In this document: positions 1-34,138 of the stretch, piece by piece | How positions within the stretch are numbered: the first letter of the stretch is position 1 | Layout of the letters: each line of letters starts with the position of its first letter | Virus record (IMG/VR): IMGVR_UViG_3300043434_001024 | Span: 1 to 34,138 of that record | Reading direction: 5' to 3' (one strand) | Source of the DNA: a virus | DNA length: 34,138 nucleotides | The notes under the pieces: model-generated | Databases searched by the model: none | What the model saw: the letters and a program-made list of their open reading frames with translations, nothing else | What the model was told of the DNA's origin: nothing | Translations under genes and position numbers: made by a program

Positions 1-308
1 CCAGCACGCAGGGCTTTGCGTTTCTGGTGGTCGCCACTGGCGATCTGCACATTTACAACGGCACCGCCTGGGTGAATGCAGGCCCGCTGCAGGGCCCCAA
101 AGGTGATCAGGGCGACCAGGGCATCCAGGGCAACCCCGGCCCCGGTTTCAGCTACCAGGGCACCGTGGCGACAGTGGCCGACCTGCCGATTCCCAGCACG
201 CAGGGGTTTGGCTTCCTGGTGCTCGCCACTGGCGATCTGTGGATCTACAACGGCACCGCCTGGGTGAATGCAGGCCCGCTGCAGGGCCCTAAGGGTGACC
301 CGGGCGAA
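1..308 (+). repeat. Direct repeat, 192-bp unit inside the fibre gene
   Basis: Bases 1-115 and 193-307 are near-identical with a constant offset of 192 bases (64 codons). The first copy is cut by the window edge and more copies may lie to the left. In-frame repeats of this kind can expand or contract by recombination and change fibre length. Confidence 0.9.
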
Positions 309-1088
309 GCTGGCGCGGAGGGGGAGCCTGGAGAAGAGGGCCCAGCGGGCCCCGGTTTGCCGACCGGAGGCTCAATCGGGCAGATGATTCGTAAGGTCAG
401 CGCAACCGACTACGACACGGAGTGGTTCTCGCTCGAAGCAGCAGTGATCTACCGCTGGGGCGAGGTTCCAGTTGGCAGCCGCACGATCGGCGTGCCAGGG
501 AGCGTCGGCTTTGGGATCACAGATCCAGCGTTGGACCTGCCGCAGATCGAAAGAGTACGCCGGATCGCACAGGAGTTTGCCTCTGGTGCTACAGAGGGCT
601 ATGTCAAAGACCCTGATGGCAACATTCTCATTCAGCCCACTGGCACAGGCAGGGTTAAACTCAGCCATCATTTTTATCCTAATACCCAAGCAGCAGACAC
701 TAGGCCAGCTTGGGGTCTGCGTGTAGATGGTGCCGGCAATCTGCAGTTTGCACCACTAGACCGTTTTGGGATAGTGCCAGTTGGATCGGAAATAATTGGC
801 ACTCCCGGTCAAATTGGATTTGGTATTGCCGATCCCCCGCTTACTGATTACCAGTTGCGGTCAGTTATAGATCCAATCGTGCGACGTGTTGTTGATCTAG
901 AGCAGAAAGTTGCTGTGCTGTTCGACCTTTACCTGCGGGAGTTGGGCATGCGCTCCTCCGGTATCACGGTTGGGGTGCCTGGTGCCGTCAACTTCGGCGC
1001 CGGCCCTGCTGTCACAGCCGGCATTCCGGTTGGCATCAGCGAGCAGGACTACTATCCGTTCCACGCCAATTCCAACAGCTTTATGTAA
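3..1088 (+). CDS. Tail fibre protein with collagen-like repeats (5' end outside window)
   Basis: The reading frame is open from the first bases and the first visible codons already lie inside a repeat, so the start is off the left edge. The visible 361 residues begin with one and a half copies of a 64-residue unit containing STQGF, TGDL, YNGTAWVNAGPLQGPKGD and a Gly-X-Y collagen-like run (GPKGDQGDQGIQGNPGPG). This unit style is familiar from cyanophage fibres. The middle and C-terminal part carries three degenerate copies of a V-G-x-x-x-I-G-x-P-G-x-x-x-F-G motif, near bases 468, 774 and 960. The likely role is a trimeric, surface-exposed fibre or fibre tip; the receptor cannot be inferred. 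From about base 590 to 910 the DNA becomes visibly AT-richer than the repeat region, suggesting a swapped C-terminal segment. The stop is two bases before the next gene, so the two are probably co-transcribed. Confidence 0.85.
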   Translation, partial: STQGFAFLVVATGDLHIYNGTAWVNAGPLQGPKGDQGDQGIQGNPGPGFSYQGTVATVADLPIPSTQGFGFLVLATGDLWIYNGTAWVNAGPLQGPKGDPGEAGAEGEPGEEGPAGPGLPTGGSIGQMIRKVSATDYDTEWFSLEAAVIYRWGEVPVGSRTIGVPGSVGFGITDPALDLPQIERVRRIAQEFASGATEGYVKDPDGNILIQPTGTGRVKLSHHFYPNTQAADTRPAWGLRVDGAGNLQFAPLDRFGIVPVGSEIIGTPGQIGFGIADPPLTDYQLRSVIDPIVRRVVDLEQKVAVLFDLYLRELGMRSSGITVGVPGAVNFGAGPAVTAGIPVGISEQDYYPFHANSNSFM

Positions 1089-1090
1089 CC

Positions 1091-1369
1091 ATGGACATTC
1101 GATTCTTTCGCTCCGCACCAGACGCTCCGGTCGCATGGCCGCAGCAGGAAGCCTCCTCACCCGACAAGACAGTGGCATTGGTCCCGCTGGAGCGGCACAA
1201 CGACCCCGATGCCATAAACCGCCTCGGTTTCGACTTCTACGGAGCCTATGGCGATGGCGAGCACATCGATCAGTGGGCTGAGAACCAGCCACTGGAAGCG
1301 ATTGATCGTGATGAGCTGCCTGCCCAGCTCACGTGGTTCCCTGCACCCTTTATCAACCCCGAGGCCTGA
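1091..1369 (+). CDS. Small hypothetical protein between fibre and DGR target (92 aa)
   Basis: An acidic protein of 92 residues starts two bases after the fibre stop and ends three bases before the DGR target start, so it sits in one transcription unit with both. It is rich in Asp, Glu, Pro and Trp, has no signal peptide or membrane segment, and shows no motif I recognise. Its place between fibre and variable adhesin makes a fibre chaperone or attachment adaptor a reasonable guess, but that rests on context only. Confidence 0.7.
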   Translation: MDIRFFRSAPDAPVAWPQQEASSPDKTVALVPLERHNDPDAINRLGFDFYGAYGDGEHIDQWAENQPLEAIDRDELPAQLTWFPAPFINPEA

Positions 1370-1372
1370 CCC

Positions 1373-2905
1373 ATGACCAGCACCATCACTCCTCTGCTCC
1401 GGGTCAAGGAGCGAATCGTTGGCCCCAGTGGCCTCTTCAATATCCAGAACGAGTGGTACGGCTACGCCGACGAGTTCAAGTACACGATTGGCCTGGCCGG
1501 CTTGCAGGGCTTTGGGGTGGGCTGCTGCCCGCCGGAGCTTTTGCCGGCCGACATGGCGCCCCTGCCTGGCACGGAGGATCGTTTCAGCTCGAACTACGGC
1601 AACTACATTCACCTGCCGTCCGCATCGATTCAGTGCTTCATTCCCGCGCACTTCATCGACATCCAGGCTCCTGGGAACACCAATGCGCCGGACTTCGGCA
1701 CGAAAGTGGTGATCAGCGCCGGCAAGACCGGCAACATGGTGCTGGCCCGGCCGTTCACCGATGGCGGCGCTGGCGTGGTTGGAATCTTCATCGACAAGTA
1801 CCAGGGCAGCAACTGCCTGCCCGATGGCTCGGGCGCCCCGAACCACACCAACGGACCAGGCGGCACCCCCCTGACCGGCGGGATCTTTGCCAGCAGGCCT
1901 CTTCAATGGCCCGTATCAGCCATCGCGCAAAGCGGCACTGCCCACAGCCCATTCAGCCTCTGCAACAGCACTGCGCTGAACTCGGCGGCCACCACTCCCG
2001 CCAACAACCTCGGCGGCGCCTGGGCCCTGTGCCGCACCCGTGGTGCGGACTTTCACCCCTGCCCGATCTGGCTTTACACCCAGATCGGTTACTTGTCGCT
2101 GGCTCATGCCCAGGCACTACTCGATGGTTCTGGCAACCCGATCACCGGCTCCACCTCTCGGGCAGCCTGGATGGATGTGAGCCCCTATGCCCCCAAGGGG
2201 AACAACAACACAGGGGCGGACGTAAACAAAAGCTCCCTGCAATTCAGCCGTACCGATCTCACCGGTCACGCCTCCGGCTGGGCCGGCACAACGGGCCGGG
2301 CCTTTACCGGTGCTGCGCGGATCAGTGGGGTGCCGGCTGTGGAGCACACCACCCACAACGGCCAGCTCTCTGGGATTGTGGACGTCAACGGCAACCAGGT
2401 CACGATCACGCCTGGCCTCACGTCGGTCATCACCGGCATGAGCGCTGCTGGATACCGGTTGCTCCCGGCCTCCGTGGCCTGGGGCTCCATCAGCAGCAAC
2501 AACGACATCCGCAATGCAGTTGATGTCATCTCACTGGCCGCTCAATCGGTGGCTGCGGCGGATGATGGCATCTGGCACACAAACGTCAATGCTTGGACCT
2601 ACCTGCAGGCCCACAGCGGTGGCACGTTCCACCCAACCAGCACCTGGGGTGCCAATGCCACCCGCAAGGCAATGGCGGAATGTGGTATTCCAAGAGAACT
2701 CGGCACCAACAACACCACGTCCGGTCTGAACATCTTCGGGGGTGACGGTTTCTATCGATCGTTGACTGCCGATTGTGTGCCGGACTCCGGTGGCAGCTGG
2801 CGCGACCCCGCGAGCAGCGGGGTGTTCTCCCGCTACTTCGGCGGCCCGCCATCGTTCGCGGACAACGTCTGTGGCGCGCGGGCCGTCCGCCTTCTGGCCG
2901 CATGA
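1373..2905 (+). CDS. DGR target (variable) protein, putative phage adhesin with C-type-lectin-like C-terminus
   Basis: The gene encodes 510 residues. Its last ~43 codons contain the variable repeat (bases 2774-2894, residues about 468-508) matched by the template repeat at 3363-3483. The C-terminus ends in SGGSW, SSGVFSRYF and CGARAVRL, the layout typical of DGR variable proteins with a C-type-lectin/formylglycine-generating-enzyme fold, where variable residues form the ligand surface and the invariant GARAVRL strand holds the core. Compared with the template-encoded residues, Asn, Thr and Tyr codons have become Ser, Arg, Asp, Pro, Tyr, Gly, Phe, Ala, Val and Cys. The N-terminal ~380 residues match no domain I can name. 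The gene follows a tail fibre, so it is probably displayed on the virion, possibly at the fibre tip. Its stop overlaps an ATG (bases 2902-2904). Confidence 0.92.
   Translation: MTSTITPLLRVKERIVGPSGLFNIQNEWYGYADEFKYTIGLAGLQGFGVGCCPPELLPADMAPLPGTEDRFSSNYGNYIHLPSASIQCFIPAHFIDIQAPGNTNAPDFGTKVVISAGKTGNMVLARPFTDGGAGVVGIFIDKYQGSNCLPDGSGAPNHTNGPGGTPLTGGIFASRPLQWPVSAIAQSGTAHSPFSLCNSTALNSAATTPANNLGGAWALCRTRGADFHPCPIWLYTQIGYLSLAHAQALLDGSGNPITGSTSRAAWMDVSPYAPKGNNNTGADVNKSSLQFSRTDLTGHASGWAGTTGRAFTGAARISGVPAVEHTTHNGQLSGIVDVNGNQVTITPGLTSVITGMSAAGYRLLPASVAWGSISSNNDIRNAVDVISLAAQSVAAADDGIWHTNVNAWTYLQAHSGGTFHPTSTWGANATRKAMAECGIPRELGTNNTTSGLNIFGGDGFYRSLTADCVPDSGGSWRDPASSGVFSRYFGGPPSFADNVCGARAVRLLAA
2774..2894 (+). 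repeat. DGR variable repeat (VR)
   Basis: Aligns without gaps to 3363-3483 at an offset of 589 bases. In the 117-bp core (2778-2894) there are 22 mismatches: 2783, 2796, 2801, 2802, 2804, 2807, 2814, 2829, 2834, 2840, 2841, 2843, 2844, 2846, 2855, 2856, 2858, 2861, 2867, 2868, 2871 and 2890. All correspond to A in the template: 13 became G, 5 became C and 4 became T. The only non-A mismatch (2777, G versus T) is at the 5' fringe. Confidence 0.97.
2872..2894 (+). other. Candidate IMH (initiation of mutagenic homing) sequence at the VR 3' end
   Basis: The 3' end of VR is a GC-rich block (2872-2889) identical in TR (3461-3478). It is followed by one A-to-C difference and then divergence from 2895 onward. 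In the Bordetella phage DGR such a GC block and adjacent IMH mark where target-primed cDNA synthesis starts and polarity is set. The assignment here is by position and composition. Confidence 0.7.
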
Positions 2906-2916
2906 GCGGCCATGCT

Positions 2917-2936
2917 GGGCCGGCGGCAGCCGGCCC
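2917..2936 (+). other. GC-rich hairpin/cruciform just downstream of VR
   Basis: A perfect 8-bp inverted repeat, GGGCCGGC and GCCGGCCC, is separated by the 4-base loop GGCA. It starts 22 bases after the end of VR homology. Well-studied DGRs carry a stem of 7-10 bp with a 4-base loop at this place, which promotes target recognition. It lies in the gap before the preferred avd start, so it may be kept free for this structural role. Confidence 0.75.
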
Positions 2937-2994
2937 TCTCCTGCCTGATGATCTTGGTGCCTCCCACGGGGCCACACCAGCTGCGGAGGCCGTC

Positions 2995-3360
2995 ATGGGC
3001 CTCGATCGGCGCAAAGAGCGCTACTGGCTCATCGAACGCCGGTGTAAAGACCTCTGCCTCTACCTGGATGTCCTCACCAGGAACATGCCCAGGTACGAGA
3101 AATATGTGCTCAGCGCCAAGATGCGAGAGATTGGCTACCTCTGCCTTGAGCTGGCCATTGCCGCCAACAAGAAGCAGCACAAAAAAACCGATCTCACACG
3201 GTTCAACGTGCAGCATGAGTTCCTGCGCCAGCTGCTCAACCTCGCCGTTGAAGCCCAGCACATCGAACCGCGCCGCCACCGGATCGCATGCGAGAAGCTG
3301 GACGAAGTGGGCAAGCTCCTCGGCGGCTGGCTACGCTCAGAACTCAGGGCGGACTCCTGA
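2995..3360 (+). CDS. avd: Avd-like DGR accessory protein
   Basis: A basic, mostly helical protein of 121 residues, close to the ~120-130 residues of DGR accessory proteins. It opens with RRKERYWLIERRCKDLCLYL and continues through long Arg/Lys/Leu-rich helices, consistent with the four-helix bundle that forms a positively charged pentameric barrel, binds the reverse transcriptase and RNA, and is needed for mutagenic homing. I chose ATG 2995 because GGAGG stands five bases upstream and because the family similarity starts there. An in-frame ATG at 2902 overlaps the target stop (ATGA) and would add 31 low-complexity Gly/Ala/Pro residues across the VR hairpin. The template repeat starts two bases after the stop, giving the order target, avd, TR, RT. 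Confidence 0.88.
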   Translation: MGLDRRKERYWLIERRCKDLCLYLDVLTRNMPRYEKYVLSAKMREIGYLCLELAIAANKKQHKKTDLTRFNVQHEFLRQLLNLAVEAQHIEPRRHRIACEKLDEVGKLLGGWLRSELRADS

Positions 3361-3362
3361 AA

Positions 3363-3483
3363 TGTTTGCCGAACTCCGGTGGCAACTGGAACAACACCGC
3401 GAACAGCGGGGTGTTCTACCGCAACTTCAACAACACGCCATCGAACACGAACAACAACTATGGCGCGCGGGCCGTCCGACTTC
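3363..3483 (+). repeat. DGR template repeat (TR)
   Basis: The invariant partner of VR (2774-2894). Its core contains 32 adenines, mostly in in-frame AAC codons. AAC and TAC/TAT codons cannot become stop codons by changes at adenine alone, so the template allows wide amino-acid sampling without truncation. Translated in the VR frame it reads SGGNWNN, SGVFYRNFNN, NNNYGARAVRL, an Asn-rich version of the target C-terminus. It lies between avd and RT and does not appear to be translated itself. Confidence 0.96.
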
Positions 3484-3617
3484 GACACAATCACGCCCTG
3501 CGTCGGTCCTCACGGGGACCGGCCGTGCCGTGTTGAAGGGAGGGAGTTCGTCCTTGAGCCTTCGGGCTCTCAATAGCCGGGACGGGCGATTCCAGTAGCG
3601 TCAGCGACCGTCTCGCC
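3363..3617 (+). ncRNA. Probable DGR template RNA: TR plus structured spacer to the RT gene
   Basis: The 134 bases between TR and the RT start contain no convincing gene but can fold. A 6-bp stem pairs 3504-3509 with 3516-3521, and a 5-bp stem with a UUCG loop pairs 3556-3560 with 3565-3569. In the Bordetella DGR the spacer 3' of TR is structured and needed for cDNA priming with RT and Avd. The RNA ends given here are approximate; the 5' end probably lies inside avd and the 3' end may run into RT. Confidence 0.55.
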
Positions 3618-4631
3618 ATGCCCCACAAGATCGGCAATCTCTGGCCACAGATCGCCGACTACGACGCTCTGCGTGACGCCTGGCGCGAGGTGCGCAGCGG
3701 CAAGGGACACAAGGCGGTGGTGCTTCGCTACGAGAGCAACCTGGCCGTCAACCTCTCGCGCCTTGAGGCCCGCCTGCAGGACGGAAGCTATCGGCCGCGG
3801 GAGCACTACGAGTTCTGGGTCAAGGATCCAAAGCCGCGCCTCATCCAGGCCCCGTACCTGGAGGACCGGATCGTGCAGCACGCCGTCTGCAACGCCCTGC
3901 GCGTCCCGCTGCAGCAGCGCATGATCGCCCACACCTACAGCTGCCTGATCGGTCGCGGAACCCATGCCTGCTCTCGCCAGTTGCAGCGCTATCTCAAGAA
4001 CCGTCGCTGGCGTTACTACCTGAGCCTGGACCTTAGCAAGTTCTTCTATTCGATCAACCACGACAGCCTGTATGCCGAGCTGCAGCGGCACATCAAGTGC
4101 CCGCCCACGCTGGAGCTCCTCTGGCGATTCATCACCATCAACGGCACCGGCCGGGGCATCCCAATCGGGGCAAGCACCAGCCAGATCATGGCGAACATGG
4201 CTCTCAACCCCCTCGATCATTTTGCCCGCCGCGACCTCAAGCTCAGCACCTACCTGCGCTACTGCGACGACATGGTGGCGCTGTTCGAGACAGCTGCCGA
4301 TGCCCATGCCGCCCTGGCGGCGATCCGCAGCAAGGTGGCCAGGCTGGGCCTGCAGCTCAACAGCAAGAGCGGCGTCGGCTGGGTGGACGACGGAATCGAC
4401 TGGGTTGGTTACCGGCACTGGGCCGCCTACAAGCTGATCCGCAAACGTGCACTGAAACGCCTCAAGCGCCGCGCCAAGGGCGGCTGCAGGGTCGAGACCA
4501 CCATGAGTTACCTGTCCCATGCCAAGGAGACTGCCAGCCTCCGCCGAGTGGCCAGCATTCTCTGGACTCAAAACCGTAGGCAACGGCCTGAGATCAGGCT
4601 CTGGCTACGGCATCACCAGCCGCAGCGGTGA
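3618..4631 (+). CDS. DGR reverse transcriptase
   Basis: The enzyme (337 residues) copies the template RNA into adenine-mutated cDNA that replaces the variable repeat. The N-terminus (KIGNLWPQI) and length fit DGR reverse transcriptases. Visible motifs include LIQAPYLEDRIVQHAV near residues 74-89, catalytic Asp138 in LDLSKFFYSI, IGASTSQ at 183-189 (the DGR-type I/L-G-x-x-x-S-Q in place of the QGxxxSP of group II intron and retroviral enzymes) and catalytic YCDD at 215-218. The C-terminus is short and basic, without maturase or endonuclease domains, as expected for this class. All catalytic residues are present, so it should be active. ATG 3618 has no strong Shine-Dalgarno site; no better upstream start is seen. 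Confidence 0.95.
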   Translation: MPHKIGNLWPQIADYDALRDAWREVRSGKGHKAVVLRYESNLAVNLSRLEARLQDGSYRPREHYEFWVKDPKPRLIQAPYLEDRIVQHAVCNALRVPLQQRMIAHTYSCLIGRGTHACSRQLQRYLKNRRWRYYLSLDLSKFFYSINHDSLYAELQRHIKCPPTLELLWRFITINGTGRGIPIGASTSQIMANMALNPLDHFARRDLKLSTYLRYCDDMVALFETAADAHAALAAIRSKVARLGLQLNSKSGVGWVDDGIDWVGYRHWAAYKLIRKRALKRLKRRAKGGCRVETTMSYLSHAKETASLRRVASILWTQNRRQRPEIRLWLRHHQPQR

Positions 4632-4675
4632 AGAAATAGCACAGGCCCATACTGGCCTCAGAGCGCAATGACCCT

Positions 4676-4945
4676 GTGGACCGACGAGCCGAGATGGTGC
4701 AGCTGGCCACCGAGCTGCTGAGCGAGCAAATCAGGCCGGTGCGAATCCTGTCGATCTCCGACCAGGGCGGCGAGCCCCAGGGAGAGTTCGTGTCGAACCA
4801 GCAACGCTTCGTGTTCAAGTTCACCAAAAGCGGCATGGTCACTTACCGGCCCAAGGGCACGGGCCAGAGCGACCGTGGCGACAGCTGTGTTGATGGCCTG
4901 CAGGCCCGCCTCGACCGAGTGAAAACCCTGCTGGGGGCAGCGTGA
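4676..4945 (+). CDS. Small hypothetical protein after the RT gene (89 aa)
   Basis: The frame starts at GTG 4676 and could instead start at ATG 4694; an ATG at 4668 is in another frame. The product is a small mixed alpha/beta-looking protein with a Lys/Phe-rich centre (RFVFKFTKSG) and no recognised domain. Its stop overlaps the next ATG by one base (TGATG), so it is translationally coupled to the following gene rather than clearly to the reverse transcriptase 44 bases upstream. A DGR accessory role or a small virion protein are both possible; nothing in the sequence decides. Confidence 0.65.
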   Translation: MDRRAEMVQLATELLSEQIRPVRILSISDQGGEPQGEFVSNQQRFVFKFTKSGMVTYRPKGTGQSDRGDSCVDGLQARLDRVKTLLGAA

Positions 4946-5355
4946 TGAGCTGGCTGTCGCCCCTGTTGAATCTGGTGGTGGATCGGTTGATTGATCGGCT
5001 TGCCACGAAACTGGCCGAAAAGATCGACATTGAGCTGGAGGCGGCGGTTGACGCTGCTCTCGATCAAACCGAGATGAGGATTCGAGAGCTGCTCAACGGT
5101 GCCGAGGCCCGCCTGCAGGCGGCGGTTGGTCTGGGGCAGGGCGCTGCGCGCAGCGTTGTTGGGTTGGCCGGCCAGAAGTTGGAAGAGGCAGCGCAGGCCG
5201 CCGGCATGGTGCCGGTTTCAGCCGTGCAGAAAGCCTCCAAGGATGCGGCCACGGATGCTGTGGCCGTAGCAGCAAAGGAGATCCGGACCACGCTGCGCCG
5301 CCAGGCCAAAGCTGCTGGCCTGAGCCCTCTTTTCCGAGAGGTTCCTGATCGATGA
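4945..5355 (+). CDS. Helical hypothetical protein (136 aa)
   Basis: Starts at ATG 4945, overlapping the previous stop, and ends with an ATGA overlap with the 1327-residue gene, so the three form a translationally coupled chain. The protein is Ala/Leu/Glu/Arg-rich with heptad-like amphipathic helices: an N-terminal LLNLVVDRLIDRLATKLAEK helix, then a long Ala-rich stretch. It lacks a signal peptide and is too charged to be a true membrane protein. Possible roles are a scaffold-like or packaged virion-interior protein; context only. Confidence 0.7.
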   Translation: MSWLSPLLNLVVDRLIDRLATKLAEKIDIELEAAVDAALDQTEMRIRELLNGAEARLQAAVGLGQGAARSVVGLAGQKLEEAAQAAGMVPVSAVQKASKDAATDAVAVAAKEIRTTLRRQAKAAGLSPLFREVPDR

Positions 5356-8300
5356 GCCGTTACCAGGCCCTGCAGGATCGGCTCACCGCCATCGAAGCCC
5401 AGCTGGCGCTTTGTCCCGGTCCCAAGCCCCGTTGCCGTCCCACGCGCCGCCATGACGCGGCCGATCCGGTGTCGCCGGTGCTGCAGGCCCTGCTGGCGGA
5501 GGTGCTGCCCGGCGCGCAGCTGCTCGACTGGCGGCAGGATGGCGTCGGCCATGCCGGGCGGATGGCAGCCGATGGGCTTGTCTACCGCTTCCGGGTGGAT
5601 GGTGATGGCGTGGGCTACCGGCCCGCTTGGGAGGGGGTGCAGCAGAGGGGCTGGGAGCTGCGCTCCGATTCGTTCCTCGAGCTCCGCGCTCCGGCCGCCC
5701 GGATGGACTTTCGCCAGGGCAGCGGGGCCACTGCGGGGCAGAAACGCAAATGCTCCACCGGCTACAGCTGCGGCGCGGCCTGCATCTCCCTGCAGAAGGA
5801 ATGCCGGATCAGCCCCTCCAGCGCCATGGGCAAGGCCCGCCTGCGGCGACTGCAGCAGCTGGCGGCCGGGGGCGACAAGGCCGCCGAGGCCACTGCTTCG
5901 CAGGTGTCGGCCGCTCGGGATGTGGCTGCGGGAGAACGGCAGAAGGAGCGCACCACCAAGCGGGTGGAGAAGCTGCTGGCCCGGCCCGAGATCGCCGAGT
6001 ACCTGCGCACCGGCAAGCTGCCCGAGGCCGCCAGCGCTTCAACGGAGCCCGGCACCGTCCGCAACATGAAGCCCGATGAGATCGCTTTCGATCCATCCAG
6101 GTTTCAGTACAAGATCAACGCGACCGCTGGCACCGGCGATGTGGGCAGCCTTTCGGGCGTGCGCAAGTGGGACCCCAACCTCGCCGGCGTAATGAGCGTC
6201 TGGAAGGATCCCGCCGACGGCAAGGTCTACGTGGTGAACGGCCACAACCGTTTGAACCTGGCCAACCGCCTTGGTGCCGAAGAGGTGACCGTGCGGTTTC
6301 TCAACGCAAAGACTGCCACTGAGGCCAGGGCGATCGGCGCCATGCAAAACATCGCCCAAGGCGCCGGCACCCCGATGGATGCTGCCAAGTTCTTCCGCGA
6401 CACCGGCATCAGATCCCAGGCGGACGTGGAGGCCAGGGGCCTTCCCTTGCGCAGCGGCCAGGCGGAGAAGGGCCTCAAGCTCAGCAAGCTACCCGACGAA
6501 GTGTTCAGCGCAGTAGTGCGCGGTGATCTGAGCGTGAATCGCGGCGCGATCATCGGCGGCAGCGGCCTCGATGAGGCGAAGCAGCGGGAGGTGTTCAAGA
6601 TGGTTAAGGCCCGCAAGGGCATCGCCGATCAGACCCTGCTCGAGCTAGTGGAGCATGCCGCTGCCAGTGAGCAACGCACCCAGACCACGATGGACCTCTT
6701 CGGAATGAGCCAGGAGGCCACGGACAACCTGTTCACCCGGGCCAAGCTGGCCGCTGGCCTGAAGGCCAAGATCAGCAGGGAGAAGCGCCTGTTCGGCACC
6801 GTCTCTAAGGCCAGGGCCGCCTCCACCCTTGCCGAGAAGGCTGGCAACGTGATCAACCAGGAGCAGAGCGCCAGGGTGGCCGGCGAGGCCAGCGAGGCCC
6901 TGTCGGTCTTCGAGCGTCTGAAGAGCTCCAGCGGGCCGATCAGCTCCGCCCTCAACCGTGCTGCCGATCGGGTGGAGGCCGGCGAATCCGAGGCGAAGGT
7001 GCGGCAGGAGCTGGAGCGGGATGTGTTTGCCGCGGTGGAGCAGGAGCTGGTGACACTGGGCCTGCGCAAGCGGCCACGGGCCGACAGCCTGCAGCAGCGG
7101 ATCGACGCCCTCAAGCGGAAGTGCGCAACGGGCTACGGATGCGGGGCAACGTGCATCAGCCTGCAGAAGGAGTGCCGCACCACCCCGGGCAGTGCGATCG
7201 GCAAGGAGCGGCTCAAGCGCCTTATGGAGCTGGCGGCCGGAGGCAGCTCCAACCAGCGGGGCATCGGCACCATGAAGGCCAGCGAGGCCGGCGAGATGGC
7301 CCAGGGCATCACCGCCAGCCGGGCCCAGCGGGCAGCAGAGCTGCGGGGTGTGCGCCGGCCGATGCTCACCAACCCAGGCCGCCAGGCCCCAGGCCCTGCC
7401 CGCAAGCCGGCACAGCCCGGCCTCAACGCCCAGGACGTGACCACCAGCAGCCAGCAGGCCGCCTTTGCCAGGCAGCAGCAGCAGGCCGCCAAGGCCGCCG
7501 GGGATCAGGAGGGCGCCCAGGCCTGGCGCAAGGAGGAGCGCACGGTGGAGCGCAACCGACTGGCCAACGCCCTCGCCACCACCAAACAGAGCCAGAGCTC
7601 GCTGTTCGGCGTCACCGAATACGACCAGACCATGCCGCTGTTCCAGCAGCCTGCTGCTGCCGCCGGGCCGCAGCAGGCACCGAAGATCAGCGACGTGCTA
7701 CGCGCGACCACCGAGCAGCTGAAAGCCGCCGACGCCCGCCAGATGGGCAAGATCGCCGAGAACCTCTTCGAGGCCGGCTGGTCGATTGATCGCCGCACCC
7801 GCTACCGGGGCATGAGCAAAGACCAGGCGCGCGAGCAGTTCAAGGTGGAGTTCATGCAGAAGATGCAACAGCAGGCTGCCTCACCCGAAGCTGCCGCCAA
7901 CTCCGCTGCCATGCGCCAACGTGCCGGGGCCTCCGGCAGCGTCGCCGGCGCCATGAAGAGCATCCTCGAGGACATGAAGGCTCAGGACCAGCGGCTGGAG
8001 GACCTGCAGCGCCAATCCATCGATCTGCGCATCCAGGCGGAGGAGCAGTTTGGCGCCCAGGGCGGCGCGGATCCAACCCTGGGTGGTGGCCGGCCGCGGC
8101 GGCGCCTTGGCGGCAGCAAACGTCGACGTGATGCGGCTGATGACCGATTCGATGATGCGATCGATCGTCTGACAGTGCTGCGTGCTCGCATGGATCAGCG
8201 CTGCAGGCGACCCGATGGCAGCCATTACGGCACCAGCGGCGACTGCCGCCAGGGAATCCGGGCCGGCGTCGCGCGCGGCGTTGGACAAGGTTTCAGACGG

Positions 8301-9335
8301 CTGGGACGGCGGTTGCTGGGCCGTGGTGAGAAGGCATCAGAGGGAGATGTGATGGCCTCCGCTGCCCGCATTCAACAGCTGGCGGCCGCTCGCAAACAAG
8401 AAGAAAGCGATAGGCAGGCCAAAGAGAAGGCGCGCGAAGAGGAGATCCTCAGCCGCGGACCCCAGAAATGGGGCGTGAAGCAAGTGGAAAAGGAGGAGGT
8501 TCCAGGCGCCGGTGGCAAGGGCATCGTCTGGCACGAATCCCGATACGAGGTGCAGCTTGAGAAACCTCTCCGCCTGTCGGCACGACCCGGAAAGGAGCCC
8601 CGTCTGGTTGACAAGCTCTCATTCCAGGTCGCAATGGATGAGGCCAACGCCAAACCCATAGCCAGAAAGCTGGGAGAGCAGGGCATCGCTCTGAACAACA
8701 GGCAGGTCAACAATGCTCTGGAGTTGGCCTGGCTGACCGGCGTCGGTGGTGGCGAGGCCTTCATGGGTGCGGATCGGATTGCCCTGCCAAAGGACGTGGC
8801 CCAACGGTTTGCCAAGGAGGTCTCAAAGCAGGTGAAGGCTGTGATATCGAATCTGGAGGAGGGCCAGATCGTGATCTGCAAGGCCCATCAGGACGATGGC
8901 TATGGGGACAAACGCCAATCGCTCTACAAGAGGGCAGGATTCACCTTCATCGGTGGCACTGGGATTGCTGTGGTTCGCAACGGCAAGCTCAGCCGCATCG
9001 AAGGTGCCCGCGGCGATCGCCACGATGCAGGCGATGAGATCGATCTGGAAGGCCTGCTCTTTGCTCTCCTGACTCTCGGCAGCAGCGAGCGCCGCGATGC
9101 CGCTGCCGACATCCTGGATGCCCGAATCGACGCCCTCAAGCGGAAGTGCGCAACGGGCTACGGCTGCGGCAGCACCTGTATCAGCCTGCAGAAGGAGTGT
9201 CGCATCAGGCCCGGATCGGCGATCGCCAAGGAGCGGCTCAAGCGGCTCATGCAGCTGGCGGCCGGCGGCGCCCTGATCTACCGGCTGCTGACGGTGCACG
9301 GACCTGCTAACCACCCCATCCCCCTGGCCCGATGA
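5352..9335 (+). CDS. Giant multidomain 'polyvalent-like' protein with ddrB-type ParB domain and repeated Cys modules
   Basis: A protein of 1327 residues. A four-Cys module (C-x-TGY-x-CG-x-x-CISLQKECR) occurs at about residues 130-175, 591-640 and 1266-1310, each followed by a basic helix ending in LAAGG. Residues about 239-420 contain VNGHNRLNLANRLG (GHNR at 297-300) and NIAQGAGTPMDAAKFFRD, which fit the ddrB-ParB domain known from phage polyvalent proteins, large composites packaged in virions and injected to protect incoming DNA. Residues ~660-790 are Gln/Ala-rich linker. A different two-Cys motif (RCRRPDGSHYGTSGDCR) lies near 950. Residues ~1040-1217 form a separate globular domain ending in SLYKRAGF, faintly like GNAT acetyltransferases. 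The gene lies just before the head genes, supporting a role inside the capsid. Enzymatic activity is not shown. An internal scaffold or MuF-like role is an alternative. Confidence 0.8.
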   Translation: MSRYQALQDRLTAIEAQLALCPGPKPRCRPTRRHDAADPVSPVLQALLAEVLPGAQLLDWRQDGVGHAGRMAADGLVYRFRVDGDGVGYRPAWEGVQQRGWELRSDSFLELRAPAARMDFRQGSGATAGQKRKCSTGYSCGAACISLQKECRISPSSAMGKARLRRLQQLAAGGDKAAEATASQVSAARDVAAGERQKERTTKRVEKLLARPEIAEYLRTGKLPEAASASTEPGTVRNMKPDEIAFDPSRFQYKINATAGTGDVGSLSGVRKWDPNLAGVMSVWKDPADGKVYVVNGHNRLNLANRLGAEEVTVRFLNAKTATEARAIGAMQNIAQGAGTPMDAAKFFRDTGIRSQADVEARGLPLRSGQAEKGLKLSKLPDEVFSAVVRGDLSVNRGAIIGGSGLDEAKQREVFKMVKARKGIADQTLLELVEHAAASEQRTQTTMDLFGMSQEATDNLFTRAKLAAGLKAKISREKRLFGTVSKARAASTLAEKAGNVINQEQSARVAGEASEALSVFERLKSSSGPISSALNRAADRVEAGESEAKVRQELERDVFAAVEQELVTLGLRKRPRADSLQQRIDALKRKCATGYGCGATCISLQKECRTTPGSAIGKERLKRLMELAAGGSSNQRGIGTMKASEAGEMAQGITASRAQRAAELRGVRRPMLTNPGRQAPGPARKPAQPGLNAQDVTTSSQQAAFARQQQQAAKAAGDQEGAQAWRKEERTVERNRLANALATTKQSQSSLFGVTEYDQTMPLFQQPAAAAGPQQAPKISDVLRATTEQLKAADARQMGKIAENLFEAGWSIDRRTRYRGMSKDQAREQFKVEFMQKMQQQAASPEAAANSAAMRQRAGASGSVAGAMKSILEDMKAQDQRLEDLQRQSIDLRIQAEEQFGAQGGADPTLGGGRPRRRLGGSKRRRDAADDRFDDAIDRLTVLRARMDQRCRRPDGSHYGTSGDCRQGIRAGVARGVGQGFRRLGRRLLGRGEKASEGDVMASAARIQQLAAARKQEESDRQAKEKAREEEILSRGPQKWGVKQVEKEEVPGAGGKGIVWHESRYEVQLEKPLRLSARPGKEPRLVDKLSFQVAMDEANAKPIARKLGEQGIALNNRQVNNALELAWLTGVGGGEAFMGADRIALPKDVAQRFAKEVSKQVKAVISNLEEGQIVICKAHQDDGYGDKRQSLYKRAGFTFIGGTGIAVVRNGKLSRIEGARGDRHDAGDEIDLEGLLFALLTLGSSERRDAAADILDARIDALKRKCATGYGCGSTCISLQKECRIRPGSAIAKERLKRLMQLAAGGALIYRLLTVHGPANHPIPLAR
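5739..5868 (+). repeat. Cys module copy 1
   Basis: Encodes KRKCSTGYSCGAACISLQ and KECR, then the helix ending LAAGG. This is the most diverged of four copies at DNA level. The four cysteines have zinc-binding-like spacing (C-x6-C-x3-C-x6-C), but no experimental family is known to me. Confidence 0.85.
7080..7330 (+). repeat. Cys module copy 2 (long form)
   Basis: Gapless match to 16038-16288 at an offset of 8958 bases. It covers the preceding ADSLQQRIDALKRKC helix, the four-Cys motif, the LAAGG helix and a QRGIGTMKASEAGEMA extension. The conserved length (about 250 bp) indicates a duplication between the large gene and the island gene. Confidence 0.9.
9108..9268 (+). repeat. Cys module copy 3
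   Basis: C-terminal copy in the large protein. It shares an uninterrupted DNA stretch with copy 2 from the ATCGACGCCCTCAAG helix through the first cysteines, and encodes CATGYGCGSTCISLQKECR followed by the LAAGG helix. The protein ends soon after, so this module is a C-terminal cap. Confidence 0.88.
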
Positions 9336-9496
9336 GCACCCCGCAGCACCGCAGCACCGTCCCCCAGGCCCCCCGGGCCGATGCCGAGCCCATCGACTGG
9401 GACAACGTGGCCGTGGAGACCGAAGTGATGCTGCGCCTCCAGCAGGCGCCTCCGGTGGCCAGCGCCCGCCAGGGCCAGCCCCAGGCCAAGGGCTGA
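9332..9496 (+). CDS. Small hypothetical protein (54 aa)
   Basis: ATG 9332 overlaps the stop of the large gene (ATGA), which favours real translation. The product is 54 residues, Pro/Gln/Ala-rich with an acidic centre (EPIDWDNVAVETEVMLRLQQ). No domain is recognised. It ends exactly where the antisense regulator gene ends, and a short inverted repeat covers both stops. Confidence 0.5.
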   Translation: MSTPQHRSTVPQAPRADAEPIDWDNVAVETEVMLRLQQAPPVASARQGQPQAKG

Positions 9497-9505
9497 TCAG
9501 AGCCC
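9490..9505. terminator. Short inverted repeat between convergent genes
   Basis: GGGCT and AGCCC flank a GATCAG loop over the stop codons of the plus-strand small gene and the minus-strand XRE gene. It is only 5 bp with no T-run, so a bidirectional terminator is a weak suggestion. Confidence 0.3.
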
Positions 9506-9724
9506 CAGCAGCAGGGACGGGTCGATCGCCAGCAGCAGGCAGATCGAGCGCAGCTGCCCGGGGTTGGGATCCCGCTCGCCGGAGCACCAGCGGCTCACGG
9601 CGCTGCGGTGCACCTCCAGGTGCTGCGCCAGCTGCTGCTGGCTCACGCCCCGCTGCTCCATAATCACGCCCAACCGTGCACCCAACAGGCGCCGCACCAT
9701 TGCGTCTGGCAGGAGAGTAGGCAC
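9497..9724 (-). CDS. XRE-family helix-turn-helix regulator
   Basis: A 75-residue protein built almost entirely of one Cro/CI-type DNA-binding domain. MEQRGVSQQQLAQHLEVHRS forms helices 1-3, with recognition helix SAVSRWCSGERDPNPGQL, ending in a Leu-rich tail. It starts at GTG 9724; ATG 9700 would give 67 residues and still keep the domain. It is the only minus-strand gene in the head block, lying between the large protein and the protease, and would be transcribed toward the 3' end of the large gene. It may be a small repressor or antitoxin-like regulator acting on the adjacent divergent promoter region. No toxin partner is visible beside it. Confidence 0.85.
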   Translation of the reverse strand: MPTLLPDAMVRRLLGARLGVIMEQRGVSQQQLAQHLEVHRSAVSRWCSGERDPNPGQLRSICLLLAIDPSLLLGL

Positions 9725-9799
9725 GGTGCGTTTATGGCATCAACAGGCGCACGGTAGATCCGGCGGCCCCATCTTGCTGGCAGCTCCTGCTATCTGCCG
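9725..9799. promoter_or_regulatory. Divergent intergenic region, candidate operator
   Basis: This 75-base gap separates the divergent starts of the XRE gene and the protease gene. It holds a 5-bp inverted repeat, GTGCG (9726-9730) and CGCAC (9748-9752), with 17 bases between the arms, spaced about two helical turns centre to centre as expected for a small XRE dimer site. No clear -35/-10 pair was seen. Confidence 0.35.
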
Positions 9800-11110
9800 G
9801 TGCAATTCCGCTTCGATCGCTCCACCCTGCCCGCCAGCTTTCTGGAAACCCCAGAGGGCTACGTGCGCGTGCGTGGGACGTTCTCCCGCAGCGGCTGCCA
9901 GACCTACACCAACCCGGATGGGTCAAAGCGGGTCGAATATCGGCCCCCGGAGGAGGTGTCCCGCCCGGATTCCCTCCTGTCGATGGGCGGCCTGCCGGTG
10001 ACGCTGGAGCATCCGCCCCAGCTGCTCACGCCCGACACTGTGCGGCAACACACCCGGGGCCACAGCGGCACCCAGGTGGAGTTCACCGACGGGTTTGTGC
10101 ATGGCACCGTCACCTTGACGGATCGCGAGGCAATCGAGGCCGTCAAGCGCCGCGATGCGGTGGAGCTCTCCGTGGGCTACCGCTGCGAGTACGACCCCAC
10201 CCCCGGCACAGCCCCTGATGGCACCCGATACGACGGCGTGCAGCGGAACATCAGCGGCAACCATCTCGCCGTCACCCGCAAGGCCCGCGCGGGATCCGAA
10301 GTGTGCCTGCACTTCGACTCCGCCGATGCCGACGACCCGCCGATTGTCGCCGTCTCCGCCGATCTCCTCCCTTCCCTTCCTGAGGCCACCCCCATGCCCG
10401 CCCCCGCTCAAACCACCGACCGTGCCGACATGAAGCCCGCCGGCAAAGCCGACGCCAAGGCCAAGGACAACGACGAGATGGATCCCGAAGACATGGAAGG
10501 CGACGACAACATGGCCGGCGACGACGACCAGGAGAAGGAAGACGGCTACGGCATGACCAAGGGCAAGAAGGCCCGTGGCGATTCCGCCACCCCAGGCCGC
10601 AGCGTGCCCTGGGAGGTCTACAAGGCCACCGTCGATGATCTGGCCGCGGCTGAGCTGCGCTTCGATAGCCTCTCTGAGCAGCTGAGCGAGCTGGAGGCCC
10701 TGGTGGCCGAGCGGGCGGATTCCGCCCCTGCGCCCGATCCGGCCCTGATTGAGCAGCTGGTGGCCGAGCGGGTTGACGTGCTGGAGAAGGCCAGCCTGAT
10801 CATGGGCGGCAAGCGCGAGCGGCACGACGGCCTCAGCAACCGCGAGGTGCAGGAGCTGGCCCTGGAGGCCGCCGAGGTGCGGATCGATGGCATCGAGAAC
10901 CGCAGCGACGAGTACATCGCCGCCAGGTTCGATGCCGCCTACGAGGCCGCCGACAAAGTGCCCTACCAGGCCGATGCCGCCCAGCTGCTGGCCCGCCAGC
11001 TGCAGGGCATCACCACCGCCCCCCGCACCGACGGCGCCGATGGCATCGCGGCGGCCGCGGCGGAGCACCAGCAAGCGCTGGCCAACGCCTGGCAGGCCCC
11101 CGCCAGCTGA
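9800..11110 (+). CDS. Capsid maturation protease (DUF2213-like) fused to scaffold
   Basis: This 436-residue protein cleaves and scaffolds the procapsid. Residues 1-175 match the phage DUF2213 family: TPEGYVRVRGTFSRSG, LEHPP, DAVELSVGY and RNISGNHLAVT. His71, Ser124 and His155 fit a Ser-His-His triad like herpes-type prohead proteases. The triad assignment is mine from motif placement. Residues ~200-270 are a very acidic, Met/Asp/Lys-rich linker, and ~270-430 form coiled-coil helices (LRFDSLSEQLSELEALVAER) typical of an internal scaffold. It starts at GTG 9800. It precedes cement and major capsid genes, the usual order. Confidence 0.85.
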   Translation: MQFRFDRSTLPASFLETPEGYVRVRGTFSRSGCQTYTNPDGSKRVEYRPPEEVSRPDSLLSMGGLPVTLEHPPQLLTPDTVRQHTRGHSGTQVEFTDGFVHGTVTLTDREAIEAVKRRDAVELSVGYRCEYDPTPGTAPDGTRYDGVQRNISGNHLAVTRKARAGSEVCLHFDSADADDPPIVAVSADLLPSLPEATPMPAPAQTTDRADMKPAGKADAKAKDNDEMDPEDMEGDDNMAGDDDQEKEDGYGMTKGKKARGDSATPGRSVPWEVYKATVDDLAAAELRFDSLSEQLSELEALVAERADSAPAPDPALIEQLVAERVDVLEKASLIMGGKRERHDGLSNREVQELALEAAEVRIDGIENRSDEYIAARFDAAYEAADKVPYQADAAQLLARQLQGITTAPRTDGADGIAAAAAEHQQALANAWQAPAS

Positions 11111-11149
11111 TCGCCCCTATCCATCCCCTCGCCCCTCTGCATTCCTCCC

Positions 11150-11722
11150 ATGGCCCAGACCTTCACCAACAACGCCGGCAGCATGTCCCCCCAGGTGGGT
11201 GTGGGCCGCGACTACCCGATGCAGATGGCCATTGGCCGCATCGGCGAGCTGGCCGACATCAGCGGCAGCCGGATCATCAGCGGCAGCAACGAAACCACTG
11301 GCACGCTGCCCTTCGGGGTGCCGCTGGTGCGCAACGGCTCCGGCGTGCTGCCCAACTCCGCCCAGGTGGCCTCCGCCGCCGGCGCGATCCTCGGGATCTC
11401 GGTGCTCACCGATGTCCAGGAGCTCAGCCACCGTGATGCCGCCACTCCCTACCAGGGGGGCATTCATCCCGGTTATGCGGTGAACATCCTCAAGGAGGGC
11501 GCGATCTACATCGAGGTCTTCGAGGCCGTCGCCCCCGGCGAGGCCCTGCGCTACTTCAAGTCCGGCCCCAATTCCGGCAAGTGGGGCAAGACGGCCTCGG
11601 CCGGCAACAGCCTCAACCTGGCCGCCGGCGCCTGGGAGATCGAGCGCGGCGCCGCTGCCGGTGGCCTGCTGGTGCTGCGGGTCAACTCCCCTGCAGCGCT
11701 GACCTTCACCGCCGACACCTGA
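11150..11722 (+). CDS. Capsid decoration/cement protein
   Basis: A 190-residue, Gly/Ala/Ser-rich beta protein directly upstream of the major capsid gene. The segments FGVPLVRNGSGVLPN, YAVNILKEGAIYIEVFEAV and GLLVLRVNSP resemble the structural cement proteins that bind capsomer joints on the outside of phage heads. No signal peptide is present. The start is ATG 11150 after a C/T-rich leader without a Shine-Dalgarno site. The function is based on family resemblance and position. Confidence 0.75.
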   Translation: MAQTFTNNAGSMSPQVGVGRDYPMQMAIGRIGELADISGSRIISGSNETTGTLPFGVPLVRNGSGVLPNSAQVASAAGAILGISVLTDVQELSHRDAATPYQGGIHPGYAVNILKEGAIYIEVFEAVAPGEALRYFKSGPNSGKWGKTASAGNSLNLAAGAWEIERGAAAGGLLVLRVNSPAALTFTADT

Positions 11723-11774
11723 TCCTCCCCACCACCACCCCTTCTTTCCCCTGCCCCCTCCTGGAGCCCGAACA

Positions 11775-12710
11775 ATGAGCCACCGAATGGACGACGCCTA
11801 CCAGAGTGGGGCGTTCCTGGCCGACCAGCTGCAGCACATCATCCCCGGTGTGCTGCGCAAACCCTATGCCGAGATCGTCTACCCCCGGATCTGCCCCGTT
11901 TCCTTCGAGGTGAATCCCGGCGCCACCTCGATCAAGCGCACGCTGTGGGATCGCACCGGCGCCTTTGATCTGATTGCCGATGCGGCCGACGATTTGCCCC
12001 GTTCCGGCGTGAAGGTGGGTGAGATCGTCAACGAGATCCGCGAGTTCGGCGGCTCGTTCGACTACACCCAGGGCGAGCTGCTGGCCGCGAAGATGGCCGG
12101 CGTCAACCTCACCACCGAGAGGGCCGATGCTGTGCGCGACGCCTACGAGCGCCGCAACAACCTCACTTGCTTGTTCGGCCGTGCCGGCACCGGCCTGCGG
12201 GGCATGCTCAACCACCCTGCCATCGATCGTGTGGTGGTGACGGGCAACAACAGCGACGCCTGGTTCAACGACGCCAACACCACCCCCCAGCAGATGCTGG
12301 ATCTGCTGAACTTCGGCGTCACCCAGATGCGTGCCAACAGCAAGCAGATCGAGCAGCCCGACTCCGTGCTGATGGCTGAGTCGGATCACCGGATCGTCTC
12401 AACCACCTGCCGGTCCACCACCGACAACACCACGGTGCTGGAGCTGTTCCTGAAGATGAACCCCGGCATCAAATCGGTGGAGCCGATCAACGAGCTCGAC
12501 CCAGCCAACAGCGGCGGCAACCTGAGCGCCCGGCGGATGCTCTTCTACAAGAAGGATCCCACCAAGGGCAAGTTCCACATCCCCCTGCCCCTCACCTTCC
12601 TGCCGCCCCAGCCGCGCAATCTCAAGTTCGTGGTGCCGTCGATGAGCAAGATCGGCGGCTTCATCCCCGATTTCCCCCTGGCGTTCCTCTACATCCAGGA
12701 CGGCGGCTGA
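11775..12710 (+). CDS. Major capsid protein (DUF2184 family)
   Basis: A 311-residue protein consistent with the DUF2184 group of major capsid proteins. Features include KPYAEIVYPRICPV near the N-terminus, the FGGSFDYTQGELLAAKMAGV helix, NNLTCLFGRAGTGLRGMLNH in the axial region and a C-terminal MSKIGGFIPDFPLAFLY strand. It forms the icosahedral shell. There is no cleavable N-terminal scaffold in the same frame, which fits the separate protease-scaffold gene upstream. The leader is C/T-rich, and the stop codon lies inside an 8-bp stem-loop. Confidence 0.9.
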   Translation: MSHRMDDAYQSGAFLADQLQHIIPGVLRKPYAEIVYPRICPVSFEVNPGATSIKRTLWDRTGAFDLIADAADDLPRSGVKVGEIVNEIREFGGSFDYTQGELLAAKMAGVNLTTERADAVRDAYERRNNLTCLFGRAGTGLRGMLNHPAIDRVVVTGNNSDAWFNDANTTPQQMLDLLNFGVTQMRANSKQIEQPDSVLMAESDHRIVSTTCRSTTDNTTVLELFLKMNPGIKSVEPINELDPANSGGNLSARRMLFYKKDPTKGKFHIPLPLTFLPPQPRNLKFVVPSMSKIGGFIPDFPLAFLYIQDGG

Positions 12711-12726
12711 TCCCTGCTGATCAGCC
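12705..12726 (+). terminator. Stem-loop over the major capsid stop codon
   Basis: GGCTGATC and GATCAGCC pair perfectly around a 6-base loop. There is no T-run after it, so partial termination or 3'-end stabilisation of the capsid message is more likely than full termination. Confidence 0.5.
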
Positions 12727-12759
12727 CCGCCCCACACCCCTGTTCCCCATTGGTTCTCC

Positions 12760-13257
12760 ATGACCTCTACCCCCACCAAGCCGATCAGCAAGGCCCAGGC
12801 CGACCCCGCCGAGGACCAGCCGGTTTCCGGCCAGCCGGTTTCCGGCGAGCTGGCGGTGATCTTCACCCCCGAGCTGAACGAGGCCTGCCTGCAGTCCTGC
12901 CGCGGCGGCGCGGTCGCCTGGGCCTTCGGGCCTGTGGCCAATCCCACCACCCTGCGGATCACCCCGGGCCTCAACGCCCCGGTGCCCCGCGAGCTGTGGG
13001 AGCAGGCCAAGGCCCGCCCCGACACCCAGGAGCTGATGGGCCGCGGCCTGATCCAGGAGATCGAGCTCACCGATGGCGCCACCAACGCCGACGGCGAGGT
13101 GTCGCTGGCCGCCGTGCCCAATGTGGTGGCGATCCGGCTGATCTACGGCTGCCGCAACACCGAGCAGCTGGAGCAGTGGCTGCGCAAGGAAGACCGGCAG
13201 GCGGTGCGCGACAAGCTCGCCGCCCGGATCAAGGAGATCGCCGACGGCCGGCCCTGA
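12760..13257 (+). CDS. Hypothetical head-region protein (165 aa)
   Basis: Starts at ATG 12760 after a C-rich leader and ends two bases before the DUF4054 gene. The N-terminus is a Pro/Ala-rich tail with a repeated QPVSG. The rest is an alpha/beta domain with FTPELNEACLQSC, TLRITPGLNAPVPRELWEQ and a basic C-terminal helix. I do not recognise a family. In this position siphophages often carry small head or connector accessories; this is context only. Confidence 0.75.
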   Translation: MTSTPTKPISKAQADPAEDQPVSGQPVSGELAVIFTPELNEACLQSCRGGAVAWAFGPVANPTTLRITPGLNAPVPRELWEQAKARPDTQELMGRGLIQEIELTDGATNADGEVSLAAVPNVVAIRLIYGCRNTEQLEQWLRKEDRQAVRDKLAARIKEIADGRP

Positions 13258-13259
13258 CC

Positions 13260-13568
13260 ATGGCGATCCCCACCCTCTCCGAGCTGCTCGACCGCTTCCC
13301 TGAGCTGGAGGTGCACACGCACGCCCAGCTGGAGGCGGCGCTGGCCACCGCCGGCCGGCGCTGCAGCGAAGCGGTGTGGGGCGATCTGCACGGTGATGGG
13401 GTGGGCCTGTTTGCTGCCCATCTGATCGCCTGCCGGGTGCGGGAGGTGGGCGCCCAGGTGGGCCAGGCGCCGCCATCGGCCGGCAACGGACTGCAGGCCA
13501 GCCACTACGGCCAGCAGTTTGCCGAGCTGCAGGCCTGTCTACCGCTCACCTGCGGCTTCATGGTCTGA
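13260..13568 (+). CDS. Head-tail adaptor (DUF4054-like)
   Basis: The 102-residue product has LLDRFPELEVHTHAQLEAAL, a central WGDL and LFAAHLIACRVRE, the arrangement of DUF4054-type phage connector proteins that dock below the portal. The start at ATG 13260 lies just past the previous stop. It is followed by neck and tail-terminator candidates in the usual order adaptor, stopper, completion, terminator, tube. Confidence 0.75.
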   Translation: MAIPTLSELLDRFPELEVHTHAQLEAALATAGRRCSEAVWGDLHGDGVGLFAAHLIACRVREVGAQVGQAPPSAGNGLQASHYGQQFAELQACLPLTCGFMV

Positions 13569-13572
13569 TCTG

Positions 13573-13974
13573 ATGAGCACTCCCCAGCCCGCCACTGCCT
13601 ACGGCAACCTCGCCACTGCCACCCTGGCGTTTGAGGTGGCCGGCGCCGCCCTCACGGTGGATCCGGAGACCGGCAACCAGGTGGCGGCCACCGAGACGAT
13701 CCACTACCTGGCGGCGCTGCGGCTCAACCGCGGCCGCTGGGAGAAGCAGGTGGGCGTCGATGAGAGCACCTTCCCTTGCACTGGCCGGCTGCTGAGCCCT
13801 GCCACTCTTGATCCACGGATCGTGAGCGGCAGCAAGGCCGCCGCGGTGATCAACGGCCGCCGCGGCCGCTTTGAGCTGCAGGAAGACCTGGGGGCGCCGG
13901 TGGGGGCCATGCCGCTGCTGCGCCAGCAGATCAACGGCACCTTCAGGGTTACAGGAGGCCGCGGCAATGGCTGA
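13573..13974 (+). CDS. Putative head-closure (stopper) protein
   Basis: 133 residues from ATG 13573, four bases after the adaptor stop. It is predicted mostly beta with IHYLAALRLNRGRWEKQVGVD and a Gly/Arg-rich loop. No direct family match is recalled. The position between adaptor and tail-completion genes suggests a stopper. Its end overlaps the next gene by 8 bases, and the AGGAGG for that gene lies inside it. Confidence 0.65.
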   Translation: MSTPQPATAYGNLATATLAFEVAGAALTVDPETGNQVAATETIHYLAALRLNRGRWEKQVGVDESTFPCTGRLLSPATLDPRIVSGSKAAAVINGRRGRFELQEDLGAPVGAMPLLRQQINGTFRVTGGRGNG

Positions 13975-14446
13975 CCAGCCGATGGATCAGCAGCTGCTGC
14001 GCGAGGTGGTGGGTGAGGCCTGGGGGCGCTTCTCCGCGTACGTGGATTCGGAGCTCACCCGGCACATCACCGAGCCGAAATGGGACTGGCCGCGTGGGGA
14101 GAGCCCTCGGGACATCGTGGACACCGGCGACCTGCGCAAGTCGCAGGAGATGGCCATCAACCCCCGACCTGGGGTGATGGAGACGAAGTTCCGCTGGACT
14201 GCCCCCTATGCCCCTGCGGTACACGACGGCGCCGTCTACAAGGCCAATGACAGCGAGGGGCAGCCCCGCACCAGGCCGGCCCGGCCCTGGACGCGGGAGC
14301 TGCAGCGCGAGCGGGTGAAGCTGCAGCGTGCCTTCCAGTTGCACTTCACCCTGTCGGCCAAGCGCCGGGGATTGGGCGGCAACCGCCGGGGTGGCGCCGC
14401 TCCTGCGGGGCCATCGGCCTTGCCGCCTGCTGGAGGTGCCGCATGA
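13967..14446 (+). CDS. Neck/tail completion protein (HK97 gp10-like)
   Basis: 159 residues from ATG 13967, with a strong ACAGGAGG upstream. The segments DIVDTGDLRKSQEMAIN and FRWTAPYAPAVHDGAVYK match the pattern of HK97 gp10-like proteins, which join head and tail. The C-terminal ~30 residues are basic and Gly/Pro-rich. An ATGA overlap couples it to the next gene. Confidence 0.78.
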   Translation: MADQPMDQQLLREVVGEAWGRFSAYVDSELTRHITEPKWDWPRGESPRDIVDTGDLRKSQEMAINPRPGVMETKFRWTAPYAPAVHDGAVYKANDSEGQPRTRPARPWTRELQRERVKLQRAFQLHFTLSAKRRGLGGNRRGGAAPAGPSALPPAGGAA

Positions 14447-14880
14447 CCCAGGCACGCTGCCAGGTGGAGCTGGGCGCCAGCGTGCGCCAGGTGGCCGATG
14501 AGCTGCGCATGCTGTTCGGCCACCTGCTGGGCCAATACCAGCGGCCCAGCGGCCCGCCGATCCAGGCCTTCTGGACGGTGGGCAAGGGGCAGGTGCGGCC
14601 CAGCTACACCGCCACCGGCATCGAGGCGGTGCTGGTGGAGGCCCCAGAGCGCGAGCTCCTGGGTGCTCCCACACGCACCATGGCCACGATGCGCACCTGG
14701 ACGGTGACCTTCACCCAGTTCGACACCAGCAGCAACCTCGAGGCGGTGCGGCTGCTGGCCTTCAGGGCCTGGCCCACCGCCCAGCAACGTCACCAGCCCC
14801 AAACTGATGACAGCTACGAGCGGCTCATTGTGGAGCTGCCCGATCCCGTCTACATCGCCTCACTGGCAGCCTCCGGCTGA
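14443..14880 (+). CDS. Putative tail terminator
   Basis: 145 residues, coupled by ATGA to the completion gene and placed right before the tail tube gene, the standard position of the tail terminator. The fold looks alpha/beta with a central strand (MRTWTVTFTQFD) and a C-terminal IVELPDPVYIASL. Sequence similarity alone is not decisive. Confidence 0.65.
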   Translation: MTQARCQVELGASVRQVADELRMLFGHLLGQYQRPSGPPIQAFWTVGKGQVRPSYTATGIEAVLVEAPERELLGAPTRTMATMRTWTVTFTQFDTSSNLEAVRLLAFRAWPTAQQRHQPQTDDSYERLIVELPDPVYIASLAASG

Positions 14881-14942
14881 CAGCCACGGGCTGCACAGCG
14901 GCCGCCTCTCTCCCTTCCTTCGACCTCCTCAAGGACCCCACC

Positions 14943-15953
14943 ATGACTGACACCGCGATCGGGCAGAGCTTCATCAAGGCGCACCGCAGTGTGCTGCTGA
15001 TGACCCCCCTGCGCGCCCCCTGCCGGTATTTCGCCACCCGCGATGAGAGTGGCTTCATCACCCGGCCCACCCTCGATCCCGGCGATTGGGCCCGGGAGCT
15101 GCAGACCGTCAAGCAGGTGTCGTTCAATGTTGACAACAACGATCGGGAGTTTCGCCTGATCGGTGATGGCGGCTGGAGCGATGCGGTGACAACCGGCAGC
15201 AAGGTGAGCGCCTCGTTTGACACCTTCTTCTCCAAGCTGATCGTGCAGGGCGCCGCTGGTGGCTGCCCCGAGTTCCGCGGCGACTACTCCGAAGAGTTCG
15301 CGATTGTGGAGAAGGCCCGCTACGACACCGACTCCGAGGTGTTCGTGGAGATGTTCAAGGAGTTGGGCCGCAGCGGCGGCAACACCGGCGACTACGTGTA
15401 CGACTACGCCTGCTTCAACGCAGCGCTGCGCAACTACAAGGAGCCCCAGGCCGCCGAGGATCTGATCAACGTGACCTTCGACGGCATGAGCCGCGGCCGG
15501 GCGGTGTTCGGCCGTTTCAACGCCGGCAGCGCGCCGCTGGCCACCGGTGCGGTGCAGAGCGTGATCCTGAGCACGGCGCCGAACAGCGGCAGCCGCCGCT
15601 ATGCGGTGGTGCCGGCCGACAACGCCACGGCGGTGGCGGTGGGCAACAACCTCACCGTGACCTACACCAGCGATGGCACCGCACCGCTCACCCAGCTGGC
15701 GCTTGGCGCGGCCGATGGCAGCGGTTTCCGCCTCGAGGTGGCTTCCAGCGGCGTGCGCGTGCCGGCGATGGTGACCCTGGCGGGCGGCGTGGTGACGATC
15801 AACCCCTCCGCCGACCTGGCGGCCGAGACCATCTACCGCCTGGTGGTGCGCGATGGGGCAATCACCCAGGCTGTGAACGCCTCCCTGGTGGCCGATGCCG
15901 GCGGCATCCGCCGGCCGCTGGCGGGCTTCTCCACCACCTTCCGCACCGCCTGA
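14943..15953 (+). CDS. Major tail tube protein with C-terminal Ig-like domain
   Basis: 336 residues. Residues 1-205 look like a tail tube protein of long-tailed phages (ELQTVKQVSFNVDNND, FDTFFSKLIVQGA and LINVTFDGMSRGRAVFGRF). Residues ~206-336 form a beta sandwich ending VNASLVADAGGIRRPLAGF, with a central TYTSDGTAPLTQ segment, like the bacterial Ig-like domains that decorate the outside of tail tubes. The leader is C/T-rich. The gene is followed by a strong terminator hairpin, as expected for a high-copy virion protein. Confidence 0.85.
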   Translation: MTDTAIGQSFIKAHRSVLLMTPLRAPCRYFATRDESGFITRPTLDPGDWARELQTVKQVSFNVDNNDREFRLIGDGGWSDAVTTGSKVSASFDTFFSKLIVQGAAGGCPEFRGDYSEEFAIVEKARYDTDSEVFVEMFKELGRSGGNTGDYVYDYACFNAALRNYKEPQAAEDLINVTFDGMSRGRAVFGRFNAGSAPLATGAVQSVILSTAPNSGSRRYAVVPADNATAVAVGNNLTVTYTSDGTAPLTQLALGAADGSGFRLEVASSGVRVPAMVTLAGGVVTINPSADLAAETIYRLVVRDGAITQAVNASLVADAGGIRRPLAGFSTTFRTA

Positions 15954-15988
15954 GCCTGATCACCAGGCCGCGGCTGACAGCAACCATG

Positions 15989-16009
15989 GGGGCCCTGCGG
16001 GGCCCCTTT
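15989..16009 (+). terminator. Rho-independent terminator after the tail tube gene
   Basis: A perfect 7-bp GC stem (GGGGCCC/GGGCCCC) with loop TGCG is followed by TTT. It separates the head-neck-tube unit from the accessory island. Confidence 0.75.
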
Positions 16010-16028
16010 CTGCAAAAGGAGACGAGAG

Positions 16029-16796
16029 ATGAACCGAGCCGACAGCCTGCAGCTGCGGATCGATGCCCTCAAGCGGAAGTGCTCCACTGGCTATGGGTGC
16101 GGGGCAACGTGCATCAGCCTGCAAAAGGAGTGCAGGAGCAGTCCCGGATCGGCGATCGGGAAAGAGCGCCTGAAGCGCCTCATGGCCCTGGCCGCAGGGG
16201 GCCCCTCCAGCCAGCGGGGCATCGGCACGCTCAAGGCCAGGGAGGCTGGGGAAATGGCCGGGGCTATCGCAGCAAGGCGCAGCCAGAAAGCGGTTAGTTT
16301 GCGGAGCACCAGAGTTCGCACAGAATCTCCCGTGCCAGGCGTTTATAGGCTCACCGCCAATGATAAAAAGAAAATCAGGATCCGTACCGAAGAAGAATAT
16401 GCCAAGGAGCTTGCCGCGTTTGATGTCAACAAAACACGCTTGGGCAAGAGCTTTGGCCTCAAAAAACGTGACTACGCTTCCAGGCTCCTCCGTTCAACAG
16501 AACCCTATTTATTAGGCAAGGGGCAAGGTGCACTTGATCTCGCCATGGGCAAGCCGTATGCAGGCCAAACAGCAGCCCAGCCGAGCTTCCAGAACGCCTA
16601 CAAACTGGGTTATTACACTGGCTACACAGAGCGAAGCAACCTAAAAGACCTCATCCAGCACAATGAAAACTTTGCGGCATTCCGCAAAACAACGGAACTC
16701 GACAAGAAACCACCCACACAGAGATTCTATGACCCAGGCGAAGACCCAAGCATGAGGGAGGCAATAGAAGACTTTAACGCAATCCTGAGAGGCTAA
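16029..16796 (+). CDS. Island protein: Cys module fused to unknown C-terminal domain (255 aa)
   Basis: Residues 1-90 copy the second Cys module of the 1327-residue protein (four Cys, LAAGG helix, QRGIGTLKAREAGEMA). From about residue 95 the sequence is unrelated and the DNA turns clearly AT-richer. The C-terminal domain is Lys/Tyr-rich with LGKSFGLKKRDYASRLLRS, AYKLGYYTGYTERSNL and DPSMREAIEDFNAILRG; I know no family for it. AAGGAG lies about seven bases before ATG 16029. Shared head, different tail is the pattern of modular effectors in which the common module may direct packaging or delivery. This is inference. The gene starts just after the tail-tube terminator, so it may have its own promoter. 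Confidence 0.8.
   Translation: MNRADSLQLRIDALKRKCSTGYGCGATCISLQKECRSSPGSAIGKERLKRLMALAAGGPSSQRGIGTLKAREAGEMAGAIAARRSQKAVSLRSTRVRTESPVPGVYRLTANDKKKIRIRTEEEYAKELAAFDVNKTRLGKSFGLKKRDYASRLLRSTEPYLLGKGQGALDLAMGKPYAGQTAAQPSFQNAYKLGYYTGYTERSNLKDLIQHNENFAAFRKTTELDKKPPTQRFYDPGEDPSMREAIEDFNAILRG
16038..16288 (+). repeat. Cys module copy 4
   Basis: Gapless partner of 7080-7330 (offset 8958). Conservation stops near 16290, exactly where base composition changes, marking a fusion joint. Confidence 0.9.
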
Positions 16797-16834
16797 AAGC
16801 CTTCGTCTCCCGAGCGGTACATCTCCGACATCTA

Positions 16835-17023
16835 CTAAGATTTTAATGGAGCAGCGGCGCTGAGCTTGCGGCGGGCCCTGCTGGCGGCTGTCTGCTCTGC
16901 GGCCCAATGCCGGCCCTCCTCGGTGTGGCGGCGCCAGCACTTGTGACATCAGGGAGCCGGGCGGCCAAGGGCCAGGCGGGTGCAGCCGGGACCGCAGCAG
17001 GTGGTGAAAACGGGCTCAGGCAT
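16835..17023 (-). pseudogene. Broken duplicate of the zinc-ribbon gene
   Basis: Read from ATG 17023 on the minus strand, this encodes FTTCCGPGCTRLALGRPAP, then an in-frame TGA, then CHKCWRRHTEEG and the same basic tail as the gene at 17547-17723. In the intact copy the TGA codon is TGG (Trp). The stop separates the two Cys pairs, so the product cannot form the ribbon. It starts five bases after the stop of the 173-residue gene. Confidence 0.75.
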
Positions 17024-17028
17024 GAGAA

Positions 17029-17550
17029 TTAGGCGGTAGGCCAGCAAGCCCTGCACAGATGCAACGGCATGTGCACTGGCTGCTCATTGCAGACTTCGCA
17101 GGGTTCCCACAGCTCACCTTCCATTGCCGGCGGCTTGACAACAAACTCGGCAATAGGCGTAGAGACTTGCGCTTGCTCGTCTTTCAGCGTATAAGCACGA
17201 ATTTGATGCAGCGTATTGGGTATGCCGTAGTTTTTTCTGAGTTTAGCCGTGGCAAAGTATGTGCCTAGATCCCACGAACCATGAAAAAACCTTTGAGTGT
17301 CCTTATCGGATAAAGGACTGACGCCAAGCGTCCGACATTGCAGTTCGTATTCGCCGCGAGTCAAGCGACGGGGAAGATTAAAACAGGCCCAGACAACTGC
17401 AAAAAAATCGTCTGGATTGTCAACGTTGTACAAACAGCCGTTGACTTGCACGTTACAGCCGTGCTCGTTAATGCGCTTGAAACCGTGATAGAGACTGCAG
17501 GGGTCTGACATGATCAGATGACAAAAGAAATGGTCTGTGCCGTATTTCAT
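17029..17550 (-). CDS. Unknown protein with C-terminal zinc-ribbon (173 aa)
   Basis: ATG 17550 overlaps the stop of the upstream zinc-ribbon gene (ATGA), so the pair is co-translated. The frame continues further upstream only through sequence antisense or out of frame to that gene, so I rejected longer starts. Residues 1-140 form an unrecognised domain with GFKRINEHGCNVQVNGCLYN, DDFFAVVWACFNLP and FFHGSWDLGTYFATAKLRK. The end has C-x2-C (CEVC) and C-x2-C (CRAC) about 18 residues apart, a likely zinc site. The DNA is AT-richer than the virion genes, pointing to transfer. It may bind nucleic acid or modify a host target; no function can be stated. Confidence 0.75.
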   Translation of the reverse strand: MKYGTDHFFCHLIMSDPCSLYHGFKRINEHGCNVQVNGCLYNVDNPDDFFAVVWACFNLPRRLTRGEYELQCRTLGVSPLSDKDTQRFFHGSWDLGTYFATAKLRKNYGIPNTLHQIRAYTLKDEQAQVSTPIAEFVVKPPAMEGELWEPCEVCNEQPVHMPLHLCRACWPTA

Positions 17551-17723
17551 GAGGCAGCGGCGCTGCGTTTGCGGCGGGCCCTGCTTGCGGCCGTCTGCTC
17601 TGCCGCCCAGCGCCTGCCTTCTTCGGTGTGGCGGCGCCAGCACTTGTGGCACCAGGGAGCGGTGGAGCCGAGGGCCAGGCGGGTGCAGTTGGGGGCGCAG
17701 CAGGTGGTGTAGGTAGGGGGCAT
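17547..17723 (-). CDS. Small zinc-ribbon protein (58 aa)
   Basis: Starts at ATG 17723; a TTG at 17735 is an alternative. It contains TTCCAPNC, a 15-residue spacer, then CHKC, followed by WRRHTEEGRRWAAEQ and a basic RARRKR tail. The C-x4-C...C-x2-C layout suggests one zinc ion and nucleic-acid binding. It is the first gene of a minus-strand pair. A damaged copy lies at 16835-17023. Confidence 0.65.
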   Translation of the reverse strand: MPPTYTTCCAPNCTRLALGSTAPWCHKCWRRHTEEGRRWAAEQTAASRARRKRSAAAS

Positions 17724-18260
17724 GGGGGGGGTCAAGAACTGATCGGCAGCCGGACCCAGGCCTGTATGGCAGCACCATCAGCGCTGAGATTTCCGTTTCT
17801 GTGAACCCCGAACACAACAGGGCCAAATTGCCGGCGCCAGTGCCAGCCGCCGCGACGGACTGCGGCGGGAGCAATGATGAAATACATGGTGGGCGGTGCG
17901 GTGGGATGAGAATTTGCTCAGGGGCTCTCTCCCCCCGATGCCCATAGTGTAAACCTCGCAGGGTTGACAGTATGGGAAAGGCTGTGACGGTTCACGGAAC
18001 GTCACGATGCCTGGCCTGTGATGCTCAGCACAGTGCTTCAGGCCTGCCCCCCTTGTCCTCGCTCCGTTTACCGTTGCACTGGTGGGTGGGGTCGGCCCTC
18101 CCCGCAAGGCTGGGCGCCGGGAGCGGTGCGATCGGGCGCCGTTCGGGCTCGGTACTGGAGGCCCCACCCGCCACCCCTTGACAGATGAACTGATGTACGC
18201 TGTCGGGACCCAGTGGCAGCACTGGGCACCCGATCAGCCCGCTTCGAGCGGGAGCCATTG
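17724..18260. other. 537-base gap: leader/control region around the island
   Basis: No confident gene. A minus-strand open frame (17778-18167) contains CAEHHRPG and PYCQPC, which recall a degenerate zinc ribbon, but the rest is low-complexity and without a good start. TTGACA occurs at 17963-17968 and 18178-18183, neither followed by a convincing -10 at 16-18 bases. GACAG (18180-18184) and CTGTC (18200-18204) form an inverted repeat. The gap probably holds promoters for the leftward pair and for the KilA-N gene. Confidence 0.4.
18209..18226 (+). promoter_or_regulatory. Stem-loop upstream of the KilA-N gene
   Basis: CCCAGT and ACTGGG flank a GGCAGC loop, 35 bases before the start codon. With the inverted repeat at 18180-18204 it could be an autoregulatory operator or a leader hairpin. 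Confidence 0.4.
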
Positions 18261-19238
18261 ATGAACAGCACCCTCACCCCCCTGGGGCTGGAGTCGCGCA
18301 CCTGGAACGGTGTGGAGATCCAGCGCCGACCGACCGACGGCTACGTGAACGCCACGGCCATGTGCAAGGCCAACGGCAAGCTCTGGAAGAACTACCACCA
18401 GAACGACCGCACACAGGCCTACATCGCAGCGCTGACAAAGGCTCTGGGGTCGGCTGGAAATCCAGCCAACCCCATCCAGACCATCACCACAGGCCCGAAC
18501 CACCTGCGCGGCACCTGGGTTCACCCCCGCATCGCCGTCGACCTGGCCCGCTGGATCAGCCCCGCCTTTGCCGTGTGGATGGACGGCTGGTTCCTGGAGG
18601 GCGTCACCCCCAGGATCGCCGCCGAGCCGTCCCCCGCGACCACGCTGCCGATGGTGACGATCGAACGGATCGGCACCGAGCTGCATGTCAGGGTCCGGCC
18701 AGCTAACGAACCGGTGGGAGCGCCTGCCGTTGCGCAGCCGCATGACTTCGTGGCTGATCAGCTCTGGCGACAGCGGAAGCAGCTCACGGAGCTGCACAAC
18801 TGCCTGAGCCTGCGCATGTTCTGGCAGGCCTGCAGCAACCGCGACTGGACAGAGCTCGTCTGGCAGCATCCCACCATGCCGCTGCGGCCAAGTCGGCGGA
18901 GTCTGGCTGCCATGGCAGCGGTGGCCGCCCCGCCCCGGCCGCCGAGGCCCGCACCCTCCACGCCGGCCCCGGCCCCGCGGCCCCAACACCACCAGGCGCG
19001 CCCCCCACAGCCTGCGCAGCAGCAGGGCGGCTACCGCCCCAGCGATCTGATCACCGGCCCCGAGCTGGCCCACCTGCTGGGCCTCGATGCCCACAGCATC
19101 AACAAGTGGGCCGCCGCCCGCTCGATCGGTGCCGAACGCAACGGCTGGCGCCTCATCGGCCGCGGCAAGCTCTCCGCCGGCAAGCAGTGCAGCGTCTACC
19201 CGCCGGGCTGCGCCAGCTGGCTGTTCCAGAAGCTCTGA
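18261..19238 (+). CDS. KilA-N domain DNA-binding protein with C-terminal HTH
   Basis: 325 residues from ATG 18261, with GGAG six bases upstream. Residues ~10-125 are a KilA-N domain (RRPTDGYVNATAMCKANGK, LRGTWVHPRIAVDLARWIS, FAVWMDGWF), found in DNA-binding proteins of phages and large DNA viruses. A Pro/Ala/Gln-rich linker (~225-275) leads to a C-terminal helix-turn-helix-like segment, LITGPELAHLLGLDAHSINK then WRLIGRGKLSAG, resembling MerR/excisionase winged helices. The likely role is a regulator or antirepressor; the target is unknown. It is isolated between stem-loops, suggesting independent expression. Confidence 0.88.
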   Translation: MNSTLTPLGLESRTWNGVEIQRRPTDGYVNATAMCKANGKLWKNYHQNDRTQAYIAALTKALGSAGNPANPIQTITTGPNHLRGTWVHPRIAVDLARWISPAFAVWMDGWFLEGVTPRIAAEPSPATTLPMVTIERIGTELHVRVRPANEPVGAPAVAQPHDFVADQLWRQRKQLTELHNCLSLRMFWQACSNRDWTELVWQHPTMPLRPSRRSLAAMAAVAAPPRPPRPAPSTPAPAPRPQHHQARPPQPAQQQGGYRPSDLITGPELAHLLGLDAHSINKWAAARSIGAERNGWRLIGRGKLSAGKQCSVYPPGCASWLFQKL

Positions 19239-19253
19239 GCTTCCCTGCAGCAG

Positions 19254-19273
19254 GGCCCGGGCAGTCCCGGGCC
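19254..19273 (+). terminator. Stem-loop after the KilA-N gene
   Basis: GGCCCGGG and CCCGGGCC pair perfectly around CAGT, 16 bases past the stop. There is no T-run, so termination may be partial. Confidence 0.5.
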
Positions 19274-19315
19274 ACATCCCCCCGATCCGTCCGATCCGTT
19301 CCCTCGCAACTCCCC

Positions 19316-19600
19316 ATGACCACATTCTTCTCTTTCACCCCCACTGGCGGCCGGATCGGCCGGATCGCTTGGAGCAACGGCGATGAAGACACCTGGGGCG
19401 ATGTTCGTTGGGATCGCTGGTGGCCCTACAAGCCGCCAACTCCAACGCAACTGGCCCAGGCCGTTGCCGCAATCCAGCAAGCCGGGATCGCCATGGCCAA
19501 GGCCCTGATGCCTGTTGTCCAGCGGGCAACCGCTGCAATCAACGCCTTTGGAGCAGCCATGGCCGAGGCTGCTCAGGATGATCTGCGCCGGCAGGAATGA
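19316..19600 (+). CDS. Small hypothetical protein (94 aa)
   Basis: Starts at ATG 19316 after a C-rich leader. The N-terminus is Trp/Gly-rich (IAWSNGDEDTWGDVRWDRWW) and is followed by an amphipathic Ala-rich helix (AMAKALMPVVQRATAAINAF). It may be a small virion or membrane-associated protein. It lies between the KilA-N gene and a terminator, so it may be expressed with KilA-N rather than with the tail genes. Confidence 0.6.
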   Translation: MTTFFSFTPTGGRIGRIAWSNGDEDTWGDVRWDRWWPYKPPTPTQLAQAVAAIQQAGIAMAKALMPVVQRATAAINAFGAAMAEAAQDDLRRQE

Positions 19601-19667
19601 GCACGGTATCCTGTCGCAGTTCCCGCTCTGTTTCGGCATCGGGCCAAGTCATCGCCATGATGCAGGC

Positions 19668-19691
19668 AGGCCCCGGCTTCGGCTGGGGCTT
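19668..19691 (+). terminator. Terminator with UUCG tetraloop
   Basis: GCCCCGGC (19670-19677) pairs with GCTGGGGC (19682-19689) through one G-U wobble around a cUUCGg loop. It extends by two further pairs and is followed by TTT. It closes the KilA-N unit and isolates the tail operon. The gap 19601-19717 holds nothing else that I can support. Confidence 0.72.
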
Positions 19692-19717
19692 TGCTGTATC
19701 TGCCCCGGCCCAGACCC

Positions 19718-19966
19718 ATGTTCCACCGCCTGCTGCTCACCCCCATGCAGAACGTGGTGGCGATCGACTGCCGGGGGCCCGACACCCCCAGCGAGCTCAC
19801 GGTGGGCATGCTGGTGGTGGAGGCCGGCGCCACTGATGCCGAGGTGCTCGTCACCCCGCCCCAGGGCGGCGCTGAGTTCTGGCTGACCCTGCCGGAGGAT
19901 GTCCTGAACCAGGGCCAGCGCTACGTTGGCTTCCAGATCCGTGCGGCCATCCGGCCTCTCACATGA
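19718..19966 (+). CDS. Small hypothetical tail-region protein (82 aa)
   Basis: From ATG 19718 the product is 82 residues, beta-rich, with VAIDCRGPDTPSELTVGMLV and FWLTLPEDVLNQGQRYVGFQ. It resembles one short beta domain and has no membrane segment. An ATGA overlap couples it to the tail-assembly chaperone gene, so a tail function is likely. Confidence 0.65.
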   Translation: MFHRLLLTPMQNVVAIDCRGPDTPSELTVGMLVVEAGATDAEVLVTPPQGGAEFWLTLPEDVLNQGQRYVGFQIRAAIRPLT

Positions 19967-20601
19967 CCGTTCCAGCGGGCACCGTAGCCAGTCGCCTTCT
20001 GGCGTCGATCCGCCTCGGCCACAAGATCATCGGCGGTGTGTTCCGCCTCGCCGTCTATGGCAAGGTGCTCCAGGGGGAAGCGGAGCTGATGGAACAGCAC
20101 GACCGGGAGCGCTGCGTTTCCCTCGGCAGCTTCTACCGCCTGGCCGATGGCATCGCCAAAGACACCGGCATGCCCATCGAGGAGGTGGACAAGCTGATCC
20201 AAGATCTCTCCAGGGTGGCCAACCCCAACGATCCGGATTCGCTGCAGGGCACCCTGCAAGCCTTCGGGCTGCTCAACTCCGACCCGCAGCGGCTGATCAC
20301 CTTCCTCTCGTCCCAGGCCACCATGGACGATCAGAAGAAGGTCCTCGTCACCACCCTGCTGATCGGCCGCGGCGACTACCTCGACCCCGACACCCAGGAC
20401 TGGGTGAAGCTGGAGCCGGCCACCTGGAGCGTGGACGACACCAGAAAAATGCCGGCCGATCTGATCAACGAGCTGCAGCAGTTCCTGATCGATGAGAAGG
20501 CGGCGATGACGGCGGGGGGAAAGCCGCCGGCGCCGAAGACGGCGCCGAAGCCCCGAGGCCGGAAGAACAGCTCAGCCGCGACGAGCACCGCGCCCGCGTA
20601 G
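19963..20601 (+). CDS. Tail assembly chaperone (G-type product)
   Basis: 212 residues, mostly helical (LITFLSSQATMDDQKKVLVT, INELQQFLIDEKAAM), with a Pro/Lys-rich C-terminus. It sits directly before the tape-measure gene, where long-tailed phages encode a G and GT pair that coats the tape measure during tail assembly. GGGAAAG at 20517-20523 in the correct codon phase allows a fraction of ribosomes to shift -1 and make the longer GT form ending at 21014. Confidence 0.85.
   Translation: MTVPAGTVASRLLASIRLGHKIIGGVFRLAVYGKVLQGEAELMEQHDRERCVSLGSFYRLADGIAKDTGMPIEEVDKLIQDLSRVANPNDPDSLQGTLQAFGLLNSDPQRLITFLSSQATMDDQKKVLVTTLLIGRGDYLDPDTQDWVKLEPATWSVDDTRKMPADLINELQQFLIDEKAAMTAGGKPPAPKTAPKPRGRKNSSAATSTAPA
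20517..20523 (+). promoter_or_regulatory. -1 ribosomal frameshift slippery site GGGAAAG
   Basis: The zero-frame codons are GGA (20518-20520) and AAG (20521-20523), so the heptamer reads G GGA AAG, the same sequence and phase as the phage lambda G/GT site. A preceding G-run (G GGG GGA, 20514-20520) is an additional possible slip site. The -1 frame is open from here to 21014. Confidence 0.88.
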
Positions 20602-21014
20602 AGGCCTACCTCAAGACTGCCCCCACCGACTGGGACGAGATCCAGCTGATCCTCACCAGCGGGCTGACGCAGGATCCCCGCTGGCATGCCGAGCGGTTTG
20701 CCTATCAGCCGGTGGATGCGGTGCTCAAGGCCTACGCCTGGGCCCTGAAGGAGAAGGCCAAGCGCACCAACGAGCTCAGCACCACCATGGCGCGGCTGGC
20801 CTCGATGGTGGAGATCGCTGCCTTCCCAGGCCTGGGCAACAAGGGCCGCAGCGAGGAGCAGTTCCTGCCGTTCAGGCTCACCGACGCCCCGGGCAAGAAC
20901 GCCCGCATCACCCAGGAGACGGCCGCCACGATCCGCTGGCTGCTCACCAACAACCAGATGCCGCCGAGGGTGCTGGTGGTGGCCCACGAGGAGCTGCAGC
21001 GCTCTGGCTACTGA
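20523..21014 (+). CDS. GT extension of tail assembly chaperone (made by -1 frameshift)
   Basis: The -1 frame continues for 163 residues after the slip. It has an acidic linker (AEDGAEAPRPEEQLSRDEHR), the conserved-looking PTDWDEIQLILTSGL and a helical end (ITQETAATIRWLLTNNQMPP). The joined product is about 350 residues (187 plus 163). No start codon or ribosome site is suitable at its beginning, which supports the frameshift rather than an independent gene. The stop lies 42 bases before the tape-measure start. Confidence 0.85.
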   Translation, partial: AAGAEDGAEAPRPEEQLSRDEHRARVEAYLKTAPTDWDEIQLILTSGLTQDPRWHAERFAYQPVDAVLKAYAWALKEKAKRTNELSTTMARLASMVEIAAFPGLGNKGRSEEQFLPFRLTDAPGKNARITQETAATIRWLLTNNQMPPRVLVVAHEELQRSGY

Positions 21015-21056
21015 CCAGCCCGGCGCCAGACTGACGCCAAGCGGTGATGATCCGGT

Positions 21057-24000
21057 TTGACGCAGAGCGGCGGCGGCGGCGAATACAGCCTGGGCACAGC
21101 CACGCTGACCCTGCGCGGCGACATGCAGCCGCTGGAGCGCGACCTGGCGCGCATGCGGGCGGTGATCGCCGAGATGGAGAAGCGGGGCGCGAATATCCCG
21201 GCTCCAAATATCCCGGCCCCCAAGCCGCCGCCGCCGGAAACGCAGCGCGGCTATCAAGGCCTGGCCGCAACCATGGAGGCCTTGCGCCGCGGCGTGCAGG
21301 GCGATGGCGAGGCCTTCACCATGCTCTCGCAGCAGCTGCGCGGCGCCAGCCAGGCGGCAGCAGCAGCTGGCGGCAGCGGTGGCTTTGGTGGCGCGACCAA
21401 TGCCCTGGCCGGGATGCTTGGGATGGCCGGCAGGGCGATACCGATCCTGGGCCAGTTGGGCCTGGCCGCCACTGGCTTGCAGGCGATTTTCGGGGGGCTG
21501 CAGGGCGCGGTCAACGCCGTGCTGGCCCCGCTGCAGCAGCTTTCGGCTGAGGCCGGCCGGCTCAACAAGCAGGTGGCGGAGGCGGGGATCTTCGCGGCGC
21601 AGTCGTTTGCGATCCTCGGGCCCGACGGGAAGTTGGTGGAAGGCACCGCCCGCCAGATGCAGATGGTGCGCGGTGCGATCCTGAAGGAATACCAGGGTAT
21701 CCAGAAGGAGGTGGCCAACATCAGCGGTGCCACCGCCAGCGAGATCTACGACGGCTTCAACATCATCCTCCAGAACGTCAGTGCGCTAGGGGAAAAGGGC
21801 ACCATGGAAAACTCGGCCAAGCTGGCCACCAGGCTGGCCGCCGGTATGAACACTCTCAATATCCCTACTTTCCAACTGCGGCAGGAGGCAAACGCTCTGC
21901 TGATGGGGAATATCGGACCTGATGCGATGCTGGCCAAAAAGCTAGGCATCACGAACGACGACGTGCGACAGCAGCAAGCCAAGGGCACTTACTACGACTT
22001 TCTGATGGGGAAGTTGGAGAAGCTCTACGAGGGCCAGAAGGTGCTGGCGCTGAGCCTCGAAAACGTGAAGAGCAACTTTGACGATGTGAACCAGGCAATC
22101 TCCTCCGAGGCAGGCCAACCCCTGGAGCGAGACACGGCGAGCATGATGCAGACCATCCTGGTGACCTTCAAGAATCTGCAGGGCAGCTTCAGTGGGTTCT
22201 TTAAGAGCATCGCCGAGGCTGTTGGGCCGATCATCAAGGTGTTTGGCCCCGTTATCTCAGTTCTGACATCCATCGGTGCCATCGCCTCATCGGTCGGTCG
22301 AGTGATCATGGATGTCGTAGGTGTGGCCACGGCCGCGCTGGGTTTTGTCCTTCAACCGGTCCTGGTTACAATCGCCAGATTTGTCGAATTGATTGCCAAG
22401 GGGTGGGAAAACATCGCCAATCTAATCGGTGGAGCAATCTCTCCGATCAAGGCGCTGTTTAACGCCAGTGGCGACGCTGATGTTGATGGCGTCAATACAT
22501 TTTTTGACAGACTGATAGAAGGCGCGGAAACCGCCGGCAAAGCAATCGACAGCTTTAACAAGAAGTGGGCGCAAGCAGTGCTGAACTTTCGACTGTTCAC
22601 GATGCGCGCCGCAATGACGGCAGACGGTGCATCAGAGAAGGAGATTCAGGAAGCCCAGCTCAACTTCAGAGAGAACTTCAACCGGCAAACCAACCTTGCC
22701 GAGCCAGTGGAGCTGCGCAGCCTCCAACTGCCGGCTGATGTGTTGGAGCGGATTGAAGCCAGAGAACAGCGACTTGGATCGGGGGCAACCCGGGCGTTGA
22801 ACATCTCCAAGGAGTGGTCAGAGATCAAGCAGAAGGCCTATCAGAACGAAATCAAGGCGCTGGAGCAGGGCCTCACCCTGATGAACAAGCAGCGGGAAGT
22901 TGCCGAGGCAATGAGCGCTGTTGCCGCTTCTCGCCGCGCCCTGGAGGCTCGTGGCTACGAGCTGGGCGTGCAGGTGGCTTTCAGCCCGGAGGCCAAGGCC
23001 ACTGCAGAGGCCCGCCTGGCTGACCTGAAGCTCAGGCAGGAGAAAGAAGCGATTGCCGAGCGGCGGGGGATCCTCCAGACCGAGAGGGAGCTGCAGCAGC
23101 GGCAGATGCTGATCCAGGAGAAGCAGATCAAGATTCAGCAGGAGCAGCTCAAGATCCAGCTGGCTGAGGCTACAGCCGAACAGGTGAAAGCGCAGAAGGA
23201 GCGCGACGCCTTGCTGCGCAGTCAGAAAAACACCCCCCTCTACAGCGCGGAATGGGGCAAGAATCAAGAGCTGCTCAGCATCAATGCTGCCGAGCTGACC
23301 CGCATCAACGCCAAGCTGGAGGGCAGCCGGCGGGCCGTGCAGCTGGCATTCGAGGCCGAGGGCCAGCTGGGCACCATCAACGGCCTGGAGGCACAGCGCC
23401 TGGGTCTGCAGGAGCAGCAGCTCGACATCCAGGGCCAGCAGGCCCAGTACACCCGTGAGCAGCAGCAGCTGCTGGCCGAGATCAGCGAGGCGGAGCAGAA
23501 CATCTCGAACATGCTCGACGAGATCGTCAACAAGGAGAACGCCAAGCGGCGAGAGCTGGAGGACCAGAGCGAAGAGATCAACCGGCAGAACACCCTCCTC
23601 GAGCGCCAGCGCCGGCTGGAGGAGGCCCAGGCCGAGTTGGCCATGACGCGCGAGAAAGCCGCGGTGCAGGCCGCCGAGCGCCTTGCGGAAGTGCAGGAGC
23701 TGCAGGACCGGGCCCGCAGCGGCGGCGGCACTGCGGCGGTGATCGAGGCACAGATCGCAGCGGCCGCGGCCGGCGTGAGCGGGATGGAATCAGCGGCGGC
23801 GGTGCAGCAACGGCTGTTCGACGCCAAGGAACAGCAGATGGCCCGCGAGCACCAGCTGGCGCAGAAGCAGCTGGAGGTGCAGCACAAGATTGAGGAAATC
23901 AAACTGCGAAGCGAAAAAATAGCGATGGAACGGCAGAAGGTTGATATAGCCATCGAAAGAGCGAGACTGACGGCAGAGCTGGGCCGGCTCAGGCTGGGCC

Positions 24001-26231
24001 AGATGAAGGATGAGATCGCCCCACGGCTGGCAGGGTCCAGCAGCGTGCCAGCGCTGGCAGGGGTTGCACGGCTTCCGGGCTCCATCACTGGCCGGCTGGA
24101 TGCCTCCGGGCAAAACGGGGCAGACATGCCAGTAGGGCGAAACAACGAAATCTTCAGCTACCACAATGGCGTGGTGACCGAAATAAGCAGAGCAGGCAAC
24201 AACGGAAACTACACAGTTATTGAGTTCATTGACGATCTCGGCAACAAGCTAGAGGCTACCTATAGCCACATGACGGCATTAGTGAAAGTCGGCCAGCAAG
24301 TGGTCGGGGGCCAGGTGCTGGGCCGCTTTGATGCTTCAGGCCGCACGTCTGGCCCACATAACAGTGTTGACATCAATAGCCCAGGAACAAATGGGGCTCT
24401 GCAGCGCAATGCAGAAACAGCGGCCGCCCGTCGCAGTGCTGACCTTCTGGTTACAGGGAAGGTGCAGGGCCAGGCCGGTGGTTCCAGTGTCGGTGCCCCT
24501 CCTGCGCCGATCCTGCCGGCGGCGCCTGCGGAGGCAAACCTGGCGGGCTATTTGAAGCGACTCAGCTACCTGGAGACACGAATCAGAAACGTGCCCAACG
24601 CAGAAGGCAGCGGCGCACAGGGATATTTCCAAACCAAGAATGCCTTCCATCAAGAGGCGACCGCTGCATCAGGTGGGATGAACTCGCGATCAGCAAACTA
24701 TGCTGAGTCAGCAAAAGCCGTGGCGGCATGGATCAAAAAGCACCGCCCTGTTGCCTATGACCACATTGCGGCCGGCAGGTTTGATCAGGCCGACGCGATC
24801 CTGCGTCAAGGAACCTGGCCATCTCTCCCTGGGGGATCTCAGGCACAAGCGGATGCCATCCAGCTGGAGGCCCGCAAGTTCCTGCCTGCTGCTGGCTCAG
24901 TTGCCAGCACCGTTGCCGCCGTCGGGGGCGTTGTGGCACCCAGCACCGCCAACCAGGCAGAAGCGCTGCAGCAGAGCCTCAAGGACGTGGATTCTGCCGA
25001 AACGCGGCTGGGCAAGCAGATGGAAGACCTCACCCAGGCCATCAAGGATCTGGACAACCTGTTCAGCGTGAAGGAAGAAAACCTCACCGAGCAGCAGCTG
25101 GCAGAGCGCGCACAGCTGGCCTACGAGAGAACAAAGGCCCAGCTCACTGCCGAGGTGATGCGAACTCCTGAGGGTCGGCTGGCGATCTCCACCGGCGACG
25201 CGGTGAGCGGCAGCATCAGCGGCTCCATTTCCGGTGCCCTGCAGGCCCTGCTCACTGGAGGTGATGTGAAGGCAGCGGTGAGCAGCGCGCTGGCGCAGGC
25301 GGGGCAGACGCTGATGCAGGCCACGCTGGACGCACTCCTCAACCCGCTGCTGTCCCAGCTGCAGGGCGGGATCGTGAAGGCTTTCACCGGGATCGACATC
25401 CAGGGCAGAGCACTGCAGATGGCCGCAGCGGCGCACCAGAACGCTGCAAGCGCCCACCAGGCCGCGGCGGTGCAGGTGGCGAATGCTGGTGCAGCGGTGG
25501 CAGCGGCAGCCGGTGCATCCGGCGCTGCGGCCGTGGGCGACAGCGCCAATGTGTGGGGCACCTTGGCCAGCAAGATCCCCAGCCTGATCAGCGGCTTTGC
25601 TGGCCTCGGTGGGGGCCTGGATCTGGCTTCTGGGTTTGCTTTCGACAGCGTGATTTCGGGCCCTGATTTCGTTGCTGGCCCCATGCTGGACGTGGGCAGC
25701 ATGGGTCTGAGCTACACCCCGGGCTTTGCAGGTGGGGGGGATATCCAGTACGGCCTCGACTACCTGGTGGGCGAGAAAAATGCGGAGATCGTGCGGTTCA
25801 ACAAGGCCGGCGGCAAGGTCTACAGCAACCGGGCGCTCACCAAAGCGTTGGGAGTGCCGTTCCAGCGCAGCCCAGGCGGCGGCGCTGAGGTGGCGGACGG
25901 TGGTGGCGATTCGCTCGGCATCCCCTTCATGGCCCCCGGGCCCAACCAGAGTGCTGGCGGCCGAGCCGCGCCGCCGATTCCCTTCCTCAAGTCATCTCCT
26001 GCCGGGGGTGGCATGGCAGGGTCTGGCCCTGGTGGCGCCCCCCCCAGCGCCATGGCCCCCTCCAAGGCGCTGCGGCTCAAGGTGGAGACAACGGTGATCA
26101 ACGGCGTGGAATACGCCACGGTTGAGCAGGTGCACCAGGCCGCCGCCGCAGCCGCTGCAGCCAGCCGCGATGCGGTCTACAACGACCTGCGCAACAACCC
26201 CTCCATCCAGCGCAGCGTGGGCCTGGGTTGA
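21057..26231 (+). CDS. Tape measure protein with degenerate M23 and lysozyme-like domains
   Basis: The 1724-residue protein sets tail length and is ejected into the host. It starts at TTG 21057, with a stop just upstream, giving LGTATLTLRGDMQPLERDLA, the usual N-terminal helix. Residues ~385-450 are strongly hydrophobic, as in membrane-inserting tape measures. Residues ~580-975 are long Gln/Glu/Arg coiled coils. Residues ~1020-1120 look like an M23 endopeptidase fold (HNGVVTEI, ATYSHM, VGQQVVGGQVLGRF, GPHNSVD), but the second metal-binding HxH is HNS and the first motif is missing, so it is probably inactive. Residues ~1160-1260 resemble a lysozyme/transglycosylase-like domain (YLETRIRNVPN, GAQGYFQ). 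The C-terminus is Gly/Pro-rich. ATGA couples it to the next gene. Confidence 0.92.
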   Translation: MTQSGGGGEYSLGTATLTLRGDMQPLERDLARMRAVIAEMEKRGANIPAPNIPAPKPPPPETQRGYQGLAATMEALRRGVQGDGEAFTMLSQQLRGASQAAAAAGGSGGFGGATNALAGMLGMAGRAIPILGQLGLAATGLQAIFGGLQGAVNAVLAPLQQLSAEAGRLNKQVAEAGIFAAQSFAILGPDGKLVEGTARQMQMVRGAILKEYQGIQKEVANISGATASEIYDGFNIILQNVSALGEKGTMENSAKLATRLAAGMNTLNIPTFQLRQEANALLMGNIGPDAMLAKKLGITNDDVRQQQAKGTYYDFLMGKLEKLYEGQKVLALSLENVKSNFDDVNQAISSEAGQPLERDTASMMQTILVTFKNLQGSFSGFFKSIAEAVGPIIKVFGPVISVLTSIGAIASSVGRVIMDVVGVATAALGFVLQPVLVTIARFVELIAKGWENIANLIGGAISPIKALFNASGDADVDGVNTFFDRLIEGAETAGKAIDSFNKKWAQAVLNFRLFTMRAAMTADGASEKEIQEAQLNFRENFNRQTNLAEPVELRSLQLPADVLERIEAREQRLGSGATRALNISKEWSEIKQKAYQNEIKALEQGLTLMNKQREVAEAMSAVAASRRALEARGYELGVQVAFSPEAKATAEARLADLKLRQEKEAIAERRGILQTERELQQRQMLIQEKQIKIQQEQLKIQLAEATAEQVKAQKERDALLRSQKNTPLYSAEWGKNQELLSINAAELTRINAKLEGSRRAVQLAFEAEGQLGTINGLEAQRLGLQEQQLDIQGQQAQYTREQQQLLAEISEAEQNISNMLDEIVNKENAKRRELEDQSEEINRQNTLLERQRRLEEAQAELAMTREKAAVQAAERLAEVQELQDRARSGGGTAAVIEAQIAAAAAGVSGMESAAAVQQRLFDAKEQQMAREHQLAQKQLEVQHKIEEIKLRSEKIAMERQKVDIAIERARLTAELGRLRLGQMKDEIAPRLAGSSSVPALAGVARLPGSITGRLDASGQNGADMPVGRNNEIFSYHNGVVTEISRAGNNGNYTVIEFIDDLGNKLEATYSHMTALVKVGQQVVGGQVLGRFDASGRTSGPHNSVDINSPGTNGALQRNAETAAARRSADLLVTGKVQGQAGGSSVGAPPAPILPAAPAEANLAGYLKRLSYLETRIRNVPNAEGSGAQGYFQTKNAFHQEATAASGGMNSRSANYAESAKAVAAWIKKHRPVAYDHIAAGRFDQADAILRQGTWPSLPGGSQAQADAIQLEARKFLPAAGSVASTVAAVGGVVAPSTANQAEALQQSLKDVDSAETRLGKQMEDLTQAIKDLDNLFSVKEENLTEQQLAERAQLAYERTKAQLTAEVMRTPEGRLAISTGDAVSGSISGSISGALQALLTGGDVKAAVSSALAQAGQTLMQATLDALLNPLLSQLQGGIVKAFTGIDIQGRALQMAAAAHQNAASAHQAAAVQVANAGAAVAAAAGASGAAAVGDSANVWGTLASKIPSLISGFAGLGGGLDLASGFAFDSVISGPDFVAGPMLDVGSMGLSYTPGFAGGGDIQYGLDYLVGEKNAEIVRFNKAGGKVYSNRALTKALGVPFQRSPGGGAEVADGGGDSLGIPFMAPGPNQSAGGRAAPPIPFLKSSPAGGGMAGSGPGGAPPSAMAPSKALRLKVETTVINGVEYATVEQVHQAAAAAAAASRDAVYNDLRNNPSIQRSVGLG

Positions 26232-26695
26232 TGATCGCCATCTGTGCCTACATCTCCTTCCAGGCCAATGGCGCGCCGGTGCCCGGTTACGCCTGGCAGA
26301 ACCTCTTCACTGGCCAGACCCGCACCTACGACGGCCGGCCGCATACCTCGATGGGTTTCCGGATCTCCGATTCGGCCGGTGCCCGCGGTGGTGATCGCTC
26401 CGAGGGCCGGCTGGCGATGAACCGCAACCAGCTGGCGCTGAATGTCCTCGCCGAGGCCCGCGCCAACCGCTGGAAACTTCGCGCCGATGTGGTGCTCTGC
26501 GATGTGGCCGCCGGCACCGATGTCCGCCTGCTGTCCCGGCACCTCTGGCGGCTTGGCCCGATCGAGCGGCGCGAGTACATCAAGGTCACCCTCACATCAC
26601 CGCTGGATGCCATCCGTGGTGATGCGCCCCGCCGCCGCCTCACAACAGAGCTGGTGGGCCAGCTGCCAGACACTGGCTCCATCTTCATCGCATGA
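26231..26695 (+). CDS. Minor tail protein (gpL-like/distal tail)
   Basis: 154 residues from ATG 26231, overlapping the tape-measure stop. The order (tape measure, this gene, NlpC-like gene, hub) matches lambda-type tail tips, where gpL-like proteins sit at the distal end. Segments include AVLLCD-like WKLRADVVLCDVAAGTDV, and the C-terminus EYIKVTLTSPLDAIRGDAPR matches the DUF1833/gpL-like style. No Cys cluster for an Fe-S site, as found in lambda gpL, is visible. Confidence 0.68.
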   Translation: MIAICAYISFQANGAPVPGYAWQNLFTGQTRTYDGRPHTSMGFRISDSAGARGGDRSEGRLAMNRNQLALNVLAEARANRWKLRADVVLCDVAAGTDVRLLSRHLWRLGPIERREYIKVTLTSPLDAIRGDAPRRRLTTELVGQLPDTGSIFIA

Positions 26696-27141
26696 TGCCC
26701 AACGCCTCAGCCAACGCCTCACAGACCGCTCCCTGGGTGCGGTACATGGGCCTCCCCTACCGCTGGGGTGGAGATCCCGATCGCCATGGCGCCACCGACT
26801 GCCTGCGCCTCACCATCGCCGTGCTGGGCCTCTATGACGCCCCCCGCCCGCCGCTGATCAAGCGGGAGTGGTATCAGGCAGCTGGCCGGTGCCGCTGGGG
26901 GCCACTGCTCGAGGAGCTCGCCGCCGTCTCCACCCCGGTGCCCGGCGGCATGCACCTCGATGTGGCGCTGCTCACTGGCGGTGAACCGATTGCGCTGGGA
27001 GTGTGCGTGGCCGGTGGAATCCTCACCACCTGCCAGGGCCAGGGCGTGCACTGGCGGCCGTTGGCGGCCTGCCAGGTGCGGCGCTGGTTTCACTTCCTGC
27101 CGCCGCCCCCCTCGACCACCGCGCCCATCCTGATCCTGTGA
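26692..27141 (+). CDS. NlpC/P60-like tail tip protein (gpK-like)
   Basis: 149 residues. YRWGGDPDRHGATDCLRLTI has the NlpC/P60 pattern with nucleophile Cys37 (counted from ATG 26692; ATG 26695 is also possible). The usual partner His, found in an HxG motif of the second strand, is replaced by ALGV; His88 in GGMHLDV is out of the normal place. Peptidoglycan cleavage is therefore uncertain. It is coupled to both neighbours by overlapping start and stop codons, in the tail-tip order L, K, J. Confidence 0.78.
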   Translation: MMPNASANASQTAPWVRYMGLPYRWGGDPDRHGATDCLRLTIAVLGLYDAPRPPLIKREWYQAAGRCRWGPLLEELAAVSTPVPGGMHLDVALLTGGEPIALGVCVAGGILTTCQGQGVHWRPLAACQVRRWFHFLPPPPSTTAPILIL

Positions 27142-30100
27142 CGCGCCACCCCCGACCCCTCCCTGGCGACGCCTACCTGGCGGAACTGCTCGGTTGGAGC
27201 GAAGACCAGCTGCTGCGCTACCAGATCGAACGGCAGCAGGCCGCGGCGATCGAGATGGAACGCAACCCGCCCCTCGCCACCTGCGGACCAACCCCCGCAG
27301 CCACGATGGCGATCATCTCGCTGGTCACCACCATCCTCTCGGTGGGCTACACGGTGCTGTCCACCCTGCTGGCACCCAAGCCCAGGCGGCCCGGACGGTT
27401 CATCACCAAGGCCGACCGGGCTGACAACATCACCAGTGGCGCGCGTTACGCCCCACGGCCCGGCTTCGACTCCACCCAGGAGGTGGCGCGGCTCGGCAGC
27501 GTCATTCCCATCACCTTTGCCCGGCGCGAATACCTGCCGGCCCTGAATGGCCGGCCTGCTGGCTGGTACGGCGGCTGCCGCGTCGATCTGGAGCTCCTCT
27601 GGTCCCAACTGGTCGCCGTTGACGGCGGCCAGCTCTTCCGCGGGGTCTACATGCTGGGCGAGGGCCCGATGGCGGAGATCGATCCGGATGGCTTTGCCAT
27701 CGGCAACAACCCCCTCCGCTCCTACGACCTCGGCACCGCCGGCGCCAATGAGGCCGCCGCCCGCGTCACCATCTACAGCCGCCTGGGTGGCGGGCGGATC
27801 CGCTCCACCGATCGCATTGCCGGCCGCCTTGCCGCCAACGACAGCGGCAACATGGAGAACGCCGGCGGCGCCGATGTCTTCCAGGTGCGCAGCACTGGCG
27901 GTGTGATCCGCCCCGATGCCTGCGCAACCGCTCGCCCCAGCAGCTCCACCGCCTGCGGGCTCTACGCCACCATCGGCAATGGCCTTGGCCTGCGGGTCAA
28001 TCCCCAGCTACAGCCCACCCGGCAGATCACCACCAAACCACGGGGCACCAGCGGCGACCAGCGGATCGATCCGGTCGATGATCCGGTGGCACTGGGATCG
28101 ATCTGGAAGGCCAAGCGCATGTGGTCCGGCCGCAGCGGCGTGGTCGCCACCTCAACCGGTGTCACCAGTGGAATGGCCGCACTGCCCGTCGGTGCCACCT
28201 TCGACTACCTGCTCTCCAAAAGCAGCGATGCCAACACCAAGCTGAAGTTCGACAAAGACAACACCGACAGCAAGGTCAAGCACACCGAAACCTGCTCGGA
28301 TGTGGCCGCGGCGATCAGCGCACGCCAGCGCAGTGCTGATGATGCCCTGCGGGTGGGGGAGCTGTTCAAGGCCGGCAGCGCTCTGGCGGTGCTGGAGCAG
28401 CGCACACCGTCCGATGCCAGCTTCCTCTCCAACGCCGACAACGAGCCGGTGGGTGATGGCCAGAACATCACCGCCCGTTTCCGGGTGGTGCGCGCCGGCA
28501 CCGTCTACGTGACGCCCGACTCAAAGATTGATCCGGCCGGCACTGGCACCAAGCAGTATCCCGAACAGGTGGGCCCTGACCAGGAGTGGGACTGGGCCGC
28601 TATGGATTCCGGCCCCCGCTACGAAACGGGCACCAGCCGCCCGCACCTCCATCGCTGCGCCATTGCCGACTTCACCCTGACCAAACCCGCGCGCATGATC
28701 GAGATTGGTCTTCGCAGCACCCTGGGGATCCGGGCCAGCGGCTTCGCCAACCTGCGCAAGTGCCCCACCCTGCGGGAGATCAACCGCCTTGCCGGTGGGG
28801 AGCGAGAAGGTGAAACGCTGAAGGCGGGCGAGAAGCTCAAGGTTTCCCAGTTCCAGGGTGCAGTCATCAATGTCCCCGAGGAGCGCTACGCCTTCGTTCG
28901 CCTCAGCTATCGCCCCGAGGGCCAGGCGGCGTTTGTGGAGTTGCCCACCATCTATGGCGTGCGCGGGCTGACGCAACAGGCCCAGACCAATGCGCTGCAG
29001 CTGGAGCTGCCCGCCGGTGCACGCTGCGCGCAGATCCGAATGGAACCGCTCAGCGGCTGGGAGATTCGCTCCGGCACCGCCACGGGCCTGCTGGCTGTGC
29101 TCGACAGCCGAATGACCACGCTGCGGACTGTTGTGGATGGCGGCTGCACGGTGCGCTACCTGGGCAAGGCGCCGTTTGAGCGCTCCCAGCAGCGCTTTGC
29201 TCTCAGCTCGATCGAACCGGATCTGCGCAGCTCCCTGGCCGGCGTTACCACCACCACCGCGGCTGTCGGGGCGACGCCCGGCGTCTACACCAATGTGCAG
29301 GTGTTGCAGGGCGGCATCGACCTGGGCGGCCGGGTCACGGTCACCGTGCCGAGCGGCGGTGGCTTCAACAGCTCCCACATCACGGTCACCAAACCAGGGA
29401 GCGGTTACGAGGCCGAGGAACCGATCACCTTGGCCAATGGCAACCCCGGGGGTTCTGCTCCTTTTCCGGTGATCGCCAGGCGCAGCTTCAAAGTTCAGAT
29501 CGCCCCTGCCGATCCCTACAGCCTCGACTACAACCGCTTCGCGATGGTTGAAGACGGGGAGCCGCCACCGCGACTGGGCACCGAAGTCAAACTCTCCACC
29601 ACCGGCACGCTGCCTGGGGGTCTCGACACCTCCACCACCTATGTGGTGGTGAGCAAAACGGCGGAGACGGAGTTCACTCTCGGCCTCACCGCTGGCGGTA
29701 GTCCCGTCACCATCACCAGCCTGGGGAGTGGTGAGATCACCGCCACGCAGACCAGGGGCCCCACCACCAACTGGGCCGGCACGATCATCCTCGGCAAAAC
29801 CGATCTGGGGCTGGGTTGGAGCGATGGCGAGGCCCTCACCGATCCGTGGGGGAAGCTGGCGGAGGCCTTCATCTACGACGAGATCCAGACCACCGCCAGC
29901 CAGGGGCCGGAGCACGAGATCGGTTTCGTGAACATCATCCAGACCAACTCCACCGCACCCACCTACCAGAACATTGCCCTGGTGGGGCAGAGCATCCGCT
30001 CGGCACTGGAGTTCCAGAGCGTGAGCCAGCTGTCGGCCCAGATCATCGGCGGCCACATCTGCCCCCGCTACATCGAGGCCAGCAGTGGCCCCACCCATCT

Positions 30101-31097
30101 GCTGCCCGACATCTTCTCCCGGCTGGCTTTAAGCGAGAGATTTGGCGCTGGCCAGGACGTGAGCGCCGAGCAGATCAACACCGCCAGTTTCCTGGCCGCG
30201 GCGCAGTGGTGCTTCGAGCGGCGGTACTTCTTTGATGGCACCCTGCCGGAGCCGGAGAACCTGCGGCAGTGGGCGGCAGACCAGGCCAGCCTGCACCTTC
30301 TCGCCTTCTATGAGCTGAATGGCCAGTTCTATTTCAAGCCGGCGCTGTCGTTCGAGCCGGTGCCGATCGTTGACCTGTTCACCGCTGCCAACATCAAGAA
30401 GGGCACCTTCCAGTCGACGACCAGCGACGACGACCAGCGGCGACCCATCCAGGTGAGCGGGCTGTACCGGGAGGAGCGCAGCAATGACGACCTGCTCTCC
30501 CCCGGGGTGTTCAGTACCGTGCGGGAGATCACGATCCGCGAGGCCTCCGCCAGCGACAGCGACCCTGTGGAGCCGCTGGATATGAAGGCCAGCTGCACCA
30601 ATCGCTGGCACCTGATCGACGCGGCCAAACTGCTGATCCGCTGGCGGCGGCTGGTGGGAGACCCGATCAGTTTTGAGACCACCTACGCGGGGATGCTGCG
30701 GCCGATTGCTCCGGAGGACCACATTGCCGTGGCCTACGACGAGGAGCTCAACGATCTCTGGTCTAACGGCGCGGTGTTGCCCGATGGCACCCTGGTGGCC
30801 TCCGAACCGCTTGAGGACGGCAGTTACCAGGTGCTGGCCTGGGATGGCACCACAGCGCCAGGGCCCACCATCCAAACGCTGACGGTGAGCGGCGGCGGCA
30901 CCCGCGGCAACCTGCTGGGCACCCAGTGGACCCGCACGGCACCTCCCCAGGTGCGGACATTCCGGGTGATGCGCGTCACACCCACCGATGACGGCCGGCA
31001 GAAGATCGAGGCGGTGCTCATGCCCACCAACGAGCAAGGCCGCCAGTTGCTCTCCCTAGATTGGGATTCGCCGAGTGCGTGGGTTATCCGCGGCTGA
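27138..31097 (+). CDS. Tail tip hub / host-specificity protein (gpJ-like)
   Basis: 1319 residues from GTG 27138, which overlaps the previous stop (GTGA). The frame is open further upstream, but that region belongs to the NlpC-like gene. A hydrophobic segment at residues ~57-80 (ISLVTTILSVGYTVLSTLLA) is typical near the N-terminus of gpJ-type hubs. The body is long and beta-rich, with tail-hub-like stretches (GLRVNPQLQPTR, EHEIGFVNIIQTNSTAPTYQ, IGGHICPRYIE) and a C-terminal RTFRVMRVTPTDDGRQKIEA domain. It likely forms the baseplate hub and carries fibres or receptor-binding elements. No frameshift or truncation is seen. Confidence 0.85.
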   Translation: MTRHPRPLPGDAYLAELLGWSEDQLLRYQIERQQAAAIEMERNPPLATCGPTPAATMAIISLVTTILSVGYTVLSTLLAPKPRRPGRFITKADRADNITSGARYAPRPGFDSTQEVARLGSVIPITFARREYLPALNGRPAGWYGGCRVDLELLWSQLVAVDGGQLFRGVYMLGEGPMAEIDPDGFAIGNNPLRSYDLGTAGANEAAARVTIYSRLGGGRIRSTDRIAGRLAANDSGNMENAGGADVFQVRSTGGVIRPDACATARPSSSTACGLYATIGNGLGLRVNPQLQPTRQITTKPRGTSGDQRIDPVDDPVALGSIWKAKRMWSGRSGVVATSTGVTSGMAALPVGATFDYLLSKSSDANTKLKFDKDNTDSKVKHTETCSDVAAAISARQRSADDALRVGELFKAGSALAVLEQRTPSDASFLSNADNEPVGDGQNITARFRVVRAGTVYVTPDSKIDPAGTGTKQYPEQVGPDQEWDWAAMDSGPRYETGTSRPHLHRCAIADFTLTKPARMIEIGLRSTLGIRASGFANLRKCPTLREINRLAGGEREGETLKAGEKLKVSQFQGAVINVPEERYAFVRLSYRPEGQAAFVELPTIYGVRGLTQQAQTNALQLELPAGARCAQIRMEPLSGWEIRSGTATGLLAVLDSRMTTLRTVVDGGCTVRYLGKAPFERSQQRFALSSIEPDLRSSLAGVTTTTAAVGATPGVYTNVQVLQGGIDLGGRVTVTVPSGGGFNSSHITVTKPGSGYEAEEPITLANGNPGGSAPFPVIARRSFKVQIAPADPYSLDYNRFAMVEDGEPPPRLGTEVKLSTTGTLPGGLDTSTTYVVVSKTAETEFTLGLTAGGSPVTITSLGSGEITATQTRGPTTNWAGTIILGKTDLGLGWSDGEALTDPWGKLAEAFIYDEIQTTASQGPEHEIGFVNIIQTNSTAPTYQNIALVGQSIRSALEFQSVSQLSAQIIGGHICPRYIEASSGPTHLLPDIFSRLALSERFGAGQDVSAEQINTASFLAAAQWCFERRYFFDGTLPEPENLRQWAADQASLHLLAFYELNGQFYFKPALSFEPVPIVDLFTAANIKKGTFQSTTSDDDQRRPIQVSGLYREERSNDDLLSPGVFSTVREITIREASASDSDPVEPLDMKASCTNRWHLIDAAKLLIRWRRLVGDPISFETTYAGMLRPIAPEDHIAVAYDEELNDLWSNGAVLPDGTLVASEPLEDGSYQVLAWDGTTAPGPTIQTLTVSGGGTRGNLLGTQWTRTAPPQVRTFRVMRVTPTDDGRQKIEAVLMPTNEQGRQLLSLDWDSPSAWVIRG

Positions 31098-31516
31098 TGG
31101 GCATCCCCTTCCCTGCCATCGAACCCACGGGCTTTCGATTCACCATGCCCCGTCATCCGGTGACCAGCGCGATGAGCGAGGCCGGCTTTGAAGACCAGCG
31201 CCTCTGGGGCACGGTGGCGGTGCGAGGGGTGTTTGATCTGGAGTTCAGCAATATCCGCACGGACGCCGCCACCTTGATCCTCGCCAGCTTCCACGCCAGC
31301 TATTCGGGCGTGCTGGCCCTGGATCTGCCCGACATCCTGTTTGCCGGCTACTCGAGCGCCGATCGGGCCTTCATCCAGTCGGTCACCACCGGTGCGGGCC
31401 TGCAGTGGTTCTGGCCGGTGGGGCAGGATGCGCCGACGCCGCAGCAGAGCCTGGTGTATCGCCGCCGCTGCAACCTGCCGGTGCAGCTGCAGGCCCGGCT
31501 GCAGAACAGCCCATAG
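31097..31516 (+). CDS. Hypothetical tail protein (139 aa)
   Basis: ATG 31097 overlaps the hub stop (TGATG). It is a beta-rich protein with FRFTMPRHPVTSAMSEAGFE, LEFSNIRTDAATLILASFH and LQWFWPVGQDAPTPQQSLV. The family is not recognised. The coupling to the hub suggests a tail-tip or fibre-attachment component. It ends 46 bases before the next gene, one of only two clear gaps in this block. Confidence 0.7.
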   Translation: MGIPFPAIEPTGFRFTMPRHPVTSAMSEAGFEDQRLWGTVAVRGVFDLEFSNIRTDAATLILASFHASYSGVLALDLPDILFAGYSSADRAFIQSVTTGAGLQWFWPVGQDAPTPQQSLVYRRRCNLPVQLQARLQNSP

Positions 31517-31523
31517 ACCCGGC

Positions 31524-31545
31524 CCTGCCTAGCCTCCTGAGGAGG
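31524..31545 (+). promoter_or_regulatory. Repeated 12-mer and small hairpin in intergenic gap
   Basis: CCTGCCTAGCCT (31524-31535) recurs at 33039-33050, before the last gene. Here it overlaps CCTCC-TGA-GGAGG (31533-31545), a 5-bp inverted repeat that would pair a Shine-Dalgarno-like GGAGG. The ATG at 31563 is 17 bases past GGAGG, too far for normal use. The function is uncertain. Confidence 0.35.
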
Positions 31546-31562
31546 TATGAACCCGACCAGGA

Positions 31563-31961
31563 ATGGGCGTCAGGAACACGACCCAGAGCGATGTGTACTG
31601 GAATGGCTCGCTGGTGGGGAAGATTACGGATGTGACGCCCACGGTCTCCCGCGATGAGCTTGAAACCACAGGCATCGGCCAAACCGCGGGCACCGTGGCC
31701 AAGGGGGTGCGGTCCACGCAGCTGAGCTGCACCTTCCTCTACGACCCGGACAATGGCGCCGCGTGCGCAATGGCCAACAGCATCTGGGACGACAACGAGG
31801 CCCTCGACACCCTGCGCATCGTCACCCGCCGCGGATCCAGCCGTGGCGACTTCACGATGGAGGTGCTCACGGCCTCGCTTGGTGCCCCCGTGCGGGTGCG
31901 GGAATTGATCGCCTGCTCCCTCAGCATGCGGGTGAACGGCGACATGAGCGGTCGCTTCTGA
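31563..31961 (+). CDS. Second tail-tube-like protein (132 aa)
   Basis: A single beta domain: VYWNGSLVGKITDVTPTVSR, TQLSCTFLYDPDNGA, TLRIVTRRGSSRGDFTMEVL and IACSLSMRVNGDMSGRF. This is the pattern of tail-tube-fold proteins (lambda gpV/HK97 type), smaller than the tube protein at 14943-15953. It sits after the hub rather than before the tape measure, so it may form a distal tube ring or baseplate element. The start at ATG 31563 is fixed by a stop at 31548-31550. Confidence 0.7.
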   Translation: MGVRNTTQSDVYWNGSLVGKITDVTPTVSRDELETTGIGQTAGTVAKGVRSTQLSCTFLYDPDNGAACAMANSIWDDNEALDTLRIVTRRGSSRGDFTMEVLTASLGAPVRVRELIACSLSMRVNGDMSGRF

Positions 31962-31964
31962 TCG

Positions 31965-33047
31965 ATGGCGATCGACGGCACGATCGGCACCCTCACTCTC
32001 AGCCGCAGCTGGCCGCCTGCGGTGGTGCTCACCGATGCGGTGATCGATGCGCCCGCCAGCGTGGTGCGCCTGCGGCTGGAGGAGCCCGGCTATCTCAACG
32101 GCGACCAGGTGCTGCTCACCGCCCCCCTGGGCCTGCCGATCGACGTGCTCGGCACTGGCTACGCCAACTGCCCCGATGGCCACACGTGTTGGGGGGATGC
32201 AGCCTCCGGCGGCCCGGCCACCGCGCACCGGCTCGGCGCCGATGCCCCGTTCTGGGGTCCTGACGACAATGCCACGTTCTGGGAGCATGCCGGCACGGTG
32301 GGCTTTGCCCAGCAGGCCACGGTGTTCATCCACCGCGATGCGCTGGAGCGGAGCACCTTCTACAGCCTGGAGGTGTCTGCCGTGAACGGCGGTGAGCTCA
32401 GCCGGCTGCCGCTGCGGCTGGTGGGCTTTGATCGGCTGATTCTCAGCGTCGCCAGCACCCGCAGCGGCTACGCCGAGGCCCTGCTCGCCCTGGCCCTGGC
32501 CCTGCCCCGGCCGCAGGAGCCCGAGAGCCTGCTGGCCGATCTGGTGCCGGCCCTGCCGGCGGTGGTCAAGGAGGCCGGCGCTGATGCGGACGAGCGAGGC
32601 TGGAAACGGCAGGCTGATCTCTCCGCCTGGGACCTGGAGAACGATGCCGGCATGCTTGACCACGGCGCGATCGGCGAGGCCTTCGGGTCGGTGATCGCCA
32701 GCCAGGCCTCAGGCGCTGGTTCGTTCTCCGGCGAGGTGAGCAACACCTACAGCCCTGGTGTCAGCTCCAGCGCCGCGATGCTCAGGCTGCAGCAGCTCAG
32801 CCGGCACGGCAGCACCGCCACGATCCGCCTGCTGGTGGCCGATGGCCCGCGGGGCCACTCCAATGGCCACGAGTTCATCCGCGAGGAGTGCCTCTTCTAT
32901 GAGCTCGACATCGCCCTCTTCAAAACCCGGCTGTCGGCCCAGGCCGGCGACACGATGAAGATCACCGGCCAGTTCGCCGCGATCGGCGACGTGCGCTTCG
33001 TCATTGCTGATCGAACTCATCCCTTGTCAGAGATGGAGCCTGCCTAG
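31965..33047 (+). CDS. Hypothetical tail/baseplate protein (360 aa)
   Basis: Starts three bases after the previous stop. The N-terminal half is beta-rich (LRLEEPGYLNGDQVLLTAPL, ATVFIHRDALERSTFYSLEV). A Leu/Ala-rich segment lies near residues 165-200, and a second beta domain ends MKITGQFAAIGDVRFVI, which resembles tail-tube-fold sheets. Trp/Phe-rich loops suggest ligand or partner contacts. No catalytic motif is visible. The context suggests a baseplate or fibre-connector role. Confidence 0.65.
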   Translation: MAIDGTIGTLTLSRSWPPAVVLTDAVIDAPASVVRLRLEEPGYLNGDQVLLTAPLGLPIDVLGTGYANCPDGHTCWGDAASGGPATAHRLGADAPFWGPDDNATFWEHAGTVGFAQQATVFIHRDALERSTFYSLEVSAVNGGELSRLPLRLVGFDRLILSVASTRSGYAEALLALALALPRPQEPESLLADLVPALPAVVKEAGADADERGWKRQADLSAWDLENDAGMLDHGAIGEAFGSVIASQASGAGSFSGEVSNTYSPGVSSSAAMLRLQQLSRHGSTATIRLLVADGPRGHSNGHEFIREECLFYELDIALFKTRLSAQAGDTMKITGQFAAIGDVRFVIADRTHPLSEMEPA

Positions 33048-33050
33048 CCT
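33039..33050 (+). repeat. Second copy of 12-mer CCTGCCTAGCCT
   Basis: Exact match to 31524-31535. It lies over the stop of the preceding gene and 20 bases before the last gene's start. Confidence 0.5.
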
Positions 33051-33070
33051 GCGGGCAGAAGCAGCGGAAG

Positions 33071-34138
33071 ATGGCTCGGATCAGCATCGCGAACGCCCTG
33101 GCCGGCATCCGCAACGCCGTGGGTGCTGGTGGCCAGCTGCGGGCAAAGGACCAGCTCTCGGCGGTGGTGGATGCTCTGCTGCAGCTGGTGGGCAACGCCA
33201 ACATCGCCCCGGGCAACACCGAGCCGGCCGATCCGCTCAACAGCCCCTTCACGATCTACGTCAACCCCTACATCGGCACTGACCAGTTCGTGGGTGGGTC
33301 CTACAACTGGTTTGAGGAGCCGGCCGGCGCCAGCGATGCCGCCAAGATCCAGGCCAAGCTCAGGCGCCTGGAAAATCAGCGCCTCACCTGCGGCTACAGC
33401 AAGCAACGCCCGTTCCGCACCATCAACCGGGTGGCGATTGAGATCATCCTCGCCACCAGCAAGAGCTACTTCACCCTCAATTCAGAAGACGCCCAGGTTG
33501 ATTGCCCAGCAGTGGAGTTCAGCCCGGGCACCCATATCTTCTACAACGATCCTGGCAACAGCCCCAGCGCCATTCCGATCACCGAATGGCCGGCCGAGGG
33601 CTTTGAGCCCACACCGCAGCACCTGATCGGTTTCAACCCCAACAGCGGCGGGGTTGTGCTCCCCCGCTACGCCACCGCCAGCGCACCGCTCAGCCTCAGG
33701 CAGTGCACGGTGAGGCCCTCCTGGGTGCCGGCCGCGGCAGACGAGGCAGCCGACTACAGCAACCGCTCGGCCATCCTCAAGATCACCAACACCAGCTACG
33801 TCTACGGCCTCACATTCCGTGACCAGCTGGGCGCCAGCTCCAGCCACCACCTCCTCGATTGCGTTCAGGCCGCCAGCCAGGCGGACCTGGATCAGCTCTA
33901 CGCAAAGGTGCGCACCGCCATGGGCGGGGCCAGCAACAGCGGCAACATCTCCAACGCCCTGGCCGTCACCAGGCTGTCGGAATACGAGATTGTGGGCCCG
34001 TTCGGCGCCAACCCATCGGAAGCGTCCGACACCGTGAAGGGCGCCAGCCCTTATGTCTACAACTGCACGAAGAGAACGGAGTGGGGCCTGGGAGGGGTGC
34101 ACTGGAACGGCGCACGCCTGGCCGGTCTCAAATCCATC
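33071..34138 (+). CDS. Virion structural/fibre protein, 3' end outside window
   Basis: Open from ATG 33071 to the end of the window (356 codons, no stop). The N-terminus is a short helix (IANALAGIRNAVGAGGQLRA). It then has TIYVNPYIGTDQFVGGSYN, RRLENQRLTCGYSKQRPFRT and INRVAIEIILATSKSYF, which resemble virion proteins of marine cyanophages; this is recalled similarity and was not searched. The C-terminal part visible here looks like a beta-helix-type fibre (SYVYGLTFRDQLGASSSHHL). The likely role is a tail fibre or adhesin. GCGGAAG just upstream is a weak ribosome site. Confidence 0.82.
   Translation, partial: MARISIANALAGIRNAVGAGGQLRAKDQLSAVVDALLQLVGNANIAPGNTEPADPLNSPFTIYVNPYIGTDQFVGGSYNWFEEPAGASDAAKIQAKLRRLENQRLTCGYSKQRPFRTINRVAIEIILATSKSYFTLNSEDAQVDCPAVEFSPGTHIFYNDPGNSPSAIPITEWPAEGFEPTPQHLIGFNPNSGGVVLPRYATASAPLSLRQCTVRPSWVPAAADEAADYSNRSAILKITNTSYVYGLTFRDQLGASSSHHLLDCVQAASQADLDQLYAKVRTAMGGASNSGNISNALAVTRLSEYEIVGPFGANPSEASDTVKGASPYVYNCTKRTEWGLGGVHWNGARLAGLKSI

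Follow-up and report, generated by a model that had tools for sequence, protein, structure and literature searches.

A BPP-1-type DGR with adenine-only divergence of its variable repeat in an IMG/VR phage genome

The IMG/VR virus record IMGVR_UViG_3300043434_001024 carries, in the 34,138 nt analysed here (the window), two closely similar repeats. The question is whether they are the variable and template repeats of a complete DGR, which protein this DGR would rewrite and whether it is still in use. The variable repeat (VR, 2778-2894, plus strand) and the template repeat (TR, 3367-3483, plus strand) are 117 bp each, at an offset of exactly 589. They differ at 22 of the 117 positions, and every mismatch is located at an adenine of the TR (13 A>G, 5 A>C and 4 A>T). 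The TR contains 32 adenines, 22 of which are changed in the VR and 10 unchanged, and none of the 85 other positions differs. The chance that 22 randomly placed mismatches would all fall on these 32 adenines is 1.9e-16. The preliminary description had reported the same offset, the 22 adenine-only mismatches and the invariance of the other base classes, and on recounting all of this proved exact for the 117-bp core. Its start of the repeat at 2774 could be retained only in part: the core runs from 2778, and the four extra bases bring in a mismatch at a non-adenine position (T>G at 2777), which was considered as a repeat position and then excluded from the core. No second VR for this TR was found within the window.

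At 2890 the TR reads CCGACTTC and the VR CCGCCTTC. The corresponding A>C is seen in every related DGR in which the repeat end could be aligned, distant ones included. Because of this constancy, it is counted as the difference between IMH and IMH*, which is most likely fixed and not a product of diversification. With 2890 set apart, 21 of 31 TR adenines are diversified, so that the 22 sites first described stand as mismatches and 21 of them as diversified sites. The putative IMH region (2873-2894, plus strand) consists of the GC-rich GGCGCGCGGGCCG followed by TCCGCCTTC. This GC-rich 3' end is shared by the VR and the TR and conserved in the relatives, and a role in priming is assigned to it by analogy with BPP-1 (PMC3240598). 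Read in the frame of the target, the TR has 20 adenine-containing codons (12 of them AAC), and from none of the 20 can a stop codon be obtained.

The same restriction to adenines is found across the family. In 14 pooled loci, 270 of 438 TR adenines were changed, compared to 1 of 1183 other positions. The relatives L012, L017 and L048 share one TR, and their VRs differ from each other at 16-23 sites, all at adenines and none elsewhere. It is logically possible that an ordinary duplication, followed by some other adenine-specific mutagen or by selection on asparagine codons, gave rise to such repeats without any reverse transcription, and nothing further was found in favour of this explanation. 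It would have to account for a single non-adenine change among 1183 positions, right beside the RT, the Avd and the GRNA hairpin of a DGR. In addition, from lineage to lineage the non-adenine positions of the VR follow those of the TR, the pattern expected from repeated copying. The probability of a duplication with another mutagen is consequently regarded as negligible.

The reverse transcriptase (RT) gene is located at 3618-4631 (plus strand, 337 amino acids). It matches PF00078 and phrog_1423 (E 5e-101), carries the IGASTSQ and YCDD motifs, and has the BPP-1 bRT (8ub7, E 4.6e-50) as its best match in the PDB. The avd gene (2902-3360, plus strand) probably encodes 152 amino acids, with an N-terminal extension of 31 residues followed by a conserved core from 2995. 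It matches NF033474 with 84.4 bits (cut-off 80), while PF22296 (80.9 bits, cut-off 40) and phrog_3206 match its core. Both the intact RT and the Avd-like gene of the preliminary description are thus confirmed. The Avd core protein (2995-3360) is ~96% identical in relatives whose RT is ~76% identical, with a difference of ~15-18% in the avd DNA; by this comparison the conservation of the core appears unusually strong. The spacer between the TR and the RT gene (3484-3617, plus strand) displays a conserved RNA structure and would be the counterpart of the DGR spacer RNA. The structure comprises 38 pairs with 95% of the cells paired, and 15 pairs are changed on both sides. This covariation lies far above that of slid controls, a comparison that is favoured by the derivation of the structure from the same sequences. 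Rfam gave no match at gathering scores.

Two hairpins follow the VR. The first, HP1 (TGGCCGC-ATGA-GCGGCCA, 2895-2912, plus strand), has a 7-bp stem, also obtained by DNA folding, that begins at the first base after the VR. In its RTGA loop the TGA stop codon of the target overlaps an ATG or GTG, and in the window this ATG (2902) is the probable start of avd. In 16 of 18 loci the RTG of the loop shares the frame of avd, to which it is linked by extensions of differing length. The search for an in-frame ATG, GTG or TTG ahead of the Avd core yielded this codon alone in the window, L020, L048 and L003. The window has a further ATG at 2995, the first residue of the core; a start at this codon was set aside, as L020, L048 and L003 have no ATG, GTG or TTG at that place. 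A start at 2902 would put the second hairpin, HP2 (GGGCCGGC-GGCA-GCCGGCCC, 2917-2936, plus strand), within the first codons of avd.

In an alignment of 18 sequences (17 distinct, window included), HP1 and HP2 are always present and 99.6% of the cells are paired. Two pairs of HP1 and three of HP2 have changes in both partners, five in total, which amounts to few independent events because the relatives share ancestry. Phage DGRs are known to possess a hairpin with a GRNA loop and a stem of 7-10 bp, 4-34 bp after the VR (PMC3240598, Guo et al.). HP2 follows this rule with its 8-bp stem, GGCA loop, spacing of 22 nt and covarying pairs, and is the putative target-recognition hairpin of the DGR. 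For HP1 no such precedent was encountered: in BPP-1 and in the other examined DGRs with a clear VR/TR pair, the first 70 bases were scanned for ungapped stems, and no hairpin abutting the VR was found. Nothing on a second hairpin after the VR was found in the open-access literature, a limit that makes this a weak negative. The L018-type relatives (L018, L093 and L107) have a single hairpin only. The presence of a stop and a start codon in the loop of a tandem hairpin suggests a link between the expression of target and Avd. However, L059 and L060 keep HP1 although their avd is out of frame with the HP1 codon, so translational coupling alone is insufficient as an explanation. HP1 might be a second functional element in this clade: it could make Avd translation dependent on translation of the target, or serve retrohoming as an additional recognition hairpin; this proposal is tentative, plausible but short of probable.

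The VR lies at the C-terminal end of the target gene (1373-2905, plus strand), an ORF for a variable protein of 510 amino acids. Its only family matches are phrog_20912 and phrog_2889, both of unknown function, and no Pfam or NCBIfam family was matched. A profile of residues 326-510, built from the 185 C-terminal residues and 30 relatives, matches TaqVP (5VF4) with an E of 5.5e-7, and the alignment covers 174 profile positions including the VR. TaqVP is a DGR variable protein with the C-type-lectin fold (PMC6328139), and the match points to a C-type-lectin-like domain, possibly of the FGE subtype, at the C-terminus of the target. AlphaFold2 models of the full target (16 sequences, pLDDT 31.8) and of the C-terminal domain (31 sequences, pLDDT 44.5) were unusable, so the assignment of the fold rests on the profile match. 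With only phrogs of unknown function to go by, the VR gene could also be taken for a structural protein without receptor role, whose diversification serves, for example, particle binding or immune evasion. The similarity of the C-terminal domain to a lectin-type DGR protein argues against this, as does the location of the target beside a collagen-like tail fibre gene, a place where phages with the same backbone have adhesin-like proteins. A role of this kind is considered quite unlikely. The earlier designation of the target as a phage adhesin is supported by its structural neighbourhood and by the TaqVP match, and the protein putatively binds a receptor. A small gene of unknown function (1091-1369, plus strand) travels with the target gene: many relatives have it (34-66% identity), likewise ahead of the target.

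Other structural genes in the window encode a collagen-like fibre, a portal-like protein, a protease, the major capsid protein and a tail fibre. The closest major capsid protein from a cultured phage is that of Synechococcus phage S-CBS4 (47%), which makes a cyanobacterial host likely. A collagen-like Gly-X-Y repeat (1-360) is encoded by the fibre gene that precedes the target. A coding module of 130-170 nt with matches to phrog_33618 and a Cys-containing motif, STGYSCGAACISLQKECR, recurs at 5742-5874, 7080-7244, 9105-9273 and ~16038-16259, that is, inside the portal-like ORF (5352-9335) and close to the beginning of the ORF at 16029-16796. ARAGORN predicts a tRNA-Ser (gct) at 33588-33682 on the minus strand, antisense in a tail-fibre-like ORF (33071-34138), which is possibly spurious.

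The target, the VR, Avd, the TR, an intact RT, the GRNA hairpin and the structured spacer are thus all present, as the preliminary description of a complete DGR had held. It is very probable that the locus is a complete phage DGR of the BPP-1 type that rewrites the VR of the target in the following way. The RT-Avd complex would copy the TR RNA and the structured spacer into cDNA, thereby misincorporating opposite adenines. The IMH, close to the 3' end of the VR, would then be the site at which the cDNA is joined, a step presumably aided by the GRNA hairpin just beyond. In the last step, the cDNA would take the place of the VR and so rewrite the C-type-lectin-like C-terminal domain of the tail-tip attachment protein. 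The varied AAC codons and other adenine-containing codons would alter the surface of this domain and thereby probably which receptor it binds.

Evidence for use of the system in nature comes from the relatives. L020 and L086 are the nearest relatives of the window's target, and the contigs concerned (L020/L137 and L086/L139) carry different metagenome numbers. Their alignment of 10,645 bp contains 14 mismatches. A base-by-base comparison of L020 and L086 over 5.3 kb places all 14 in the VR at TR adenines, and the other 5195 bases are identical. Similarly, L129 and L132 show no difference in 6530 positions outside the VR and 13 within it, all at adenines. Natural variants that differ in the VR only have been reported in another phage (PMC6199706), and here they are consistent with RT-dependent retrohoming. 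Adenine-only rewriting of the VR occurs naturally in the nearest relative, which supports that the clade is active in nature. The lineage of the window itself includes one other genome (L002/L069), which differs by 3 SNPs in ~22.6 kb (79 to 22707) and has the same VR; a search of IMG/VR with patterns carrying N at the template adenines found no further copies beyond the contig of L002. As the VR is identical in this only sister genome, activity of the window's own copy can only be inferred. The claim of an active and recently diversified system accordingly holds for the clade, by its contig pairs that differ only at VR adenines, and for the window's copy in this weaker form.

An identical VR in two near-identical genomes would also be seen if the DGR had been silenced, its parts remaining after a recent loss of retrohoming in the window's copy and the divergence reflecting past activity. 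Relatives have indeed repeatedly lost the DGR but kept the target, one of them by an in-frame avd-RT deletion. In the window, however, the RT, avd, the TR, both hairpins and the spacer are intact, and no non-adenine difference between VR and TR has accumulated. The unchanged VR is equally explained by selection for one VR or by two samples of a recent clone. Silencing is held to be unlikely, and the window's copy is probably competent.

Losses of the DGR can be followed on the target tree. Eleven target homologues have neither a nearby VR/TR pair nor an intact RT. A match to the RT is absent anywhere in 12 of 13 records searched, an absence that is weak for short records, which are possibly fragments. 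The presence of the DGR changes at least six times on the tree, at least four of them on well-supported branches. The tree gives no direction; loss in some lineages is established because deletion remnants exist. An in-frame junction in L089 (3619-3931) connects the beginning of the Avd core with the C-terminus of the RT; it resembles a deletion remnant, as if most of avd, the TR and most of the RT had been removed at once. Sequence comparison thus indicates repeated losses of the DGR in relatives that retained the target. A different observation was made in L051 (5544-6225), where the target resembles that of L009, the TR resembles that of the L012 lineage, and VR and TR show 10 non-adenine mismatches. 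L051 is likely a natural recombinant whose template has ceased to fit its target.

The target and the DGR also appear to have moved as a unit. In phages with capsids 86-96% identical to that of the window, the target, Avd and RT are unmatched in the stretches covered, and the DGR-bearing sister L069 is matched in the same search. On inspection, DNA similarity to the same-backbone phages resumes at 4642-4676, directly past the RT stop, and those without a DGR carry other proteins of adhesin-like make-up upstream, in the same place. Conversely, the contig stretches of the DGR relatives lack the portal and capsid genes of the window. Target and DGR would accordingly form a tip cassette that is exchangeable between phage backbones. 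A DNA-level search for relatives of the cassette among cultured phages found none beyond a 77-bp match.

Over 30,000 DGRs with broad activity have been reported (PMC8144416). The DGR of the window has a textbook layout and is of an already-known type, with HP1 as its one unusual detail. It is a further well-supported DGR, here in a phage whose major capsid protein has its closest counterpart among cultured phages in a Synechococcus phage. Moreover, VR-only pairs, graded DGR losses with the target kept and a backbone-exchanged cassette occur in one adhesin family, within which it can be traced how targeted hypermutation is gained, used and lost.

With the DGR of Bordetella phage BPP-1 (mtd-avd-TR-brt), the window shares the order target-avd-TR-RT, the C-terminal VR, the adenine-only divergence, the GRNA hairpin after the VR and the TR-RT spacer, and the RTs are 37% identical. 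In contrast, a sequence search with the target did not retrieve Mtd, and the VR of the window is directly followed by a further hairpin. The probable start of avd and the target stop overlap in ATGA here, while mtd and avd of BPP-1 are ~30 nt apart. TaqVP from the Thermus aquaticus prophage (5VF4) is remotely similar over the 174 profile positions of the C-terminal domain including the VR; the target of the window is extended at its N-terminus by ~325 residues, and its fold is suggested by this profile match. The DGR of the Bacteroides hankyphage (PMC6199706) likewise has 117-bp repeats, adenine-only changes, a target with a C-terminal C-type lectin and natural VR-only variants, but belongs to another host and phage type, and the window's element is known from metagenome contigs only. 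Closest are the IMG/VR relatives L020/L137 and L086/L139, with the same layout and hairpins and with ~89% identity in the target and ~85% in the RT; their TR differs at 8 of 117 positions, and their VR has been caught in two natural states.

Follow-up and report, generated by a model that had tools for sequence, protein, structure and literature searches.

Background and the analyzed locus

In long-tailed phages, a frameshift within the tail chaperone genes is described as a widely conserved feature, and proteins G and GT of phage lambda are known to arise in this way (PMC5009743). The heptamer used by lambda, GGGAAAG, is reported as one of the three most efficient slippery sequences measured in E. 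coli together with stimulators (PMC4066793), and it is listed among the most shift-prone heptamers in this host when stimulators are present (PMC4066793, PMC5009743). Tools to predict such frameshifts exist, among them PRFect (PMC10885494). In lambda, the chaperone gene is followed by the gene of the tape measure.

Here, we analyzed a locus of similar organization in a virus of cyanobacterial type, the IMG/VR virus record IMGVR_UViG_3300043434_001024. The whole stretch of 34,138 nucleotides is called the window in what follows. It had been predicted from its sequence to hold a pair of the G/GT type at a site identical to that of lambda. Our comparison of the window with its relatives makes it very likely that a programmed -1 frameshift produces, from one gene, a short G-like and a long GT-like protein forming a putative tail assembly chaperone pair. 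The features of the locus are the following.

19963..20601, + strand: zero-frame open reading frame (ORF) of the G-like protein, 212 amino acids without a shift, taken from the ORF list
20499..20503, + strand: weak Shine-Dalgarno-like motif GGCGG, 13 nt upstream of the heptamer, a candidate stimulator
20517..20523, + strand: slippery heptamer G GGA AAG, read from the sequence near the end of ORF 19963-20601
20523..21014, + strand: -1 frame (T-like part), whose translation would add 163 residues after a slip
20528..20547, + strand: possible stimulatory hairpin of 8 bp, 4 nt after the heptamer
20712..20714, + strand: in-frame GTG, a legal start codon and the would-be start of a separate gene of 100 amino acids
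21057..26231, + strand: predicted tape-measure protein of 1724 amino acids, with a TTG start and a Pfam M23 peptidase domain

A slippery heptamer between two open frames

The heptamer sits within a G6A3G run (20514-20523). The zero-frame codons at the site are GGG (20515), GGA (20518), and AAG (20521), which puts G GGA AAG in the correct phase, as had been proposed. The -1 frame is open from position 20496 to the stop at 21012-21014. Its earliest ATG, GTG, or TTG is the GTG at 20712, and its earliest start of any kind under genetic code table 11 is the ATC at 20640, which lies within the conserved T domain. The original prediction of an open frame of 163 residues lacking a start of its own thus agrees with what we observe upstream of 20712. 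Because this frame is open and has no ATG, GTG, or TTG before that position, a slip at the heptamer would yield a product of 187 + 163 = 350 residues, versus 212 without the shift.

Heptamers of this sort can occur by chance. As a plain string, GGGAAAG is found four times in the window for 3.7 expected from shuffled sequences, i.e., at chance level. In a screen with a list of 11 strong slippery heptamers, the GGGAAAG at 20517 was the sole match among the 6897 in-phase positions of 10 long ORFs. When the overlap of the two frames was resampled with synonymous codons, a strong heptamer arose by chance in 13% of the draws. Hence, a single sequence is not decisive, and it is the conservation across relatives that decides.

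We infer both slippage itself and its rate. The majority of ribosomes would complete the G-like protein of 212 amino acids. In a minority of them, the P- and A-site tRNAs paired with GGA AAG would shift back by one base to pair with GGG AAA, and translation would continue into the GT-like fusion of 350 amino acids, whose reading frame stops 42 bases ahead of the tape-measure gene. If the two proteins act as they do in lambda, the tape-measure protein would be coated by the short form, with the T part bringing in the tail tube subunits.

Conservation of the site in relatives

Searches for relatives identified 20 loci with the T part and 15 with the G part, the two sets overlapping. The G-like homologues span 93 to 22% identity, and the T-like part could be aligned over 26 distinct sequences. 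In the clade of the window, GGGAAAG is in phase in all 10 distinct overlap sequences (the window included), with G parts down to 44% identity. The closest relative with a name is the Synechococcus phage S-CBS4, and an outward search from it yielded 23 loci and, in a further round, 220 confirmed ones; the best 80 of these were taken into the survey. A first genome scan for relatives found none; a second one revealed a single relative, in a contig labelled Rhodobiaceae. Identical sequences were removed before counting, as was a locus whose contig ends before the site (L087), leaving 91 distinct sequences.

A canonical heptamer was found in phase in 88 of the 88 distinct sequences whose two frames both reach the site (88 of 91 overall). 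The types are AAAAAAA (66), GGGAAAG (11), GGGAAAA (7), AAAAAAG (3), AAAAAAC (1), and none (3), i.e., the letters vary by lineage while the canonical in-phase pattern stays at a conserved position. The original prediction had named, among the observations that would speak against it, close relatives keeping both frames after loss of the heptamer; this count contains no such case. Among the three sequences lacking a heptamer, L122 comes from a contig that ends before the site. L107 has merged frames and a garbled N-terminal part, apparently because of sequencing indels. In L111, an upstream deletion joins both parts in one frame of 321 codons, such that the fusion would be made without shifting; this merged frame could be genuine or could stem from faulty assembly. 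Both L107 and L111 speak against the shift being needed in every case.

In a tree of the T part, the 11 GGGAAAG sequences form one clade (100/100), and the distribution of heptamer types requires at least four changes. The A-type heptamers are preceded by GCA in 67 of 67 alanine codons, versus 158 of 678 upstream, a preference that is partly circular since the sequences were classed by their heptamer.

The pair in Synechococcus phage S-CBS4

S-CBS4, which is present with two records, is the only named phage matching the T part (32.9% identity, E-value 3e-8). Its gp032 and gp033 are homologous to the pair of the window, with about 33% identity in the T part and about 22% in the G part, and its major capsid protein is 47% identical to that of the window. 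This isolate genome shares with the window the -1 layout and the order from the stop of T to the tape-measure gene. The heptamer differs: it is A AAA AAA in S-CBS4, in the correct phase, and G GGA AAG in the window.

In the deposited record, the region holds gp032 and gp033 as separate, unjoined hypothetical proteins, and a tape measure follows. As deposited, gp033 is truncated and starts within the conserved domain. This is what had been anticipated for the window, namely that plain gene finding would miss the second frame or call it as a shortened gene. For gp032, the annotated start (L077 4486-4555) comes 23 codons after an ATG. Because the conserved alignment begins at this ATG, the deposited start of gp032 is probably wrong. 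This suggests that the deposited annotation of S-CBS4 is in error in two places. In the literature searched, which did not comprise the original paper on S-CBS4, we found no report of a frameshift in its chaperone region.

The coding constraint switches frame at about the heptamer

If the two frames are joined at the heptamer, the positions free to vary should change there. Among 14 sequences of the S-CBS4 type, 62, 20, and 12 columns (of 80 each) vary in the part before the site, the 62 being zero-frame third positions. In the T-only region of the same sequences, the variable columns are 50 of 140, 25 of 141, and 129 of 141, and here the 129 are third positions of the -1 frame.

To locate the switch, we fitted a change-point on third-position variability, using 27 sequences in four gap-free groups (14, 6, 4, and 3 sequences). 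The pooled change-point coincides with the heptamer (best 0, range 0 to +10 nt). Placing it at the stop of the zero frame is worse by 57 log units, and placing it at GTG 20712 is worse by 174. Taken alone, the S-CBS4 group gives a best value of -3 (range -5 to +11), the L014 group +18 (-2 to +47), the window clade +27 (-30 to +45), and the GGGAAAA group of four sequences +24 (21 to 32), which excludes 0. Since both frames are under selection in the overlap, single small groups place the switch poorly.

Candidate stimulators

The window has two candidates for elements that may help the slip. The 36-nt hairpin region has a folding z of -2.69 in the window, and a mean of -2.67 (range -4.5 to -1.06) across the 11 distinct sequences of the GGGAAAG clade. 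It includes one compensatory pair, with covariation that is not significant. The longer downstream fold has a z of -0.85 in the window. The hairpin was dropped as a family-wide stimulator, given this covariation result and a longer downstream fold that is unremarkable in five of six representatives.

The Shine-Dalgarno-like motif is present in 8 of the 11 sequences of the GGGAAAG clade versus 12% under synonymous resampling, these sequences being related to one another. S-CBS4 carries such an element, GGAGGTGA, also 13 nt upstream of its heptamer. Over all two-frame sequences the motif is found in 81 of 88, and the case for a family-wide signal is weakened by the synonymous null, which already gives about 66% for the A-type. 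Neither the hairpin nor the Shine-Dalgarno-like element was significant by covariation. Either might help the slip in some lineages.

More broadly, these patterns could reflect an extensive, unannotated family of chaperones whose heptamers and helpers have been swapped like modules: G GGA AAG plus a hairpin 4-5 nt downstream in the GC-rich clade of the window, A AAA AAA plus a Shine-Dalgarno-like element in many relatives, and G GGA AAA in a third group. At least one lineage, L111, might then have fused its frames and no longer require a short form made separately. We regard this as speculative and rather unlikely.

Alternative explanations

The -1 frame could be a gene of its own, translated from GTG 20712 or by re-initiation, next to an accidental heptamer. 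GTG is a legal start codon, and gp033 of S-CBS4 is annotated in just this way, with a start inside the conserved domain. Yet the 110 nt from the stop of the zero frame to GTG 20712 vary only at third positions of the -1 frame in four close relatives (4/4, 8/8, 5/5, and 7/7 changes); in the more distant L013, 8 of 13 changes fall at such positions. The window has no ATG, GTG, or TTG before 20712, and the first start codon is placed variably in the relatives. Because the coding constraint in the -1 frame begins upstream of it, GTG 20712 is probably not a real start. A separate gene beginning at this codon was rejected on the penalty of 174 log units given above, and we consider two independent genes highly improbable.

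A single gene could also be read in two frames if the polymerase, and not the ribosome, slipped on a homopolymer. The A7 runs of 66 of the 88 relatives and the G6 run of the window would offer the opportunity. However, the site is no more than GGG AAA (GCGGGAAAG) in 5 of the 11 sequences of the GGGAAAG type, and seven other sequences have GGGAAAA; runs this short give a polymerase little opportunity to slip. What is retained is instead the X XXY YYZ pattern in phase, and transcriptional slippage seems very unlikely to us. As for the loss of a base from the G6 run during sequencing or assembly, which would have split a single gene, homopolymers are error-prone and L107 shows damage of that sort. 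But the two-frame layout is repeated in 20 loci on separate contigs, in the isolate genome of S-CBS4, and in lineages whose heptamers differ in sequence, which leaves this explanation with a practically negligible probability. The programmed ribosomal frameshift is the reading that we retain below.

A putative chaperone pair before the tape-measure gene

The gene pair directly precedes the tape-measure gene, in the window as in S-CBS4. The original prediction placed a tape measure 42 bases after the pair, and the next long ORF does begin there, at TTG 21057 after the stop at 21014. From its length, its position, and its M23 domain, ORF 21057-26231 is probably the tape measure. The gene at the equivalent place in S-CBS4 is annotated as such and matches phrog_2335 (E-value 6.6e-155), with no BLASTP similarity between the two tape-measure genes (E-value 0.28). 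TTG 21057 seems to be the start of the ORF; an out-of-frame ATG lies 10-11 nt upstream (21044-21059), a context that recurs in several relatives.

Neither the G-like nor the T-like frame matched a named chaperone family in PHROGs, Pfam, or NCBIfam, the zero-frame ORF having no match of any kind there, and solved structures searched by profile yielded no significant match. The structural model of G has a pLDDT of 78, that of T a pLDDT of 46, too poor for use. When the G model was used for a fold search, the PDB yielded nothing at an E-value of 0.001 or better, and within the same threshold there were two unnamed BFVD matches with low TM-scores of 0.40 and 0.32 (query length). The best VIA-align Z is 7.4, covering 77 residues of an unrelated protein, a value in the range that the tool calls common. 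A chaperone role is suggested by the place of the pair before the tape-measure gene and by the frameshift itself. The two-frame pair stands as originally predicted, with a canonical heptamer in all 88 sequences. The term chaperone is an assignment by position, with no family match and no clear fold match.

Other features of the window

Several ORFs around the pair have matches to phage protein families. The small ORF 31563-31958, after the tape measure, matches the major tail protein family phrog_10528 (E-value 8.9e-6), and ORF 14943-15953, before the pair, has a weak tail-tube match (E-value 0.011). Among the tail genes, ORF 18213-19238 matches the phage regulator-type phrog_129 (E-value 2.4e-23) and the BstA-type phrog_6287 (E-value 7e-8). 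The window also carries a diversity-generating retroelement, whose variable and template repeats of 121 nt (2774-2894 and 3363-3483) differ at 23 positions, 22 of which are A in the template. ORF 1373-2905 ends with the variable repeat, and a reverse transcriptase (3618-4631, Pfam RVT_1) adjoins the repeats. Finally, the cysteine-containing motif C[AS]TGYxCGxxCISLQKECR is found three times in ORF 5352-9335 (positions 5751, 7122, and 9147) and once in ORF 16029-16796 (position 16080).

Comparison with known systems

These results provide a lead on the function of two unannotated genes, in a family with at least 220 loci confirmed by one scan. The change of the heptamer letters within an arrangement that stays the same amounts to a natural experiment on slippery sequences and stimulators in these hosts.

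The site is identical to that of lambda, as originally predicted: gene G of lambda (NC_001416) has GGGAAAG, likewise close to where its first frame ends and in the same phase, and a tape-measure gene comes next in both. The -1 extension after the heptamer is 144 residues in lambda and 163 in the window. The zero frame continues for 25 codons beyond the heptamer in the window and for 5 in lambda, and the junction with the tape-measure gene is a 42-base gap in the former and an 8-base overlap in the latter. With hhalign, neither part of the pair resembled its counterpart in lambda (probability of 0.2 percent for G and 0.5 percent for T). The pair of the window would work like lambda G/GT with no homology implied, because it has neither a chaperone-family match nor profile similarity to G or T. 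Another known system is that of the g-t frameshifts in HCTV-1, -2, and -5, which differ from the virus of the window in being haloarchaeal. Frameshifts in tail chaperone genes are thus known, and what is new is a probable pair of this kind in a family that is unnamed in PHROGs, Pfam, and NCBIfam.
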